In this document: positions 1-64,000 of the stretch, piece after piece
Layout: the number at the start of each line of letters is the position of its first letter
Position numbering within the stretch: position 1 is the first letter of the stretch
Assembly: GCA_902779165.1 (NCBI GenBank)
Contig: CACZAN010000012.1
Coordinates: 40,814 to 104,813 of the forward strand
From: an uncultured Bacteroidales bacterium
Lineage (GTDB): Bacteria > Bacteroidota > Bacteroidia > Bacteroidales > Bacteroidaceae
Reading direction: 5' to 3'
Length of the DNA: 64,000 bases
Translations under genes and position numbers: made by a program
Notes under the pieces: generated by a model
Database searches by the model: none
What the model was told of the DNA's origin: nothing
The model's input: only the letters and a program-made list of their open reading frames with translations

Positions 1-1014
1 GGAAGGCTCTGCGCTGTTGGCTCTTATCTCCTCGAAATGTTTGAGCACGCCCTCATGCATGACGGTAAGGCCGAGTGGCTGCTGTGACGGCTTGCCTTTC
101 GCGCGTACCATAATAATATAGTTGTTGTCTTCTCGATTCAGTTGAAGAGCAACTCCGTCTGCTTCGGCTCGTGGAAGGTCGGCTTTCACACTCCGGCCAT
201 CCTTAGTGGTGAAGGTGGCGGTATACTTCTTTCCTGCTTCAGGGGTGAGGATGAAACTGCCGCGACCGCGGTTCATCGTAGCAGCCTCCTGACCAGCGAC
301 ACTCAGGGTTCCTTCCAGATACTCACCCTCGTTCGTGGCCGCCTCGAATGCCACGCGACAAGGCACACCGGCGACAAGACTGCCGCCCTCGGGGAAGAGG
401 GAGAGCATGAGTTCGCTGGGTTTGGGCGCATCTTTGAAATAACGCCGCAAAGGACGCAGCGTCATATCGTGGTAGTATTCACCGGGTTGCTTGGGTTTGT
501 CGTAGACCGGGAAGACACGGGAGTAGAGCTTGTCATAGTCACGATAGTATTCTTCCGTCATCATCTTGGAGTAGAACCAAAGCTCAGAGGACCAGGTATG
601 AGGATGTTCTGTCCTTCCCCAGTTCAGTTGCCACCGCGTGTAGGCTCGCAACTCGAAATAGCCACTATATAATGTGTCTGGCAGCGCGAAGAAACCGTTG
701 CCGCGCCCTTCTTTCATCTCAATGAGTTTTCGTTCAACGAGATAGCCGTCGTGGTTCCATAATTCGGCATTGAGCACGCGGGAAATCTTGCTTGGGTGGT
801 CATCGTTGGTACGGCGGGAGTAGGCCGCGAACCAGATGGTGTCGCCAAGGAAATAGCTGGTGTTGTCCATGTGGACATACACTTTTTCCTGTGGGATGCG
901 CTCACCGAAGAGGCGCAGGCGTTGGGTGAGGCTGTCGAGGGTCGAGGACTTTGCTAAAGCTGATATTACAAGACTCCCCAAAAAGCAAATAAAGAATTTT
1001 GTAAGAACGTTCAT
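1..1014 (-). CDS. MG2/macroglobulin-like envelope protein, 5' part only
   Basis: An open frame of 338 codons runs off the left edge, so only the N-terminal part is present. The start is an ATG followed by a hydrophobic signal segment (residues about 5-21). Around residues 40-65 it carries a PQEKVYVHMDN...YFLGDTIWFAAY block, typical of the MG2 domain in large Bacteroidetes envelope proteins of about 800-1000 residues, some of which also carry a TonB-receptor plug domain. Those proteins are exported and their function is poorly defined. A -7 element lies about 90 bases upstream, back to back with the promoter of the TPR regulator. The family call rests on this N-terminal motif; the missing C-terminus prevents a finer assignment. 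Confidence 0.6.
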   Translation of the reverse strand, partial: MNVLTKFFICFLGSLVISALAKSSTLDSLTQRLRLFGERIPQEKVYVHMDNTSYFLGDTIWFAAYSRRTNDDHPSKISRVLNAELWNHDGYLVERKLIEMKEGRGNGFFALPDTLYSGYFELRAYTRWQLNWGRTEHPHTWSSELWFYSKMMTEEYYRDYDKLYSRVFPVYDKPKQPGEYYHDMTLRPLRRYFKDAPKPSELMLSLFPEGGSLVAGVPCRVAFEAATNEGEYLEGTLSVAGQEAATMNRGRGSFILTPEAGKKYTATFTTKDGRSVKADLPRAEADGVALQLNREDNNYIIMVRAKGKPSQQPLGLTVMHEGVLKHFEEIRANSAEPS

Positions 1015-1103
1015 GAGGATAAGATGTTTTGTGTAAGGGAAATTTCCCTCAGGCATATTAATTTAATAAGATGTTATTTCATATTCAGAGTGTTCGTCGG
1101 CTG

Positions 1104-1111
1104 CAAAGGTA
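1104..1111 (-). promoter_or_regulatory. -7 element (TACCTTTG) of the MG2-like gene
   Basis: The minus strand reads TACCTTTGCAGCC, a standard Bacteroidetes -7 box, and implies a leader of roughly 80-90 bases. Confidence 0.6.
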
Positions 1112-1232
1112 CGATGTTTTTTGTAAAGGAACCAAATATTGTTTGTTGCGTTTTGTCGTATAAAAGTTGCGATTTGTTGCGATAATTGCAAAAATAAATG
1201 GTAGAAATTGCGTTTAATCAGAGAATTATGTG

Positions 1233-1240
1233 TACCTTTG
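1233..1240 (+). promoter_or_regulatory. -7 element (TACCTTTG) of the TPR regulator
   Basis: The box sits 53 bases before the ATG at 1293. It rules out the longer frame that begins inside it at 1230. It also makes the ATG at 1260 unlikely, since that would lie at or near the transcript start. Confidence 0.6.
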
Positions 1241-1292
1241 CTCCCGTCAATTAACATTAATGACTAAATCAAAAGAATTTGAAGTTTGTATT

Positions 1293-2894
1293 ATGGTCTC
1301 CAATAAGAAGTGGTTTGTCATCCTATTTTTAGGACTGAGCATGATGATATCCTGCCAACAGGAAGTTACGCATTTGGAATTGGATGCTGTGGATTCGCTC
1401 TGCAATGTGGATCCGGGTAAAGCATTGGAGCAATTGGATACGTATCAGAATGTCATCCATCGGGCACCAAAACGGGCACGGATGCGCTATGATTTGTTGC
1501 AGGTCAAGGCGCATGACAAAGCTTTCATCCCTCATACTTCTGATTCATTGATGAAGCTGGTGCTGGAATACTATCAGAATCATGGTAGTGTTAACGAACG
1601 GTTGGAAGCAATGTACTACATGGGTAGCGTGTATCGTGACCTGCATGATTCGCCACGAGCGTTGAAATGGTATTTGGAGGCAACGAAATATGGAGAAGAA
1701 CATATCACGGAGGTTGATTCTACAATCTTGCGAAATGTGTATGCTCAGTTGGGAGCAATATATTCTTATCAATATGATTTCAAGAACTCTTTGGAAACTC
1801 ACAAAAGGGAGTTTCAACTATCTAAGGATGCAGATTATGACCCGCGCACGGTGATGGATTTGGCAAATGGGTATGTGCATACTGAAAGAAAAGATTCTGG
1901 ACTCATACTCTATGACAGAGCATTAGATTATATTTTACGCCAGAAGACAGAGGTGCAAAATATAGACATTCTTGCTGGACAAGTGACTCAATTGTCATTG
2001 AGATACCAAGACAAAGAGCGGGCCAAGAGAAGAGTGGCAATTTTGAGGCTTTTCCCTGAGTTGGATTCTGTATATAATGTGACGTCAGGTCTTGGCAACT
2101 ATTATCTTGCATTTGGGCCTGCGGATTCAGCCATATACTTTTATAAAAAGACAATTGCTTCATCCCCCGATTTACAAATAAAAATGGGAGCGGCACGCAA
2201 CTTGACACATTTATATGGTAAAATAGGTCAGAAAGACTCCATGTACCATTATACGCTTTTTTATGTGCAACTCAATGACTCATTAGTTCGTATGCAACAA
2301 TGGGAACAGGATCGAATAGTTCAAAATGAATTTGAGTATCGAAGAAACAAGCAGGCGGAAGAGGAGGCATATAGGGAAGCGGCTGAAGCGAAGCAACTAT
2401 TGATGGGATGTTGTATTGCAGCCTTGGTAGTGCTACTTATTCTCGTACTTATAATGTGGGAACGAGAACGAAGGGGCAGAAATACAATACATCATAAGGA
2501 TAAGGAGATGGACGCTATTCGCGGACAACTCAATAGGACTATTGAGGAGAATGAGGATTTGTCATCACGTTGGGATATGGAGTTGAAGAAGAGGGAGGTC
2601 GTGGACCTAGATTTGTCGGAAGTCAAGGAGTCTCTTAGGAGGAAAGCTGCCGGTCACAATGTGGGAAAGAGTAAGCGTGAACTAATCAAAGAGATGTTTG
2701 CTGTTGTAGATATGGCATACCCTGACTTCGGAACGAGTGTCCGTCAGAAAATCCCAACTATTTCGAAAGACGACCTCAGCATGATTTATATGAAACAGCT
2801 TGGCCTGAGCACCATAGAAATAGCTTCGATTATAGGGTTAGACCGCAGTAATGTCCATCGCCACCTGAAAGCCATCGAAGAAAAGCTGGAATAG
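1293..2894 (+). CDS. TPR lipoprotein with transmembrane segment and C-terminal helix-turn-helix
   Basis: 533 residues. The N-terminus has a lipoprotein-type signal (FLGLSMMISC, lipobox cysteine near residue 22). It is followed by helical repeats that look like TPRs (about 30-330), one clear transmembrane helix near 370-390, a charged coiled-coil stretch, and a C-terminal LuxR/sigma-4-like helix-turn-helix (STIEIASIIGLDRSNVHRHL). Bacteroidetes encode many such membrane-bound TPR-HTH proteins, thought to pass an envelope signal to a cytoplasmic DNA-binding domain. The start at 1293 was chosen because it gives the lipobox and leaves a 40-50 base leader. It is divergent from the MG2-like gene, which it may control. 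Target and ligand are unknown. Confidence 0.7.
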   Translation: MVSNKKWFVILFLGLSMMISCQQEVTHLELDAVDSLCNVDPGKALEQLDTYQNVIHRAPKRARMRYDLLQVKAHDKAFIPHTSDSLMKLVLEYYQNHGSVNERLEAMYYMGSVYRDLHDSPRALKWYLEATKYGEEHITEVDSTILRNVYAQLGAIYSYQYDFKNSLETHKREFQLSKDADYDPRTVMDLANGYVHTERKDSGLILYDRALDYILRQKTEVQNIDILAGQVTQLSLRYQDKERAKRRVAILRLFPELDSVYNVTSGLGNYYLAFGPADSAIYFYKKTIASSPDLQIKMGAARNLTHLYGKIGQKDSMYHYTLFYVQLNDSLVRMQQWEQDRIVQNEFEYRRNKQAEEEAYREAAEAKQLLMGCCIAALVVLLILVLIMWERERRGRNTIHHKDKEMDAIRGQLNRTIEENEDLSSRWDMELKKREVVDLDLSEVKESLRRKAAGHNVGKSKRELIKEMFAVVDMAYPDFGTSVRQKIPTISKDDLSMIYMKQLGLSTIEIASIIGLDRSNVHRHLKAIEEKLE

Positions 2895-2979
2895 CCATAC
2901 AATCATGAAGCCAAAGAAGTGAGCCGATAAGCAAACTTTGTGTAGTGTGTAGTGTTTTATGTATGGTATGAACTCCGAG

Positions 2980-4953
2980 CTACGGCGCGGTGACGTCCAT
3001 CTCGAAGGAGGTGGCGGGGAGGGCGTTGGCGGAGGAGCGGAGGTCGGCGTCGATGGGGTTGTCCTTCCAGGCGTAGCGGACGCGGAGGGGCTGAGAGGTC
3101 GAGGGAAGGGTTAGCTCGACGGTGGTGCCGTGGGCGGTGGCGCTCACATTCTGGAAGGGCTGGTTGCCGACGGATATTTCGAAACCGCGGACGGGGCCCT
3201 CGGCCAAGGGGGTGTCGAAGGTGATGAGGACACGATTGCCGGTGGTCTGCGTGGCACTCAGGGGCTGGGGCGAGAGGGTGACTTTCTTGCCGAAGACGAG
3301 GTCGTCGAAGGCGAGGGCGCAGCGCTCGGCGAGTTCTTTCTTGCGCAGGGGGTGGATGTCATTCGCTTCGCCCAAGCCGAGGGCCACGGCGAGGCGGGCA
3401 TTGGGGGTGGCGGCGACGGCGCGGCGCTGGCTCTCGCGCAGACGGGCCCAGCTGCTCTCCTGCGGTTGGGCGCTGGGTTCCATGAAGTTGGCGAGCTGCA
3501 CGATGACGAAGGGCAGCAAGGGCTGACGGAACAGCTGGCGCCAGGTGGAAATCAGCGTGGTGAGTTCCTGCTCGTAGAGGACGGGGCGGTCGGTGTTGGA
3601 CTCGCCCTGGTACCACACGGCACCGGCGAAGGTGTAGGGGGCGAGGGGCGAGAGCATGCCGTTGTAGGCTGCCGATGCCATATTCTGATAGTTAGAGGGC
3701 AGTCCGGGCTGCGATGGCATCTGCACGCCGTCGTGTGCGAGCCATTCTTCGGAGAGGGGCTGCACGGTGCCGTCGGCGAAGATGATCTGATAGGGTTTCT
3801 GCTGGATGAACTTCGGATAGAGGCCGCGGTTGACGAAGCGTACGGTGAGGACATTGTCGCCTTCGCGCAGGAGATGGCCTGGCAGGGTGTAGCGCCGCGG
3901 AGGATACTGGTAGCCAGTGCTTCCTATCTGCTGTCCGTTGAGGTAGGTGAAGTCTGCATCCACGAGGGTGCCCAGCAACAGGCGGGCATCCTTGCCGGCA
4001 TGAGCGGCGTCGATATGAATGTGCTGGCGCAGCCAGTAGGTGCCGCAGAAGCCCCGTCGCGGCTGGGCTGTCAGGTGATATTGGTTGGTGGGCTGCCAGC
4101 CGCTGTCGTCGAGGTCTGCTGCCGTCCATCCCTCTGTGATGCCCGGGTCGAGTTCTTCGAGGAGCTGGTTCCAGCGCTGCGAAGCCCGCATATTGGCGGC
4201 TGCCGTCTGCTGGCGGTACTCGGCATCATCGTGCAGGCGTGCCTCGGTGACCATCAGGGGTGCGAAGCGCTGCACCTCGTTCACGGGTAGCCATGATTCG
4301 ATGGGTGTGCCGCCCCAGCTGCTCTGCACAATACCTTGGACTACGCCCGTCTGCTGCAGCATTCGCTTGCCCATGAAATAGCCGAGGGCGGTGAAGCGCC
4401 AGCCGGAGCGTCGCGACAGATACTGCCATCCGCTGCTGCGGACATCATTGCGTGGTGCGTGGAGCTCTGCGGTGTTCTCTACCTTGAAGAGTCTCACGCG
4501 CGAGGTGCTGTCGTTGTCGATCTCATCGGGATATTGCGGGTGGACTCGCTCCAGGTTGGTGTCGATATTCGACTGGCCGCTGAAGAGCCATACATCGCCC
4601 ACCCACACGTCGCTGATCTCCTGCACCTCGGCAGCGTCGCCAGCGGTGATGCGCAGGCGGAAGGGGCCTCCGGCTTTCTGCGAGGGCAGCGTCAGGGACC
4701 AGTAGCCTTGGGCGTCGGCGGTGGCAGAGGCGGTGCAGAGGGGCTTGGAGGCTTTGCCCTCCTTCAACAGGGAAACGGTGACGGGCTGCGTGGCATCTGC
4801 CCAACCCCAGACGGTGAGGGGGCGGTTGCGCTGGAGCACCATGCCGTCGGAAATCAGACGGGGCAGCCGCAGGGCGGCATTGGCAGCCGGAACGAGGGTG
4901 AGGAACAGAAGGCTGAGGGACAACGCGAGGCGGGAGATGAAAGAATGGAGCAT
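2980..4953 (-). CDS. sialate O-acetylesterase-like SGNH esterase
   Basis: 657 residues from an ATG that gives a clean signal peptide (cleavage near ANA, residue 26). The sequence shows FSGQSN with the nucleophile Ser128, the block QSSWGGTPIESW, and DIHPLRKKE near residue 531 carrying the Asp/His of the catalytic centre. This is the SASA/DUF303 arrangement. A jelly-roll-like insert lies between the first and second parts of the catalytic domain, as in the larger family members. Such enzymes remove O-acetyl groups from sugars, including sialic acid and acetylated plant polysaccharides; the substrate cannot be read from sequence. It lies 174 bases downstream of the TonB receptor on the same strand and may share its transcript. 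Confidence 0.8.
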   Translation of the reverse strand: MLHSFISRLALSLSLLFLTLVPAANAALRLPRLISDGMVLQRNRPLTVWGWADATQPVTVSLLKEGKASKPLCTASATADAQGYWSLTLPSQKAGGPFRLRITAGDAAEVQEISDVWVGDVWLFSGQSNIDTNLERVHPQYPDEIDNDSTSRVRLFKVENTAELHAPRNDVRSSGWQYLSRRSGWRFTALGYFMGKRMLQQTGVVQGIVQSSWGGTPIESWLPVNEVQRFAPLMVTEARLHDDAEYRQQTAAANMRASQRWNQLLEELDPGITEGWTAADLDDSGWQPTNQYHLTAQPRRGFCGTYWLRQHIHIDAAHAGKDARLLLGTLVDADFTYLNGQQIGSTGYQYPPRRYTLPGHLLREGDNVLTVRFVNRGLYPKFIQQKPYQIIFADGTVQPLSEEWLAHDGVQMPSQPGLPSNYQNMASAAYNGMLSPLAPYTFAGAVWYQGESNTDRPVLYEQELTTLISTWRQLFRQPLLPFVIVQLANFMEPSAQPQESSWARLRESQRRAVAATPNARLAVALGLGEANDIHPLRKKELAERCALAFDDLVFGKKVTLSPQPLSATQTTGNRVLITFDTPLAEGPVRGFEISVGNQPFQNVSATAHGTTVELTLPSTSQPLRVRYAWKDNPIDADLRSSANALPATSFEMDVTAP

Positions 4954-5127
4954 AGGTTGGAGGTTGAAGAAGTTGTGTCGTTTTGCGACGGAAGTTATGC
5001 GGCCGGGGCCGCGGAAGTTAAAGGGGTTATTGATGGAAAAGGGATAATGTCGGTGCAAAGGTCGGCATTTCAGCGCAAATGCGCTTTCATATATGTCTCA
5101 AAAATCGTAGGCGCAAGTCTCATAGCA

Positions 5128-7287
5128 TCAGAAGCGTAGGCGAACGCCGCCGAGAACCATGATTCCAGGCTGGGGGACGTTGCCGAGGTCGTAGTAATGA
5201 CGGTTGAGCAGGTTGGTGCCTTCGGCCCAGAGTTCGTAGTGGCGAGCGACCCAGCGCAGCTTCAGGTCGAGGGTGGCGTAGGGGGAATAGGGGACGAGCT
5301 GGCCCGTGGACTGCGCATCGTCATAGAGGAGGTAGCTGCCCATGCGGTCCTGCCAGCGCAGGGTCCAGGAGGCCGTGAGGCGCGAGACGATGGGGTGGTC
5401 GAGGGTGCAGACGACCTTGTGGCGCAGGTATTCCATTGCGTAGTTCGACTTGTAGATGTAGGTGTCGTCGTGGCGTTGCTGGTGGATGAAGGCGTAGGAC
5501 AATTGAAAATTGAAAAACGAATAATTTAAAGTGGTCTGGAGTTGGAAGCCCATGTTGTCGAGGTCGAAGTTGGCGCTGTGGAAGACATCGTCGGGGGAGT
5601 ACATCACCCAGTCAATCATATTGGTGCCTCGATGGTAGAAACCTTTCAGGGTGTAGCTGGTGGCCACCTTGCCGAAGCGATAGCTGGCTTTGGCGCCGAG
5701 CTGGAAGCTGTGGCTTTCTTCGGCTCGCATTCCCTGGTTGCCCTCGTGGGTGGGCGACTTGTAGTAGAGGTCGGTGAAGGTGGGCAGACGAAATCCCTTG
5801 CCCCACGAAGCGAAGAGGCGCCAGTGGCTGTCGGGCGTGTAGGCGAGGTCCACACCAGGGTAGAAGTGGAAGGTGTCGTCGAAGCGGCTGTTCTTGTTGG
5901 CGAGGACGCCGGCGCTGGCTGTGAAGTGGGGCAGGAGCAGGGTGTGCTCGATGTTGAAGCTGAGGTTGGTGCGTGTGTCGTGGTGGGTATAGCAGAGGCC
6001 GTCCTCGCCGGCAATGTGGGGGCCTGAGGCGGCGAGGGGCTGCCCAAGGCTGGTGCTGTAGATTTGCTCCTCGCGCACCTCGCCTCCTACGGCGGTGTGT
6101 CCGGCAACCCAACGTATTTCTGCGGTGACTCGTGTTCCATAGACGTCGGTACGGTGGAAGTTCTCGCCCGTCGTGGTGCCTCGGATGAGCTCGAAGTTAT
6201 CAACGAGGCGGTTCCAATAGACCTCGGGGCGCAGGCGCACGCGTCCCTTGGTCTCGGCGCTGAGGCTGGTGATGATGCGGCGGTTGCGCTCATATTGGTT
6301 GGGGTAGGCGGCGGAATAGAAGGTGTTGGCGCCGTAGGACTTCTGGCTGTAGCCGGCTTGGAAGTGAACTCCGAAGTCGTCCGCATCATAGCGAGAATTG
6401 AAATAGGCGTGACCACGCTGGAAATCGGAGTTCGTAGTAGCTCCATCGGAACGCTGGTAGGTACAGGATAGGGAGGTGGAGGACAATCCGCTGTCAGAGA
6501 TGCGATTCAAGGCCATACGTGCATCGGCGCCGAAAGTGGCGTAGGAGCCGCCCTGCACGCCACCCTCGACAGAGATTCTTTTCTCCTTTGTCTCGCCCAA
6601 CGACCCGGAGGTATCCCCTCCTTGACGGGAGGGGGCGGGGGTGGGCCTGTCGGGGGTGAGTCTTTTTCTTGTCACAATATTGATTGCTCCTCCGAAGGCG
6701 CTGGCCCCGTAGACACGTGAGGCAGCCCCCTCGAGGACTTCGATGCGTTCGATGTCGCTGAGGCTGACGGGGAAGTCTGCGGCCAGATGGCCTGTCTGTG
6801 GGGAGGTGATATTGACGCCGTTCAGGAGAATGATGATTTGGTCGAACGTGCCGCCATTGATGCTGATGTCCGTCTGAATACCAAAGCCGCCGCGCTGCCG
6901 GACATCTACGCCGACGGCTGTCTTGAGGAGGTCGTTGACGGACTGCGCCGCCGAAGATTCTATTTGCTGGCGGGTGATGAGACCTACCATGCGCACCGAC
7001 TGCAGGGCTGTCAGAGGCGACATCGTCCCGGCGACGGTGACTTCCGCGAGTTCCTTGTCGTCGGCTACGAGGGTGGAGTCGGCAGCGCTCGTGGCGGGCT
7101 GGGCGGCTTCGACCTTGGGAATGTTGACGCTGGCGAGCATGCCGACAGCGAGCACCCCGATGCGTACTTCGCGATGGAGGCTGGCGAAAACGGCGTAGCC
7201 TCCGCGACAGAAACGGCGGAAGGTGGTGGTCTTCCTCCCTGTGCCCCCTGGGAGGGAACTCAGATTTGAAGGATGATTTTTGAACAT
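5128..7287 (-). CDS. TonB-dependent outer-membrane receptor (BtuB-like architecture)
   Basis: 719 residues. The ATG at 7287 lies 19 bases after the trkA stop, which argues for co-transcription and against a longer frame reaching into trkA. The plug domain is visible (NDLLKTAVGVDVRQRGG, INGGTFDQIIILLNGVNITSPQTGH, IERIEVLEGAASRVYGASAFGGAINIVT), followed by a 22-strand-type barrel ending in aromatic GGVRLRF. No carboxypeptidase-like N-domain is present, so it is not SusC. The N-terminus is unusually long (about 58 residues) and contains GGYAVFASLHREVRIGVLAV before the predicted cleavage. Two GC-rich palindromes (near residues 8-19 and 214-226) and one AT-rich segment are translated within it. 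The ligand is unknown. Confidence 0.8.
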   Translation of the reverse strand: MFKNHPSNLSSLPGGTGRKTTTFRRFCRGGYAVFASLHREVRIGVLAVGMLASVNIPKVEAAQPATSAADSTLVADDKELAEVTVAGTMSPLTALQSVRMVGLITRQQIESSAAQSVNDLLKTAVGVDVRQRGGFGIQTDISINGGTFDQIIILLNGVNITSPQTGHLAADFPVSLSDIERIEVLEGAASRVYGASAFGGAINIVTRKRLTPDRPTPAPSRQGGDTSGSLGETKEKRISVEGGVQGGSYATFGADARMALNRISDSGLSSTSLSCTYQRSDGATTNSDFQRGHAYFNSRYDADDFGVHFQAGYSQKSYGANTFYSAAYPNQYERNRRIITSLSAETKGRVRLRPEVYWNRLVDNFELIRGTTTGENFHRTDVYGTRVTAEIRWVAGHTAVGGEVREEQIYSTSLGQPLAASGPHIAGEDGLCYTHHDTRTNLSFNIEHTLLLPHFTASAGVLANKNSRFDDTFHFYPGVDLAYTPDSHWRLFASWGKGFRLPTFTDLYYKSPTHEGNQGMRAEESHSFQLGAKASYRFGKVATSYTLKGFYHRGTNMIDWVMYSPDDVFHSANFDLDNMGFQLQTTLNYSFFNFQLSYAFIHQQRHDDTYIYKSNYAMEYLRHKVVCTLDHPIVSRLTASWTLRWQDRMGSYLLYDDAQSTGQLVPYSPYATLDLKLRWVARHYELWAEGTNLLNRHYYDLGNVPQPGIMVLGGVRLRF
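5500..5531. repeat. AT-rich insert-like segment within the TonB receptor
   Basis: A 32-base AT-rich stretch containing two AATTGAAA units and ATAATTTAAA in an otherwise GC-rich gene. It is translated in frame as NYSFFNFQL within the barrel. The ATAATTTAAA part recurs inside the GH127 gene at 38489. Confidence 0.5.
6611..6645. repeat. GC-rich palindromic repeat inside the TonB receptor
   Basis: On the minus strand the stretch reads CCCACCCCCGCCCCCTCCC, then GTCA, then AGGAGGGGATA: a C-rich arm facing a G-rich arm. It is translated as PTPAPSRQGGD in the turn after the plug domain. Similar elements recur elsewhere in the window. Confidence 0.6.
7231..7265. repeat. GC-rich palindromic repeat in the signal region of the TonB receptor
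   Basis: The plus strand reads CTTCCTCCCTGTGCCCCCTG followed by GGAGGGAA. It contributes residues of about 8-19 (NLSSLPGGTGRK) to the unusually long N-terminus. Confidence 0.5.
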
Positions 7288-7306
7288 GAGTAATAGTGAT
7301 AATGAT

Positions 7307-8686
7307 TTAATGGAAGATTCCGAAGAGGCCGCCCTGTGGCTTCTCGAAGAAGCGGTCGAGTTCCTTGAAGAGGGCTGTGCGGGAGAACACGACAACGTGG
7401 TCGCTGGGGAGAATCTGGGTGTGACCATTGACGAGCTGTCCTACGCCGTCGCGCACGATGCCGCCGATGGTGATGCCCTTGGGCAGTCCCAGCTTCATTA
7501 CAGGATGACGGGTGACATAGGATCCCTCGACGGCGAGGAATTCTGCCACGTCGGCGTCGGCGATAGTGAGGCTCTTCACACTGGCGACATCCGCTGCCAG
7601 CATCATCTGATAGATGTGTCCGGCGGCGATGGCTTTCTTGTTGATGATGGTGCCGATATCCAGTTTCTCTGCCATCGTGATGTATTCTGTGTTCTCGACG
7701 AGTGCTACGGTTTTGCGGATGCCCATTCGTTTGGCGGCTAAGCAGGCGAGGATGTTCTCTTCGGTGTCGGCTGTGAGGGCGCAGAAGGCTTGTGTCTGGC
7801 GGATGCCTTCCTCCGTCAGCAGGTCCATATCACGGCCGTCGCCGTTGATGACCATGACGTCGTCGTTGTCGAGGAGGTCGCCCAGCTGGTGGCAGCGATT
7901 GAGGTCGCGCTCAATGATCTTTGCCTCCATGTAGTCTGGCAGCAGGTGGCACGTCTGCACGGCAATGCGTCCGCCGCCCATAATCATCAGCCGCTTGACA
8001 TCGGCGTAGCTCTCTTTTCCCACTAAGCGCCGGATGGTGGGCACATATTTCTTGGTGGTCATGAAGTAGGCTATGTCGCCTAACTTCAGTTCATCGAAAC
8101 CGCCGGGGATGATGGTGGCCTCGTCGCGCTTGATGGCAACGATGTGGTAGGGCGAGTCTGGCGGGCATAGGTCTTTTAGCTGCTTGCCGTAAAGGGCGAC
8201 AGCTTCTTCGCGGAGTTTGATGCCCAGAATGATGAGGGCTCCGTTATGTACCTCCCACCACATGCGCACCCAGGAACGCCGCACGCCGGCGACAATCTCC
8301 TGCGCTGCCAGTAGTTCCGGATAGATCAGCGACCCGATGCCCATTTTCTGGAAGAACTCCATGTTGCGTTCCTCAACGTATTCTCCGTTGTCGATTCGTG
8401 CCACAGTCTTCTTGGCTCCGAGTGAATGAGCAAGGATGCAGCAGGTCATGTTGCGGGTCTCGGAGGGCGTCACGGCGATGAAGAGGTCGGCCTGTGGGGT
8501 GCCGGCTTCCTTCAGTCCGTTGATGCTCGTGGGTGGAATGGCCATCGTCATCAGGTCCAGTCCTTCGGAAGCCTGGGCGAGCTTGTCGGCGTCGTCGTCG
8601 AGGAGGACGATATCGTGGTTTTCTTTTGAGAGCAGGGCGGCGAGATGACTGCCAACGGCGCCTGCACCAGCGATGATGATTTTCAT
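7307..8686 (-). CDS. trkA: Trk potassium uptake regulatory subunit TrkA
   Basis: 459 residues with two tandem RCK units. Each has a Rossmann NAD(H)-binding core (GAGAVGSHLAALL at residues 7-19; IMGGGRIAVQTCHLL near 235) followed by a C-terminal ligand-binding lobe. TrkA binds the cytoplasmic face of the TrkH channel and gates potassium uptake in response to nucleotides. The start is 14 bases after the dxs stop, so dxs and trkA are probably one transcript. In related genomes trkH commonly follows trkA; here the next gene is a TonB receptor and no trkH is present in the window. Confidence 0.92.
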   Translation of the reverse strand: MKIIIAGAGAVGSHLAALLSKENHDIVLLDDDADKLAQASEGLDLMTMAIPPTSINGLKEAGTPQADLFIAVTPSETRNMTCCILAHSLGAKKTVARIDNGEYVEERNMEFFQKMGIGSLIYPELLAAQEIVAGVRRSWVRMWWEVHNGALIILGIKLREEAVALYGKQLKDLCPPDSPYHIVAIKRDEATIIPGGFDELKLGDIAYFMTTKKYVPTIRRLVGKESYADVKRLMIMGGGRIAVQTCHLLPDYMEAKIIERDLNRCHQLGDLLDNDDVMVINGDGRDMDLLTEEGIRQTQAFCALTADTEENILACLAAKRMGIRKTVALVENTEYITMAEKLDIGTIINKKAIAAGHIYQMMLAADVASVKSLTIADADVAEFLAVEGSYVTRHPVMKLGLPKGITIGGIVRDGVGQLVNGHTQILPSDHVVVFSRTALFKELDRFFEKPQGGLFGIFH

Positions 8687-8700
8687 AGGCGGAGGTGGGT

Positions 8701-10602
8701 TTAGTTTGTCAGTGCCCGCATGATTCCTTCTTTGTCAATTCCGCAGAGGTGGTGCAGCTCTGGAAGGGATCCGTGTTCCACAAATTCGTCGGGCAGCCCG
8801 AGGCGGGTGATGCGGCAGGTGGCACCGTGATCTGCCATCCACTCGAGGACGGCGGTGCCGAAGCCGCCGCGGCGCACGCCGTCTTCTACCGTGATGATGC
8901 GGCGGAACTTGGCGGCAATCTCGGTCAGCAAGCGGTCGTCCAATGGACGCAGGAAGCGCATATCGTAGTGGGCAACACTGAGGCCGGGATGTTCCTTCTC
9001 GGCCTGCTTCACGGCCTCGATGGCGGTGATGCCGATGGGTCCGAGAGTGAGCAGGGCGACATCGGTGCCTTCTTTCAGGCAGCGTCCGTGCCCCACGGGA
9101 ATCTCGTGCATCTCGCATTCCCAGTCGGGATTGCTGCCGCGACCGCGGGGATAACGGATGACGAAGGGACCCTTGTCGGGCAGCTGGGCAGTGTACATCA
9201 GGTGGCGCAGTTCCTGCTCATCAATGGGCGAGCAGACGGTGAGGTTGGGTATGGGACGAAGGTAAGCGAGGTCGAAGGCACCGTGGTGCGTGGGGCCGTC
9301 CTCACCGACCAGTCCGGCGCGGTCCAGACATAGCACCACGTTCAGCCGCGAGATGCAGACGTCGTGGATGATGTTGTCGTAGGCCCGCTGGGCAAACGAG
9401 GAGTAGATATTGCAGAAGGGCAGCAGCCCGTCTTTTGCCATTCCGGCGGAGAAGGTCACAGCGTGCCCCTCGGCGATTCCTACATCGTAGGCTCGATCGG
9501 GCATCTCGTCCATCATGATATTCATGGAGCAGCCTGTGGGCATAGCGGGGGTGACGCCGACGATGCGGTCGTTGGCGCGCGCAAGTTCTAATAAGGTGTG
9601 GCCGAAGACGTCCTGGAACTTGGGTGGCAGCCCTTCCTCGTTGCACTTTACTATCTCGCCTGTCTCCGGGTCGAAGCAGCCGGGAGCGTGCCACACGGCA
9701 CCGCCTTGTTCGGCTGGCTCAAAGCCCTTGCCCTTGATGGTGTGGATATGCAGCAGCTTGGGGCCGTGCATGTCCTTGATGATTCGCAGAGTGCGCACCA
9801 GCTCTATGACATCGTGTCCGTCGGCAGGTCCGAAGTAGCGGATGTTCATGCCTTCGAAGATGTTCTGCTGGCGGGTGATGATGCTCTTCAGCGAATTGTT
9901 GAAGCGGATGATGCTCTTCTTGCTGTCTTCGTTCATCCAACCCCACGACACCATCTTGCGGGCTGCGCGGTCGCGCCAGCGGTTATAGGTGGAACTGGTC
10001 TGCAGACGGTGCAGCAGATTCTTCATTCCTCCGACGCTGCGGTCGATACTCATGTTGTTGTCGTTCAGTATGATGAGTACGTCGTTCGGAGTGTTGGCCG
10101 CATTGTTCAGACCTTCGTAGGCCAGTCCGCCGCTCATCGATCCGTCGCCGATGACAGCTACTATGCGTCGGGCCTCGCCCTTTGTCTTTGCCGCCAGTGC
10201 CATTCCGAGTGCGGCGCTGATGCTGTTCGAGGCGTGGCCGGAGGTGAAGGCATCATACTCGCTTTCCTCGGGAGAGGGGAAGGGCTTGATGCCGTGGAAA
10301 TGGCGGTTGGTGCGGAAGGCTTCGCGACGTCCCGTGAGAATCTTGTGACCATAGGCCTGATGACCCACATCCCATACGATGCGGTCGTAGGGTGTGTCGA
10401 AGACGTAGTGCAGCGCCACGGTGAGTTCCACGACTCCGAGGCTGGAGGCAAAATGTCCAGGGTTGCCCGAGAGCTCGTGGATGATGTCCTGCCGCAACTC
10501 ACGGCAGACCTCCGGCAGCTGTTCCAAAGGCAACTGTCGCAAGTCCGCAGGGAACTGTATATTTTGCAGCAGGGCGTATGTCTGTTCGTTTGTTTCGTCC
10601 AT
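8701..10602 (-). CDS. dxs: 1-deoxy-D-xylulose-5-phosphate synthase
   Basis: 633 residues, full length for the family. It makes DXP from pyruvate and glyceraldehyde 3-phosphate, the first step of the MEP isoprenoid pathway; ispD of the same pathway lies at 37.2 kb. The N-terminal domain has the thiamine-diphosphate motif GDGSMSGG...NDNNMSI (about 150-185). The middle domain has [20 protein letters not shown], and the C-terminal transketolase domain ends with [12 protein letters not shown] -7 element lies just upstream of the ATG. It heads an apparent operon with trkA and perhaps the TonB receptor. Confidence 0.96.
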
Positions 10603-10621
10603 GTCTTTCCTTTTTCGGCTG

Positions 10622-10629
10622 CAAAGATA
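10622..10629 (-). promoter_or_regulatory. -7 element (TATCTTTG) of dxs
   Basis: Located 19 bases before the dxs ATG on the minus strand, followed by the GC pair usual after these boxes. Confidence 0.6.
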
Positions 10630-10637
10630 CGGAAAAA

Positions 10638-10658
10638 GTTTAGAGTTTAGGGTTTAGA
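10638..10658. repeat. 7-bp tandem repeat, three copies
   Basis: GTTTAGA, GTTTAGG and GTTTAGA follow each other in the spacer between the divergent dxs and GSCFA promoters. Confidence 0.6.
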
Positions 10659-10757
10659 GGATGGAGTTTTTTGGCTGGAAGCCTGCTTTTTTATACTTTT
10701 TGTGTGATTAAATTCAACTTTACTCCCGAAACATTCCTCTTTCCAAGGAAAAAAAGC

Positions 10758-10765
10758 TACCTTTG
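10758..10765 (+). promoter_or_regulatory. -7 element (TACCTTTG) of the GSCFA gene
   Basis: The box ends only four bases before the ATG at 10770, so the transcript should begin at or very near the start codon. Confidence 0.6.
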
Positions 10766-10769
10766 CACC

Positions 10770-11726
10770 ATGAAACTGCAAACGACCATAGAAATCCCAT
10801 CGCCTCAAAGGCTGATAGGGCTCAGGGACCGCATCGCATTCATCGGTTCCTGTTTTGCTCAACATATAGGAACACACATGCGGCAGAGCGGAATGCCCGC
10901 CCTTGTGAACCCCTTTGGTGTACTGTATAACCCCCTGAGCATCCTTCAGGTGCTGACGCAGAACCCGATGTACGATCCGCTGTACTTCGAGGACGAGGAC
11001 CACTGCTGGCACTGCTGGCTGACCGACAGTTCCAAGAACGCTTCGACCCTGGAAGCCTGTAAGGCGGCACTGCTGTCTGCAAGGGGGCGCCTGTTCTCGC
11101 TGAATCCCGATGTGCTCATCATCACGCTCGGCACCAATCGCTACTACGAACTGAAGTCCGAGTTCGTGGCGGGCGGTTCCGCTGAAGTCACCAACTCCTC
11201 GCTCATCGTCGGCAACTGCCACAAACGGCCGCAAGCGCAGTTCGAGGAAAAGGAACTGACGGTGGAAGAGATGACCACCATTCTCGACAGCATCTGCCAG
11301 CTCTTCCCCCGTGCACAAGTGCTACTGACGGTCTCGCCCTACCGCTATTCGAAGTATGGATTTCATGAAAGCCGGCTCTCGAAGGCGGCATTGCTGCTGG
11401 CGGTGGATGCCATCCAGAAACGGCGCCCCGGGCAGGTGGGATACTTCCCGGCGTATGAGATCCTGCTCGATGAGCTGCGCGACTACCGGTTCTACGCAGA
11501 GGATATGCTGCACCCTTCACAGCAGGCCATAGAATACATCTGGGAACGCTTTGTGGAGCGCTACTTTGACAGCGAGACCCACCGCTTCTTCACCGACTAT
11601 GAACCGATTCGCAAAGCGCTGATGCATCGTCCCAGCGATCCCGATTCAGCGGCAGCTATCCGTCATCAGGAACAAACCCGGCAGCGACTCAACGACCTGT
11701 TGGCAAAATACAATCTTGAACTATAA
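10770..11726 (+). CDS. GSCFA-family SGNH-like protein
   Basis: 318 residues. The name-giving motif is present near residue 30 (IAFIGSCFAQHIG), followed by NPFGVLYNPLSI and ITLGTNRYYE, the usual GSCFA blocks. The family is related to SGNH/GDSL hydrolases, but its substrate is not established. The only sensible ATG is 10770; the next methionines fall beyond the GSCFA motif. It ends five bases before murF-alr and is probably co-transcribed with it, a pairing that suggests an envelope-related role (inference). Confidence 0.88.
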   Translation: MKLQTTIEIPSPQRLIGLRDRIAFIGSCFAQHIGTHMRQSGMPALVNPFGVLYNPLSILQVLTQNPMYDPLYFEDEDHCWHCWLTDSSKNASTLEACKAALLSARGRLFSLNPDVLIITLGTNRYYELKSEFVAGGSAEVTNSSLIVGNCHKRPQAQFEEKELTVEEMTTILDSICQLFPRAQVLLTVSPYRYSKYGFHESRLSKAALLLAVDAIQKRRPGQVGYFPAYEILLDELRDYRFYAEDMLHPSQQAIEYIWERFVERYFDSETHRFFTDYEPIRKALMHRPSDPDSAAAIRHQEQTRQRLNDLLAKYNLEL

Positions 11727-11731
11727 TCGAT

Positions 11732-14119
11732 ATGACTTATTCCATAGAAACCATTACTACCCTTGTTGGTGCACATCGAATAGGAAGCACTGAAGCGCAC
11801 ATCGACTGGTTGCTGACCGACAGCCGTTCGCTGGTGTTCCCGGAATCCTCGCTCTTCTTTGCCATCAGAACACAGAAGAACGACGGTCACCGCTATATTG
11901 CCGAACTCTACCGACGCGGTGTACGTAGTTTTGTAGTCAGCCAGGTGCCCGAGAATCCCGAACCTGACGCCAACTACCTGAAAGTGCCCTCGCCCCTGAA
12001 GGCCCTGCAGCGGCTGGCCGAGCGCCACCGCGAGGAATTCGATATTTCGGTGGTCGGCATCACGGGCAGCAACGGAAAGACGATTGTCAAGGAGTGGCTC
12101 TACCAACTGTTGGCGCCCGACTTTAATATCACGCGTTCGCCCCGTTCGTGGAACTCCCAGATAGGAGTACCGCTGTCGGTGTGGCGTCTGAAGGAGCAGA
12201 CCCAAATAGGTATCTTTGAGGCTGGCATCAGCGAACCCGGCGAGATGGATGCCCTCGAGGGAATCATCCAACCGACGGTAGGCGTGATGACTCACCTCGG
12301 TTCTGCCCACGACGAGAACTTTGCCAATCGTCAGGAGAAATGCTTAGAGAAGCTGCGCCTCTTCCGCCATGCAAAGGTGCTTGTCTTCAACGCCGACGAC
12401 GAGATGATCAGCGACTGCGTCGCCCAAAGCGGCTTCAAGGGGCAGCTGATAGGGTGGCACGGGGCTGACTTCGACGTGCCGTTCATGGATTCCGCCAGCA
12501 GGGAAGATGTGATTCATTGCATCTGTGTTTGCCGTTACTTCGGCCTCGACGAAGAGGTTATCCGCGAGCGGGTGAAGAGCCTCGAACCAGTGGCTATGCG
12601 ACTGGAAGTCAAGGAGGGACGAAACGGCTGCACCCTCATCACCGACACCTGCAACAGCGATCTGGGTTCCCTGGAAATAGCCCTCGATTTCATGCGACGC
12701 CGCCCCGATGCTGCCGGTCGCCGTCGTACCCTGATACTCTCAGATATAAAGCAGACAGGTCTCACTCTGACCGACCTCTACGGACAGGTGAGGGCTCTTG
12801 TAGAGCACTACGGCGTAGATGAACTCATCGGCATCGGACCGGAAGTGAGCGCCGGGCTGGCAAACCAGCCCCAGCCGTTCTCCATTGCAGGAGGTTCCTT
12901 CCATTCGATCGATGCCTTCCTGGATTCATCGCTCTTTGCCTCGCTCAGCAATCGTATCATTCTCATCAAGGGTGCCCGTGCAGCCCGCTTCGACCGCATC
13001 ACGGATGCCCTTGTGCAGAAGGTGCACGAGACGATTCTCGAGGTAAACCTCTCGGCGGTCGTCGACAACCTGAACTACTACCGTTCCTTCATGCGGCCGG
13101 AGACGAAGATGGTTTGTATGGTGAAAGCCTCGGCCTATGGTGCCGGGGCTGTAGAAATCGCAAAGACGCTGCAGGATCATCAAGTGGATTATCTGGCAGT
13201 GGCGGTGGCAGATGAAGGCGTGGAGTTGCGCCGTGCAGGCATCACGGCGAACATCATGATCATGAATCCCGAGATGTCCAGCTTCCACACACTCTTTGAG
13301 TACCAGTTGGAACCCGAGGTCTATAGCTTCCGACTGCTCGAAGCCCTCATCAAGGCTGCCGAGCGCGAGGGCATCACCAACTTCCCTGTACATATAAAAC
13401 TCGACACGGGCATGCATCGTTTGGGTTTCACCCCCAGCAGCGACATACCTTTATTAATATCACGCCTGCGCGCACAGAAGGCGTTGATTCCCCGTTCCGT
13501 CTTCACGCATTTCGTAGGCTCGGACAGCGATGACTTCGACCGCTTCTCCGAGCAGCAGTGGAACACCTTCCGCACCGCTGCCGATGAGCTGCAGGCCGCC
13601 TTCCCCGACCATATTCTGCGTCATATCTGCAACAGCGCCGGCATCGAGCACTTCCCCGAACGCCACTGCGATATGGTGCGGCTGGGATTAGGGCTCTATG
13701 GCATCAACGCCCGCAACAACCAGATGCTGCATTGCATCTCCACACTCAAGACCACCATCCTGCAGATTCATGACGTTCCTGCCAACGAGACCGTAGGTTA
13801 CTCCCGTCGCGGCCACCTCACCCGCGACAGCCGCATAGCGGCCCTGCCTATAGGATATGCTGACGGGCTAAACCGCCACCTCGGATGCGGCAACGGCTAC
13901 TGCCTCGTGAACGGGAAGAAGGCTCCCTACGTGGGGAATATCTGTATGGATGTTTGCATGATCGACGTCACAGATATCGATTGCCGCGAAGGCGACACCG
14001 CCGTCATCTTCGGACCCGAACTGCCGCCCACCGTGCTCTCGGATGCCATCGACACCATTCCTTACGAGATCCTCACCAGTGTCTCGCCCCGCGTGAAACG
14101 CATCTACTATGTAGATTAG
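11732..14119 (+). CDS. murF-alr: bifunctional MurF ligase / alanine racemase
   Basis: 795 residues, a fusion known from Bacteroidetes. The N-terminal half (about 1-445) is UDP-MurNAc-tripeptide:D-Ala-D-Ala ligase, with the ATP loop GITGSNGKTIVKEWL. The C-terminal half (about 450-795) is alanine racemase, with the pyridoxal-phosphate lysine K465 in VKASAYGAGAVEIA and the block VGYSRRGHL...ALPIGYADGLNR. One polypeptide can thus make D-alanine and attach the D-Ala-D-Ala dipeptide to the peptidoglycan precursor. The lysine context has Ser where most racemases have Asn (KANAYG), a mild variation. Confidence 0.95.
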   Translation: MTYSIETITTLVGAHRIGSTEAHIDWLLTDSRSLVFPESSLFFAIRTQKNDGHRYIAELYRRGVRSFVVSQVPENPEPDANYLKVPSPLKALQRLAERHREEFDISVVGITGSNGKTIVKEWLYQLLAPDFNITRSPRSWNSQIGVPLSVWRLKEQTQIGIFEAGISEPGEMDALEGIIQPTVGVMTHLGSAHDENFANRQEKCLEKLRLFRHAKVLVFNADDEMISDCVAQSGFKGQLIGWHGADFDVPFMDSASREDVIHCICVCRYFGLDEEVIRERVKSLEPVAMRLEVKEGRNGCTLITDTCNSDLGSLEIALDFMRRRPDAAGRRRTLILSDIKQTGLTLTDLYGQVRALVEHYGVDELIGIGPEVSAGLANQPQPFSIAGGSFHSIDAFLDSSLFASLSNRIILIKGARAARFDRITDALVQKVHETILEVNLSAVVDNLNYYRSFMRPETKMVCMVKASAYGAGAVEIAKTLQDHQVDYLAVAVADEGVELRRAGITANIMIMNPEMSSFHTLFEYQLEPEVYSFRLLEALIKAAEREGITNFPVHIKLDTGMHRLGFTPSSDIPLLISRLRAQKALIPRSVFTHFVGSDSDDFDRFSEQQWNTFRTAADELQAAFPDHILRHICNSAGIEHFPERHCDMVRLGLGLYGINARNNQMLHCISTLKTTILQIHDVPANETVGYSRRGHLTRDSRIAALPIGYADGLNRHLGCGNGYCLVNGKKAPYVGNICMDVCMIDVTDIDCREGDTAVIFGPELPPTVLSDAIDTIPYEILTSVSPRVKRIYYVD

Positions 14120-14150
14120 CGCGGTCAAGGAGTGATAAATAAATGAAAGA

Positions 14151-14178
14151 AGCCGAATGACAACCCCGTCATTCGGCT
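14151..14178. terminator. bidirectional terminator between murF-alr and kbl
   Basis: AGCCGAATGAC pairs perfectly with GTCATTCGGCT across a six-base loop. A flanking GAAAGA and TCTTTC can extend the stem and give a T-rich tail on the plus strand. It serves two convergent genes. Confidence 0.85.
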
Positions 14179-14213
14179 CCTCTCTTTCAATTATTCAACG
14201 TTTCAACGTTCAT

Positions 14214-15401
14214 TCACTTCAGCACTCCCAGTTCCTTGCCCACCTTGATAAAGGCGGCAATGCACTTGTCGAGCTGTTCGCGGTTGTGACCAGCGCTGAT
14301 CTGCACGCGGATGCGCGCTTGGCCCTTCGGCACCACGGGATAGTAGAAGCCAGTGACGTAGATGCCTTCGTCCTGCAGACGGGCAGCGAAGCGCTGGGAG
14401 AGGGGAGCATCGTAGAGCATCACGGCACAAATGGCACTCTGAGTGGGTTTGATGTCGAAACCGCTGGCCATCATCTTGTCGCGGAAGTAGGCGACATTTT
14501 CCACCAGGCGGTCGTGCAGTTCGTTCGACTCGTCCAGCATCTTGAAGACTTCCAGCGAAGCGCCGATGATGCCGGGAGCCAGCGAGTTCGAGAAGAGGTA
14601 GGGGCGAGAGCGCTGGCGCAAAAGGTCGATGATTTCCTTTCGACCTGTCGTGAAGCCGCCCATGGCACCGCCGAAGGCTTTGCCCAGCGTGCCGGTGTAG
14701 ATATCCACACGGCCGTAGGTGTTGTAGAATTCGCTCACTCCGCGGCCTGTCTTGCCGACGACGCCTGCCGAGTGACTCTCGTCCACCATCACCATAGCAT
14801 CGTACTTCTCTGCCAGGTCGCAGATCTTGTCCATCGGAGCCACATTGCCGTCCATAGAGAAGACGCCATCAGTGACCACGATGCGGAAACGCTGTTCCTG
14901 AGCGGCCTGCAGCTGGCGCTCCAGATCTTCCATGTCGGCGTTGGCGTAGCGGTAGCGCTTGGCCTTGCACAGGCGCACACCATCAATGATGCTGGCGTGG
15001 TTCAGGGCGTCGCTGATGATGGCATCCTCCTCGGTCAGCAGGGGCTCGAAGACACCGCCGTTGGCATCGAAGCAGGCCGCGTAGAGAATGGTGTCCTCCG
15101 TCTTGAAGAAACGGCTGATGGCGGCTTCCAACTCCTTGTGAATATCCTGCGTACCGCAGATGAAGCGCACACTCGACATGCCGTAGCCGCGACGGTCCAT
15201 CATCTTCTTTGCTCCCTCGATGAGGCGGGGGTTGTTCGATAGGCCAAGGTAGTTGTTGGCACAGAAATTCAGCACCTCCTTGCCTGCCACCTGAATAGCG
15301 GCGGATTGGGGACTCTCGATGAGGCGTTCCTCCTTGTAGAGACCTGCCTCGCGGATTTCCTTCAGCGTCTGCTGAAGATGTTCTTTCATTTTTCCGTACA
15401 T
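14214..15401 (-). CDS. kbl: glycine C-acetyltransferase (2-amino-3-ketobutyrate CoA ligase)
   Basis: 395 residues, the usual length. This pyridoxal-phosphate enzyme cleaves 2-amino-3-ketobutyrate with CoA to glycine and acetyl-CoA. Visible are [16 protein letters not shown] near residue 45, [14 protein letters not shown], the aspartate motif [14 protein letters not shown] and the PLP-lysine region [11 protein letters not shown]. It is divergent from the threonine dehydrogenase at 15648, which makes its substrate, so the two form a complete threonine-to-glycine route. Confidence 0.95.
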
Positions 15402-15457
15402 GACTTGATTTTAGGATTTAAAGATTTTGGATTTGATCATTTAGCTGTTTCTGGGTG

Positions 15458-15465
15458 CAAAGATA
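15458..15465 (-). promoter_or_regulatory. -7 element (TATCTTTG) of kbl
   Basis: Located 56 bases upstream of the kbl ATG on the minus strand, in the intergenic region shared with tdh. Confidence 0.6.
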
Positions 15466-15592
15466 AGCAATATTTACCATTTTCAATTCCTTTATCCGTA
15501 CTTTTTTCCTTCACGAGGTATAAAAAATGGTAAAAATCATCAATTGCGAAAAGAAATCGTGAATCCGAAATCGGTAAATCGGAAAATATGCT

Positions 15593-15600
15593 TAACTTTG
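15593..15600 (+). promoter_or_regulatory. -7 element (TAACTTTG) of tdh
   Basis: It overlaps an in-frame ATG at 15588, which therefore cannot be the start of tdh. The leader to the ATG at 15648 is about 40 bases. Confidence 0.6.
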
Positions 15601-15647
15601 CACCCGAAAACGAAGAAAACTCATTCCAACTAACTCAAACTTCAAAC

Positions 15648-16604
15648 ATGAAGAATATCCTCGTCATTGGCTCTACTGGTCAGATAGGCTCAGAGCTTAC
15701 CACAGAGTTAAGAAAGCAGTATGGCGGCAGCCACGTAGTCGCCGGTTACATTCCGGGCGCAGAGCCCAAAGGAGAATTGGCCGAAAGCGGTCCTTCGGCC
15801 ATCGCTGATGTCACGAACGGCGAACAGATGGCCGACATCGTTCGCCAATACGACATCGATTCCATCTACAATTTGGCTGCATTGCTCAGCGTGGTGGCCG
15901 AGCAAAAGCCTCGGCTGGCTTGGAAGATCGGCATCGACGGACTTTGGAATGTCCTCGAAGTGGCGCGCGAAAACAAATGCGCTGTCTTCACTCCATCCAG
16001 CATTGGTTCCTTCGGACCCAACACTCCCCATGAACTCACCCCGCAGGACACCATCCAGCGACCCAAGACCATCTACGGCGTCAGCAAAGTATGCACCGAG
16101 CTCCTCTCCGACTACTATTTCATTAAGTACGGCGTCGACACCCGCAGCGTCCGCTTCCCAGGTCTCATCAGCTACGTAACCCCTCCGGGCGGCGGCACCA
16201 CCGACTACGCCGTCGACATCTTCTATGCTGCCGTGCGTGGCGAAAAGTTCGTCTGCCCGATAGCCAAAGGCACACGAATGGACATGATGTATATGCCCGA
16301 CGGACTGCGTGCAGCAATGGAACTCATGGAGGCCAACCCCGATAAACTCATCCACCGCAACGGTTTCAATGTCACCGCCATGAGCTTCCCGCCAGAGAAG
16401 ATCTATGCCGAGATCCGCAGGCGCGTGCCCGATTTCAAGATGGTGTATGACGTGGACCCCCTGAAGCAGGCCATTGCAGAGAGTTGGCCCGACAGCCTCG
16501 ACGACACCGCAGCTCGCGAAGAGTGGGGCTGGCATCCCAATTTCGGCATCGCCGCCATGACCCGCGATATGCTCGAGAAACTCAGCGCCAAGCTCCTGAA
16601 ATAA
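15648..16604 (+). CDS. tdh: L-threonine 3-dehydrogenase, NAD-dependent epimerase type
   Basis: 318 residues. It oxidises L-threonine to 2-amino-3-ketobutyrate. It belongs to the extended short-chain dehydrogenase family rather than the zinc-dependent Tdh of enterics. The Rossmann motif VIGSTGQIGSEL lies at residues 5-16, the Tyr-Lys pair is YGVSKVCTELL near residue 145, and the block VRFPGLISYVTPPGGGTTDYAVDIFY is characteristic of this threonine dehydrogenase type. It is divergent from kbl, the next enzyme of the pathway. The ATG at 15648 is preferred because the promoter overlaps the earlier one. Confidence 0.93.
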   Translation: MKNILVIGSTGQIGSELTTELRKQYGGSHVVAGYIPGAEPKGELAESGPSAIADVTNGEQMADIVRQYDIDSIYNLAALLSVVAEQKPRLAWKIGIDGLWNVLEVARENKCAVFTPSSIGSFGPNTPHELTPQDTIQRPKTIYGVSKVCTELLSDYYFIKYGVDTRSVRFPGLISYVTPPGGGTTDYAVDIFYAAVRGEKFVCPIAKGTRMDMMYMPDGLRAAMELMEANPDKLIHRNGFNVTAMSFPPEKIYAEIRRRVPDFKMVYDVDPLKQAIAESWPDSLDDTAAREEWGWHPNFGIAAMTRDMLEKLSAKLLK

Positions 16605-16655
16605 CATTCCTGCTCAGCTCGGCGAAATAGAATTCTGAAAATATCATAAAAGATT

Positions 16656-16686
16656 CCTCCATATCGCATGGTATGGAGGTTTTTTT
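16656..16686 (+). terminator. terminator of tdh, overlapping the next promoter
   Basis: CCTCCATA (16656-16663) pairs with TATGGAGG (16672-16679), followed by seven T. The T run continues directly into GTATCTTTG, the -7 region of the next gene. Confidence 0.85.
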
Positions 16687-16687
16687 G

Positions 16688-16695
16688 TATCTTTG
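16688..16695 (+). promoter_or_regulatory. -7 element (TATCTTTG) of the secreted protein gene
   Basis: It lies one base after the T run of the tdh terminator and 16 bases before the ATG at 16711. Confidence 0.6.
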
Positions 16696-16710
16696 CAGCG
16701 GATTATAGAC

Positions 16711-17529
16711 ATGAAACGATTCATCACCATACTCTGTTGCATCACCCTGACAGCCATAAGCATGAGGGCGCAGGACGATGCGGACATATCTGCCACGCGT
16801 AGTATGAATGAGATTGTTGTCGTGGCTGATGGCCAATCCTTCGAGGAGTACTTGGTCACCCAGGTGTTAGAGAACGCCAAACCGCTGAAGGAACACATCC
16901 GTACGCTGAATTATACGGTGACGACCAGCTTGGAAAAAAACATCGACCTGAAACAGATGCCACGACGACGGATTATCACTTTTGCCGCCAGGCTGGCAGG
17001 CTACGGACAGATAGTATCGGCACTCTTAGAGCACAAAGCTTTTGGCATCACGATGGCTGAGGACGTGCTGTTCCACGACGGAAAGATCACCACATCCAAT
17101 GCGCGAATCGTGGAGTCGAAACAGCAACTCACCGAAAAGCAGATGAAGGCATTCCTCAAGCACGACGGCATCATGGGAGTCAATATTTATGACAAGTTCT
17201 ATGACAAGGTGCGCAGCAAGGCCAAGGAACTGAAACGGAAATACAAGAAGAAAAAGGCCACTGGCATGGTGTACGTTGGCAGCTACACATCTGACAGCTG
17301 TACAATATACAAGGTGAAGCTTGATAATATGCTGGTGCAAATTGTCGATGGATGCTGGCAGATCAAGGCGTTAGACTATACCGAGGGTCAGAACCAGATG
17401 CACTTCGAGTGCAGCGAGATTAGACCGGGCTTGTTCGTGCTTTCAAAGGGTACCGCCAAGATGTATATCGACCGCAAGAAATGGCCGCAAGGATCGGTCG
17501 CCATGCAAATGACATACGAATATAGGTAG
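16711..17529 (+). CDS. secreted protein of unknown function
   Basis: 272 residues with a clear signal peptide (MKRFITILCCITLTAISMRA, then QDD). The mature part has no motif I recognise. It contains a very basic patch (KAKELKRKYKKKKA near residue 175) and a C-terminal beta-rich stretch ending in MQMTYEYR. It has its own promoter and no obvious partner: tdh ends in a terminator upstream, and a repeat-rich spacer follows. Export to the periplasm or cell surface is inferred from the signal peptide only. Confidence 0.6.
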   Translation: MKRFITILCCITLTAISMRAQDDADISATRSMNEIVVVADGQSFEEYLVTQVLENAKPLKEHIRTLNYTVTTSLEKNIDLKQMPRRRIITFAARLAGYGQIVSALLEHKAFGITMAEDVLFHDGKITTSNARIVESKQQLTEKQMKAFLKHDGIMGVNIYDKFYDKVRSKAKELKRKYKKKKATGMVYVGSYTSDSCTIYKVKLDNMLVQIVDGCWQIKALDYTEGQNQMHFECSEIRPGLFVLSKGTAKMYIDRKKWPQGSVAMQMTYEYR

Positions 17530-17605
17530 GAAACGGAAGGCACGTTCTTACATCCACAGTAAAACAATTTCAGACAAAGACGATTTCTATAGGATTGAGT
17601 TGAAC

Positions 17606-17664
17606 AAACTATAGTTCCTACGACGACAAACTATAGTTCCTTCGACGACGAACTATAGTTCCCC
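17606..17664. repeat. 22-bp tandem repeat, 2.7 copies
   Basis: AAACTATAGTTCCTACGACGAC is followed by a copy with one change (CCTTCG) and a partial third copy. Each unit contains the perfect palindrome AACTATAGTT. The 22-base period places the palindromes about two helical turns apart. Confidence 0.85.
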
Positions 17665-17710
17665 GCCTGATGGAGTCGGCTTCCCGCCCGACAAGCCTTA
17701 GACAACATTT

Positions 17711-17822
17711 TGCAAAAAGTTTACTCCAAAACACTCCGAACACTCCGATACTCTCCGAAAAAAAGGTTAGAAGTTCGGAGTGTTTCGGAGTGTTCGGAGT
17801 GTTTTGGAGTAAACTTTTTGCA
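17711..17822. repeat. 49-bp inverted repeat with a 14-base centre
   Basis: The left arm (17711-17759) and right arm (17774-17822) are reverse complements at 47 of 49 positions. The arms themselves are built from short iterated ACTCCGA units (AACACTCCGAACACTCCGA). No T tract follows the stem. The 17530-18036 spacer holds this element, the 22-bp repeat and the WYL promoter, and no convincing gene. Confidence 0.9.
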
Positions 17823-17985
17823 CATATCTTCACCTCGAAGAGTGAAACGGAGGTGTTTTGCGCCTTTTTCTATCATCGCCCACACTTTTCTCCCTTATTA
17901 TGCTGCGAATAGCAAAATAATCCTTAACTTTGCGGCAGAAAGCTGGTGATTCTACCTTATGATGATAGCCTAATAGCAATAATAG

Positions 17986-18027
17986 ATAACCTCTGCCTCC
18001 AGTTGGCAGACCTTAGCTCTACCTTTG
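17986..18027 (+). promoter_or_regulatory. WYL-gene promoter with candidate operator
   Basis: The block ATAACCTCTGCC (17986-17997) includes the left half of a perfect palindrome, TCTGCC-N7-GGCAGA (17992-18010). The -7 element TACCTTTG is at 18020-18027. The same 12-mer, a near-perfect version of the palindrome and identical spacing recur at 26400-26441 before the DnaE-like gene. The palindrome covers the region where RNA polymerase contacts lie, so binding there would be expected to repress. Confidence 0.7.
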
Positions 18028-18036
18028 CCGCAAACA

Positions 18037-18990
18037 ATGACGAAAACTATGGTAACAAACGACAGAGGACAAAGCCTCATTTCCAAATACGTCTGGGTGA
18101 TAGAGACCATCTACCGCAGGCGTAAGATCTCATTCAAGGAACTGAATGAACTCTGGCTGCGTGATGACATCAGTCGAGGTGTGGATATTCCCAAGCGCAC
18201 ATTCGACAACTGGCGTTATGTCATCTGGGATATGTTCGGTATAAGCATAGTCAATGAGAACCGTGGTGAGTACCGCTACTACATCGAGAACGAGGAGGAC
18301 ATCAGCAAGAACGGTCTCCGTTCCTGGCTCTACAACACGTTCTGCGTCAGCAACGCTTTGGCCAACAGCCAAAGCATCAAGGACCGCATCATTCTGGAGT
18401 ATGTGCCATCGGGTCAAGATTACCTTCAACCCATCATCGAAGCGATGAAGGAGAACCGCGTGCTGAACATCACCTATCACAGCTACTGGAAGGACGAGGA
18501 AAGCAACTTCGACGTGCAGCCGTATTGTGTGAAGCTGTTCAGACAGCGGTGGTACCTGGTGGCCAGAAGCACCTATACTTATTATTATGAGCAGGGCCCC
18601 CGCATCTATGCTCTCGACCGCATCCACAGCCTCCACAATACGGAAGAAACCTTCGAGATGCCCAAGGACTGGAGCGCCAAGGTGTTCTTCGACGGCTGCT
18701 TCGGCATTATCGCCGATCAAAGCGTGGAGGTGCAGCCCGTCACGTTGAAAGTCTCTGCAGGACAAGCCAATTACATTCGCGACCTCAAGCTCCATGAGTC
18801 GCAGGAAGAAATTGAACGTAACCCTGAATACAGCATCTTCACCCTCAACCTCCGCCCAACCTTCGACTTCATACAAGAATTGCTTTGGAACGGCGAGGAT
18901 GTGGAAGTGCTTGAACCCCTCTGGCTCCATAAGGAGATTGCCGGTAAGATAAAGAGAATGTGGAATAAATATGAAGGAGATTCAGAATGA
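18037..18990 (+). CDS. WYL-domain transcriptional regulator
   Basis: 317 residues. The N-terminal region (about 10-80) looks like a winged helix (ISKYVWVIETIYRRRKISFKELNELWL). The middle holds a WYL domain (about 135-215) with ITYHSYWKDEES, VQPYCVKLFRQRWYLVAR and RIYALDRIHSL, and a WCX-type C-terminal extension follows. WYL proteins such as CapW/BrxR repress defence islands, and others (PafBC, DriD) respond to DNA damage; DriD is activated by single-stranded DNA. The start at 18037 lies nine bases behind the -7 element. The stop overlaps the exonuclease start (ATGA). The palindrome in its own promoter suggests autoregulation. Confidence 0.88.
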   Translation: MTKTMVTNDRGQSLISKYVWVIETIYRRRKISFKELNELWLRDDISRGVDIPKRTFDNWRYVIWDMFGISIVNENRGEYRYYIENEEDISKNGLRSWLYNTFCVSNALANSQSIKDRIILEYVPSGQDYLQPIIEAMKENRVLNITYHSYWKDEESNFDVQPYCVKLFRQRWYLVARSTYTYYYEQGPRIYALDRIHSLHNTEETFEMPKDWSAKVFFDGCFGIIADQSVEVQPVTLKVSAGQANYIRDLKLHESQEEIERNPEYSIFTLNLRPTFDFIQELLWNGEDVEVLEPLWLHKEIAGKIKRMWNKYEGDSE

Positions 18991-19478
18991 AAGACTTTGC
19001 AGCAATAGATTTTGAAACGGCTAACAATGAACGTTCTTCGGTTTGTTCCGTTGGAATCGTCATTGTTCGTAACGGAGAGATAGTGGATTCTTTCTACTCG
19101 CTCATCCAGCCCGAGCCGAACTATTATAACTATTGGTGTTCGCAGGTACATGGACTTTGTCATGAAGATACTGACGATGCACTTGTGTTCCCAAAAGTAT
19201 GGGCTCAGATAGAACCTCTGATAGAAGGTCTGCCTCTTGTGGCTCATAACAAACCATTTGACGAGGGCTGCCTGAAAGCTGTCTTCCGCGTCTATCAGAT
19301 GGACTATCCGGACTATGAGTTCTACGACACCCTCGCCGCCGCCCGCCGCAAGTTCCGTTATCTGCCCAACCACCAGCTGCACACTGTAGCCGCAGAATGT
19401 GGCTACTGTTTAGAGAATCACCACCACGCGCTGGCTGATGCAGAGGCTTGTGCGTGGATTGCAAGAGAGATTCTGTGA
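18987..19478 (+). CDS. DEDDh 3'-5' exonuclease (DnaQ-like)
   Basis: 163 residues, a stand-alone exonuclease domain. All catalytic residues are visible: D8 and E10 in AIDFET, D92 in AHNKPFDE, and H146 and D151 in HHHALADAEA. Such domains remove nucleotides from DNA or RNA 3' ends and include the proofreading subunit of DNA polymerase III. It is translationally coupled to the WYL regulator by a four-base overlap, so it is produced from the operator-bearing promoter. A DnaE-like polymerase under the matching promoter lies 7.5 kb downstream. A diverged copy of its last residues lies at 20528. Confidence 0.9.
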   Translation: MKDFAAIDFETANNERSSVCSVGIVIVRNGEIVDSFYSLIQPEPNYYNYWCSQVHGLCHEDTDDALVFPKVWAQIEPLIEGLPLVAHNKPFDEGCLKAVFRVYQMDYPDYEFYDTLAAARRKFRYLPNHQLHTVAAECGYCLENHHHALADAEACAWIAREIL

Positions 19479-19538
19479 AAATAGCATTAAAGATGACACA
19501 TTTTTGAGATTTAATGACTCTTTGTGAAAGAAAAGAAT

Positions 19539-19546
19539 TATCTTTG
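19539..19546 (+). promoter_or_regulatory. -7 element (TATCTTTG) of the RhuM-Doc gene
   Basis: Located 17 bases before the ATG at 19564. It lacks the palindrome seen before the WYL and polymerase genes, so the McrBC-side genes may be regulated separately. Confidence 0.6.
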
Positions 19547-19563
19547 CCTGCAAAATCGTAGAT

Positions 19564-20535
19564 ATGGAAGAGAATAAGATAATAATTTACCAGACAGAAG
19601 ACGGACAGACACAGATTGATGTCCGGCTGGAGAATGAGACTGTGTGGCTAAATGTAGAGCAGATGTCGCTCCTTTTTAATCGTGAGGAGTCAAATGTTCG
19701 TCGCCATATAATTAATGTATTCAAAGAGGGTGAACTTGAAAGAGAGAATAACGTGCATTTTTTACACGTTAATGGAGTGAAAAAGCCAGTTCCCTTTTAT
19801 AACCTTGATGTCATCATCTCCGTCGGTTATCGCGTCAAAAGCAAACGCGGTACTGCTTTTCGTATCTGGGCTCGTAAGATAATCAAGGACTATCTTGTTA
19901 AAGGCTACTCCGTCAATGAGCGCATCAGAAAGGAACAAATTGGCGAACTGCGCCAACTAGTGGGTATGCTGGGGCGCACCATTCAGAACCAGCCGCTTCT
20001 CTCCACCGACGAGACGAATGCTCTCTTCGAAGTGGTGACGAATTATACATACGCCCTCGACACGCTCGACAACTACGATTACGAGCGACTGACTATTGAC
20101 AAGACGACCAAGGAAGAGCCATTCCATGCTACCTATGAGAATGCGATGGAGGCAATCAATGGCTTGCGAGAGAAATTCGGAGATTCCGTCTTGTTTGGCA
20201 ACGAGAAGGACGATTCCTTCAAAAGCAGCATCGGACAGATCTACCAGACCTTCGGAGGTGAGGAACTCTACCCCAGCGTCGAGGAGAAAGCCGCCATGTT
20301 GCTCTACCTCGTCACCAAGAACCATTCGTTCAGTGATGGAAACAAGCGCATTGCCGCCACCCTCTTCCTCTGGTTCCTCAACAATAACCACATCCTCTAT
20401 CGCAAAGACGGCTCCAAGCGCTTGGCTGACAACACCCTCGTTGCCCTAACTCTGATGATTGCCGAGAGCAAGACTGAAGAGAAGGATGTGATGGTAAAGG
20501 TGGTGGTGAATTTGATTAATCAGAGAAATGAATAA
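19564..20535 (+). CDS. RhuM-like protein fused to a Doc/Fic domain
   Basis: 323 residues. The N-terminal half (about 5-125) matches the RhuM (virulence RhuM) family, with VWLNVEQMSLLFNREESNVRRHI and VIISVGYRVKSKRGTAFRIWA. The C-terminal half holds a Fic-fold motif, HSFSDGNKR at residues 254-262, with the Lys-Arg ending typical of Doc rather than the Gly-Arg of AMP-transferring Fic enzymes. Doc phosphorylates elongation factor Tu; whether this enzyme does so is unknown. No separate antitoxin gene is evident beside it, so it may not be a classical toxin-antitoxin pair. Its stop overlaps a remnant exonuclease tail. Confidence 0.85.
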   Translation: MEENKIIIYQTEDGQTQIDVRLENETVWLNVEQMSLLFNREESNVRRHIINVFKEGELERENNVHFLHVNGVKKPVPFYNLDVIISVGYRVKSKRGTAFRIWARKIIKDYLVKGYSVNERIRKEQIGELRQLVGMLGRTIQNQPLLSTDETNALFEVVTNYTYALDTLDNYDYERLTIDKTTKEEPFHATYENAMEAINGLREKFGDSVLFGNEKDDSFKSSIGQIYQTFGGEELYPSVEEKAAMLLYLVTKNHSFSDGNKRIAATLFLWFLNNNHILYRKDGSKRLADNTLVALTLMIAESKTEEKDVMVKVVVNLINQRNE

Positions 20536-20632
20536 CGCACTTGCTGATGAAGAAACTCTACTTTCCCACGCAGAAGCATGTTCTTGTATAGTAAGAGATT
20601 TGTTTCAATTATCAATAATTGAAAAAACAACC
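20528..20632 (+). pseudogene. remnant of a DnaQ-like exonuclease C-terminus
   Basis: This frame encodes NALADEETLLSHAEACSCIV followed by RDLF. That matches the last residues of the intact exonuclease (HALADAEACAWIAREIL) with a seven-residue interruption. It begins inside the RhuM-Doc stop region and has no catalytic front half. It is open into the following 73-residue frame but is probably not translated as part of it. Confidence 0.5.
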
Positions 20633-20854
20633 ATGAGTAAAGTCTTTAGAATTACGCCCAAACGAGTGAAACGCTCTAATGGGCAGGTGTTGACACCAGA
20701 CATGTCAATTACCGTGACCACTCGGTCACATACCACCACTCCGTTCTACAATGGAGCAAAGGAAATACAAGAGCAGTACATGCGTATGTATCAGTTTGAC
20801 TACAAGAAAGCATGTTGCTCCGCAAGTGATTTTGAATTTGAAAAGTTGGACTAA
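20633..20854 (+). CDS. small protein of unknown function, 73 residues
   Basis: The ATG at 20633 gives MSKVFRITPKRVKRSNGQVL and a compact basic N-terminal half, followed by TVTTRSHTTTPFYNGAKEIQ and an acidic end (SDFEFEKLD). It resembles small conserved Bacteroidales proteins of about 70 residues that I cannot name with certainty. The longer frame from 20528 would add only the exonuclease remnant. It lies 16 bases before the next gene and probably belongs to the mcrBC transcript. No function can be assigned. Confidence 0.6.
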   Translation: MSKVFRITPKRVKRSNGQVLTPDMSITVTTRSHTTTPFYNGAKEIQEQYMRMYQFDYKKACCSASDFEFEKLD

Positions 20855-20870
20855 ATTAAAGATTTATGAT

Positions 20871-21425
20871 ATGACCTACAAAGAACTTGACAATTTAATT
20901 ACCTTTAAAATGGGGCTTCCCTCTCTCTATCACATTATGCTTGGGATGTCTGTGGATGAAACAGATGAATTCCAAAACGAGTTAGATAATCAACAGACAG
21001 ACAACTATAACTTGAATGATTTTCTGAAAGAATATGGGGTCATTGTTGAGAGAGAAGGATTTACAGAAAAGATGCTCATCCACGACATGTCTGTCTCTAT
21101 CCCAGTAGAACATATAACAGAACACAGCATCAAGAGATTATATGATGAGTTAGCAGCACGAATGAATGTCGTGAATAAACAGTTTAGCATCACGACCAAT
21201 GCAGATGATTCCATTATTGATCTGGATGCTAAGATTCATACAGATTGGTTTGATGTGAAATTCACCCGATTCACTGATGAAGAGAAAGGAATGGACAATG
21301 TTGTTATTTCTTTCATTTGTGAAGACGATGTGAATTTAGATAAACTTCGTTGTATAGCTATTATTGCTGACAATGAAAAAGGATTTGCGGAAGAGATTTT
21401 TGAGTATGTGAATCAGAATAGTTAG
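20871..21425 (+). CDS. unknown acidic protein upstream of mcrB
   Basis: 184 residues from the ATG at 20871 (MTYKELDNLITFKMGLPSL). The C-terminal half alternates hydrophobic and charged residues, as in a beta-rich domain (HTDWFDVKFTRFTDEEKGM, VVISFICEDDVNLDKLRCIA). I recognise no family. It is strongly acidic, AT-rich like mcrBC, and lies 23 bases before mcrB, so it is probably translated from the same message. A role as an accessory or specificity component of the restriction system is possible but unproven. Confidence 0.6.
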   Translation: MTYKELDNLITFKMGLPSLYHIMLGMSVDETDEFQNELDNQQTDNYNLNDFLKEYGVIVEREGFTEKMLIHDMSVSIPVEHITEHSIKRLYDELAARMNVVNKQFSITTNADDSIIDLDAKIHTDWFDVKFTRFTDEEKGMDNVVISFICEDDVNLDKLRCIAIIADNEKGFAEEIFEYVNQNS

Positions 21426-21448
21426 AACTATTTAAACATAAAGAAATT

Positions 21449-22990
21449 ATGGATATTAAAAGCATTTCATTAGAAAAACTTGTTGAGAAAATCAACAATG
21501 ACATGGGACACAATTTTTGTGACACGTTTCGTTACAAGCGCAAAGAGCTTAGTAATTCTGGACGTGCTTCATCTGCTGATATATTATTCAAATTTGTAGA
21601 TGGAGATCGTGACTGGGTTATTAATGAAGGTGGAGGAAAAGAAGTCCAATACCATTTTTATGCTCGCCAAAACGAGGTAGGATATGGCTTGGGGTTTAAT
21701 GCTCAATATGTCCCTTTTGCTAACGAAAAGAGCCCTGTGGATTATATTATGCCTTTCGTAAAAGCGTTCTTAACATTAAAAAGAAATAAAGACAAAACTT
21801 TAGCTGTTGCGGAAGCTGAAGGCTTTTCCCTAATAGAAGGAAACGGATGGGATGGACTTAAAAACATAAAAAATGGCGAGTACTATTTATTTGGCAAAAA
21901 TATAAAAATACAAGATGGTATTTTTCCTGATGAAGAATATAGTCAAATGTTAGAGTACATAAAAAAGGAGTTGTTTGATTTGTATGTAGCAATTTGGAAA
22001 CAAAAGATAGAAATGGAAAAGAAAAATGAAACAATAGGGAAGTTAGTGGAATTATTAACTTCTAATTACAACTTGATTTTTACAGGTGCTCCTGGCACTG
22101 GTAAAACATACCTTGCGCAGCAAATAGCAAAGGAAATGGGATGCAGTGAGACTCGTATGGGATTCGTTCAGTTTCACCCGTCTTACGACTATACTGACTT
22201 CGTTGAAGGACTTCGCCCTAAACAAGATGATAGTGGAAATATAGGTTTTGAGCCTAAAGACGGCATCTTCAAAAAGTTCTGTGAAAATGCATTGCTGGCT
22301 TATCTCTCAAATGCTGACAAAGCTCCTAAATATGTTTTCATCATAGACGAGATTAATCGTGGTGAAATATCTAAAATATTTGGTGAACTTTTCTTCTCTA
22401 TAGATTCGGGGTATCGAGTAACAAAGGAAATGATTGACGATCACCGCTCTGGTAAAAGTCCATTAGTGACTATAAGAACCCAATATTCTAATATGTGTAA
22501 GCGCCCTAATGCTTTTGACGAGGCTTTAGGTATTACGGACGCAAATGATTTTGGCCACTTCTTTGTTCCCGATAATGTCTATATCATAGGCACAATGAAC
22601 GACATTGACCGGAGTGTAGAGAGTATGGACTTCGCCTTCCGTCGTCGTTTTGCTTTTAAAGAGATTAAAGCATCAGAAAACTTGGGGATGCTGGACGACC
22701 TGGAAGATAAGGATAACATTATTAAGAGAATGGAGAATCTGAATGCTGCCATTGAAAAAGTAGAAGGTCTTTCTTCCGCTTATCATATTGGTGGTAGCTA
22801 CTTTATGAAGCTCAAGTTATATCAGAATGAAGACAAAAGCTACGACTATGATTCCCTGTGGAATAATCATCTTGAGGGCTTGTTAATGGAATACCTCAGA
22901 GGCATGGCTGATGCTGAAAAGAAAGTAAAGGAGTTAAAAGAATACTACGATTTAAAACAAATCGCATCAAGAGATGTGGATAACGAATGA
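21449..22990 (+). CDS. mcrB: McrB-like AAA+ GTPase of a type IV restriction system
   Basis: 513 residues. The N-terminal part (about 1-150) looks like an MrcB_N/DUF3578 DNA-sensing domain (INEGGGKEVQYHFYARQNEVGYGLGF). The motor domain has Walker A GAPGTGKT (213-220), Walker B FIIDEINRGEISK (about 296), the McrB-type sensor GTMNDIDRS (GTMN at 381-384) and FRRRFAF. McrB hexamers use GTP to translocate and to activate the McrC nuclease at modified cytosines. The different N-domain implies recognition unlike that of E. coli McrB. The stop overlaps the mcrC start by four bases. Confidence 0.93.
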   Translation: MDIKSISLEKLVEKINNDMGHNFCDTFRYKRKELSNSGRASSADILFKFVDGDRDWVINEGGGKEVQYHFYARQNEVGYGLGFNAQYVPFANEKSPVDYIMPFVKAFLTLKRNKDKTLAVAEAEGFSLIEGNGWDGLKNIKNGEYYLFGKNIKIQDGIFPDEEYSQMLEYIKKELFDLYVAIWKQKIEMEKKNETIGKLVELLTSNYNLIFTGAPGTGKTYLAQQIAKEMGCSETRMGFVQFHPSYDYTDFVEGLRPKQDDSGNIGFEPKDGIFKKFCENALLAYLSNADKAPKYVFIIDEINRGEISKIFGELFFSIDSGYRVTKEMIDDHRSGKSPLVTIRTQYSNMCKRPNAFDEALGITDANDFGHFFVPDNVYIIGTMNDIDRSVESMDFAFRRRFAFKEIKASENLGMLDDLEDKDNIIKRMENLNAAIEKVEGLSSAYHIGGSYFMKLKLYQNEDKSYDYDSLWNNHLEGLLMEYLRGMADAEKKVKELKEYYDLKQIASRDVDNE

Positions 22991-24381
22991 GAATACAGCA
23001 ATTTCGAATCAAGGATAATCATCAGGGACTACCGTTAGCCGAATGGAGGGACGAATCTGATAGAACATTCTCTGACGAAAACAGGAATGATTTGCAGCTG
23101 ATAGCCAATACGTCAGTAGAAGAATTGGTCGAGTCAAGTCCTGAGCTACTGGTCTTTCCTCACAACCTCAACCAAAATGGGGATGAGATAGGCAAGCTGC
23201 ATCTGATTGGTCTTGGAAAAGAAAAAGTTACAACGGGTAATCTTATGGGGTTCATTGGAGTGAATGGCACTCAGATAAATATCTGTTCGCGTTTTTCACA
23301 CGATGACGGGAACGACTATTTCCTGCATTATATGCTCTGCAAGGTTTTTCGACTCAATCTCTTCAACTTGGATTATTCCATTTCAAAAGACACAGCTTTT
23401 GACTTTCTGCTATATCTGTTTCCTCATTATCTGAAGAAAGCGATGCGACAGGGATTATTCAAGCAGTATCAGCAGAAGCGATATAACGATGCAAATGTAC
23501 GTGGAGTCATCAATGTTAGCAGGCATATTCGGGAGAATATTCCATTTAGAGGAACTGTAAGCTATGATACTCGCGAACATAGTTATGATAATAACATAAC
23601 CCAACTCATCCGGCATACTATAGAGTACATTCGACAGAAGCCATTGGGAAGACAGATTCTTCAGAACGATGCCGATACTATTTCATGTGCTTCCCAAATC
23701 GTGTTAGCGACTCCCTCTTATGCTCAAACAAATAGGCAGAAGGTTATTTATGCGAATGTGCGCCCTACCATCCATCCCTATTTTGTGGATTATACCCCAT
23801 TACAGCGTCTTTGTATGCAAATCCTTCGTCACGAAACAATCAAGTACGGCAAAGAGAAAGACAAAGTTTATGGTATTCTTTTTGATGGGGCATGGCTATG
23901 GGAAGAATATTTGGCAACTTTACTTGCTGAGCTTCATTTTCATCATCCAGAGAATAAATTAAAGAAGGGTGGATTCCCTATGTTCAACAGACCTGAGTAC
24001 GATGAAGTATTCAGCAAGAACAGCCGCCGTCTATACCCAGATCTCTATCATAAAAACAATGATAGTATAGACTTTATTCTTGATGCAAAGTATAAACATC
24101 TTAATAATGGGGTTGGGCGAGAAGATTTGTATCAAGTTGTTTCCTATATGTATTGCTCTAAAGCTCCATTTGGTGGTTATCTCTACCCATTGGAATACAA
24201 GCAAAAATCTACACAATACGAATTGAAAGGTTATGGTGGGAATATCATTGTTTATCCGTTCCATGTCCCTCAGAAGGAACAAATAGAGAATAACAAAGAC
24301 TGGTCTTTTGATCAATTCATTTCTTTAATAAGTGACAACGAAAAAAAACTTAAGTATGATATTAAAGGATATATCGATTGA
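22987..24381 (+). CDS. mcrC: McrC-like restriction nuclease subunit
   Basis: 464 residues. The N-terminal region is the McrC barrel that inserts into the McrB ring. The C-terminal PD-(D/E)xK nuclease is visible as YPDLYHKNNDSIDFILDAKYK, with D352, D366 and K368 as the expected metal and catalytic residues. It is longer than E. coli McrC (about 350 residues), mostly in the N-terminal half. Translational coupling to mcrB by ATGA is typical. The gene is AT-rich compared with the flanking chromosome. Confidence 0.92.
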   Translation: MRIQQFRIKDNHQGLPLAEWRDESDRTFSDENRNDLQLIANTSVEELVESSPELLVFPHNLNQNGDEIGKLHLIGLGKEKVTTGNLMGFIGVNGTQINICSRFSHDDGNDYFLHYMLCKVFRLNLFNLDYSISKDTAFDFLLYLFPHYLKKAMRQGLFKQYQQKRYNDANVRGVINVSRHIRENIPFRGTVSYDTREHSYDNNITQLIRHTIEYIRQKPLGRQILQNDADTISCASQIVLATPSYAQTNRQKVIYANVRPTIHPYFVDYTPLQRLCMQILRHETIKYGKEKDKVYGILFDGAWLWEEYLATLLAELHFHHPENKLKKGGFPMFNRPEYDEVFSKNSRRLYPDLYHKNNDSIDFILDAKYKHLNNGVGREDLYQVVSYMYCSKAPFGGYLYPLEYKQKSTQYELKGYGGNIIVYPFHVPQKEQIENNKDWSFDQFISLISDNEKKLKYDIKGYID

Positions 24382-24447
24382 TCTGATAATTATTGGTATG
24401 AAACAAGTAATACATATACCGAAAAATGCATTTAAAATGAATATCGT

Positions 24448-25020
24448 ATGAAAACATTAGCAGACTTATTGAAAGAATTTGACGGCAGACATTTGACGGA
24501 ACAGCAATTTACAGAACAGTTTGAAATGATTGCAAAGGCTGCCATCTATGGAGGACATTTCCGTGTCAACGATGAATACAACGTCTTCATCGTAGAGGTG
24601 GAATTTTATTTCCACTCTGAGGATGATGCCGTCAGCAGTGTTCATGACTTTGCCATGTATCATCGAGGAGCGGTTGACTGGTTCCCTGTTGGATCCCTAC
24701 ATCCACACCGTTCAGGGATTGATGTGACGTTTGAAAGGCAGGGCGCATATCGTGCCAGTTTCCTGATTAGAAAATATGCAATTAATGATGAGATAATCAG
24801 TACCCCCAGTTATTTGCCAGAAGACTTGATAGGGTACACTGGTTGCATTTTAGGCGATGGTCCAAAAATAGAATGGGTGGATACAAACTACGATGACACA
24901 CCGCTGAAAAGAAATCCAAGAATCAAGGTGCGAGCTTATAATGAGCAAGGAATCCCCCTTAATGATGATAATGGTAACAAGCAATATGATAATCGTCCTT
25001 GGCGGTTCACGAAAGCATAA
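24448..25020 (+). CDS. unknown protein, 190 residues, in the deiminase-PLD operon
   Basis: 190 residues beginning MKTLADLLKEFDGRHLTEQQ. The central part has EVEFYFHSEDDAV, MYHRGAVDWFPVGSLHPHRS, GIDVTFE and YRASFLIRKYAI, a pattern with several conserved-looking His, Arg and Asp residues that suggests a folded catalytic or binding domain. I do not recognise the family. It ends six bases before the deiminase-like gene and follows mcrC by 66 bases, so it is probably transcribed with one or both. No function is assigned. Confidence 0.65.
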   Translation: MKTLADLLKEFDGRHLTEQQFTEQFEMIAKAAIYGGHFRVNDEYNVFIVEVEFYFHSEDDAVSSVHDFAMYHRGAVDWFPVGSLHPHRSGIDVTFERQGAYRASFLIRKYAINDEIISTPSYLPEDLIGYTGCILGDGPKIEWVDTNYDDTPLKRNPRIKVRAYNEQGIPLNDDNGNKQYDNRPWRFTKA

Positions 25021-25026
25021 CTTCAA

Positions 25027-25863
25027 ATGACAGAAACTGTTTTTATCTCTGAATGGCTGAAAGAGAGTTACCCTGTGGTGTATGGCAGTCTGTGTCATGC
25101 GTTTGACGTATGTAAAGTTTCGTTCAAAATATTACCTTACTCCAACGACTACTGGTGCCGTGACTTTATGCCTGTTCATATAGGTAATGGCAGATATGTT
25201 GGTTATAACTATCGCCCAGATTATTTGTGGGACGATACCTCCCTAAGGCAATACATCACGAATCAGTTAGCGGCTTGTGAAGGTATTGATTTAGAGATGG
25301 CTGATAGCATGGACATCATTTTTGATGGTGGAAATTATGTTAGATGTGGCGAGACAGTCTTGGTAACAGACAAGATTTTCATGGAGAATCCACAATGGCG
25401 ACCATTGCGTCTGATAGAGCGGATGGAAGAAGCATTTCAAGCAGAAGTTATCCTTCTGCCTTGGGATATGGAAGACGAATGTGGCCACGCTGATGGAATG
25501 GTGGCTTGGTTAGGTGGTAACCGCATACTCTTGAACAACTTCCGGCAGTTAGAGAAGGGTAAAAAGAAGCCTTTCACGAAAAGAGTCTTGAAAATACTGG
25601 AGGCGCATTATGACATCACAGAACTCTGCTACGACTGCAAAGTTCATCCAAAAAGTTGGTGCTATCTCAACTATTTGGAGACCGGCAATGGAATTATCCT
25701 TCCTGCTTTGTCAGAAACAATGGATTGCGACAACGACCTTGCAGCACTTGAATGCTTCAAGTCACTTTTCCCCGAAAAAGAAGTGCTTCAGGTCTTTGCG
25801 AGGCCTCTTATTAAAGAAGGTGGTGCTATCCATTGCATCACATGGAACTTATTTCAGCAATAG
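25027..25863 (+). CDS. agmatine-deiminase/peptidylarginine-deiminase family protein
   Basis: 278 residues, shorter than agmatine deiminases (about 350-370). The guanidino-modifying enzyme residues are all visible: D46 in WCRDFMP, GGN at 101-103, H154 and D156 in ECGHADGMVAW, and the nucleophile C270 in GGAIHCITWN. Family members hydrolyse the guanidinium group of agmatine, free arginine or protein arginine. There is no signal peptide, unlike the secreted Porphyromonas enzyme, so a cytoplasmic substrate is expected. Its place between an unknown protein and a PLD nuclease, inside a restriction island, is unusual and does not suggest polyamine metabolism. Confidence 0.85.
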   Translation: MTETVFISEWLKESYPVVYGSLCHAFDVCKVSFKILPYSNDYWCRDFMPVHIGNGRYVGYNYRPDYLWDDTSLRQYITNQLAACEGIDLEMADSMDIIFDGGNYVRCGETVLVTDKIFMENPQWRPLRLIERMEEAFQAEVILLPWDMEDECGHADGMVAWLGGNRILLNNFRQLEKGKKKPFTKRVLKILEAHYDITELCYDCKVHPKSWCYLNYLETGNGIILPALSETMDCDNDLAALECFKSLFPEKEVLQVFARPLIKEGGAIHCITWNLFQQ

Positions 25864-25866
25864 CCT

Positions 25867-26377
25867 ATGACAACCTACATCTCCAACTCCGCCCATTACA
25901 AAGAAGTGCTTTCACGGGTTCAATCCGTGAAGCACATGCTTTGGATTGGTACTGCCGACATCAAAGACCTTTATGTGGAAGTGGTCAAAGAGAAGAAACC
26001 ATTTCTGGCTCTCATAGCCCAACTCATCAGGCGTGGTGTGGAGGTAAGGCTCATTCATGCAAAAGAACCAGGTCCGAACTTTCGTGAGGATTTTGACAAG
26101 TACCCTGTTCTCTATGACCACTTGGAGCGTGTGCTCTGTCCTCGTGTTCATTTCAAGATGCTTGTCTTCGACGGAAAAGAAGTATATATAGGTAGCGCAA
26201 ACCTCACAGGTGCAGGCATTGGCATGAAGGCTGAAACCTCGCAACTTTGAGGCGGGCATATTAACTGATGATCCAGGAATCATTGAACAGGCTATGAACC
26301 AGTTCGATGAAGTGTGGATTGGAAAGCATTGCAAATCATGTAAACGAAGAGACTTTTGTTCAGACCCAATCATTTAA
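25867..26377 (+). pseudogene. PLD/HKD-family nuclease, frameshifted
   Basis: The first frame encodes 127 residues with one HKD motif (HFKMLVFDGKEVYIGSANLTG) and stops at 26250. A second frame takes over at about 26243 with NFEAGILTDDPGIIEQAMNQ and continues to 26377, ending in a cysteine cluster (HCKSCKRRDFC). PLD nucleases normally read straight from GSANLTG into NFEAG, so the pieces are one gene interrupted by loss of two bases (or gain of one) near TCGCAAC. With a single HKD motif, the intact protein would act as a dimer. A sequencing error or a recoding site would also explain the break. Confidence 0.75.
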
Positions 26378-26399
26378 TTGAGACATAATGCACTTTCCT

Positions 26400-26441
26400 A
26401 TAACCTCTGCCACAGTTTGGCTGATGTAGGTCGTAACTTTG
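26400..26441 (+). promoter_or_regulatory. promoter of the DnaE-like gene with candidate WYL operator
   Basis: ATAACCTCTGCC (26400-26411), then TCTGCC-N7-GGCTGA (26406-26424, one mismatch from a perfect palindrome), then the -7 element TAACTTTG (26434-26441). The first base of the 12-mer is 34 bases before the -7 box, exactly as at the WYL promoter. Confidence 0.7.
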
Positions 26442-26466
26442 CACAAAAGATAAAAATTGACACAGT

Positions 26467-28896
26467 ATGAACAGATTCCGATTTGTACATTTGAATGTTC
26501 ACTCACATTGCTCCATTATGGATGGGTGTGCCAGCATAAAGGAATTGGTGGATGCAGCCATCAAAGACAGAATGCCAGGCATTGCTATTACCGACAATGG
26601 TAATATGTTTGGTGTGATGGAGTTTTTCGACTATGTTTCTCGTATCAACAATGAAAGACGGCAGAAGGGGAAGAAACCTTTTAAGCCTATCATTGGTTGT
26701 GAACTGTATGTTGCACCAGAAGCAAAGGAGGACAAGAAGCTTTGCAAGCACTGCAAAGGCTTTCGCTTAACAGTCTTGGCAAAGAACTATCAAGGCTACA
26801 AAAACCTCATCAAGATTGTCAGTAACTCATGGACTGACGGTTTCTATATGAGACCCCGAACAGACCATCATGACCTGGAGAAATACCATGATGGGCTAAT
26901 TGTCCTCTCTGGTGGTATTGGAAGTGAAGTCTTTACTGAAATTTCCGATGGTGACATTGAGGGTTTGGATGAAACAATCAGATGGTATAGACAGACTTTT
27001 GCCGAGGATTTTTATATAGAACTGCTGCGTTATGCAGATTTGTTCATAAACGGTTCCGAGTTACAAAGAATGAATGAACGCCTCATTGAAAAGGCTAACG
27101 CAAATGGTGTTAAGATTGTTGCTACAAATGACGTTCATTATCTAAGGTCAACTGATATACGTGCATATAACACGTTACGATCCATTGCAGAAGGAAAGAC
27201 AGTCGAAGAGTATGAGAAGTTGAATTATCCTCTAAATAGATGGCTGAGAAGTCGGAAAGAAATGTGCGAACTTTTCTCAGATGTTCCTGCGGCATTGGAG
27301 AATACAATGGAAATCTTTAATAAGGTTAAATTCTATGACATACGTCATGCTCCGATTGTTCCTGCCATTAACATTCCCAATGGGTTCGGGAATGAGAGAA
27401 GGGAAAAGGAGGAAAACTATCTGGAATACCTTTCTTTTTCCAAAGCAAAACAGATATATGGAGAATTGCTTCCTGAAGATGTTTCTGATAGACTGAAGTT
27501 TGAACTCCAAATCATCAAGCAGAGAGCGGCTTCTGGTTATTTCCTCTTTTTACAGGATGTAATCAATACAGTTCAATCAGAGCTTGGCGTATGGGTCGGC
27601 CCTGGACGTGGCTCAGCTGCTGGTAGTCTTGTATGTTATTGCTTGGGTGTTACTAAGATTGACCCTTTGAAACACGATTTGCTCTTTGAGCGTTTTCTAA
27701 GTCAAGAAGGTACGGCGTTCCCAGACATAGATATAGACTTCGATGATGAAGGTAGAGAACGTGTCCTTGAATGGCTTCAGCAGAGATATGGCAAGGACTG
27801 CTGTGCGCATATTGTTTCTTTCCGCACATTCTCAACGGCAGATGCGTTCAGTACAGTAGCAAAAGTAACCCAAATGCATACTCCTGACATTCTGGCTATT
27901 AACGAAATTCTGTCAGGTTATTTCTGGCGTTCTATAAAGAATTACATCAAATATGAACCAAAGTTAAGAAAAGCTATTCGAAAAGTCGGAATCCCTTTGC
28001 GTAATGCATTTGCTAATACTGCTATATTAGAAAGAAAAATCTGTGGATTAGGTGTTCATGCTTGTGGGTTTATTGTTGCTGACGAGCCTGTATCTGATTG
28101 GACACCTGTTTCAACTTGTTCGATAGAAGATTCAAAGGGTAATGAACAAATAGTGAATTGTACTCAATACGATGGATGGCATGTGGAGTCGTCTGGTCTT
28201 ATAAAATTTGATTTCCTAGGTCTTGAAACGCTTTCCAAGATGAGGGATATATGTAAGAGTGTCAAAGTTCATTATGATAAGGATTTCGATATTGAAAAGA
28301 TTCCGATTGATGATGAGAAGACGATAGAACTTTTCCAAACAGGCCGAACCGATGACGTGTTTCAGTTCAGCTCAAAAGGAATGCAAAAATTCTTGCAAAA
28401 ACTTCATCCTACATGCTTTGAGGATTTGGTCATCTTGAATTGCTTGTATCGCCTAGGGCCAATGGAATATATTTCAACTCTCGTCAGACAAAAGCATAGC
28501 AAGAAAGCCGTCAAGTATATGATTCCTTGTATGGAAAAATATCTTCAAAATACTTACGGCATTATTGTTTATCAGGAACAGATTATGATGCTTTCTCGAT
28601 TGATTGCCGACTTTAATAGAAGTGAGAGCGACTTGCTGAGAAAAGCCTTTGGTAAAAGGAATATGGATGTGCTTTCTGTCTTGAAGCCCCGTTTCATAGA
28701 AGGTGGCATAAAGAATGGGCACAAAAAGAATGCCCTTGAAAAGGTATGGAATGAAATGGAAGCTAAAGGTATGTACGCTTTCCAAAAGTCCCATGCTGTT
28801 TGCTACACATGGTTGGCCTATCAAATGGCATATTTGAAAGCAAACTATCCCGATGAGTTCAAACATGTCATGGAGGAAAAAGGTATAACATCATAA
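26467..28896 (+). CDS. truncated DnaE-type DNA polymerase (C family)
   Basis: 809 residues; replicative DnaE proteins have about 1150-1250. The PHP domain (1-270) keeps HSH at 12-14 and NDVHY. It has N44 in place of the metal-binding His of TDHGNM, and R100 where the usual HLVLLAKN has His, so the PHP nuclease is probably impaired. The polymerase core has GPGRGSAAGS, catalytic D420 and D422 in PDIDID, and the third aspartate D582 in KFDFLGL. The protein ends after the fingers (AYQMAYLKANYPDEF), so the HhH, beta-clamp-binding, OB and tau-binding regions are absent. It has its own promoter, which resembles that of the WYL gene. It may be an accessory or error-prone polymerase. Confidence 0.88.
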   Translation: MNRFRFVHLNVHSHCSIMDGCASIKELVDAAIKDRMPGIAITDNGNMFGVMEFFDYVSRINNERRQKGKKPFKPIIGCELYVAPEAKEDKKLCKHCKGFRLTVLAKNYQGYKNLIKIVSNSWTDGFYMRPRTDHHDLEKYHDGLIVLSGGIGSEVFTEISDGDIEGLDETIRWYRQTFAEDFYIELLRYADLFINGSELQRMNERLIEKANANGVKIVATNDVHYLRSTDIRAYNTLRSIAEGKTVEEYEKLNYPLNRWLRSRKEMCELFSDVPAALENTMEIFNKVKFYDIRHAPIVPAINIPNGFGNERREKEENYLEYLSFSKAKQIYGELLPEDVSDRLKFELQIIKQRAASGYFLFLQDVINTVQSELGVWVGPGRGSAAGSLVCYCLGVTKIDPLKHDLLFERFLSQEGTAFPDIDIDFDDEGRERVLEWLQQRYGKDCCAHIVSFRTFSTADAFSTVAKVTQMHTPDILAINEILSGYFWRSIKNYIKYEPKLRKAIRKVGIPLRNAFANTAILERKICGLGVHACGFIVADEPVSDWTPVSTCSIEDSKGNEQIVNCTQYDGWHVESSGLIKFDFLGLETLSKMRDICKSVKVHYDKDFDIEKIPIDDEKTIELFQTGRTDDVFQFSSKGMQKFLQKLHPTCFEDLVILNCLYRLGPMEYISTLVRQKHSKKAVKYMIPCMEKYLQNTYGIIVYQEQIMMLSRLIADFNRSESDLLRKAFGKRNMDVLSVLKPRFIEGGIKNGHKKNALEKVWNEMEAKGMYAFQKSHAVCYTWLAYQMAYLKANYPDEFKHVMEEKGITS

Positions 28897-29039
28897 AGAA
28901 AGAATGATTATTGTCTATAATAATTTGCTAATGTCATGCAAATTGGTGACTTCATGCTTGCTCGCAGTGAGTTTGACGCGCAAGATGGAGAATAATTCTA
29001 TAAAAGAAAGAAGGAACAACGTGCAGAAAAGATAAACAA

Positions 29040-29069
29040 AGAAGCCTCGCCGAGATGGGCGGGGCTTCT
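29040..29069 (-). terminator. terminator of groL
   Basis: A 12-bp stem (AGAAGCCTCGCC with GGCGGGGCTTCT, one G-T pair) closes a six-base loop just after groL, with a T-rich stretch following on the minus strand. The space between the DnaE-like gene and this stem (28897-29039) holds nothing recognisable. Confidence 0.8.
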
Positions 29070-29114
29070 GAGTATATAAGAATATATAAGATTAGTGTAG
29101 CTGGTGGGGAGGGA

Positions 29115-30818
<1,704 letters not shown>

Positions 30819-30871
30819 TCATTTTTTTGATGAATAATAAAGATAGATGTGTTTAATTCTTGAAAGGTAAT

Positions 30872-30904
30872 CACTCCCTCCCTCACAGGGAGGGCGAGGG
30901 GGTG
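30872..30904. repeat. GC-rich palindromic repeat between groES and groL
   Basis: CACTCCCTCCCTCA is followed by CAGGGAGGGCGAGGGGGTG, one of the clearest copies of the family. It lies directly after the groES stop and is followed by a T run on the plus strand. Confidence 0.75.
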
Positions 30905-30910
30905 TTTTTT

Positions 30911-31183
30911 TTAAGCCAGCACAGCCACTACGTCACTTTGGCGCATGATGAGGTACTTGGTTCCTTCGAACTCCAGCTCAGTGCCGGCGTATTTTCCATA
31001 CAGCACGGTGTCGCCAGCCTTCAGCACCATCTCTTCGTCTTTGGTGCCTTTGCCCACGGCTACTACTTTACCTTGCAGGGGTTTCTCTTTTGCGGTATCG
31101 GGAATGATGATGCCGCCGATGGTCTTTTCTTCTGCTGCAGCGGGTTCTATCAGAACTCGGTCTGCCAGGGGTTGAATCTTCAT
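30911..31183 (-). CDS. groS: co-chaperonin GroES (10 kDa)
   Basis: 90 residues starting [20 protein letters not shown], with the mobile-loop block [20 protein letters not shown] and the roof strand [16 protein letters not shown]. It caps the GroEL chamber. The internal ATG at 31183 is used because it gives the exact family start. The 195-bp gap to the divergent membrane-protein gene must hold the heat-shock promoter, but I could not identify a convincing -7 element for it on the minus strand. Confidence 0.97.
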
Positions 31184-31360
31184 AGTTGTTTTGGTTTTAT
31201 GGATTATAATTGTTATGAGTTTGCAATTGCTGTCATGCGAAAGGTGTGCCAAAGTTTCGCAAACTGCCATCTTGTCAGTAAGAAGTGGAAAAATACGGCT
31301 ACAATCTCGTCTCGGGCTCAAAAACTTTATACTTTACTCCCGAAACTCTTAATTTTTCAT

Positions 31361-31368
31361 TACCTTTG
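31361..31368 (+). promoter_or_regulatory. -7 element (TACCTTTG) of the polytopic membrane protein gene
   Basis: Located 10 bases before the ATG at 31379; the leader is therefore very short. Confidence 0.6.
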
Positions 31369-31378
31369 CAGCGCTTTT

Positions 31379-32239
31379 ATGAAAATTATAACGTATCTGG
31401 TCATCTTTCTCTTCGTCAGTCTCCTGCTGGCGATAGTGCCGAAAGTAGGTGGTCTCATCTGGGAACCACAGCTTATTATTCCGGCAACAGCGGCGTTGTT
31501 CACGTTGCTGGTGTGGCTGGTGGCACGCTTCATCGGTACAGACCGCTCGGCTTGGGAAGTGTTGATGACAGCCAGCTTCATCCTGATTTTTGCTCCCGGG
31601 GCAACCTTATTCTTCTCGCGTGATGAGGATGCCATCATAGAACTTAGTTCCCAGTGTATCGTTCCGTTCTTCCTGACCCAATATAACCGTGTCAGTCGCA
31701 AGGACTTCAAGAAAGCCTACGGCTTCATGCTCCTGATGGGTATCTTCTGCAGCTTCACACATGATGGTATCACCTTGCCACTCTGTCTGGCGTTTCTGCT
31801 GCTGGCCTGGCAGCGGCGCAATGAGTTCTTCCGCCTGGCCTGTTGGCCGATGGTCATCGGTTGGCTGGTAGGAACCATTCTGCAGTTTGCCACGCGTGGT
31901 CATGTGCCTGACCTCACCCCGGATCTGATTGCACTGACGAGCCGTACGACTCAAATATTGGGATTGCTCTGGGATACGAAGATTTTTGTGCTGGCAGCAG
32001 GACTGACATTTTGGCTCTCCACGACGCATTGGGGGCGGGCATTACTGAGGCGCACGCTACGTCGTCAACGACTGATTACCTATAGTTTCCTTTTCGCCTT
32101 GTCCTGTGTGCCGTTTGCACCACTGGGCATCGAGAACGCTGTCACGGGAGTTTGTGTGTTTGGACTTCTGTGGTCGTTGCTGCTGTGCAAGGAGTTGCAG
32201 CGCCAGTACGTCGGTGCTGCCAGAGTTCGTAGGAATTGA
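31379..32239 (+). CDS. polytopic membrane protein, unknown function
   Basis: 286 residues with about eight hydrophobic segments, the first being MKIITYLVIFLFVSLLLAIV. Between the third and fourth lies IELSSQCIVPFFLTQYN, and a GIFCSFTHDGITLPL loop follows; charged residues in such loops are reminiscent of polytopic glycosyltransferase-like families, but the match is weak. Start chosen at 31379 behind the promoter. Its last 98 bases overlap the 3' end of the convergent transporter gene at 32142. Confidence 0.65.
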   Translation: MKIITYLVIFLFVSLLLAIVPKVGGLIWEPQLIIPATAALFTLLVWLVARFIGTDRSAWEVLMTASFILIFAPGATLFFSRDEDAIIELSSQCIVPFFLTQYNRVSRKDFKKAYGFMLLMGIFCSFTHDGITLPLCLAFLLLAWQRRNEFFRLACWPMVIGWLVGTILQFATRGHVPDLTPDLIALTSRTTQILGLLWDTKIFVLAAGLTFWLSTTHWGRALLRRTLRRQRLITYSFLFALSCVPFAPLGIENAVTGVCVFGLLWSLLLCKELQRQYVGAARVRRN

Positions 32240-33155
32240 TGAGATTCTGCCAAAGAACATAACAACCGGCACCTATAGAGGCGATAGGTGTCAGGTAAAC
32301 GTATGCTATCCAAATAGCCAGTCCCGTGTTCTTCTGGAACATCGCTTGTCCTGTGCAAATCCGTTCTCCAAAGATCCGCCCGATGAGGCGACCGATACGG
32401 AATTGCACGAAGGAGGTGATAAGGGTGGATAGGGCAATTGCCGTCAGAAGCCAGAGACCGGCATTACTGTGAAGAATGTTCTTGACCGTGATGCCAGAGG
32501 TGATGGAAAGCGAGATGCTCCATAGGTAGAAACCCAGGTCTGGTGTGCGAACAAGCCATTGATATAACGGCTTAATCCAATGGCGGACAATAGCGCCAAG
32601 ACCCAAAGGTAGTAGTAATACCAGGGCTAACTTCTTCAGAATCACAAGGAACGCGGAGAGGAAGGTGATGCCCTGATGAGGTTCTATGAGGGGGAATACA
32701 GCGGGTATCAGCAGTGAGGCAACGCCAGAGGAGAGGAGCACAAAGGTTGTCATCTGTGTCAGGTTGCCGCCCAACTTGGCTGTCACTACAGGCGAGGCGG
32801 AGGCACAGGGGGCAATGACGCAGATAAGAATTGATTCAAGAATGAGCTTGAAGTTTGTATCATGAATCATCGTAGATGAACCGTTGAGGATGAACAGCAC
32901 CAGCAGCGTTGTAAAGAGAAGCTGTGCGGCCAGGATGCAGAGATGCCAGCGGCACAACCTCATCAGATGGAAATCTACCTTGGAGAAAGTGACGAAGAGT
33001 GTAAGGAAAATAGAGACTGGCAGCAGCGATTCCATCAGCGGACCGAGTGCTGCGGAGGCATCATCCAACTCAGGAACATAGGCGAAGATGAGGTAGAGTA
33101 GGGTGCCTGCGGTGATGGCCGAGGGTAAGGTCCAATTCTTTAAGAATGTGAACAT
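32142..33155 (-). CDS. bile-acid:sodium symporter-like (BASS) transporter
   Basis: 337 residues with nine or ten transmembrane segments. The pattern VIAPCASASPVVTAKLGGNL and the late segment CTGQAMFQKNTGLAIWIAYVY resemble the two crossover motifs of BASS-type transporters. The substrate is unknown. Its start overlaps the end of the ABC exporter gene by 16 bases, so it is probably the last gene of a nadK-ABC-transporter unit. The final 20 or so residues (RTGAATPCTAATTTEVQTHK) are low-complexity and lie in the overlap with the convergent membrane-protein gene. Confidence 0.75.
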   Translation of the reverse strand: MFTFLKNWTLPSAITAGTLLYLIFAYVPELDDASAALGPLMESLLPVSIFLTLFVTFSKVDFHLMRLCRWHLCILAAQLLFTTLLVLFILNGSSTMIHDTNFKLILESILICVIAPCASASPVVTAKLGGNLTQMTTFVLLSSGVASLLIPAVFPLIEPHQGITFLSAFLVILKKLALVLLLPLGLGAIVRHWIKPLYQWLVRTPDLGFYLWSISLSITSGITVKNILHSNAGLWLLTAIALSTLITSFVQFRIGRLIGRIFGERICTGQAMFQKNTGLAIWIAYVYLTPIASIGAGCYVLWQNLINSYELWQHRRTGAATPCTAATTTEVQTHKLP

Positions 33156-34831
33156 TTATTTATCGTGATGACTTGTGAGCAGTGTTCCACGACGGCTGGC
33201 CGGTGGGTGATGAAGATGAGAGTGGCCTTCATGGACTGTTGTTCGTTGTATGTGATGAGGTTGCCAAGCAGTTGCTTCTCGGTCTGCAGGTCCAGGGCAC
33301 TGGTTGCTTCGTCCAGAAGCAGGATGCTGCCTTTCCTTAACAGGGCGCGTGCGACGGCTATTCGCTGTGCCTGTCCTTCAGAGAGTCCTGCACCGCCTTC
33401 ACCGACAAGGGTGTCGAGGCCGTCGGGCAATGAAAGCACAAAGTCAGCACATGCCAACTGCAACACCTCTCGCATCTGGGCCTCGGTGGCATCAGGGTTG
33501 CCCAACAGCAGGTTCCATCGCAGCGTGCCGCTGAAGAGGGAGTTGCCCTGTGGTACATAAACGAGATTGCACCGTGTGCGAGCGCTGACAGGTACCGCGT
33601 GCTCCGCGGCTCCCTCGCAGGGAGAATACATCATCACCTGTCCTTCCACGGGTTTCAACAAGGCAAGGATCAATCGGATAAGGGTGGTCTTTCCTGCGCC
33701 GGTCTCGCCAAGGATGGCTGTCGATGAGCCGGGTGGGAAGTCGTAATTGACGTGTTCGAGGACGTGGCGGCTGTGGTCGTCGTAGGCGAAGGTGACATCG
33801 TTCACCCGAATACCTGCTCCCTCTGCGAAGCGAATAGGTTCACCGCCGTCCTCCAGCGGCGTTTCCTCCAGTTCCATCAGACGTTCAGCGGCAGTGAAAC
33901 TACCGATAATGGCAGGAATGAAACGGGTAAGATCGCGGAAGGGCCCCTGTATCTGACCGCAAAGTTGGATGAAGGCGGTCATCATTCCGAACGTGATGCT
34001 GCCTTCGGCCAGTCGGTGAGCACTCCAGAGGAAAGTGAAAAGGTAGGCACCGCCAAAGCCGAGATTCAGTACCAGGTTCGAAGTGGAGGAGAACAGTGTG
34101 CGCCGGCGCACCTGCCGACGCAGGGAGTCCTGCTGTCCTTTCAGCACATGGAGCAATGTCTCGATCCGTTCCAGCGTCTTCAGTACCAGGCGGTGCTGGA
34201 TACTCTCCTGCAAGGTGGACTGAATACGGCTGTCGGTCTTGCGTATTTCGCGGGTGAGGGCTCTCATCCTGTTGATATAGAGGCGGCTGAGGAGGATGAA
34301 GACGGGTAGGACGACGGTCACACTGACGGCCAAAACTGCATCCATACTATATAAGAAGATGAACGCGCACGCGAGGCGAACCAGTACTGCCAACGCTTGT
34401 GGAACGGTATCTGTGACTACGTTCACCACGGTTTGGCAGTCGCTGACCAGTCGGTTCAGCACGTCGCCACTATGGCGCTGTTCGCGACCGTACCATTCGC
34501 TTCGCAAGAGGTGATTGAAGATGCGGCGCTGCATCCGGTTTTGGGCATCAACACCCAGGAGTGCTGCAATCCATCGGCCGGCGTAGCCTAATGCCATCTG
34601 CAGTCCCATGATGCAGATGAGTATCGTCCCGGCATCCATCAAGGCGATTCCTTGTTCTACGCCTGTTGCCACGTCGATGACTCGTTTCGTTGCCCAGATG
34701 AAGGCGAAGTCAAGAGTTACACGGATGATGCCGCTCGTCGAATTGATGAACGACTGCAACTTCACCTGCCGAAAAATCTGGACGAACCAGCCAAGCAGTT
34801 TCCTCGTGCTATATTTGCTCTCTATTTTCAA
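33140..34831 (-). CDS. ABC exporter half-transporter (membrane domain plus ATPase)
   Basis: 563 residues. Six transmembrane helices occupy about 1-310. The ATPase has Walker A GETGAGKTT (about 374-382), the signature LSEGQAQRIAVARALL (about 482) and Walker B SILLLDEATSALD. This is the exporter type (MsbA/lipid or drug exporters), which works as a dimer at the inner membrane; the substrate is unknown. The start is a TTG: an in-frame stop lies shortly upstream and the next methionine is deep in the membrane domain. It lies 38 bases after nadK. Confidence 0.9.
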   Translation of the reverse strand: MKIESKYSTRKLLGWFVQIFRQVKLQSFINSTSGIIRVTLDFAFIWATKRVIDVATGVEQGIALMDAGTILICIMGLQMALGYAGRWIAALLGVDAQNRMQRRIFNHLLRSEWYGREQRHSGDVLNRLVSDCQTVVNVVTDTVPQALAVLVRLACAFIFLYSMDAVLAVSVTVVLPVFILLSRLYINRMRALTREIRKTDSRIQSTLQESIQHRLVLKTLERIETLLHVLKGQQDSLRRQVRRRTLFSSTSNLVLNLGFGGAYLFTFLWSAHRLAEGSITFGMMTAFIQLCGQIQGPFRDLTRFIPAIIGSFTAAERLMELEETPLEDGGEPIRFAEGAGIRVNDVTFAYDDHSRHVLEHVNYDFPPGSSTAILGETGAGKTTLIRLILALLKPVEGQVMMYSPCEGAAEHAVPVSARTRCNLVYVPQGNSLFSGTLRWNLLLGNPDATEAQMREVLQLACADFVLSLPDGLDTLVGEGGAGLSEGQAQRIAVARALLRKGSILLLDEATSALDLQTEKQLLGNLITYNEQQSMKATLIFITHRPAVVEHCSQVITINKCSHS

Positions 34832-34869
34832 CCTTTCAACTATTATTTATCAACTTTTCGCCTATCACA

Positions 34870-35757
34870 TCATCCCTCTCTCACATCTGTGCCCCACATC
34901 AATTTCTCCCTGAGGGTGCTGAAGAAGCTCTGGCAGGAACGTTTCAGCACCTTGATGCTGTAGGGCGCACGGCGAATGATGAGGCGCACGTCTTCAGAAC
35001 ATTTCTCACTTCGGCCGTCCAAAGAGACGAGGAAGCGGTGGTTGCGGGCGGCCACAGACAGGGTGATGCTGGCATCGTCGGTAAGGGTCAGAGGACGCAC
35101 CGTCAGCGAGTGGGGCGCTACAGGTGTCAATCCGATGGTGTGGCAACCGGGTTGCATAATAGAACCTCCAACAGAAAGTGCATAACCCGTACTGCCCGTG
35201 GGGGTATTGATGATCAGTCCATCGGCCTGATACGTGGTGAGGTATTCGCCGTTGACATCGACCCGAATGCTGATCATGGAAGACACTTCGCGCTTCAACA
35301 CCGCAACTTCGTTGAGAGCAAAGGGATAGCCTTCGGGCTGCCCGTGGTCGTATTCCAGTTGCAGCACACAACGGTCTTCGACAGCGTAGTCGTCAGCGTA
35401 GATCTGAGCAATGGTGTTGGGCAACTCCGAAGGAAGGATGTCTGCCAGGAATCCTAACCGCCCCATATTGATGCCCAAAATGGGAATCTCCTTGTTGCCT
35501 ACGCGACGTGCTGCTTCGAGAAACGTTCCATCGCCACCCATCGAGACAACGAGGTCGGCATCGAACTTGTCATCGCGGATGAGGGTTGCCTGTTTGGGAA
35601 CGGCAATCTTCAGGTCATCAACGAGGTAATGGAAGAATACTTCGTCAACGAGTAATTCGGCTTCGTACTCCTCCAGAAGACAGAATAATTTCTGTACAGA
35701 GGCAGACTTCTTTGCCTGAAAAGCGTTGCCGAAAAGGGCAAAACGTAACTTGCGCAT
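34870..35757 (-). CDS. nadK: NAD kinase
   Basis: 295 residues, usual length. It phosphorylates NAD to NADP. The GGDGT motif lies at 74-78. The second NAD-binding part is ALNEVAVLKRE and DGLIINTPTGSTGYALSVGG, followed by the glycine-rich C-terminal domain. It is divergent from pdxJ over a 92-bp region containing both -7 elements. Confidence 0.96.
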   Translation of the reverse strand: MRKLRFALFGNAFQAKKSASVQKLFCLLEEYEAELLVDEVFFHYLVDDLKIAVPKQATLIRDDKFDADLVVSMGGDGTFLEAARRVGNKEIPILGINMGRLGFLADILPSELPNTIAQIYADDYAVEDRCVLQLEYDHGQPEGYPFALNEVAVLKREVSSMISIRVDVNGEYLTTYQADGLIINTPTGSTGYALSVGGSIMQPGCHTIGLTPVAPHSLTVRPLTLTDDASITLSVAARNHRFLVSLDGRSEKCSEDVRLIIRRAPYSIKVLKRSCQSFFSTLREKLMWGTDVREG

Positions 35758-35780
35758 GTTTTTTTATGTTATTTTCGCCG

Positions 35781-35788
35781 CAAAAGTA
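35781..35788 (-). promoter_or_regulatory. -7 element (TACTTTTG) of nadK
   Basis: Located 23 bases before the nadK ATG on the minus strand, back to back with the pdxJ promoter. Confidence 0.6.
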
Positions 35789-35810
35789 CGCATTTCTCTC
35801 GAATTTTTTC

Positions 35811-35818
35811 TACTTTTG
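35811..35818 (+). promoter_or_regulatory. -7 element (TACTTTTG) of pdxJ
   Basis: Located 31 bases before the pdxJ ATG. The same octamer serves nadK on the other strand. Confidence 0.6.
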
Positions 35819-35849
35819 CAGCAGAAACAATGAAAATACCTTGTAATTT

Positions 35850-36563
35850 ATGACAAAACTTAGTGTAAATATCAATAAAGTGGCCACGATACGCAATGCG
35901 CGTGGTGGCAATAACCCCGATGTACTGCGTGTAGCACTGGACTGTGAACGTTTTGGTGCGCAGGGTATCACGGTTCATCCGCGTCCCGACCAGCGTCATA
36001 TCCGTTATCAGGATGTTCGTGACCTGAAGCCGCTACTCACCACGGAGTTCAACATCGAGGGTAATCCCATCTCAGAGTTCATTGCCCTTGTCCTCGAAAA
36101 CCGTCCAACACAGGTCACCCTCGTTCCAGATGGCCACGACCAAATTACCTCTAATCATGGTTGGGATACGAAGACCCATCTCAATTTTCTCACGGACGTT
36201 ACAGCCCGCTTTCGCGAAGCTGGTATTCGAGTCAGTATCTTCGTGAATGCAGATCCAGAGATGGTGGACTACGCTGCCCGTGCTGGTGCCGACCGCGTGG
36301 AACTCTATACAGAACCTTATGCAGCAACTTATGCAGCCGATCGCGATGCCGCCGTTGCTCCTTTCGTACGTGCCGCAGATGCAGCCCGAACTTTAGGACT
36401 GGGACTCAACGCCGGTCATGACCTGAGCCTTGAGAACCTCGAGTACTTCCACCAGCAGATTCCTTGGACCGATGAAGTCAGCATTGGCCACGCCCTCATC
36501 TGCGATGCCCTCTACCTCGGACTCGAAGAGACCATTAAGAGATATCGCGCCTGCCTGGCCTAA
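35850..36563 (+). CDS. pdxJ: pyridoxine 5'-phosphate synthase
   Basis: 237 residues, usual length. It condenses 1-deoxyxylulose 5-phosphate (the Dxs product) with 3-amino-1-hydroxyacetone phosphate to form pyridoxine phosphate. The beta-barrel blocks [65 protein letters not shown] and [11 protein letters not shown] contain the expected phosphate-binding and catalytic residues. A DJ-1 family gene follows 31 bases later and is probably co-transcribed. Confidence 0.97.
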
Positions 36564-36566
36564 AAT

Positions 36567-36590
36567 CCGTCAAATCGTCAAATTGTTAAA
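36567..36590. repeat. 8-9 bp microrepeat in the pdxJ/DJ-1 spacer
   Basis: CCGTCAAAT, CGTCAAAT and TGTTAAAT follow each other, giving three imperfect tandem units. Confidence 0.4.
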
Positions 36591-36594
36591 TATA

Positions 36595-37137
36595 ATGGTT
36601 TATTTATTTTTTGCCACTGGCACTGAAGAGCTGGAAGCTCTTGGTACTGCCGACATCATCCGCCGTGCAGGTCTCGACCTGCAAATTGTATCTATCACTG
36701 GTGAGCGCATTGTAACAGGTGCTCACGGTATTCGCGTTGAGACCGATGCTCTCCTCAATGACATCGACTTCTTCGATGCCGACCTGCTCGTTCTTCCCGG
36801 TGGAATGCCTGGAGCTTCGAACTTCGCCGCATGTGCAGATCTCTGTGAGCGCATTCGCGATCATGCTTACCTCGGTCGTCCTGTCGCTGCAATCTGTGCA
36901 GCCCCTCTCGTTCTTGGTCGTTTGGGCCTTCTCGAAGGAAAGCGCGCCACCTGTTACCCCGGTTTCGAAGGGGAACTGACGGGTGCAACTTGTACAGGTG
37001 CTCTCGTGGAGCAGGACGGACAGATTATCACAGGCAAAGGTCCAGCCGCAGTCTTTGAATTCGGCTATACGATCGTGGCCCATATGAAAGACCAGCAGAC
37101 TGCTGATGCCTTGAGTCATGGAATGCTTTATAAGTAA
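36595..37137 (+). CDS. DJ-1/PfpI family protein
   Basis: 180 residues from the ATG at 36595, which gives the family start [20 protein letters not shown]. The conserved nucleophile-elbow cysteine is C101 in [11 protein letters not shown], with [10 protein letters not shown] before it and [15 protein letters not shown] near the end. The family includes redox sensors and deglycases, and in bacteria also YajL and ThiJ; a thiamine-synthesis role is not supported. It follows pdxJ on what looks like the same message. Confidence 0.85.
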
Positions 37138-37140
37138 AGA

Positions 37141-37176
37141 CCTACCCCTCACTACTTTGTAAGGAGAGAGCGGTCC
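37141..37176. repeat. GC-rich palindromic repeat upstream of ispD
   Basis: CCTACCCCTCACTACTTTGT is followed by AAGGAGAGAGCGGTCC, a somewhat degenerate copy in the DJ-1/ispD gap. Confidence 0.45.
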
Positions 37177-37193
37177 CTTACAAGAAAGAAACA

Positions 37194-37967
37194 ATGGGTG
37201 AATTAAGTACGTCCTCTCAGAAGGATTCTTCTCCCATCCCGTTAAGGGAGGAGGAAAAGTCTGTTATCATCGTTGCCGGAGGCAAGGGGTTGCGCATGGG
37301 CACAGACCTGCCCAAACAGTTCCTGCCAATTGGCGGAAGACCCGTTTTGATGCGCACGCTCGAAGCTTTCGAGCGTGCCATTCCTGGTATCCGTATCATC
37401 CTTGTGCTCCCTGCCGACCAACAGGATTTCTGGCGTGAGCTTTGCCTCCACAATTCCTTCACCCTCCCTCATACCATCGCTACAGGTGGCGAGACTCGTT
37501 TCCATAGTGTAAAGAATGGGTTGAACAGCCTCTCGCCCGACTCCTCTTCTGTTAGGGAAGAGGGTTGGGTTGCTGTCCACGATGGTGTGCGTCCCTTTGT
37601 CTCTGCAGATGTCATTCGCCGTTGTTTTGATGTTGCCCGCGAACATGGTGCCGCTGTCCCCGTGGTTCCCGTTGTCGAAACCTTGCGCGAGCTTGTTCCT
37701 CAAGCACAAACTCTGGGGGCGTCGTCGACTGTCGACCGTTCTCTCTATCGCTTAGTACAGACACCGCAGACGTTCCAGCTGCAGCTCCTTCTGCGAGCTT
37801 ACGAGCAGCCTTACCGCGATGCCTTCACCGATGACGCTTCTGTCGTCGAGGCTCTTGGCCATCCTATCACCCTCGTTGAGGGCAATCGCGAGAACATAAA
37901 GATTACAACTCCTTTCGACCTCGCTGTTGCGGAGGCACTTATTTCTGCACCTCTTTCAGCTGTCTGA
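37194..37967 (+). CDS. ispD: 2-C-methyl-D-erythritol 4-phosphate cytidylyltransferase
   Basis: 257 residues, about 25 more than is usual. It transfers CMP to methylerythritol phosphate in the MEP pathway started by Dxs. The CTP-binding loop [20 protein letters not shown] is at residues 24-43, with [11 protein letters not shown] and [13 protein letters not shown] further on. The extra length is at the N-terminus (about 20 residues before the first strand) and in the loop at about 111-126; both coincide with GC-rich palindromic repeats. The last 29 bases overlap the convergent GH127 gene. Confidence 0.93.
37229..37258. repeat. GC-rich palindromic repeat inside the 5' end of ispD
   Basis: TTCTCCCATCCCGTTAAGGG followed by AGGAGGAAAA. 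It is translated as [10 protein letters not shown] immediately before the first beta strand of IspD. Confidence 0.6.
37528..37571. repeat. GC-rich palindromic repeat inside ispD
   Basis: CCTCTCGCCCGACTCCTCTT, then CTGTT, then AGGGAAGAGGGTTGGG. It is translated as [12 protein letters not shown] in the loop before the VAVHDGVRP strand. Confidence 0.6.
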
Positions 37968-40839
37968 CGGCACGGTCGATCATGTCCTGGGTGCCGCTGC
38001 CGTCGCTGACATATTTCACCACCATCTCTGCATATTCAATGGCCTCGCGCAGTTTGGCGCTGGGGCTAGACTGTTCGCGTGCTGTCGTCAGCAGCGGCAG
38101 CAGTTCATCGAGGTCTTCCAACTCTGGCAGGTTGCCTGGTCGCATCGTGTTGAGGGCAGCATTCAGTTCTGTCGTCATTGCATCAATGGCCTCCTGGCTT
38201 TGACTGCGTTCTGCGTCGTCATAAAGAGCGCGGGCGCGATCGAATTGTTCCATCAGTCGGGCGAATCCGTGTTTGGCCCAGGGGGCATACTCCGGCACTT
38301 TTACTTCCATCTCATTCCATCTGTTCTGAGCATCGCGACGGCTGCGTGCCAGCTGCATAGCTTCCTTCAGTCGGCTGTCGTCTACTCCGCCTTCAGTTGC
38401 CTCGCCTTCTACTGGCATCGGCTCACCTGGCAGCAGGATACGGAAGTAATGCGTGACGTGGCGATCGGCTGCGTAGTCGGGGATGAACTGATAATTTAAA
38501 AGTGAGAATTGAGGACCTGAGGCAGAGGAATGCGCGGCAGCATAATTTTGAATTTTCAAATTTGAAATCTCAATAAGATTAATAGTTGCCTCGTCCCACG
38601 TCTTGATTCCTTGTGCTGCCATTACCAATGGTCCGTTCATCAGCGCGCCGCACCATTCTGGCTTGAAACGTGTCTTCGGTTCGTTCTTTCCCGTGGCTGC
38701 CACCTCCATTTTATCGGGACCGAAGTCAAGGTGGCGGGTGTAGGGCATGATGATCTCCACCTTATCATCTTTCTTCCATCGGCGTAGCGGCAGAGTGACA
38801 TAGCTGCATGGTTGGTAGCGTTGACTAATGCTCTCGCCATTAACTTTGATGTCGAATCCTTCGGTTGCCCAGTAGGGAACGCGCAGTTTCAGCACAAAGG
38901 GCTTCTTGGCTTCGGGGAAGGTGAGGGTGCTGCGTTCTGCGGGCCATTCGCAATCCTGCTCTATGGTTACTTGCTTGGCATCCCAACGAGCCGTCGTCGG
39001 CAGATAGAGTCCCACCCACAGCGTGTCGCCGCCCGTGAAGTAAGCTGCTTCCTGGTATTTCACATGATTCTCCACTCCAGTGCCACCGCAGCAGGTCGAC
39101 TGTGGTGTCTCGTTGCCCCAAGGCTTCGAGGCATTCAGTCCCACTGCGTACTGATAGAGTACGGCATAGTGGTTGTAGTTCAGCGAGCCGATGAGCTGGT
39201 TGTAGAGAACTCGCTCGTAGTAGTCCATGTAGCGGGCATCATTTGGCTGGAAACAGTTGAGGTCCTTCGTCAGCTTCGCCAGATTATAGGCGCAGCATGT
39301 CTCGTTCAGTGTGGGCTCCGGATAGGTGGAGCGGTCGCGCCAGTCAGTACCTACGTTTGTACACATCGAGAGGATTTGGGTGTAGGGTTGGCGAAACATC
39401 TCGCCGTTGCCCACGCCTCCCATCGCATAGCGGTAGCGTCCCTGTATCATCGTCCAGAAGTTTTGGGCGAGGTTGTAATAGTATGGATTAGCGTTGCCGC
39501 GATAAGCTCGCAGGGCTCCTGTCACCATAGGTATATGTTGGTTGGCATGACGTGTGCGGATGGCATCCACGTTCTTCGACAGCGGTGTGAAGAACGCAGG
39601 ACTGTCAAAATATGTAGCGGCCTCCAGCAGGTGCGCGCGTTCATCTTTATTACTTACCATTTCTGAGAGGCGTGCCAGCGCTTCTGCCATCCCGCCCACT
39701 TCGCCGGCAATATACATATTCCACATCTCATAGCGGTTGCCTGGGCGTGCGCGTCGTTCTTCCTGAGTTCCCTCGCTCTGTACATAAGTACGGTAGTGCA
39801 GGCGGTTCCACACCCATAGTCCCATATCTTTTGCAATAAGCAGTGCCTTCTTTGCTATCTCCTTGTCTTCGATGTAGTTGGCGATATCGATGAGTCCTGC
39901 CAACTGCTTGTGTACGCTGTAGTATGGAGCCCACACCCACTGTTCGTTGTTGTAGGCGCGATACATCTCTATCAGCGCGCAGTGTTGTGCGGGTATGGCG
40001 TTGAGGTAACCGTAGCCGTAGTGAGCGTAGTCCTGCTTATAGGTGTTGAAGTCTGCCCACGTGCCTTTCATCTCGCGCAACTCCGCTTCGGGCGCGAAGT
40101 CGCGTGCTTCCCAGTAGCGTCCCAAGTTCTTGTCATAGACGAAAGTTCGCTCCTGACAGGCGCGCAGTTCGTTCACCATAAGCCTGATATTCTCCTTCAG
40201 CTGTGCTTTCTTAGCTGCATCTGTACATGAGGCGTAGGCCATAGCCATTGCACTCATATAATGTCCGCTGCCGTGTCCCTTCAACTTCGTGGTGGGTGAA
40301 TCCCATCCGTCGGCTACAGGATAACCGTCAGTTGGCAGTCCGTAGGTGTCGCGGTAGTTATAGAGCTGTTGCTTGACATCTAAGGATAACAGTTGGTCGA
40401 TGTCCATCTCGCGGTTATGCGTCAGGCGATTATCCCCGTGGATGCTCACTTTATTCAGCGGAAGCGGTTCGGCAATGGGGGTGGCAGTGGGCGTTGCATA
40501 ACCGGCACTGACCACCTGCACTTGTGCCGTCACCGGGAATCCTTGTGTTGTCGTGTTGTCGCCGATGATATATCCTTTGACCTCATAGCTCTTTCCCACG
40601 GGATTTTGGCTGGCGTCGGCCTGTGCTTGCTCAGTAGCGGGTGCAGCGTTGGTCCATCGCACCTGCCGGTATTCCTTCGTACCGTCGCTGTAGGTCACCC
40701 ACAGCTGGTAGGGTAGGCGAGGTGCAGTACCCACAGGAGCCTCCACTTTTACAGCCTCAGTGGTTTGGATCGTTCTGTACTCTTGAGCTTGCAGACTGGC
40801 ACTTGCCAGCATCAGCAAAGATGCAAATAATGCCTTCAT
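37939..40839 (-). CDS. GH127-type beta-L-arabinofuranosidase (DUF1680)
   Basis: 966 residues with a signal peptide ([19 protein letters not shown]). An Ig-like domain precedes the enzyme (about 25-105, [21 protein letters not shown]). The catalytic (alpha/alpha)6 barrel shows [28 protein letters not shown] and [15 protein letters not shown]127 enzymes use a zinc-bound cysteine nucleophile and a glutamate, and both motifs are present. They remove beta-L-arabinofuranose from plant glycans or glycoproteins. An AT-rich insert-like segment (38489-38580) interrupts the C-terminal part. It has its own promoter and overlaps ispD at the 3' end. Confidence 0.9.
38489..38580. repeat. AT-rich insert-like segment within GH127
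   Basis: Two AT-rich blocks (38489-38515, containing ATAATTTAAAAGTGAGAATT, and 38541-38580, containing AATTTTGAATTTTCAAATTT) flank a GC-rich centre. They are translated as LKIQNYAAA and FSLLNYQF in a gene that is otherwise GC-balanced. Confidence 0.5.
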
Positions 40840-40867
40840 TTGTCGAATTATTAGAGTTTCTTGGCGA

Positions 40868-40875
40868 CAAAGGTA
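40868..40875 (-). promoter_or_regulatory. -7 element (TACCTTTG) of the GH127 gene
   Basis: Located 28 bases before the ATG on the minus strand, in the 72-bp gap after the permease gene. Confidence 0.6.
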
Positions 40876-40911
40876 GGCATTATTTGCGACTTTTCGTTCA
40901 AAAAGGACAAA

Positions 40912-42288
40912 TTATTTCATTCTTGAAGCTTCATAACCGTAACTTTTCAACTGATTAATGAGTTCTTCAGTGTCGTGAGGGCCTACAACAATGGCTTCTC
41001 CGTCGACAAGGCAGACTTCCACATCTTCTACTCCTTCCACACTGCGGATGGCTCGTTCTACGTTTGCCTTACAGTGGTTGCACGACATACCATGAACTGA
41101 GTATTTAACTTGGCTGTGGTGCTTATGGGGTTCATGGGACTCATGAGCCTCGTGGTTTCCATGTCCCTCATTTTCGCAGCAACATCCATGACCGTGATGA
41201 GCCTGCCAGAACGCATTCGCCAGCAGTACCACCAGCACGGCCATCCAAACCCATTCCATCATGCTCAACCCGTGTGTGCATTCGTCTCCCATAGTGGCGA
41301 AACCTGCCTGTACGGAGAACCACTCCTGAGGCAGCAGGTAGTCGATACCTAATCCGAAAACGATGGCTCCGATGATGATCGAGAGCAGGTACATCCACAG
41401 TGTGCGTTTGCCAAAGACTTTGCCGATGACCAGCATCGATGCGGAGTTTACGGCCGGACCTGCCATCAGCAGCACCAGAGCAGCGCCAGGCGTCAGCCCC
41501 TTAGCCATCAGCGATACGGCAATCGGAATAGAACCTGTAGCGCAGACATACATAGGAATAGCTATCGCCAACACAATCAACATGTTCAGCAGTTTGTATT
41601 CGTGCAGCGCTGCCAGCCACTCATTTGGCACCGCCACCGTGATCAGTGCTGCAATCAGCAGTCCCACTATCAGCCATTTCCCCACATCCTGCATCATCTC
41701 CACGAAGGCGTAGTCGAGTGCCCCTTTCATTTTGCCCCAGAAGCCTTCGGCCTCATGTTCTTCATGATTGCAGCAGTGTTCGTGGGAGTGGTTGTCGTGC
41801 TTATGTTCATGGGTCTTATGGGCCTCATGATGACAACTGCAGAGTTCCTCCTCACGGTCCTCGTTGAATGTTTCTTCCCCACTTTTGTTTACCAGCCATC
41901 CTCCAAATAATGCTGTGAACAGTGCGGCTATCGGCCGAACGATGGCAAATGGCAGGCCCATTAATGAGTAGGTGGCGGCGATGCTGTCTACTCCGGTCTG
42001 AGGTGTGGCGATGAGAAAACTGGTGCAAGCGCCGTGGCTGGCTCCTTCCTTGCGCAGTCCCACCGCTGTAGGTATCACGCCACAGGAACATAGTGGCAAC
42101 GGCACACCGATAGCGGCAGCCTTCACGACACTTTTCATGTTGTTCGGTGCCAAGTGTTTGGAATAAAGATTCTTCGGAACAAACGTTCGCAACAGTCCTG
42201 CAATCAGGAATCCCAATAGCAGGTAGGGGGCCATTTCCGCCGTCATCATGACCAGCGCATCCCAGTAGTCTTCGAGCAATGTAATCAT
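40912..42288 (-). CDS. metal-efflux permease with C-terminal HMA domain
   Basis: 458 residues. Two bundles of transmembrane helices (about 15-145 and 190-345) contain the COG0701-type repeats GVPLPLCSCGVIPTAVGLRKEG and AIPMYVCATGSIPIAVSLMAKG. They are separated by a His/Cys-rich loop (CSCHHEAHKTHEHKHDNHSH). A second His-rich stretch precedes a heavy-metal-associated domain (about 385-458) with GMSCNHCKANVERAIRSVEG. The layout matches the SO_0444-type Cu/Zn efflux permeases. Metal export across the inner membrane is inferred; the ion is uncertain. It is monocistronic behind its own promoter. Confidence 0.85.
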   Translation of the reverse strand: MITLLEDYWDALVMMTAEMAPYLLLGFLIAGLLRTFVPKNLYSKHLAPNNMKSVVKAAAIGVPLPLCSCGVIPTAVGLRKEGASHGACTSFLIATPQTGVDSIAATYSLMGLPFAIVRPIAALFTALFGGWLVNKSGEETFNEDREEELCSCHHEAHKTHEHKHDNHSHEHCCNHEEHEAEGFWGKMKGALDYAFVEMMQDVGKWLIVGLLIAALITVAVPNEWLAALHEYKLLNMLIVLAIAIPMYVCATGSIPIAVSLMAKGLTPGAALVLLMAGPAVNSASMLVIGKVFGKRTLWMYLLSIIIGAIVFGLGIDYLLPQEWFSVQAGFATMGDECTHGLSMMEWVWMAVLVVLLANAFWQAHHGHGCCCENEGHGNHEAHESHEPHKHHSQVKYSVHGMSCNHCKANVERAIRSVEGVEDVEVCLVDGEAIVVGPHDTEELINQLKSYGYEASRMK

Positions 42289-42320
42289 ACTATAATGGTG
42301 TTATTGTTCTTTTTCGGCTG

Positions 42321-42328
42321 CAAAGGTA
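42321..42328 (-). promoter_or_regulatory. -7 element (TACCTTTG) of the metal permease gene
   Basis: Located 32 bases upstream of the ATG on the minus strand, after the GGCTG that often precedes such boxes when read on the plus strand. Confidence 0.6.
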
Positions 42329-42465
42329 CTGCATTCCTCGTGCAACTCAGTTGCAAACTGCCTTTTCAGAAGCAAAATGCAGCGAAAAGACGCCAAAATT
42401 CCCCAAAAACATGATACTATCCACAGTTTTTTCCCTTTTCCCTTTCTACTTTTCACTTTTTTACC

Positions 42466-42473
42466 TACCTTTG
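42466..42473 (+). promoter_or_regulatory. -7 element (TACCTTTG) of tRNA-Ser
   Basis: Located 27 bases before the first base of the mature tRNA, a suitable distance for a short 5' leader. Confidence 0.6.
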
Positions 42474-42500
42474 CACCCGCAAAAACCGATAGCACTATTT

Positions 42501-42591
42501 GGAGAGATGCCAGAGTGACCGATTGGGCCGGACTCGAAATCCGGTGAACGGCTCGTCCGTTCCGGGGGTTTGAATCCCTCTCTCTCCGCCA
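42501..42591 (+). tRNA. tRNA-Ser (anticodon CGA)
   Basis: The acceptor stem GGAGAGA pairs with TCTCTCC. The anticodon loop is CTCGAAA between CCGGA and TCCGG, giving CGA, which reads UCG. A long variable arm (GAACGGCTCGTCCGTTC) is typical of class II tRNAs such as serine. The T loop GTTTGAATC is normal and the CCA end is encoded. No integrase or second copy of the tRNA end is nearby, so no integration at this site is evident. Confidence 0.97.
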
Positions 42592-42594
42592 AAG

Positions 42595-42614
42595 AGGAAG
42601 CCCATGGGCTTCCT
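42595..42614 (+). terminator. terminator of tRNA-Ser
   Basis: A perfect 20-base palindrome, AGGAAGCCCATGGGCTTCCT, begins four bases after the tRNA and is followed by TTCTTCG with a partial T run. Confidence 0.75.
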
Positions 42615-42692
42615 TTCTTCGTCTTATAGCGATTCTTCACATGCCTTTCTTTCTTTTTTTCTCATTTATTTGCTTATCTCGTCAAAAAACAA

Positions 42693-42700
42693 TAATTTTG
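42693..42700 (+). promoter_or_regulatory. -7 element (TAATTTTG) of susC
   Basis: Located 52 bases before the susC ATG, the only good box in the tRNA-susC gap. Confidence 0.55.
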
Positions 42701-42752
42701 CACCAGAATTGAGAAACTATTTGCTTTAAAAACAAAAATCATCTTTTATTTT

Positions 42753-45700
42753 ATGCAGAAAGAAAGACTGCTCCTGACCCTTTTGCTTTGTGCATCGTGG
42801 CTTGCGAGTTTTGCCCAGAATGCTGTCAAGGGCACCGTTAAGGACATTTCCGGTGAGCCACTGATAGGAGTTCATGTTATGTATGATGGCGGTCAGGGTA
42901 CGGTGACCGACATCAATGGAAACTTCAGTGTCGATGTCCCCGCAGGAACAACCCTCAGGTTCTCGTATATCGGCTTCAAGCCTCAGACCCGGAAAGGTTC
43001 TGATAACATGAACATTACACTGGAGGAAGACCATACCACGATGGAAGACGTAGTTGTGGTGGGCTATGGTACGATGAAACGTCGCGACCTGACAGGTGCG
43101 GTCGCTTCTGTCACGGGCGAAAAGCTGGCTGCGAATCCCGTAGCTACTGTGGCAGAAGCCTTGCAGGGTCAGCTGCCTGGCGTGAATGTGATTTCTCAGG
43201 ATGGTCGTCCTGGTGGTTCGATGTCTATCCGCGTTCGTGGCGGTGGTTCTATCACTCAGTCAAATGAGCCTCTTTATGTGGTCGACGGCGTACAAGTGAG
43301 TAGCATTGATGACATAGCAGCTGATAATATTGAGAGCATCGATGTGCTTAAGGATGCAGCCTCGACGGCTATATATGGTGCCCGTGGTGCTAACGGTGTT
43401 ATCCTGATTACGACCAAAGGCGGAAAGGAAGGCCGGGTAACGGTGAAGTACAATATGTACTATCAAATTAAGGCCAAGCCCAGCCAACTTGATGTCATGG
43501 AAGCCTATGACCATGTTTATCACACTTGGAGCTATGCTAAGTCGCAGGGTGACACCTATGCAGACGGAGTTGCCAAGTACTATGGGCTTGGCAGTGCCTA
43601 TGGCAACCATTTGGAAGAGTACAAGAGCCAAAGCTCACATAATTATATGGAGGATGTGCTGCGTACGACTCACGCTTGGAACCATGATGTCTCGCTGAGC
43701 GGCGGCAGCGAGTCGACCAAAGTGTATGCTTCCATTAACTATGCCAACCATGAAGGTGTGCTGGTCAATTCCGGTTTCAAGCGCTTGGGCGCCAATCTGA
43801 AGTTAGCTCAGGATCTTGCCAAAAACCTGAAACTCGACATCGATATCCGTTACAGCGAGATGCAGTTCAAAGGCAACCGCTATGAGTTCGCCACGGAAGC
43901 TTATCGCTGGAAACCTATCGATAATCCTCTGGGTTCAGGAGAAGCTTCAGATTTGGGAATGGGTAGTGCCAGTGCTCAGGACGATTACAATCCTATAAGT
44001 ATTATCAATGACTACGAGAATCTTCGCTATCGCTATCGAATCGGCCTGAACACAGGTCTGACCTGGCAGATCATCAAAGGCCTTACAGCCAAGACCGAGC
44101 TTTACCTGAGCCGTAACTGGAGCAAGTCCCAGCAGTGGGCTGGCGGTAATACCAACGGGCAGAATTATAATGCTGCAACCCTGAACGAAGGCGACGGCAA
44201 CAACACCCGCTGGGATACCACGTTGAGCTATGATGTTCAGGGGCTTGGCGAGAATCACTCGCTGACCGTGATGGCAGGTCATGAAATGTTGTCAAGTCGT
44301 TCGAATGCCGCTCAGATTTATGGCACGACTTATCCCGAGGAGTGGGATTTCAACTGGGCCTTTGGTAACATTGGGGCCACAAAGAACAAGGCTAATGACA
44401 CTTATACTTATACAGACGGGCACCCCGTTCATTCGCTGTCGTGGTTCGGTCGTGCCAATTATTCTTACCTGGGGCGCTATATGCTGACCGCCACCATGCG
44501 TGCTGATGGCAGCTCGAAGTTCACCAAAGGCAACCGCTGGGGCTACTTTCCTGCCGCTGCAGTGGCATGGCGTATCAGTGACGAACCGTTCTTGAAGCGT
44601 GCTCAGCCGTGGCTCGACAACTTGAAGCTGCGTGTTTCGTTAGGTACTTCTGGCAACGACCGTATTGCTTCTGGTTTGACAGAGACGCTGTGGACGACAG
44701 GCACAGCTACCGTCAACGGCGAGAGCATAACCACCTACATGCCCACCTCTACCTTGGGCAATCCAGATCTGAAGTGGGAGACTACTATTTCCCGTAACCT
44801 TGGTCTTGACTTCAGCTTTTGGAATGGTAAATTGCGTGGTAGCATTGATGGCTATTGGAATACGTCGAAGGACGTTCTGATGCTTGTTCCTTGTGACCCT
44901 ACTTCTGGCTTCAGCTTTCAGATGCAGAACATAGCGAAGACCTCTAACAGGGGTGTTGAGCTTGCTCTGAGTTACGAGATTATTCGTCAGAAGGACTGGA
45001 ACCTCAGTTTCGGAATGATCTACAACTTCAACCGCAACAAGGTAGACCAGTTGCAGGAAGGTGTGAGGGCAAGTGCACATACTGGTTGGGGGTCCACGAT
45101 GCGTGTTCCGTTCTATGATTACATTGTGATGGAGGACGAGTCCGTAGGCTTGATTCAGGGTATGCAGAGTGCTGGTTTCTACTCTGTTGATGATTTCGAT
45201 GTGGTAAATGGTGTTTGGACCTTGAAGGCAGGTGTTCCTGACAATGAAATAGGTATGGGGGTCTACAGCAGTCCCTACAAGTTGCCTGATGGCCAGAAGG
45301 CATTCCCAGGTATGGTGAAGTATGCAGACACCGACGGCAATGGTACTATTGATGCTAATGATGCTACGATTATCGGTCACTCGATGCCGAAGCATACGGG
45401 TGGCTTCAACCTCTCCGGCCGCTGGAAGGGCCTCGATTTTGCCGCCAACTTCACCTATCAGATCGGTGGCGATATCTATAACGCCAACGTGATGTCTGAC
45501 ATGATGGGCAACAAGGACAAAAGCCTCGGCTATAACCGTCTGTCCGAAGTCAGCAATACATGGTGCTTCTATGATGTGGATGGTCAGGGTGACCTCGTTG
45601 CTGTCACAGATCCCGATGCCGTCCGTAGGCTCAATGCCAATGCAAAGTATGGTTTTTTGCCGGAATATGGCATTTGTTCCTCAGATTTTATTGAGGATGC

Positions 45701-45962
45701 TTCATTCCTGCGTTTGCAGACTCTGACAGTGGGTTATACCTTCCCGAAGGTTTGGACTCAGCGAATAGGTATCAGCAAAGCCCGTGTCTACTTCACGGCA
45801 GGTAATCTGTTCTGTTTGAAGAAGTATAGCGGACTGGATCCTGACGTTAATGTCAATTCTTCTGCCGACAGCTCTTATTCTGGCTTCCCTACTCCTGGCT
45901 ACGACTATCATTCGTACCCGAAGTCCCGTACATTTACTTTTGGTCTTAACGTGGCATTCTAA
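42753..45962 (+). CDS. susC-like: SusC/RagA-family TonB-linked outer-membrane protein
   Basis: 1069 residues. It has a signal peptide ending SFA-QNA, a carboxypeptidase-like regulatory domain (about 22-100, VKGTVKDISGEPLIGVHVMY), the VVVVGYGTMKRRDLTGAVAS junction, the plug (LQGQLPGVNVISQDGRPGGS, DVLKDAASTAIYGARGANGV) and a 22-strand barrel ending in FTFGLNVAF. It imports oligosaccharides with the SusD-type lid encoded 36 bases downstream. There is no extra STN domain, so it is not of the anti-sigma-coupled type. The glycan is unknown, but GH97, PL11 and GH127 genes nearby point to plant cell-wall sugars. Confidence 0.96.
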   Translation: MQKERLLLTLLLCASWLASFAQNAVKGTVKDISGEPLIGVHVMYDGGQGTVTDINGNFSVDVPAGTTLRFSYIGFKPQTRKGSDNMNITLEEDHTTMEDVVVVGYGTMKRRDLTGAVASVTGEKLAANPVATVAEALQGQLPGVNVISQDGRPGGSMSIRVRGGGSITQSNEPLYVVDGVQVSSIDDIAADNIESIDVLKDAASTAIYGARGANGVILITTKGGKEGRVTVKYNMYYQIKAKPSQLDVMEAYDHVYHTWSYAKSQGDTYADGVAKYYGLGSAYGNHLEEYKSQSSHNYMEDVLRTTHAWNHDVSLSGGSESTKVYASINYANHEGVLVNSGFKRLGANLKLAQDLAKNLKLDIDIRYSEMQFKGNRYEFATEAYRWKPIDNPLGSGEASDLGMGSASAQDDYNPISIINDYENLRYRYRIGLNTGLTWQIIKGLTAKTELYLSRNWSKSQQWAGGNTNGQNYNAATLNEGDGNNTRWDTTLSYDVQGLGENHSLTVMAGHEMLSSRSNAAQIYGTTYPEEWDFNWAFGNIGATKNKANDTYTYTDGHPVHSLSWFGRANYSYLGRYMLTATMRADGSSKFTKGNRWGYFPAAAVAWRISDEPFLKRAQPWLDNLKLRVSLGTSGNDRIASGLTETLWTTGTATVNGESITTYMPTSTLGNPDLKWETTISRNLGLDFSFWNGKLRGSIDGYWNTSKDVLMLVPCDPTSGFSFQMQNIAKTSNRGVELALSYEIIRQKDWNLSFGMIYNFNRNKVDQLQEGVRASAHTGWGSTMRVPFYDYIVMEDESVGLIQGMQSAGFYSVDDFDVVNGVWTLKAGVPDNEIGMGVYSSPYKLPDGQKAFPGMVKYADTDGNGTIDANDATIIGHSMPKHTGGFNLSGRWKGLDFAANFTYQIGGDIYNANVMSDMMGNKDKSLGYNRLSEVSNTWCFYDVDGQGDLVAVTDPDAVRRLNANAKYGFLPEYGICSSDFIEDASFLRLQTLTVGYTFPKVWTQRIGISKARVYFTAGNLFCLKKYSGLDPDVNVNSSADSSYSGFPTPGYDYHSYPKSRTFTFGLNVAF

Positions 45963-45998
45963 TTCATCATCATTCAAAGAAGAAAAAGAAGTAAAACA

Positions 45999-48080
45999 AT
46001 GAAAAACAAGATATTATCCATTGTGTTCTATATGGTAGGAGCACTGGCTCTCACCGCTTGCAGCGATTATCTCGACACAAAGTCGTATTCCGAGGCCAAT
46101 GCCGATTTCGTTTTCTCTAATATGACGACGGCCCGTGCAGCAATGGACGGCGCTTACAACGAGTGGCATGGAGCTGTCACGTCGCAAATCTTTGGTGACG
46201 GTTTGTTCTATGCTTTCGATATTGCAGGCTCAGACATCATGCGCCATCCGGAAAAGTATAATGCACAGCCAGCCCGCCACATTCCAGAGGCATTCTACGT
46301 GAATGGCACCGAGGCTGCAACTTACGACCCGGTAACTTATGGCAAAGAAGCACCCAGCAGTCCTTATAGTGTGCTGTTTTCTGTAATTGGAAAGTGCAAT
46401 GCCATTACCTCGGCCATCGAGAGTACTGAGGGCTTTGAGGCGATGATGCATCAGACAGCCCCCTCGGATATGAGCCAATTGTATGGCGAGGCTGTTGCCT
46501 TGCGTGCTACTGCCTATCGTGAACTCATCAAGTACTATGGCGACGTTCCCTTTCAGACCAGAATGGGGGAGGCTGCAACAGGTCTTTCGTGCCGCGACTC
46601 CATCTATGATGTACTCATTGAGCAGCTGAAGAAAGTAGAGCCCATTATGCGTCCAGTGGAAATCAAGAAGAAGAACTATTTGTCGCAGACCTACGTTGAT
46701 GGGCTTATCGGCCGTATGGCTCTGGAGGCTGGTGGCTACCAGACCCGTCGTGGCGATTTGAACTACGTCGACGGTGTCGGTAATGCGCTCACCTTCGAGA
46801 CCAAAGGAAGTGAGACCAATGGTGCCAGCTATGGCCGTCGTTCAGACTGGCAGCAGCTTTATACAATAGCTAAAGAATATTTCCTGTTAGCGCTCGACCA
46901 TAAAGGTGATGCCCAACTGTCAGACGACTACAGCACCTTTTTCGACCAGCTGCACGGCGATGATGCCAGCTTTGCTGATGAGAGCATCTATGAGGAGCCG
47001 TTCCAGCAGGGGTCTGGCGGCAACGATCCGCGCCCTTATTCGTTGGGCCGTCCTTCCACAGGTGCAGGCACCAATGATTATCCCTGTAAGAACTACGGCC
47101 AGGGTCGTATCAATCCCGCTTTCTACTATGGTGTCTTTGACCCGAAGGATCTGCGGCGTGACCTGAGCTGTGCAGTCACCGGCGGCAACAAGGGCTTTGA
47201 GAAATTGCTGCCGTTCGCTCCAGGTTCTCAAGCCAATGGAGGAGGTATAGCCTGCAACAAGTTTGATGAGAATCGTCAGACCAAGGTGTGGACCAAGAAC
47301 CAGCGTCGTTCAGGAATCAATGCACCCTATATGCGTATCTCGGAGATCTACCTCGGGCTAGCAGAAGCTGCAGCTGCATTGGGCGACGAGAAAACGGCCA
47401 AGCAGAACCTGAAACTGATTCGCGACCGTGCCTTTGGCGGCGAGAATAAAGGAAATGTGGATGCTTTCATTGCCGCTGAGGGCTCCTTGTTGAAGGCTAT
47501 TATCGACGAGCGCGGTTTTGAGTTCGCTGGAGAGGGAGACCGCCGATGGACACTCATCCGCACAGGTCTGCTTCATGAGAAAATCCGCGAAATCAAGGAC
47601 CTCACAAAAGAGATGCTCGATGGCCTGAAAGCCAATGGCTACTACACCTTCGCTAATGGCAACACCATTTCCGACTCTGTCTATACCAAGATGGTTGATG
47701 CGAAAGCATTATACGGCTTTCGATTGGTCAGACAGACACCTTCAGGAATGGAAAATGATCCTGTCTTGTATCCTGGATGGCGTGGTGTGAACAACGACTG
47801 GTCGGCTTATGGACTCGACTATAAAGGCAAGAACGAAACCAACCTGGCCATTAAGGGGCTGTTCACAAAGCTGACAGCAGCCGAGGTTGCAGTCTTGAAG
47901 GCCGATGGTTACAATGGAGTCGCATGGGGTTCTGCCTTGGTAGAGAACTACGATGAGTACTATACCTACTTGTTCTATAAGTTCGACTATAACATGGCTC
48001 CCATCTATTTGTTCCCATTCACTCCGAACACCATGATAACGGGGGGCTTCACCAATGGCTATGGCTTCGCTAATCAATAG
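45999..48080 (+). CDS. susD-like: SusD/RagB-family nutrient-binding outer-membrane lipoprotein
   Basis: 693 residues, longer than most SusD proteins (about 500-600). The lipobox LTACSDYLDTK is at the N-terminus. Family features include DALYGEAVALRATAYRELIKYYGDVPF-type TPR-like helices near residue 160-190 and the C-terminal AEAAAALGDEKTAKQNLKLIRDRA and GFEFAGEGDRRWTLIRTGLL blocks. It forms the lid of the SusC channel. Together with susC it is the uptake core of a polysaccharide utilisation locus whose enzymes appear to lie on the opposite strand downstream. Confidence 0.95.
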   Translation: MKNKILSIVFYMVGALALTACSDYLDTKSYSEANADFVFSNMTTARAAMDGAYNEWHGAVTSQIFGDGLFYAFDIAGSDIMRHPEKYNAQPARHIPEAFYVNGTEAATYDPVTYGKEAPSSPYSVLFSVIGKCNAITSAIESTEGFEAMMHQTAPSDMSQLYGEAVALRATAYRELIKYYGDVPFQTRMGEAATGLSCRDSIYDVLIEQLKKVEPIMRPVEIKKKNYLSQTYVDGLIGRMALEAGGYQTRRGDLNYVDGVGNALTFETKGSETNGASYGRRSDWQQLYTIAKEYFLLALDHKGDAQLSDDYSTFFDQLHGDDASFADESIYEEPFQQGSGGNDPRPYSLGRPSTGAGTNDYPCKNYGQGRINPAFYYGVFDPKDLRRDLSCAVTGGNKGFEKLLPFAPGSQANGGGIACNKFDENRQTKVWTKNQRRSGINAPYMRISEIYLGLAEAAAALGDEKTAKQNLKLIRDRAFGGENKGNVDAFIAAEGSLLKAIIDERGFEFAGEGDRRWTLIRTGLLHEKIREIKDLTKEMLDGLKANGYYTFANGNTISDSVYTKMVDAKALYGFRLVRQTPSGMENDPVLYPGWRGVNNDWSAYGLDYKGKNETNLAIKGLFTKLTAAEVAVLKADGYNGVAWGSALVENYDEYYTYLFYKFDYNMAPIYLFPFTPNTMITGGFTNGYGFANQ

Positions 48081-48148
48081 TCTGCCAGTCAAAACCTTCC
48101 TTTAGTATCTGCAAGCTTTCTGCTCCAACAGTCCTTCAAGGGCGCGGC

Positions 48149-49066
48149 TTATCCTCCGATCTGAGCTGTGATGCCGTGGGCGGCAAACTGGCGGATGCAG
48201 CGTTGCAAGGTATCATCAGACGGGGTGAACATCGCGATACCGGTGGGGTTGTAAGTCGTGCCCCGACGGCGGTGTTTGTCACGTCCCATTTCGTGGTAGG
48301 GTAGGAGGGCGACAACATTCAGCCCCGACAGCTCCCGTGATGCAGGAGCAAGGGTTTGCAGGAAGCGGGCTGTCTGCTCGATATTCTCCTCGTCGGCATT
48401 GATGCCTTCAATGAGGGGAATGCGGATCTGAAAGGGGACATTGAGGGTGGCGAGGAGTTGAAGGTTTGTGAGGATTCTTTCGTTCGATACGCCCGTAAAG
48501 TGTTTGTGCTTCACTGCGTCCATCACCTTCAGGTCCACCAGGAAGAGGTCAGCCTCCGCAGCCACCGCTTTCACCATGTCCGGGTCTGCATAAAGGGTGG
48601 TGTCCACACAACGGTGGAAGCCGCGCTGGCCGAGGGATTTCAGTAAATGGTGAATCTCCGCAGTCATCAGCGGTTCTCCGCCACTGATGGTTACTCCGCC
48701 TCCGCTGTCCTTCATAATGTCGCGCTCTTTCTCGATTTCCGCCAGCAGTTCGTCCAGTGTGTATTCGCGACCGCACATCTCAATGGCCATTGCCGGGCAG
48801 TTGTCCGCCTTCACGGACAATTCCTCGCGCGTGTGTGATTTTAATAAAGTGTTTGTTGGCAGTCCGAGTTTGTCTGGATACAGGCCACAGGTATTGCAGC
48901 CGATGCACTTCTTCTGCTTGAACAGCAGTTCAGGCTGCGGTAGCCACGATTCAGGATTGTGGCACCACACGCAGCGCAGCGGACAACCCTTCATGAAAAT
49001 GGTGGTTCGTATTCCCGGACCATCATTGATGGCATATCTTTTGATATCGAAGATCGTTACTTTCAT
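48149..49066 (-). CDS. glycyl-radical enzyme activating protein (radical SAM)
   Basis: 305 residues from the ATG at 49066 (MKVTIFDIKRYAINDGPGIR). The radical-SAM cluster motif CPLRCVWC (CxxxCxxC) follows the FMKGC loop. An inserted ferredoxin-like segment has CIGCNTC and CPAMAIEMCG, as in the PFL2-type activases. SGGEPLM is the SAM-binding GGE motif. These enzymes create a glycyl radical on a partner such as a pyruvate formate-lyase-like or diol-dehydratase-like protein. No such partner gene lies in the window, so the target is unknown. It is transcribed from its own promoter. Confidence 0.9.
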   Translation of the reverse strand: MKVTIFDIKRYAINDGPGIRTTIFMKGCPLRCVWCHNPESWLPQPELLFKQKKCIGCNTCGLYPDKLGLPTNTLLKSHTREELSVKADNCPAMAIEMCGREYTLDELLAEIEKERDIMKDSGGGVTISGGEPLMTAEIHHLLKSLGQRGFHRCVDTTLYADPDMVKAVAAEADLFLVDLKVMDAVKHKHFTGVSNERILTNLQLLATLNVPFQIRIPLIEGINADEENIEQTARFLQTLAPASRELSGLNVVALLPYHEMGRDKHRRRGTTYNPTGIAMFTPSDDTLQRCIRQFAAHGITAQIGG

Positions 49067-49117
49067 TAGTATATGTTTTTGGGGACGAGCTTTCATTAGA
49101 CCATCGCTTTTGTGGGG

Positions 49118-49125
49118 CAAAGGTA
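49118..49125 (-). promoter_or_regulatory. -7 element (TACCTTTG) of the activase gene
   Basis: Located 52 bases before the ATG on the minus strand. The rest of the 304-bp gap up to the small peptide gene (49126-49370) holds no gene, repeat or clear terminator that I can identify. Confidence 0.6.
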
Positions 49126-49370
49126 TCAGTTTTTGCTCTTTCCTGCAATTATTTTACTGCTAAAGTTGTTTTCTGCACACCAGTAACTACTATTTCGGAG
49201 GATTTCTACCTACATGTTAGCCTTCATGTATATAAGTCAACGCGAATTACCGCACGTCCCGTTACCTGAGGGCGCGGATTCCTCAAGGTGTTTAAGGCGT
49301 TTGGAAGTGGCGCCTCTGCCTTGGAAAAAAAGTTGATATCGTTATGGAATGGTGTGTGAGGGACGACCGA

Positions 49371-49580
49371 TTACTCTGCGTCGTCCCAATTGACGGTATT
49401 GCCTTTCACCTCTCCCCAGGAGTAGCCGCCGGTGCCTTTGGTGGCGTCGGTATCTTGGCCTCCTCTTGAGATTGTTTGTTCTGTAGCGGCCATAAGTGGT
49501 TCGGCCTCGATTTCTACGATGGAGCACGCGGGAGCTTGGTACTGCTCCCTGCGTGCGTTGTTTTCGTTATGAGTTGTCAT
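49371..49580 (-). CDS. small Bacteroidetes peptide with an EPLMAAT motif
   Basis: 69 residues from the ATG at 49580 (MTTHNENNARREQYQAPACS). The central SIVEIEAEPLMAATEQ segment matches a pattern seen in many short Bacteroidetes proteins of unknown role, in which a P-x-hydrophobic-E stretch leads to a L(M/I)AAS/T motif. The tail is polar and glycine-rich, ending in WGEVKGNTVNWDDAE. It lies 50 bases after the GH97 stop and probably ends that operon. There is no cleavable signal of ordinary type. Function unknown. Confidence 0.6.
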   Translation of the reverse strand: MTTHNENNARREQYQAPACSIVEIEAEPLMAATEQTISRGGQDTDATKGTGGYSWGEVKGNTVNWDDAE

Positions 49581-49630
49581 TTGTTTTTTTGTGGGGTAAT
49601 TGTTTATCAATTGAGTAGGTCGATATGTGT

Positions 49631-51730
49631 TCAGTAAACGACGGCTGCGCACTGTGGCTGCAGGGTCAGGTTGAGATGCCCTTTCTTATCGAGCACCAGG
49701 GGTGACTGCTGAGGGGCCTGGCCATCGGCACCGTCGGTGAGGAGGGTGGCTTTCTCAGCGGCAAAACCGCTGAGTACACTGAGATCGAGAGTGAGGGCCT
49801 TGGCGGCGGGCTCTGCATTCATGGCAGCTACGTACCACTGGGTGCCGTGGCGACGTGCGAGGACGATGTATTTTCCTGGGTAGCCGTCGATGAAGCGGGT
49901 CTCGTCCCAGGTGGTGGGCACCTGCTTCATGAAATCGAGTTCGAATTGGGGCTGCTCGGTGAGGTTGCGCGGTGTGAGGGCGAAGTTCTGACCGCTGCTT
50001 TGGAAGGCGATGGCGGTTGCGAGTTCAAAGATGTCGCTGGTGCGGCGTGTGTTGCCTTTACCGGGTTCCTTGTGCAGGCGCTTCTGCAGCACCGTGCCGC
50101 CATATTCCATCGAGGCCACGGCGTTGCGCACGAACGGATGCAGGCATGCGTGGCGTGCTTCCTGCTCACAGAAATCCTGGCTGAAATAGAGGTTCTCGCT
50201 GGCCAATACGGCCTCGGAACTGCAGTAGTTGGGGTACATACGTTCCCAACCGCGGGGCAGGGTGCAGCCGTGGAAAATGCATTGGATGCCATAATCATTG
50301 GCGTCGCTGAGGATGCCTTCGTAGACACGCATCGTCTCCTGCTTATCGCCGGCAAAGAAGTCCACCTTGATGCCAGCCACGCCACCGTCGCGCAGCCACT
50401 TCATCTCCTTCTTGCGGACGATGGGGTTGTGCATGGCTTGGCGGGCGCACTGAGGTGCATCGTTCCAGGCACCGTTGCTGTTGTACCACACCCAAGGACG
50501 TACGCCTTTCTGCTTGCAGTAGGCGAAGAGCTTCTCCATTCCTTTGCGCCCGATATGCTCGTACCATCCGCCGTCGATCAGGCAGCCTTCCCAGCCGAGT
50601 GCGGCGGCGAGGTCAATGTACTTGATTTGGTCTTCGTAGTTGATGCTGGGGTCCTGCCAAAGAATCCAGGACCAGGTGTTGCGCGAGCCTTGATAGTCGA
50701 TGGAGGGTTCGTAGAGCGGTTCGACAACATCCCATGCGATGGTGGTCTCTACGATGGGCTTTAGCGAAGGGCCAAAGGTGATGGTGCGCCAAGGAGTGTA
50801 GCCCGTCACATCGTCATTGGCGTTGGTATTGCAGTTGCCGAGTCCGATTTGCGCGCCAGTGCTGCCGAAGCCGTTGTTCTCGCCCTCCATGGGGAAAGCA
50901 ATGGTGAAGAGGCCGTCGTGAGTGGCATCGGAGAGGTGGCTGGCGCAATAGTTGCTGCTGACACCTGTCTCGGAAATCAAGAGCCAACCCTTGTCGCCCT
51001 CGTGGAACAGACAGGGGAAAGTCCAGCCGTGGCCGGAATGACTGCGTTTTGTGATAGGCTCGTCCCAGATGTAGCCTTCTTCATAACTGGGCTTGGTGCG
51101 CTTCCACCCGACCATAGGGTCGCTTTGTTGGCAGATGAAAGCGGTGGCATCGGTGGGGAGCCGGAAGCCGGAAGCTTCGCCAGTGATGACGATGGCACCT
51201 GTCTCACCACCTTGTAGGAAGCGGTAGCGATAGGCAATGTTGTTGTTGAAGACGGCAAACTGCACGGTCATAATTACCCCGCCATTTCTGCGCTGGGGGG
51301 TAGTGAGAACAAGCCCCAGACCGTTCTCCTCGCTGTTGATCTCGCTTTGTTTGCCTTGACGGAGGTGGTAGTTGTGCTTGATGGTACCTTCGTGGCGAAT
51401 GGTTTCCATGAGGGTGAGATCCTTCGAAAAATCGGCCACATTGGTATAGACACCAAGGGGCGAATCAAGCACCATCGGCACATCGAGCGTGTCGGCTTTC
51501 GCCCCTTTCTTCTTGGCTTTCGCAATGGTGCGGTAGCCCGCAGAGTAGCTGAGTTTGCCGTCTTCGAACTTCACGTCGAGATAAGTGAGACCGTCGGGTG
51601 AGAGAACGCGGGTGGTTTGCGCCTTAACAGGGGCGGACATGATAAATAAGAACAATAAGAGAAGAGAATAACCTCCCTTCACCCTCCCTCTGAAGGAGGA
51701 CGTTGAATGTTTTTGACAAATTGTTTTCAT
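49631..51730 (-). CDS. GH97 glycoside hydrolase
   Basis: 699 residues with a signal peptide whose n-region is lengthened by a palindromic repeat. The N-terminal beta-sandwich is followed by the catalytic barrel with CLIDGGWYEHIGRKGMEKL, GVRPWVWYNSNGAWND and VAGIKVDFFAGDKQETMRVY. The aspartate in IKVDF occupies the nucleophile position of the retaining GH97 alpha-galactosidases, whereas the inverting glucosidases such as SusB lack it, so alpha-galactosidase or a related retaining activity is more likely. It lies 63 bases after the PL11 gene and is probably co-transcribed with it. Confidence 0.92.
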   Translation of the reverse strand: MKTICQKHSTSSFRGRVKGGYSLLLLFLFIMSAPVKAQTTRVLSPDGLTYLDVKFEDGKLSYSAGYRTIAKAKKKGAKADTLDVPMVLDSPLGVYTNVADFSKDLTLMETIRHEGTIKHNYHLRQGKQSEINSEENGLGLVLTTPQRRNGGVIMTVQFAVFNNNIAYRYRFLQGGETGAIVITGEASGFRLPTDATAFICQQSDPMVGWKRTKPSYEEGYIWDEPITKRSHSGHGWTFPCLFHEGDKGWLLISETGVSSNYCASHLSDATHDGLFTIAFPMEGENNGFGSTGAQIGLGNCNTNANDDVTGYTPWRTITFGPSLKPIVETTIAWDVVEPLYEPSIDYQGSRNTWSWILWQDPSINYEDQIKYIDLAAALGWEGCLIDGGWYEHIGRKGMEKLFAYCKQKGVRPWVWYNSNGAWNDAPQCARQAMHNPIVRKKEMKWLRDGGVAGIKVDFFAGDKQETMRVYEGILSDANDYGIQCIFHGCTLPRGWERMYPNYCSSEAVLASENLYFSQDFCEQEARHACLHPFVRNAVASMEYGGTVLQKRLHKEPGKGNTRRTSDIFELATAIAFQSSGQNFALTPRNLTEQPQFELDFMKQVPTTWDETRFIDGYPGKYIVLARRHGTQWYVAAMNAEPAAKALTLDLSVLSGFAAEKATLLTDGADGQAPQQSPLVLDKKGHLNLTLQPQCAAVVY
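51671..51703. repeat. GC-rich palindromic repeat in the GH97 signal peptide
   Basis: ACCTCCCTTCACCCTCCCTC is followed by TGAAGGAGGACG. It is translated as STSSFRGRVKGG just before the hydrophobic core of the signal peptide. Confidence 0.6.
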
Positions 51731-51750
51731 TTGTTTGAACTGATAATTAT

Positions 51751-51769
51751 ATTCTATATTCTATATTCT
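51751..51769. repeat. 7-bp tandem repeat ahead of GH97
   Basis: ATTCTAT, ATTCTAT and ATTCT follow each other in the PL11-GH97 spacer. Confidence 0.5.
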
Positions 51770-51782
51770 TGTCTGGTGACTA

Positions 51783-51816
51783 CCCCCCCTCCCTCACAAG
51801 GAAGTTGAGGGGAGAG
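51783..51816. repeat. GC-rich palindromic repeat at the 3' end of the PL11 gene
   Basis: CCCCCCTCCCTCACAAGG is followed by AAGTTGAGGGGAGAG. The PL11 stop codon (51794-51796) lies inside it, so the repeat supplies the last residues (LPSTSL) and the stop. Confidence 0.6.
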
Positions 51817-53821
51817 TCGGAAACTGCCATCCACGAAAGAGTCGGCCACTGCTTTCGAGTTCGGCGCCGAAGTAGAAGCCAACGTTGGTCGGCTGGTTGT
51901 AGCCTACGTTCTGCATGACGAGTGAGTGGCGATAGACGGGTTCGGAGAGGAACGTGTGGAAACGGTACTTTGTGGGAAGTGGAGAGACATAAAGCCGGAG
52001 GTGGCGATTGTCCTTCGTGCGCGTCAGCACCTCTTCGCGCCAATCGCCAATAACATCAGCGCAGAGGGCGGGGTTCGACTTGCTGCCATTGTTGAACGTA
52101 CAATCCTCGAATTTAATAAGGTTCGCGCGTGTGTGAGGACGGTATTTGCTTACGGTCTCGTGGTCAAGCATTTCGCGTAAGAGGTCGCCGTCCCACCAGA
52201 TGCCAAAGTTGATTGGGGTTCGGGCGGTGCTGTCGATGACTTCTCCATGAATGTTGCAGATGCCACCAGAGGCGGAAGACCACATTTCGAGGCCTGGATT
52301 AGTGGGGTCGATATCAGCTGCCATACATCTGCCCACGTCCTGATTCGAGAGAATCTGGAAGAGCACCTTTCCTGTGCGGGCATCGCGGAAGTCGCTGCCG
52401 TCGCGCTTGTTCTCATGACAGTCCCAGATCTGCAGTGCGTCGTCGTTGGGGAGGAACGCCGTGAGATGCATCGCATCGCCGTGGCCGAAACCTGTGTTAT
52501 AGAGCCCGCGTCCGTCGTGGTCAACAGCCATCGAACCATAGGTGATTTCATCGCAGCCGTCGCCGTCCACATCTCCCACTCGCAGGTTGTGGTTGCCCTG
52601 TCCGGCATAACTCGCCCACTCAGGAGTGTTGGTGTCGAAGACCCAGCGCACTTTCAGGTCTTTGCCGTCGAAGTCGTAGGCGGCGAGGACGCTGCGGGTG
52701 TAATAGCCTCGGCAGAAGATGGCACTGAGATGCTGGCCGTCGAGGTAGCCGCAGGCAGCCAGGAAGCGGTCTGAGCGGTTGGCGTAGTTATCGCCCCAGT
52801 CGGTCAGTTCTCCGCGCTCAGGGATATAATCCACGGTGCTGATGGCTCGTCCCGTGCGCCCGTCGAAGCAGGTGACCCACTCGGGACCTTTGTATATGAA
52901 GCCTCCCCGGCGCACATTCTTAGGCATATTATTGGGCCAACCGGGGCCGCGGAACTGTTCGCGTGGGTTCCCGTTGGCCTGATAATTATCTGTGTTGGGG
53001 TGGCGGCGGTGATCTGCTTTGGCGTCGCCGAGGACGTTGCCTTGGCCATCGATGGTGCCGTCGGAGGTACGGACAAGCAATTCTGCACAACCGTCGCCAT
53101 CGAGGTCGGCAACGATAAAGGGGGTGTAGTGGGCACCGCTTCGGATATTACATCCGAGGTTCACGCGCCACATCGAGGTGCCGTCCAGTCGCAATGCTTC
53201 AAGGATTGTGGGGGAGGTGAGTCCGCTTTGGCTGTTGTCGCGGCTGTTAGAGGGATCCCACTTGAGGATGATTTCCAACTGCCCGTCGCCGTCGAGGTCC
53301 GCCATCGTCGCATCGTTGGCAGAATAATTGACGGTGGCGGGGCGCGATGGGTTTCCATCTGCTTCGGTGGCGGGAGGATTCAGGGGGATGTCGAGGTAGC
53401 CGAAGGGCGCGTGGGCCGGCAGCGTCCAGGAGGAGGTCAGCAGGGCGAGGTCGGTCGTCATTAGGCCTCGAGGCAGGTTGCCGTTGGCGAAGACGGGGCG
53501 CACGGTGTAGGTGGCTTCCTCGCTCGTGGGGTTGTAGTCCATGAAGATGGTCGGCTGGTCTTTCGTTCTGCGCCCTATGACCTTCCTGTCTCTCAGTATC
53601 TCGAACGAAACATCCATGGGATCACTTTCCAGATAGCGCCATGAGACGAGGACGGAATCCGGTGAGGTGCGAATCGCTATTGTGCCCCGGTTCAGTCGTT
53701 CACGTTGCAGGTGGGAGTAGTCATAAGCTGTTTGGGCTTTCGGGCACAGGGGAGCCAGCAGCAGTGTCAGCAGGGTGAGCAGCCTCAGGTTTGGGCGCTG
53801 TTGCTGTCGTGTTGATATCAT
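51794..53821 (-). CDS. PL11 rhamnogalacturonan lyase
   Basis: 675 residues with a signal peptide (LLTLLTLLLAPLCPKAQ). The eight-bladed propeller of PL11 is indicated by the calcium-binding loops DLDGDGQLEI, DLDGDGCAEL and DVDGDGCDEI, and by blocks VNYSANDATMADLDGDG, GDNYANRSDRFLAACGYLDG and MQNVGYNQPTNVGFYFG. It cleaves the rhamnogalacturonan-I backbone of pectin. The 3' end is formed by a palindromic repeat. The first 101 bases overlap the preceding DUF4435 gene, with no promoter visible in front, so expression may depend on the AAA-DUF4435 transcript. Confidence 0.93.
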   Translation of the reverse strand: MISTRQQQRPNLRLLTLLTLLLAPLCPKAQTAYDYSHLQRERLNRGTIAIRTSPDSVLVSWRYLESDPMDVSFEILRDRKVIGRRTKDQPTIFMDYNPTSEEATYTVRPVFANGNLPRGLMTTDLALLTSSWTLPAHAPFGYLDIPLNPPATEADGNPSRPATVNYSANDATMADLDGDGQLEIILKWDPSNSRDNSQSGLTSPTILEALRLDGTSMWRVNLGCNIRSGAHYTPFIVADLDGDGCAELLVRTSDGTIDGQGNVLGDAKADHRRHPNTDNYQANGNPREQFRGPGWPNNMPKNVRRGGFIYKGPEWVTCFDGRTGRAISTVDYIPERGELTDWGDNYANRSDRFLAACGYLDGQHLSAIFCRGYYTRSVLAAYDFDGKDLKVRWVFDTNTPEWASYAGQGNHNLRVGDVDGDGCDEITYGSMAVDHDGRGLYNTGFGHGDAMHLTAFLPNDDALQIWDCHENKRDGSDFRDARTGKVLFQILSNQDVGRCMAADIDPTNPGLEMWSSASGGICNIHGEVIDSTARTPINFGIWWDGDLLREMLDHETVSKYRPHTRANLIKFEDCTFNNGSKSNPALCADVIGDWREEVLTRTKDNRHLRLYVSPLPTKYRFHTFLSEPVYRHSLVMQNVGYNQPTNVGFYFGAELESSGRLFRGWQFPTLPSTSL

Positions 53822-54836
53822 ATTGTCCGTTATTTGTATGGTTGAGTTCTAACAGGCGTTGAATGGCAGCCCTTACGAGTTGGAAGGGCGGCGCATCCTT
53901 GAAGTCGGTGTTCTTCTTGAGCACCACATCAATGGGCATCACAGCATGTTGGTAGGCCGACAGTTCGCACTGCCGCTGTTGGCTGTGAACGGCCAACTGC
54001 TTGATTTCGCGCTCCCGTTCCTTGCGAAGTAAGGTGCATATAGGTTCCAGCAGCGGCATGACCACGTTCTCGAAGAGCGTGTGTCCCTGAATATATAGAT
54101 AGGTGGTCTCGGGAGTCACGCCAAGGTCGCGTAGCCGTTGTTTGGTAGAGGCGTAGGATTTCTTGGCGTTGGGATGATGCTGTTGCATCCAGGCGACCTT
54201 CTGGTTGACGCGTCGCCGTACTTGAGCCAGTGCATATTCAGGATGTTGTGGAGAGATGTCTCGGAACGAGATGAATCCGCAGAAGTCCAACATCGTGAAT
54301 GACTTATAGTCATCGTGCAGGTAGCCCCAGATATTCCATACGAATAAAGGCCAGATGATTTGGCTGTACTCTCGCAGGAACGCTTCGAAATCCACCGTCG
54401 GTCGGTCGTTGAGGGTCGCCGTAACGACAGATTGATGGAGCGAGGGAGCGTAGCACTGATAATTCTCTATAGCGTAGACAAAGGTGTGGATAACGTAGGG
54501 CGAGGCGTTGAAAGCAAATGAATTCTCGGTGGCGTCTTGCAGTATGTAGTCGTAGTCCGCATCGACACAGGCAATCATGGCGCCTCCCAACTGTTTGGAG
54601 GAGAGTACATTGGACATTGCCTGCCGCTTGCCTTTCTGCAGGGAGTCGCGCCCGGGAAGCTTCACCTCGAAGTAGAAGTCCGGGGTCTCGAAATCATCCA
54701 GAATACCGCGCCAGAATGCCACGTCGTCGTAGCTCTCAACGTAGGCCACAATGCGCTTCCGCGAACCTGAAGGGCGCAGGCGGTTGGCGGCTTCGAGGTA
54801 GGCCGAATTGAGGTTCTGGTTCAGGCGGTGGGACAT
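53721..54836 (-). CDS. DUF4435 TOPRIM-like nuclease, AriB-like
   Basis: 371 residues. The TOPRIM-type acidic residues are visible: E34 in AYVESYDDVAFW and D92/D94 in CVDADYDY. The DUF4435 pattern continues with HTFVYAIENYQCYA and FVWNIWGYLHDD. It is encoded 31 bases behind an AAA ATPase, the gene order of PARIS (ariA-ariB). In that system the DUF4435 subunit is a nuclease released by the ATPase to attack tRNA. The last 35 or so residues (TTATAPKPEAAHPADTAAGS onward) lie in the overlap with the PL11 signal peptide and look like read-through rather than a conserved tail. Confidence 0.82.
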   Translation of the reverse strand: MSHRLNQNLNSAYLEAANRLRPSGSRKRIVAYVESYDDVAFWRGILDDFETPDFYFEVKLPGRDSLQKGKRQAMSNVLSSKQLGGAMIACVDADYDYILQDATENSFAFNASPYVIHTFVYAIENYQCYAPSLHQSVVTATLNDRPTVDFEAFLREYSQIIWPLFVWNIWGYLHDDYKSFTMLDFCGFISFRDISPQHPEYALAQVRRRVNQKVAWMQQHHPNAKKSYASTKQRLRDLGVTPETTYLYIQGHTLFENVVMPLLEPICTLLRKEREREIKQLAVHSQQRQCELSAYQHAVMPIDVVLKKNTDFKDAPPFQLVRAAIQRLLELNHTNNGQYDINTTATAPKPEAAHPADTAAGSPVPESPNSL

Positions 54837-54867
54837 GGTGTGATGGGGCTAATGGAGCTGATGGGAG

Positions 54868-55689
54868 TTAATTGACAATGATATCTTCGACATCTGTCAC
54901 CCGATCCATCCATCCGTTCATAATGACGGCGGGGGAGTGGGTGGTGATGATGACCTGAGCGTTGGGGTTCAGGTCCGTGACCAGGTCCAGCAGTCGTTGT
55001 TGCCATTCGATATGCAGGCTGATTTCCGGCTCATCCATTAGTAGAACATAAGGTTGCCTGTTCTCTACGAGTACCGTGAGGAGGATGATGAGCATCTGTT
55101 TCTCGCCGCTGGAGAGCAGGTAGGGACTTAGTCGCTCGCCCAGGTGGTGGAAGAAGAGTTCGTTGGCCGATCGGTCTATAGCTTTTCCTGTGGACTGGAA
55201 CAATTCGTCGACGAGGTCCCAGAAATGCGCCTTCTCCTGTGCGATAGCGGAGGCTTTCTGCTGCGCCTCGGGGTCGCCTTGGGTGAACAAGTTAACGATG
55301 CGGCTCGACTGGTTGACCTGATAGTCCAGGAATCGGCGCTGCAACTGGTAGAGTTCCCAGTCCAGTTCCGTGGAGAGGCGGGCGTCGGCCACTTTGCCCA
55401 CGATATCCGCACTGATGAGCGGACGGTCGGTACTGTGGATGACATCATATCGAATGATGTCGGCTTCCTCGGGCTCGAAGGTGATTTTTACGCCTCCCGT
55501 CGTGCGATTGCGTTCCGGATCCTCACGAATCTGAAGCAGCCGCCGAATAGTTCTTCGTAGAATGGTACTCTTTCCTACGCCGTTGATTCCACTGAGAACG
55601 TTGACTCCCGGCTGGAGGTCCCAGACAATGTGTCGTGTGCCTCGCCAGAGGGATTCTATTTCAATGCGTTTGATATAAAGTCCGTACAT
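54868..55689 (-). CDS. ABC-type AAA ATPase, AriA/OLD-like
   Basis: 273 residues from the ATG at 55689; the longer frame upstream is blocked by the -7 element at 55719. Walker A SGINGVGKS ends at S41, the ABC signature LSSGE is at 192-196, Walker B LLMDE at 216-220 and the switch histidine is H251 in TTHSPAVI. This is the AAA_15/AAA_21 type found in OLD nucleases, Gabija-like and PARIS systems. It is shorter than E. coli AriA (more than 400 residues) and so lacks most of the inserted coiled coil. It is coupled to the DUF4435 gene downstream. Confidence 0.85.
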   Translation of the reverse strand: MYGLYIKRIEIESLWRGTRHIVWDLQPGVNVLSGINGVGKSTILRRTIRRLLQIREDPERNRTTGGVKITFEPEEADIIRYDVIHSTDRPLISADIVGKVADARLSTELDWELYQLQRRFLDYQVNQSSRIVNLFTQGDPEAQQKASAIAQEKAHFWDLVDELFQSTGKAIDRSANELFFHHLGERLSPYLLSSGEKQMLIILLTVLVENRQPYVLLMDEPEISLHIEWQQRLLDLVTDLNPNAQVIITTHSPAVIMNGWMDRVTDVEDIIVN

Positions 55690-55718
55690 AAAAGATACAT
55701 TTTTGGTCTTTTCAGGGG

Positions 55719-55726
55719 CAAAGATA
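55719..55726 (-). promoter_or_regulatory. -7 element (TATCTTTG) of the AAA-DUF4435 pair
   Basis: Located 29 bases before the ATG at 55689 and divergent from the amidase promoter. Confidence 0.6.
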
Positions 55727-55790
55727 GCACAAATTGCGCCCCCTCCCAAAAAAAGAGGCCGCTTTTTTTGTCCTTGCGGCAGTTTTGACG

Positions 55791-55798
55791 TATATTTG
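55791..55798 (+). promoter_or_regulatory. -7 element (TATATTTG) of the amidase-MCE operon
   Basis: A TTTTTTTG run at 55763-55770 is placed as a -33 element; the ATG follows 11 bases after the box. Confidence 0.6.
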
Positions 55799-55809
55799 CA
55801 CCCAAATTT

Positions 55810-56616
55810 ATGAAAGTACGTTTCCACAGCTCACTTTTTAGGGCCGCGTTGTTAACGCTGGCGCTCATTTTTGCACCCATTTTCGTTTATCCCATTTCTG
55901 CGGCATCGAAGCCTGCCGGACAACCGGCCTTCACCTTGGTGCTCGATGCGGGTCATGGAGGCAAGGATCCTGGTGCACTGGGCAAGAAAGGGAAGGAAAA
56001 ACAGATAAATTTGGCAGTCACCCTTGCCGTAGGAAAGCTCGTGGAGGAGAACCTGAAGGACGTGAAAGTCGTCTACACCCGCAAAACAGATATCTTCGTA
56101 GAGCTCGATGAGCGTGCCCGAATAGCCAACAAGGCCAAAGCCGACCTCTTCGTAAGTATTCACACCAATGCCCTTCCGGGCAAGTCTCAGGGGCGCGGCT
56201 CCGAGACGTACACATTAGGAATGCACCGCGCCGCAGATAATCTGGCCGTCGCTAAGCGCGAGAACTCGGTGATCATTTTGGAGAACGACTATGAGAACCG
56301 CTACGAAGGCTTCGACCCAAAGAGCTCAGAGTCGTATATCATCTTCGAACTCATGCAGGACCAGAATATGGAGAACAGTGTGCGATTGGCCACTCTCGTT
56401 CAGAAAGAGTTCCGTTCTGCCGGCCGTCCGGACAAGGGAGTGCATCAGGCGGGTTTCCTGGTGCTGCGCGCCACGTCGATGCCTTCGTGTCTGATAGAAT
56501 TAGGTTACATCACCACGGCCTCCGAGGAGACGTATCTCACCAGCGACCGCGGCGTGCGTGAACTTTCCCGGAGTATTTATCAAGCAATCAAGAAGTATAT
56601 CGAAACACAGAAATAG
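55810..56616 (+). CDS. N-acetylmuramoyl-L-alanine amidase (Amidase_3, AmiC-like)
   Basis: 268 residues with an N-terminal signal (RAALLTLALIFAPIFVYPIS). The zinc ligands are H49 in DAGHGG, E63 in KEKQINLAV and H118 in SIHTNA; the catalytic glutamate is E230 in CLIELGYI. It removes stem peptides from peptidoglycan in the periplasm. The domain has an inserted helical segment (IILENDYENRYEGFDPKSSE) typical of regulated AmiB/C-type enzymes. Two bases separate it from the MCE gene, a pairing common in Bacteroidetes. Confidence 0.95.
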   Translation: MKVRFHSSLFRAALLTLALIFAPIFVYPISAASKPAGQPAFTLVLDAGHGGKDPGALGKKGKEKQINLAVTLAVGKLVEENLKDVKVVYTRKTDIFVELDERARIANKAKADLFVSIHTNALPGKSQGRGSETYTLGMHRAADNLAVAKRENSVIILENDYENRYEGFDPKSSESYIIFELMQDQNMENSVRLATLVQKEFRSAGRPDKGVHQAGFLVLRATSMPSCLIELGYITTASEETYLTSDRGVRELSRSIYQAIKKYIETQK

Positions 56617-56618
56617 CT

Positions 56619-57524
56619 ATGAGTATTTCACGTGAAGTAAAAATCGGACTTACGGGCATCATCGCCTTGGTAGTCCTTTTCCTTATTATCAATTTCCTGC
56701 AGGGCTCCAGCCTCTTTTCCACGCAGGACACTTATTACATCAATTTCCGCAACGCCAAAGCGTTGGCCAAGTCCAGCCCAGTCTACGCTGACGGCTATAA
56801 TGTGGGCATCGTATCCAACATTCATTATGACTATGATCACCCGGGCAGCGGTGTCATCGTGGAGATCTCGGTGGAACATGGCATGAGGGTGCCCGCAGGC
56901 ACTGTCGCCGTCCTCGATGAAGCCATGCTCGGCGGTTGCACCCTGAACCTGTTGATGGGCAATAGCCCCGTCGAGCGTTTTGCTCCTGGCGACACGTTGC
57001 CTTCCGAGGCAAACAACGGACTGATGGCGCGAGCTGCAGAACTACTGCCCAAACTGGAACAGACAATGGCTAAGGTGGATACGTTGCTCACCACGTTGAA
57101 TACGGTGGCCGGCGACCCCAATATCCGTGCTATACTCTCGAATACGAACGAACTCACGGCCAACCTCGGCCAGACGTCGCGCAGCCTCAATCAGTTGCTT
57201 GAAAAGGACGTGCCGGCAATGACGCAGACCTTCAACCAGGCAGGGCAGAATGTGGTGGCGCTCACCGACAGCCTTCGTCAACTGGATCTCGCAGCCACGC
57301 TGTCAAAGGTGAACGGAGTCGTGTCGAATGTCGATCAGATGACCGCCCGCCTGAACTCCAAAGATAATAATGTGGGCCTGCTCCTGAACGACACCACTCT
57401 TTACGGAAATCTGACCCGTACCACCCTCGATGCAGCCCGTCTGTTGGAGGATCTGAAGGCCCATCCGAAGCGTTATGTCCACTTCTCGGTCTTTGGTAGA
57501 AAAGAAAAATCAGAAAATCAATAA
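56619..57524 (+). CDS. MlaD/MCE-family protein
   Basis: 301 residues. One N-terminal transmembrane helix (IGLTGIIALVVLFLIINFLQ) is followed by the MCE domain (about 38-120, YYINFRNAKALAKSSPVYADG) and a long helical tail (about 130-280) typical of MCE hexamers. Such proteins shuttle phospholipids between the membranes as part of Mla-type ABC systems. The ATPase and permease partners are not in this window. It is translated two bases after the amidase stop. Confidence 0.92.
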   Translation: MSISREVKIGLTGIIALVVLFLIINFLQGSSLFSTQDTYYINFRNAKALAKSSPVYADGYNVGIVSNIHYDYDHPGSGVIVEISVEHGMRVPAGTVAVLDEAMLGGCTLNLLMGNSPVERFAPGDTLPSEANNGLMARAAELLPKLEQTMAKVDTLLTTLNTVAGDPNIRAILSNTNELTANLGQTSRSLNQLLEKDVPAMTQTFNQAGQNVVALTDSLRQLDLAATLSKVNGVVSNVDQMTARLNSKDNNVGLLLNDTTLYGNLTRTTLDAARLLEDLKAHPKRYVHFSVFGRKEKSENQ

Positions 57525-57631
57525 AACGGGGTTAAAAAGAAAATTTCCAAATAAAAGGCCTTTGAAGAAACCTTGACAGAGGCGGCGCATAAATTATTTA
57601 ATCAGTGCTCTTTAGAAGTCTGAAATAAAGG

Positions 57632-57671
57632 TTGGACTAAATTCTTCATGAATAGTCCAATCTTTTGTTTT
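57632..57671 (+). terminator. terminator of the amidase-MCE operon
   Basis: TTGGACTA (57632-57639) pairs with TAGTCCAA (57653-57660), followed by TCTTTTGTTTT. The remaining 339-bp spacer before dnaA holds only the dnaA promoter. I see no cluster of DnaA boxes in it. Confidence 0.8.
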
Positions 57672-57811
57672 TCACCCTGTTATTATTTTGCAATGGGATG
57701 GAAAACAGTTTTTTTGAGATAGTCGGGCAGGGTTTTGAAAACGTGATATTTATGCTCGTTTTACAGAAATTTTTTCTTTTGGGCTTATTTGGAGGTTCAA
57801 AAAAAAAGTCG

Positions 57812-57819
57812 TACCTTTG
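57812..57819 (+). promoter_or_regulatory. -7 element (TACCTTTG) of dnaA
   Basis: Located 44 bases before the ATG at 57864. An A run (57800-57807) precedes the box. Confidence 0.65.
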
Positions 57820-57863
57820 CACCGCAATTCGGCCTAAAAGTCGATGCCTCTTAACCAAAAAGA

Positions 57864-59264
57864 ATGGAAACCCAGCAAATTATAGATTCCCGATGGAACC
57901 AATGTCTTCAGCTGATACGTAACAACGTACAGCCGCAGGCCTTCAACACTTGGTTCGCTCACATCAGCCCCGTCACTTTTGATGAGGTTGAGCGGAAACT
58001 CTATATGGGTGTTCCGACCCATTATTTCCGCGAGCATCTGGAGGCTCATTATCTGGATCTGCTGCGCCGGGTGCTCCATAGGGTCTATGGTTCAGACATC
58101 TCCTTATTTTATAACGTGCACGCGGACTCCACGAACGGCGAAGACATGGTCGTCGAAGGCACGCAGCGTTCTACGGCCGGCGACGGACAGCTTCCCACCC
58201 AGCCGGGCAACAAAGGACCTCGAGCCCTGCAGCAGCTGGACTCTCAGCTGAACCCCAACTACACGTTCGACAACTTCGTGGAGGGCTTTTCCAATAAGTT
58301 GCCGCGCACCGTGGGAGTGGCCATTGCAAATAATCCCCGTCAGGTGACTTTCAACCCGCTGTTTATCTACGGACCTTCGGGCGTTGGTAAGACTCATTTG
58401 GTGAATGCCATCGGCAATAAGCTCAGGGAGTTGCACCCTGAGAAGCGTGTGCTCTACGTCTCGGCTCACCTCTTTCAGGTGCAATATACCGACAGCGTGC
58501 GCCAGAACACGGTCAATGACTTCATCTCCTTCTATCAGAGCATAGATATCCTTATCATTGACGACGTTCAGGAGTTCACGACCAAAGCCACTCAGCAGAC
58601 CTTCTTCCACATTTTCAACCATCTGCATCAGAATGGCCGCCAGCTGATTTTCACCTCCGATCGTCCGCCAATGGCGCTGCAAGGAATGGAGGAGCGTCTG
58701 CTGACCCGGTTCAAATGGGGACTGCTGGCCGAGATTGAGCGCCCGAATGTGGAGCTGCGTCGTGATATTCTCCTCAGCAAGGTTCGCCAGAACGGACTGC
58801 GCATCTCTGATGCGGTGGTGGATTATATTGCAAACTCCGTTGACTGCAGTGTCCGCGACCTCGAAGGGGTGGTACACTCCCTGATGGCTTACTCTGTCGT
58901 CTGGAACAGCGATATCGACTTGTCTCTGGCAGAGCGCGTGATCACTCACACCATAGGTGCTTCGCAGGGAAAACGCGAGCTGACGGTCGAGCAGATTCTG
59001 AATCAGACCTGTGCCTATTTCCAGATTGACCCGACCGACGTCCTCTCGCAGAGTCGCAAGGCAAATGTCGTCGCAGCACGTCAGGTTACAATGTATCTGG
59101 TGCAGAAACACACGCACCTGAGCACCACGAAGATTGGTGCCGCCATCGGAGGGCGCAGTCATGCTACGGTGCTTCACTCCTGTCAGAATGTGGAACAGCG
59201 GCTGGATAGCGACGAAACCTTCAGCGCACAAATCAATGAACTTGAGACACAATTAGCGGATTAA
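57864..59264 (+). CDS. dnaA: chromosomal replication initiator protein DnaA
   Basis: 466 residues, usual length. Domain I (1-85) includes the QPQAFNTWF block. A polar linker of about 85-130 follows, then the AAA+ domain with Walker A GPSGVGKT (170-177), Walker B ILIIDDVQEF and the sensor TSDRPP. Domain IV ends with the DnaA signature GGRSHATVLHSCQNV and helix TKIGAAIGGRS. It opens the replication origin. Unlike in many bacteria it is not followed by dnaN, as is usual in Bacteroidetes. Its stop codon is part of the terminator stem. Confidence 0.98.
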   Translation: METQQIIDSRWNQCLQLIRNNVQPQAFNTWFAHISPVTFDEVERKLYMGVPTHYFREHLEAHYLDLLRRVLHRVYGSDISLFYNVHADSTNGEDMVVEGTQRSTAGDGQLPTQPGNKGPRALQQLDSQLNPNYTFDNFVEGFSNKLPRTVGVAIANNPRQVTFNPLFIYGPSGVGKTHLVNAIGNKLRELHPEKRVLYVSAHLFQVQYTDSVRQNTVNDFISFYQSIDILIIDDVQEFTTKATQQTFFHIFNHLHQNGRQLIFTSDRPPMALQGMEERLLTRFKWGLLAEIERPNVELRRDILLSKVRQNGLRISDAVVDYIANSVDCSVRDLEGVVHSLMAYSVVWNSDIDLSLAERVITHTIGASQGKRELTVEQILNQTCAYFQIDPTDVLSQSRKANVVAARQVTMYLVQKHTHLSTTKIGAAIGGRSHATVLHSCQNVEQRLDSDETFSAQINELETQLAD

Positions 59265-59294
59265 ACTCACAGCTTAATCCGCTTCTTTCTTTTT
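59256..59294. terminator. terminator of dnaA
   Basis: GCGGATTAA (including the dnaA stop) pairs perfectly with TTAATCCGC across a nine-base loop, followed by TTCTTTCTTTTT. Confidence 0.85.
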
Positions 59295-59313
59295 CAGGAG
59301 GATTCCGGTTTCT

Positions 59314-60054
59314 TCAATGAATGAACCCTTGTCGTTTCAGGGCCTCCGTGAAGGTGAGGCTCAGTGCTTCGTTGTCGCTTTTCGTGTAGCGGATATCCGT
59401 GAAGATTTGCGCCAAGGTTTCTTTGTTGTTGATGCGTACAAATTCCTGATTGACTTCCAGCGCTTCCTTCTCTGCATAAAATAAGTCGATGTCCTCGGGA
59501 GTGGGGTCGTGGTAGGTCTCTTGGTGCACGAAACTTGCCAGCGGCAGTCGGTCTGAGAGGGGAGGCTCTTCGGCCGGCCACCCCACGGTCAGCGTGGCCA
59601 CGGGGAATACCAGCTGCGGCAGTTGCAGGGCCTCGATAATGGCGTGTGGCTGATAAATGGTGGTGCCGAGAAAACAGATGCCCAGTCCGGCTTCTTCAGC
59701 CAGGTTGCAGAAGGTCTGTGTGTAGAGCAGCGCGTCGGTGGCTGCATTCATAAAACTGAGCACATTGTCGTAACCAGGCGTAGCCTGGCGGCACTCTGCC
59801 CACGTGCTTGTGCGACGGAAATCGGCACATATTGTCAGCACCACGGGTGCACTTTTCACCATAGGCTGATTGAAATGTGCTGGGGCGAGAGCGGCTTTTC
59901 CGGCGTCGGATCGGGTGACGACGACGCTGTAGAGCTGAAGGTTGCCCATTGTCTGAGTGCGGGCAGCTTCGCTGAGCAGTTTTTCGAGCAATTCCGGCTC
60001 AATATTTCGTCCACAATATTGTCGAATGGTTCGTCTGGTGTGAATACTTTCCAT
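59314..60054 (-). CDS. NfsA/FRP-type nitroreductase family oxidoreductase
   Basis: 246 residues from the ATG at 60054 (MESIHTRRTIRQYCGRNIEP). The start resembles FMN-binding nitroreductases (RRTIRQY), with QPMVKSAPVVLTICADF, EEAGLGICFLGTTIYQP and PVATLTVGWPAE as further family blocks. These flavoenzymes reduce nitroaromatics, quinones or flavins with NAD(P)H; the physiological substrate is unknown. It is convergent with dnaA and divergent from the small secreted protein gene. Confidence 0.9.
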   Translation of the reverse strand: MESIHTRRTIRQYCGRNIEPELLEKLLSEAARTQTMGNLQLYSVVVTRSDAGKAALAPAHFNQPMVKSAPVVLTICADFRRTSTWAECRQATPGYDNVLSFMNAATDALLYTQTFCNLAEEAGLGICFLGTTIYQPHAIIEALQLPQLVFPVATLTVGWPAEEPPLSDRLPLASFVHQETYHDPTPEDIDLFYAEKEALEVNQEFVRINNKETLAQIFTDIRYTKSDNEALSLTFTEALKRQGFIH

Positions 60055-60085
60055 AGTTTTTGATGAATCTTGTTTTTTTCGACTG

Positions 60086-60093
60086 CAAAGGTA
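60086..60093 (-). promoter_or_regulatory. -7 element (TACCTTTG) of the nitroreductase gene
   Basis: Located 31 bases before the ATG on the minus strand. Confidence 0.6.
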
Positions 60094-60135
60094 CAAAAAA
60101 AAAGCGAAATATTTGGTAACATCAGACAGAAAAGC

Positions 60136-60143
60136 TAATTTTG
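60136..60143 (+). promoter_or_regulatory. -7 element (TAATTTTG) of the small secreted protein gene
   Basis: Located 35 bases before the ATG at 60179. It may also serve nrdJ, which starts 35 bases after this gene ends. Confidence 0.55.
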
Positions 60144-60178
60144 TGCCGAAAATATTCACTTACTTATTTCTTGAGACA

Positions 60179-60661
60179 ATGAAAAAACTCTTTTTGACCT
60201 TTCTATTTGCATTCGTCGCACTGTTCCTGCCGGCACAGGATAGCGTGTCTGTCAGCCATCTTCTTTTTGAGAACATCGAGATGAAAGGCGACATCTATGA
60301 TTTTTCCAAGGTTCTGCAGAAACAAGGCTTCAAGCAGCAGCAGCGCGACCTGAACCAGCTCTTCTTCGTCTTCAAGGGCACGGTCCTCGGACACTCCGAG
60401 CAGTTCAAGGTCAACTTTTCCAAGAAAACCAAGACCGTATGGCGCATCATGGTGCAACCCCACAACGTGCCTCTCGACGAAATCGTGGATTCCCTCACCG
60501 CCCGCTACGGAGATCCTTACGAGGCACTTGCAGCTTCTTACAAATGGATGCTTCCTACAGGATTCGTACAGCTGATGGTGCCCGAAGGCTATGATCCCAC
60601 GCTGGTCTTCATCGATGGAACGGGCGCTGTTGCCTTTAAGGACGAGGACAACCGCAGCTAA
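60179..60661 (+). CDS. small secreted protein of unknown function
   Basis: 160 residues with a signal peptide (MKKLFLTFLFAFVALFLPAQ). The mature part has a repeated beta pattern (LFENIEMKGDIYDFSKVLQK, LFFVFKGTVLGHSEQFKVNF) resembling small periplasmic proteins of Bacteroidetes that I cannot name. The ATG at 60179 gives the signal peptide, while the longer frame does not. It is probably co-transcribed with nrdJ, although a link between the two functions is not apparent. Confidence 0.6.
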   Translation: MKKLFLTFLFAFVALFLPAQDSVSVSHLLFENIEMKGDIYDFSKVLQKQGFKQQQRDLNQLFFVFKGTVLGHSEQFKVNFSKKTKTVWRIMVQPHNVPLDEIVDSLTARYGDPYEALAASYKWMLPTGFVQLMVPEGYDPTLVFIDGTGAVAFKDEDNRS

Positions 60662-60696
60662 GCATTTATTTACAAATCACACATTATTAATCTTAA

Positions 60697-63282
60697 GTGG
60701 AAAAGACTTATACGTATGACGAAGCCTTTGAGGCTTCCTTAGAGTATTTTGCGGGCGACGAATTGGCTGCCCGCGTTTGGGTAAACAAGTATGCCATGAA
60801 GGACTCTTATGGCAACATCTATGAGAAGAGTCCTGCCGACATGCACTGGCGCATTGCCATGGAGGTGGCTCGCATCGAGCGGAAGTACAAGAATCCGATG
60901 TCTGCCCAGGAAATCTTCGACCTCCTCGACCACTTCCGCTACATTATTCCGGCTGGTTCGCCCATGACCGGAATCGGCAATCATTTTCAGGTGGCCTCGC
61001 TCAGCAACTGCTTTGTCATCGGACTGGATGGCGACGCCGACTCCTACGGGGCCATCATCCGCATTGATGAGGAACAGGTGCAGCTCATGAAGCGTCGCGG
61101 TGGAGTGGGGCACGACCTCTCACACCTGCGCCCCGCCGGCTCGCCCGTGAAGAATTCGGCACTCACCTCCACCGGTCTCGTGCCCTTCATGGAACGTTAC
61201 AGCAACAGCACGCGCGAGGTGGCACAGGATGGCCGCCGCGGAGCTCTGATGCTGTCGGTGTCCATCAAGCACCCCGATGCCGAGGCTTTCATCGATGCCA
61301 AGATGACCGAGGGCAAGGTGACCGGGGCCAACGTCAGTGTGAAAATCGACGATGCGTTCATGCAGGCTGCTGCCGAACATAAACCCTACGTCCAGCAGTT
61401 CCCCATCAACAGCGAGAAGCCCATCGTCAGCAAGGAAATAGACGCCAGTGCGCTCTGGAAGAAAATCGTCCACAACGCCTGGAAAAGCGCCGAGCCCGGA
61501 GTGCTGTTCTGGGACACGATTCTCCGCGAGAGCGTGCCCGACTGCTATGCCGATCTCGGATTCCGCACCGTCTCTACGAATCCTTGCGGCGAGATTCCGC
61601 TCTGCCCCTACGACAGCTGCCGACTGCTGGCGGTGAATCTCTATGAATACGTCGACAACCCCTTCACCCGCGATGCCAAGTTCAACTTCGAACTCTTCCG
61701 TGACCACGTGCGAAAGGCACAACGCATCATGGACGACATCATCGACCTCGAGCTCGAGAAAATAGAACTGATCCTTCAGAAGATAGATTCCGACCCCCAA
61801 AGCGAAGAAGTGAAGTACTCCGAGCGCAACCTCTGGAAGAAAATACTTCGCAAGAGCTCCATGGGACGACGCACCGGAGTCGGCATCACCGCCGAGGGCG
61901 ATATGTTGGCTGCACTGGGACTGCGCTATGGCACTCAGGAGGCTACCGACTTCGCCGTCGAAGTGCAGAAGACCGTATGCCTGAGTGCCTATGCCAGCAG
62001 CGTGCAGATGGCTCGCGAGCGCGGAGCATTTGAAATGTACGACGCCAAGCGCGAGGAGCAGAATCCTTTCATCCAGCGTATCAGGGAGGCCGACCCCAAG
62101 CTCTACGAAGATATGGTGAAGTACGGTCGGCGTAACGTCGCCTGCCTCACCATAGCACCCACCGGCACCACCAGCCTGATGACGCAGACCACCAGCGGTA
62201 TCGAACCCGTGTTCCTGCCCGTCTACAAGCGCCGTCGCAAGGTGAACCCCAACGACCCCGAGGCACACGTGGACTTCATCGACGAAACGGGCGACGCCTT
62301 CGAGGAATACATCGTCTACCACCACAAGTTCCTCAACTGGATGAAGGTCTGCGGACTCGATACCGAGCGCCGCTATACTCAGGAGGAAATCGATGAGCTT
62401 GTGGAACAGTCGCCCTACTACAAGGCCACTGCCAACGATGTCGACTGGCTCATGAAAGTCAGAATGCAAGGTGCCATCCAGAAGTGGGTGGACCACAGCA
62501 TTAGCGTCACTGTCAACCTGCCTAATACAGTCGACGAACAGCTCGTCAACGACCTCTATATGGAGGCTTGGCGCAGCGGATGCAAGGGCTGCACCATCTA
62601 TCGCGACGGCTCGCGCAGCGGCGTGATGATCAGTGTCAGCAAGAAGAAGGAACAGAAAACAGAAGGCGAACAAGATGCTCCCGAACTCGAGACGGGCCAC
62701 GAACATCCCGTGCCGGAATGCCGTCCGCCAGAGGTCGTCGAGAAGCGCCCCGACGTCCTCGAGTGCGATGTCGTCCGCTTCCAGAACAACAAGGAGAAGT
62801 GGGTGGCCTTCGTCGGACTGCTCAACGGATATCCCTACGAGATTTTCACCGGTCTGCAGGACGACGAAGAAGGAATCATGCTCCCAAAGAGCGTCACCAA
62901 GGGACGCATCATCAAGCAGCTAAACCCCGACGGCACCAAGCGCTATGACTTCCAGTTCGAGAACAAACGCGGCTACAAGACCACCGTCGAAGGACTCTCA
63001 GAGAAGTTCAACCCCGAGTACTGGAACTACGCCAAACTCCTCTCCAGCGTGCTCCGCTATCGAATGCCTCTTGACCACGTCGTACGCCTCGTGGGACAGC
63101 TGTCGCTCAACAGCGAGAGCATCAACACCTGGAAGAACGGCGTAGAGCGCGCACTGAAGAAATACATCTCCGACGGCACCATCGCCCGCGGACAGGTCTG
63201 CCCCAACTGCGGACAAGAGAGTCTCGTCTATCAGGAAGGCTGTCTCATCTGCACCAACTGCGGTGCCAGCCGATGTGGCTAA
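60697..63282 (+). CDS. nrdJ: adenosylcobalamin-dependent (class II) ribonucleotide reductase
   Basis: 861 residues. It reduces ribonucleotides to deoxyribonucleotides using a B12-derived radical, without oxygen. Visible are C105 in SNCFVIG, the active-site triplet N295/C297/E299 in NPCGEIPLC, and ACLTIAPTGTTSLMTQTTSG. The C-terminal zinc-ribbon-like tail CPNCGQESLVYQEGCLICTN carries the redox cysteines. The start is a GTG with no better ATG in place. A stem-loop covers its stop codon. The TonB receptor at 5.1 kb is of BtuB-like shape, but nothing links it to B12. Confidence 0.95.
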   Translation: MEKTYTYDEAFEASLEYFAGDELAARVWVNKYAMKDSYGNIYEKSPADMHWRIAMEVARIERKYKNPMSAQEIFDLLDHFRYIIPAGSPMTGIGNHFQVASLSNCFVIGLDGDADSYGAIIRIDEEQVQLMKRRGGVGHDLSHLRPAGSPVKNSALTSTGLVPFMERYSNSTREVAQDGRRGALMLSVSIKHPDAEAFIDAKMTEGKVTGANVSVKIDDAFMQAAAEHKPYVQQFPINSEKPIVSKEIDASALWKKIVHNAWKSAEPGVLFWDTILRESVPDCYADLGFRTVSTNPCGEIPLCPYDSCRLLAVNLYEYVDNPFTRDAKFNFELFRDHVRKAQRIMDDIIDLELEKIELILQKIDSDPQSEEVKYSERNLWKKILRKSSMGRRTGVGITAEGDMLAALGLRYGTQEATDFAVEVQKTVCLSAYASSVQMARERGAFEMYDAKREEQNPFIQRIREADPKLYEDMVKYGRRNVACLTIAPTGTTSLMTQTTSGIEPVFLPVYKRRRKVNPNDPEAHVDFIDETGDAFEEYIVYHHKFLNWMKVCGLDTERRYTQEEIDELVEQSPYYKATANDVDWLMKVRMQGAIQKWVDHSISVTVNLPNTVDEQLVNDLYMEAWRSGCKGCTIYRDGSRSGVMISVSKKKEQKTEGEQDAPELETGHEHPVPECRPPEVVEKRPDVLECDVVRFQNNKEKWVAFVGLLNGYPYEIFTGLQDDEEGIMLPKSVTKGRIIKQLNPDGTKRYDFQFENKRGYKTTVEGLSEKFNPEYWNYAKLLSSVLRYRMPLDHVVRLVGQLSLNSESINTWKNGVERALKKYISDGTIARGQVCPNCGQESLVYQEGCLICTNCGASRCG

Positions 63283-63325
63283 TCGCGTTATGCGGGGTGG
63301 CCGAATGCCACGCCGTAGCGATTAG
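63279..63325 (+). other. stem-loop spanning the nrdJ stop codon
   Basis: CTAATCGC (63279-63286) pairs with GCGATTAG (63318-63325), and the inner GGGGTGGC/GCCACGCC nearly pairs as well. No T tract follows, so it is not a standard terminator. The remaining gap to folB has a second short stem, CAACG/CGTTG. Confidence 0.5.
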
Positions 63326-63417
63326 AGGAAGAGTCTTCAAACCGATACTTTTCCGTCGGGGGAGCAGCGGAACGCAGTGAATGACAACGCTAACGTTGTG
63401 AAAAAGACTACAGTTCA

Positions 63418-63789
63418 ATGACCGTTCTTTCTTCAAAGATTATTCTGAAAGACATTCGAATCTTTGCCCACCACGGAGTGCTCCCCCAGGAGCGCACCGT
63501 GGGGGCATATTTCATCCTCAACCTCTCGGTTCAGACCGACTTCTCTCGCGCGCTGGTCACCGACGACCTCGATGGCACCATCTCCTATGCCGACCTCTTC
63601 GACCTCGTGAAAGGCGAGATGGCCACTCCCTCCCGCCTCCTTGAGCACGTGGCAGGCCGCATCTGCCGCGCCATCTTCCACTGCTTCCCCGCCGCCACCT
63701 CCGTCCACATCGAGCTCCTGAAGGAGAATCCCCCGATGGGTGCCGACTGTGCCGGCGCCGGTGTCTCTATCGATGCCACGAGAGAGTAG
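63418..63789 (+). CDS. folB: dihydroneopterin aldolase
   Basis: 123 residues, usual length. It makes 6-hydroxymethyl-dihydropterin and glycolaldehyde in folate synthesis. The family blocks are IRIFAHHGVLPQERTVGAYF near the N-terminus, TISYADLFDLV, RLLEHVAGRI (catalytic glutamate region) and the C-terminal lysine segment VHIELLKENPPMGADCAGAG. No other folate gene is adjacent. It is 135 bases downstream of nrdJ and ends in a strong terminator. Confidence 0.95.
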   Translation: MTVLSSKIILKDIRIFAHHGVLPQERTVGAYFILNLSVQTDFSRALVTDDLDGTISYADLFDLVKGEMATPSRLLEHVAGRICRAIFHCFPAATSVHIELLKENPPMGADCAGAGVSIDATRE

Positions 63790-63817
63790 GACGTCTACAC
63801 CTCACCCCCCAATCATA

Positions 63818-63861
63818 AAAGCTCCGCCGCGTTCCTTCAACGCAGCGGGGCTTTCGTTTTC
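63818..63861 (+). terminator. terminator of folB
   Basis: AAAGCTCCGCCGCGTT pairs with AACGCAGCGGGGCTTT (one mismatch, one G-T pair) over a five-base loop, followed by CGTTTTC and a T-rich run. The last 139 bases of the window show no gene. Confidence 0.85.
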
Positions 63862-64000
63862 ATTTTTTTCATTTTCCCTTCGCTGACTTTTGATTCCCGA
63901 ACAAGCTCGCCTACCCGTAGCCTTTCACGACTCGGCCATTTCAAGTAAGCTTGATGGCACTCGCTGCTCCAAAAGTTTTCATTTTCCCTTTCTCTACCGC

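Follow-up and report, generated by a model that had tools for sequence, protein, structure and literature searches.

A palindrome in fixed register with the promoters of a WYL regulator and a short DnaE-like polymerase points to an island-encoded, possibly DriD-like control factor in Bacteroidales

The window analyzed here is a stretch of 64,000 nucleotides from an uncultured Bacteroidales bacterium of the family Bacteroidaceae (GenBank assembly GCA_902779165.1, contig CACZAN010000012.1, positions 40,814 to 104,813 of the forward strand). It contains an island of genes lying on one strand (Table 1), with a GC content of 0.35–0.50 compared with 0.51–0.58 in the neighbourhood. Comparison with relatives indicated ATG 18049 as the likely start of the WYL gene; the TTG start listed at 18025 overlaps the −7 box. 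The exonuclease aligned with DEDDh enzymes over almost its entire length. The polymerase retains the motifs PDIDIDF and KFDFLGL in alignment with the Thermus enzyme, and we take these motifs to hold its catalytic aspartates. No match was found to the C-terminal part of a C-family enzyme, and since the match ends at residue 840 of 1220, this part is missing. The PLD-family protein of the window owes its reduced length to a shift of the frame. The first promoter can serve the WYL, exonuclease, RhuM-Fic and McrBC genes and more.

Table 1. Features of the island, numbered from the first base of the window
Feature	Position	Strand	Remark
Putative operator 1, before the WYL gene	17988..18014	+	27-bp imperfect palindrome
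−7 box TACCTTTG	18020..18027	+	offset 32 from operator 1
WYL-WCX regulator	18049..18990	+	Pfam WYL and WCX
DEDDh 3'-5' exonuclease	18987..19478	+	4-base overlap with the WYL gene
RhuM N-terminus fused to Fic/DOC domain	19564..20535	+	variable cargo
Small DUF6140-like protein	20633..20854	+	recurrent cargo; Pfam on the L065 relative
Protein, family not assigned	20751..21425	+	cargo; true start may be farther downstream
McrB-like AAA protein	21449..22990	+	cargo
McrC-like protein	22987..24381	+	cargo
Protein, family not assigned	24448..25020	+	adjoins deiminase-like gene in some relatives
Agmatine/peptidyl-arginine deiminase-like protein	25027..25863	+	
PLD-family protein	25867..26250	+	relatives longer, ~170 aa
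Putative operator 2, before the polymerase gene	26402..26428	+	
−7 box TAACTTTG	26434..26441	+	offset 32 from operator 2
Short DnaE-like C-family polymerase	26467..28896	+	PHP, alpha NTPase and finger domains

Related WYL loci were collected by a scan of species genomes, and the best 80 of 105 were kept. The typical order in relatives was the WYL gene, sometimes extra genes, the exonuclease, variable cargo, the PLD gene and often a second site followed by DnaE or other genes. Relatives of the exonuclease were present in 65 of these best 80 of 105 loci, of the PLD protein in 25 and of DnaE in 11 (fragments included), and the cargo across islands comprised McrBC, GmrSD, Mrr and RhuM-Fic proteins. 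WYL relatives of more than 85% identity came from contigs with the labels Prevotella, Parabacteroides distasonis, Muribaculaceae and Paludibacteraceae; this similarity of sequence across differing taxa suggests horizontal spread.

The block ATAACCTCTGCC was found at 17986 and 26400, where the first-pass annotation had placed it, and a window-wide scan gave no further exact copy; with up to two mismatches, 9 matches were obtained in the window against 4.5 expected. As also first described, the inverted repeat is perfect before the WYL gene (TCTGCCTCCAGTTGGCAGA, 17992–18010) and has one mismatch before the polymerase gene (TCTGCCACAGTTTGGCTGA, 26406–26424), and the starts of the block and of a TAnnTTTG box (18020 and 26434) are 34 bases apart at both places. 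The natural unit is a 27-bp imperfect palindrome in which a 5-bp spacer separates half-sites of 11 bp each (11+5+11); it is clearest in relatives as GACCTCTGCCA-CCAGT-TGGCGGAGGTC. At both window sites the start of the 27-mer precedes that of the −7 box TAnnTTTG by 32 bases, and five bases separate the end of the 27-mer from the box. The loose palindrome alone was not significant in the window (17 matches with up to two mismatches vs. 11.9 expected). The longer element that includes the −7 box (up to three mismatches) occurred exactly twice in the organism's own assembly (3.59 Mb, 86% complete), and the reversed control gave no match in the same assembly. The occurrence of the two window sites is more than chance. 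The genome has a third exact palindrome, on contig C13, which was rejected as a site since it falls within a reading frame of 803 residues.

When related genomes were searched for the palindrome before WYL genes, a check proposed together with the first description, 76 of the best 80 of 105 loci carried the element no more than 250 bases ahead of the WYL match. Among the four exceptions, the sequence of L013 begins at the gene, the site of L058 and L059 stands farther upstream, before an inserted gene, and the palindrome of L079 has diverged. A weight matrix built from relatives only, with the window excluded, placed the two window sites at the top of the window with 22.8 and 21.6 bits, followed by a next window score of 3.2; the maximum over 20 mononucleotide-shuffled windows was 17.8. 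Both window sites score below every seed site (25.3–44.6 bits), indicating that they are outliers of the family. Over 1.37 Mb, the matrix yielded 111 sites of at least 15 bits (window included), all 111 on the strand of the WYL gene, and no such site in the reversed sequences. The −7 box was located at offset 32 in 62 of 64 unique sites and, for the further sites within loci, in 25 of 28; L107 and L136 are the same place, as are L149 and L190, and each pair was counted once. The WYL-side site is symmetric only in part. Mean symmetry of the 11 pairs was 0.57 at WYL-side sites vs. 0.81 at second sites.

More than one site per island was present in 26 fetched loci and in the window. Among the best 80 of 105 loci, 27 carried a total of 31 further sites, with L013 having the second-type site alone. 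Comparison of first and second sites from the same locus (31 pairs, window included) revealed agreement of 0.88–0.90 for the half-sites, 0.72 for the −7 box and 0.36–0.38 for the flanks. Because the half-sites agree and the flanks do not, the shared part corresponds to a footprint and not to a recent copy of the whole promoter. DnaE follows 5 of the 31 second sites in the best 80 of 105 loci; the others precede an IetA-like AAA protein, a KaiC-like protein or families without an assigned name, and in some cases no nearby reading frame was identified. The regulon thus looks wider than the exonuclease and polymerase of the first proposal, since further genes can be served by the first promoter and second sites elsewhere precede other genes. 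A box at offset 32 is present at 25 second sites; in 22 of these it reads TTnnTTTG, not TAnnTTTG.

Island-type DnaE genes with an intact start were found in 12 places, the window among them, with 66–92% identity over the N-terminus. Absence of the palindrome beside orthologous polymerase genes had been named as grounds for refuting a shared regulon; the element stands just upstream in 8 of the 12 (window, L018, L026, L029, L044, L054, L136, and L160) and is absent before DnaE in four (L010, L030, L033, and L149), so that the shared regulon is not refuted on these grounds even though four orthologues are without the element. In three of these four the preceding frame ends 24–63 bases upstream, which suggests that the genes with short gaps are read through from an upstream promoter, and in L010 the gap is ~350 bases. 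Searching for DnaE at E ≤ 1e-250 in 201 genomes retrieved only the organism's own gene, and E ≤ 1e-200 in 399 genomes retrieved 12 genes; the own gene (811 codons) and that of G297 (816 codons) are short, and the remaining ten have 1213–1262 codons. A phage origin of this DnaE was considered and rejected, as phage and viral matches were many yet mostly distant. The contig L160, from a viral collection, carries the palindrome before a DnaE gene (71%).

Relatives of the WYL protein with 42–58% identity tend to keep the position of the site yet alter its half-sites. Of 23 WYL loci below 60% identity, 14 have TAnnTTTG within 160 bases and nine do not. In these 14 promoters, the palindrome score peaks at offset 32 with a mean of 6.0/11, compared with a mean of 2.9 (sd 0.57, largest 4.7) at other offsets, and at least 7 of 11 pairs are reached in 7 of the 14 vs. 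4% of 203 other promoters. The distant half-sites are often TGTGC/GCACA or similar. A distant-type WYL gene was found on three plasmids with annotation, namely pE2-28 of Prevotella sp. E2-28, which has three predicted promoters, and plasmids of Segatella hominis and Segatella copri DSM 18205. On these plasmids the −7 box of 9 of 9 changed-type elements is followed at 26–76 bases by an annotated gene of the same strand, which is the WYL gene itself in two cases and another gene in seven. In seven loci, the changed-type half-site pattern, which had been framed with knowledge of the first sites, occurred 11 times at offset 32, whereas other offsets gave a mean of 0.5 and at most 3; with a pure palindrome criterion, the seven distant loci yielded 10 occurrences at offset 32 and a mean of 1.6 outside it, with 7 at offset 60. 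The putative recognition helix reads PKRTFDNWR in most close relatives and differs in distant ones. The joint change of half-sites at several operons of one island points to an island-encoded factor, for which the WYL protein is the obvious candidate. These modular-island promoters are very probably bound by one cis-encoded WYL protein.

In a flavobacterium, TAnnTTTG spans −12 to −5 according to the excerpt of the source cited (PMC9723704), which would place the palindrome at about −44 to −18. It is centred near −31, over the −33 region, and the −7 boxes TAnnTTTG of the window are normal. A −33 TTG was found in 2 of 45 island promoters vs. 71 of 191 other promoters, a comparison whose p value overstates independence as the 45 island promoters share ancestry; the other promoters mostly have TTG at a spacing of 19–20. 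The loss of TTG is not universal, since 4 of the 14 distant promoters have TTG at this spacing, inside the palindrome in L187, L201, and L206, with L202 lacking a clear palindrome. TTGGC inside the palindrome was rejected as a −33 box because of its spacing of 14 vs. mostly 19–20 elsewhere.

The WYL protein has a wHTH-WYL-WCX layout, with Pfam WYL and WCX domains behind the N-terminal wHTH. In the structure model (mean pLDDT 77, poor linker), the alignment to DriD covers the predicted helices and strands of the N-terminus and begins near the first residues of DriD. Structure comparison gave DriD as the best match, and DriD and PafBC were ahead of BrxR and CapW. Furthermore, Q170, R171, W172, Y173, D194, and R195 are invariant in a set of 50 sequences (A1), which is at most compatible with ssDNA binding. 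The set comprises 45 of the best 80 of 105 loci, four further proteins and the window; 48 loci had been considered, and L009, L010, and L043 were excluded as their tblastn match begins across an upstream stop.

As far as the excerpt of the report on DriD from Caulobacter crescentus goes, this protein activates a divergent operon, not its own gene; its palindrome overlaps a poor −35 element at a constant distance from the −10 box, and its regulon covers several promoters, including those of the exonuclease gene recJ and the replication gene dnaG (PMC12340889). Within that scope, the island resembles DriD in the layout of the protein, in a palindrome placed on a poor −35-type element at a constant distance from a −10-type box, and in a multi-promoter set with an exonuclease and a replication-type gene. 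In contrast to DriD, with which identity is only ~20%, it has a Bacteroidales −7/−33 promoter, a site before its own WYL gene, and a setting in a defence island instead of a chromosomal damage regulon. PafBC, presented in the accessible part of PMC11804915 as a mycobacterial WYL-WCX activator acting by sigma adaptation after ssDNA binding, shares the WYL-WCX type but is a heterodimer with another site and a chromosomal damage response. BrxR and CapW, WYL repressors of BREX and CBASS, are, in the portions cited, also regulators of defence genes with a palindrome in their own promoter region; the −10 box is overlapped by the CapW sites and precedes the BrxR box, and pEFER has two 11+5+11 BrxR boxes in one island (PMC9122588, PMC9122601). 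The analogy to these repressors originally drawn is borne out by the 11+5+11 geometry of the BrxR box and breaks down in placement, since here the site lies over −33 in fixed register, not at or downstream of the −10 box. The structural match of BrxR and CapW is also weaker than that of DriD. RptR, the repressor of a restriction island and again judged from part of the source, is likewise encoded by the first gene of an island with a conserved site over the island promoter, but differs in fold and has 6-bp palindromes at the −10 box (PMC12255303). No publication on this Bacteroidales WYL system was present among the matches listed from open PMC papers.

We consider the best reading, with a probability of about 0.6, to be that the WYL protein is a DriD-like activator at both predicted sites, acting on its own operon and on the polymerase unit. 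The two palindromes would be the binding sites of the WYL-WCX protein, each built into a Bacteroidales promoter in which the palindrome replaces the −33 TTG element. The WYL pocket would hold a ligand, by analogy ssDNA from phage attack or DNA damage, and the ligand-bound protein would bind its site and retain RNA polymerase at an intrinsically weak promoter. Expression of the own operon (WYL, exonuclease, RhuM-Fic, McrBC and further genes) would be raised and, 8 kb farther, so would a second unit with the short DnaE polymerase first. The site at −33 and the kinship with DriD and PafBC fit activation better, without proving it. However, a regulator heading its own operon is typical of autorepression. 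The TTG kept in 4 of 14 distant promoters, the symmetry of 0.57 on the WYL side, the fraction of distant promoters with a good palindrome (7/14) or lacking TAnnTTTG (9/23), the 7 palindromes at offset 60, the four DnaE genes without the element and the limits of the structure model also count against the preferred reading. In the excerpts cited, moreover, DriD does not activate its own gene (PMC12340889), and the defence-island WYL regulators BrxR and CapW are repressors (PMC9122601, PMC9122588).

In the case of repression, a WYL dimer over −33 would block RNA polymerase, and a ligand would free the promoter during infection, as with BrxR and CapW. The 11+5+11 geometry, the two boxes per island as in the cited portion on pEFER (PMC9122601), the location in the own promoter of the first gene of an operon with defence cargo, the clear structural matches to BrxR and CapW, and the TTG of four distant promoters are all in line with this possibility. 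Yet a repressor has no need of a fixed spacing to the −7 box or of the loss of the −33 TTG, and the TTnnTTTG boxes of second sites make the bare promoter look weak. DriD is also the best structural match, and the CapW and BrxR sites in the cited excerpts lie over or past the −10 box. The position at −33, the missing TTG, the fixed spacing, and the kinship with DriD and PafBC therefore render repression doubtful. Accordingly, of the single WYL-controlled regulon initially proposed, the shared element at the WYL and polymerase genes and its recurrence in related genomes hold up, while the term "represses" is doubtful.

It is improbable that another host factor binds the palindrome and that the WYL gene is just one of its targets. 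Among 201 family genomes, 23 matched the motif (up to three mismatches) at 38 places vs. 16 in the reversed control, so that some of the 38 places are due to chance. A close WYL protein (E below 1e-98, a cut chosen after the list was seen) was found in 14 genomes, 11 of which also have the motif (Fisher p 1e-9), a co-occurrence that is partly trivial because the motif stands before the WYL gene. At E ≤ 1e-80, 11 of 30 WYL genomes carry the motif and 12 of the 23 motif genomes have no WYL match, as would be expected of a separate host factor; in five of the 11 motif-only genomes examined (all except G096), no island gene was seen nearby. On the other hand, the remaining six contain a fragment of a WYL gene or some other gene of the island, in several cases where the contig ends, and the loose pattern has the chance background given above. 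In its own genome, moreover, the full element occurs only at this island, and the half-sites change with the WYL protein, including at other operons of the same island. Very improbable is a role of the repeats as recombination or cargo-exchange sites at both ends of the variable part, for although they bracket variable cargo in direct orientation, conservation extends past the palindrome to the −7 box, whose distance is fixed, and on the annotated plasmids 9 of 9 sites immediately precede the start of a gene.

With the DriD-like activator as the preferred reading, we see an even chance that a family of mobile, modular Bacteroidales defence islands is turned on, and not merely freed from repression, by a WYL activator encoded in cis, which would replace the contact of the primary sigma factor with the −33 element at several promoters at once. 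A nucleic-acid signal of attack would thereby induce Type IV restriction along with a dedicated exonuclease and a short DnaE polymerase for repair or copying. The signature of a 27-bp palindrome with a −7 box at offset 32 marks island genes that start transcription units, many of them without an assigned function. If activation is true, the system would represent a WYL activator of defence genes and a replacement of a sigma contact in Bacteroidetes. It also links a short C-family polymerase to a defence regulon. Relatives of the system are present on sequenced plasmids of named Prevotella and Segatella strains, which makes it directly testable.

Recurring among the islands is a gene pair that encodes a protein of unknown family and an agmatine/peptidyl-arginine deiminase-like protein. 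The pair occupies one of two island positions, lying either immediately after the WYL regulator gene or close to the island end.

Occurrences of the deiminase-like gene pair in the window and in related loci from other genomes or contigs (coordinates within each sequence)
Sequence	Coordinates
Window	24448-25863
L024	10992-12391
L024	18743-20155
L051	5772-7198

The PLD-family gene of the window ends prematurely, and the remainder of the protein, whose relatives are about 170 aa long, continues in a different frame (25867-26377). Therefore, either the window copy is broken or the assembly contains an error.

A contig from a viral collection (L160) encodes a short DnaE with 71% identity, preceded by a GACCTCTGCTACCAGTTGGCAGAGGTC palindrome. 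The related locus L010 carries a diverged DnaE of the island type followed by a second WYL gene with 37% identity to that of the window (16607-19437).

Directly 5' of the island promoter in the window, a near-perfect inverted repeat was observed at 17711-17822, with 49-nt arms (96%) and a 14-nt loop. This repeat may act as a strong terminator, or it may mark where an inserted element ends. In addition, three 22-nt tandem repeats with ACTATAGTTCC inside are located at 17604-17669.

In a further related island (L130, 387-1019), the operator and the exonuclease gene are retained, and only a stretch matching residues 289-319 is left of the WYL regulator. This island is a near-deletion of the regulator that has occurred in nature.
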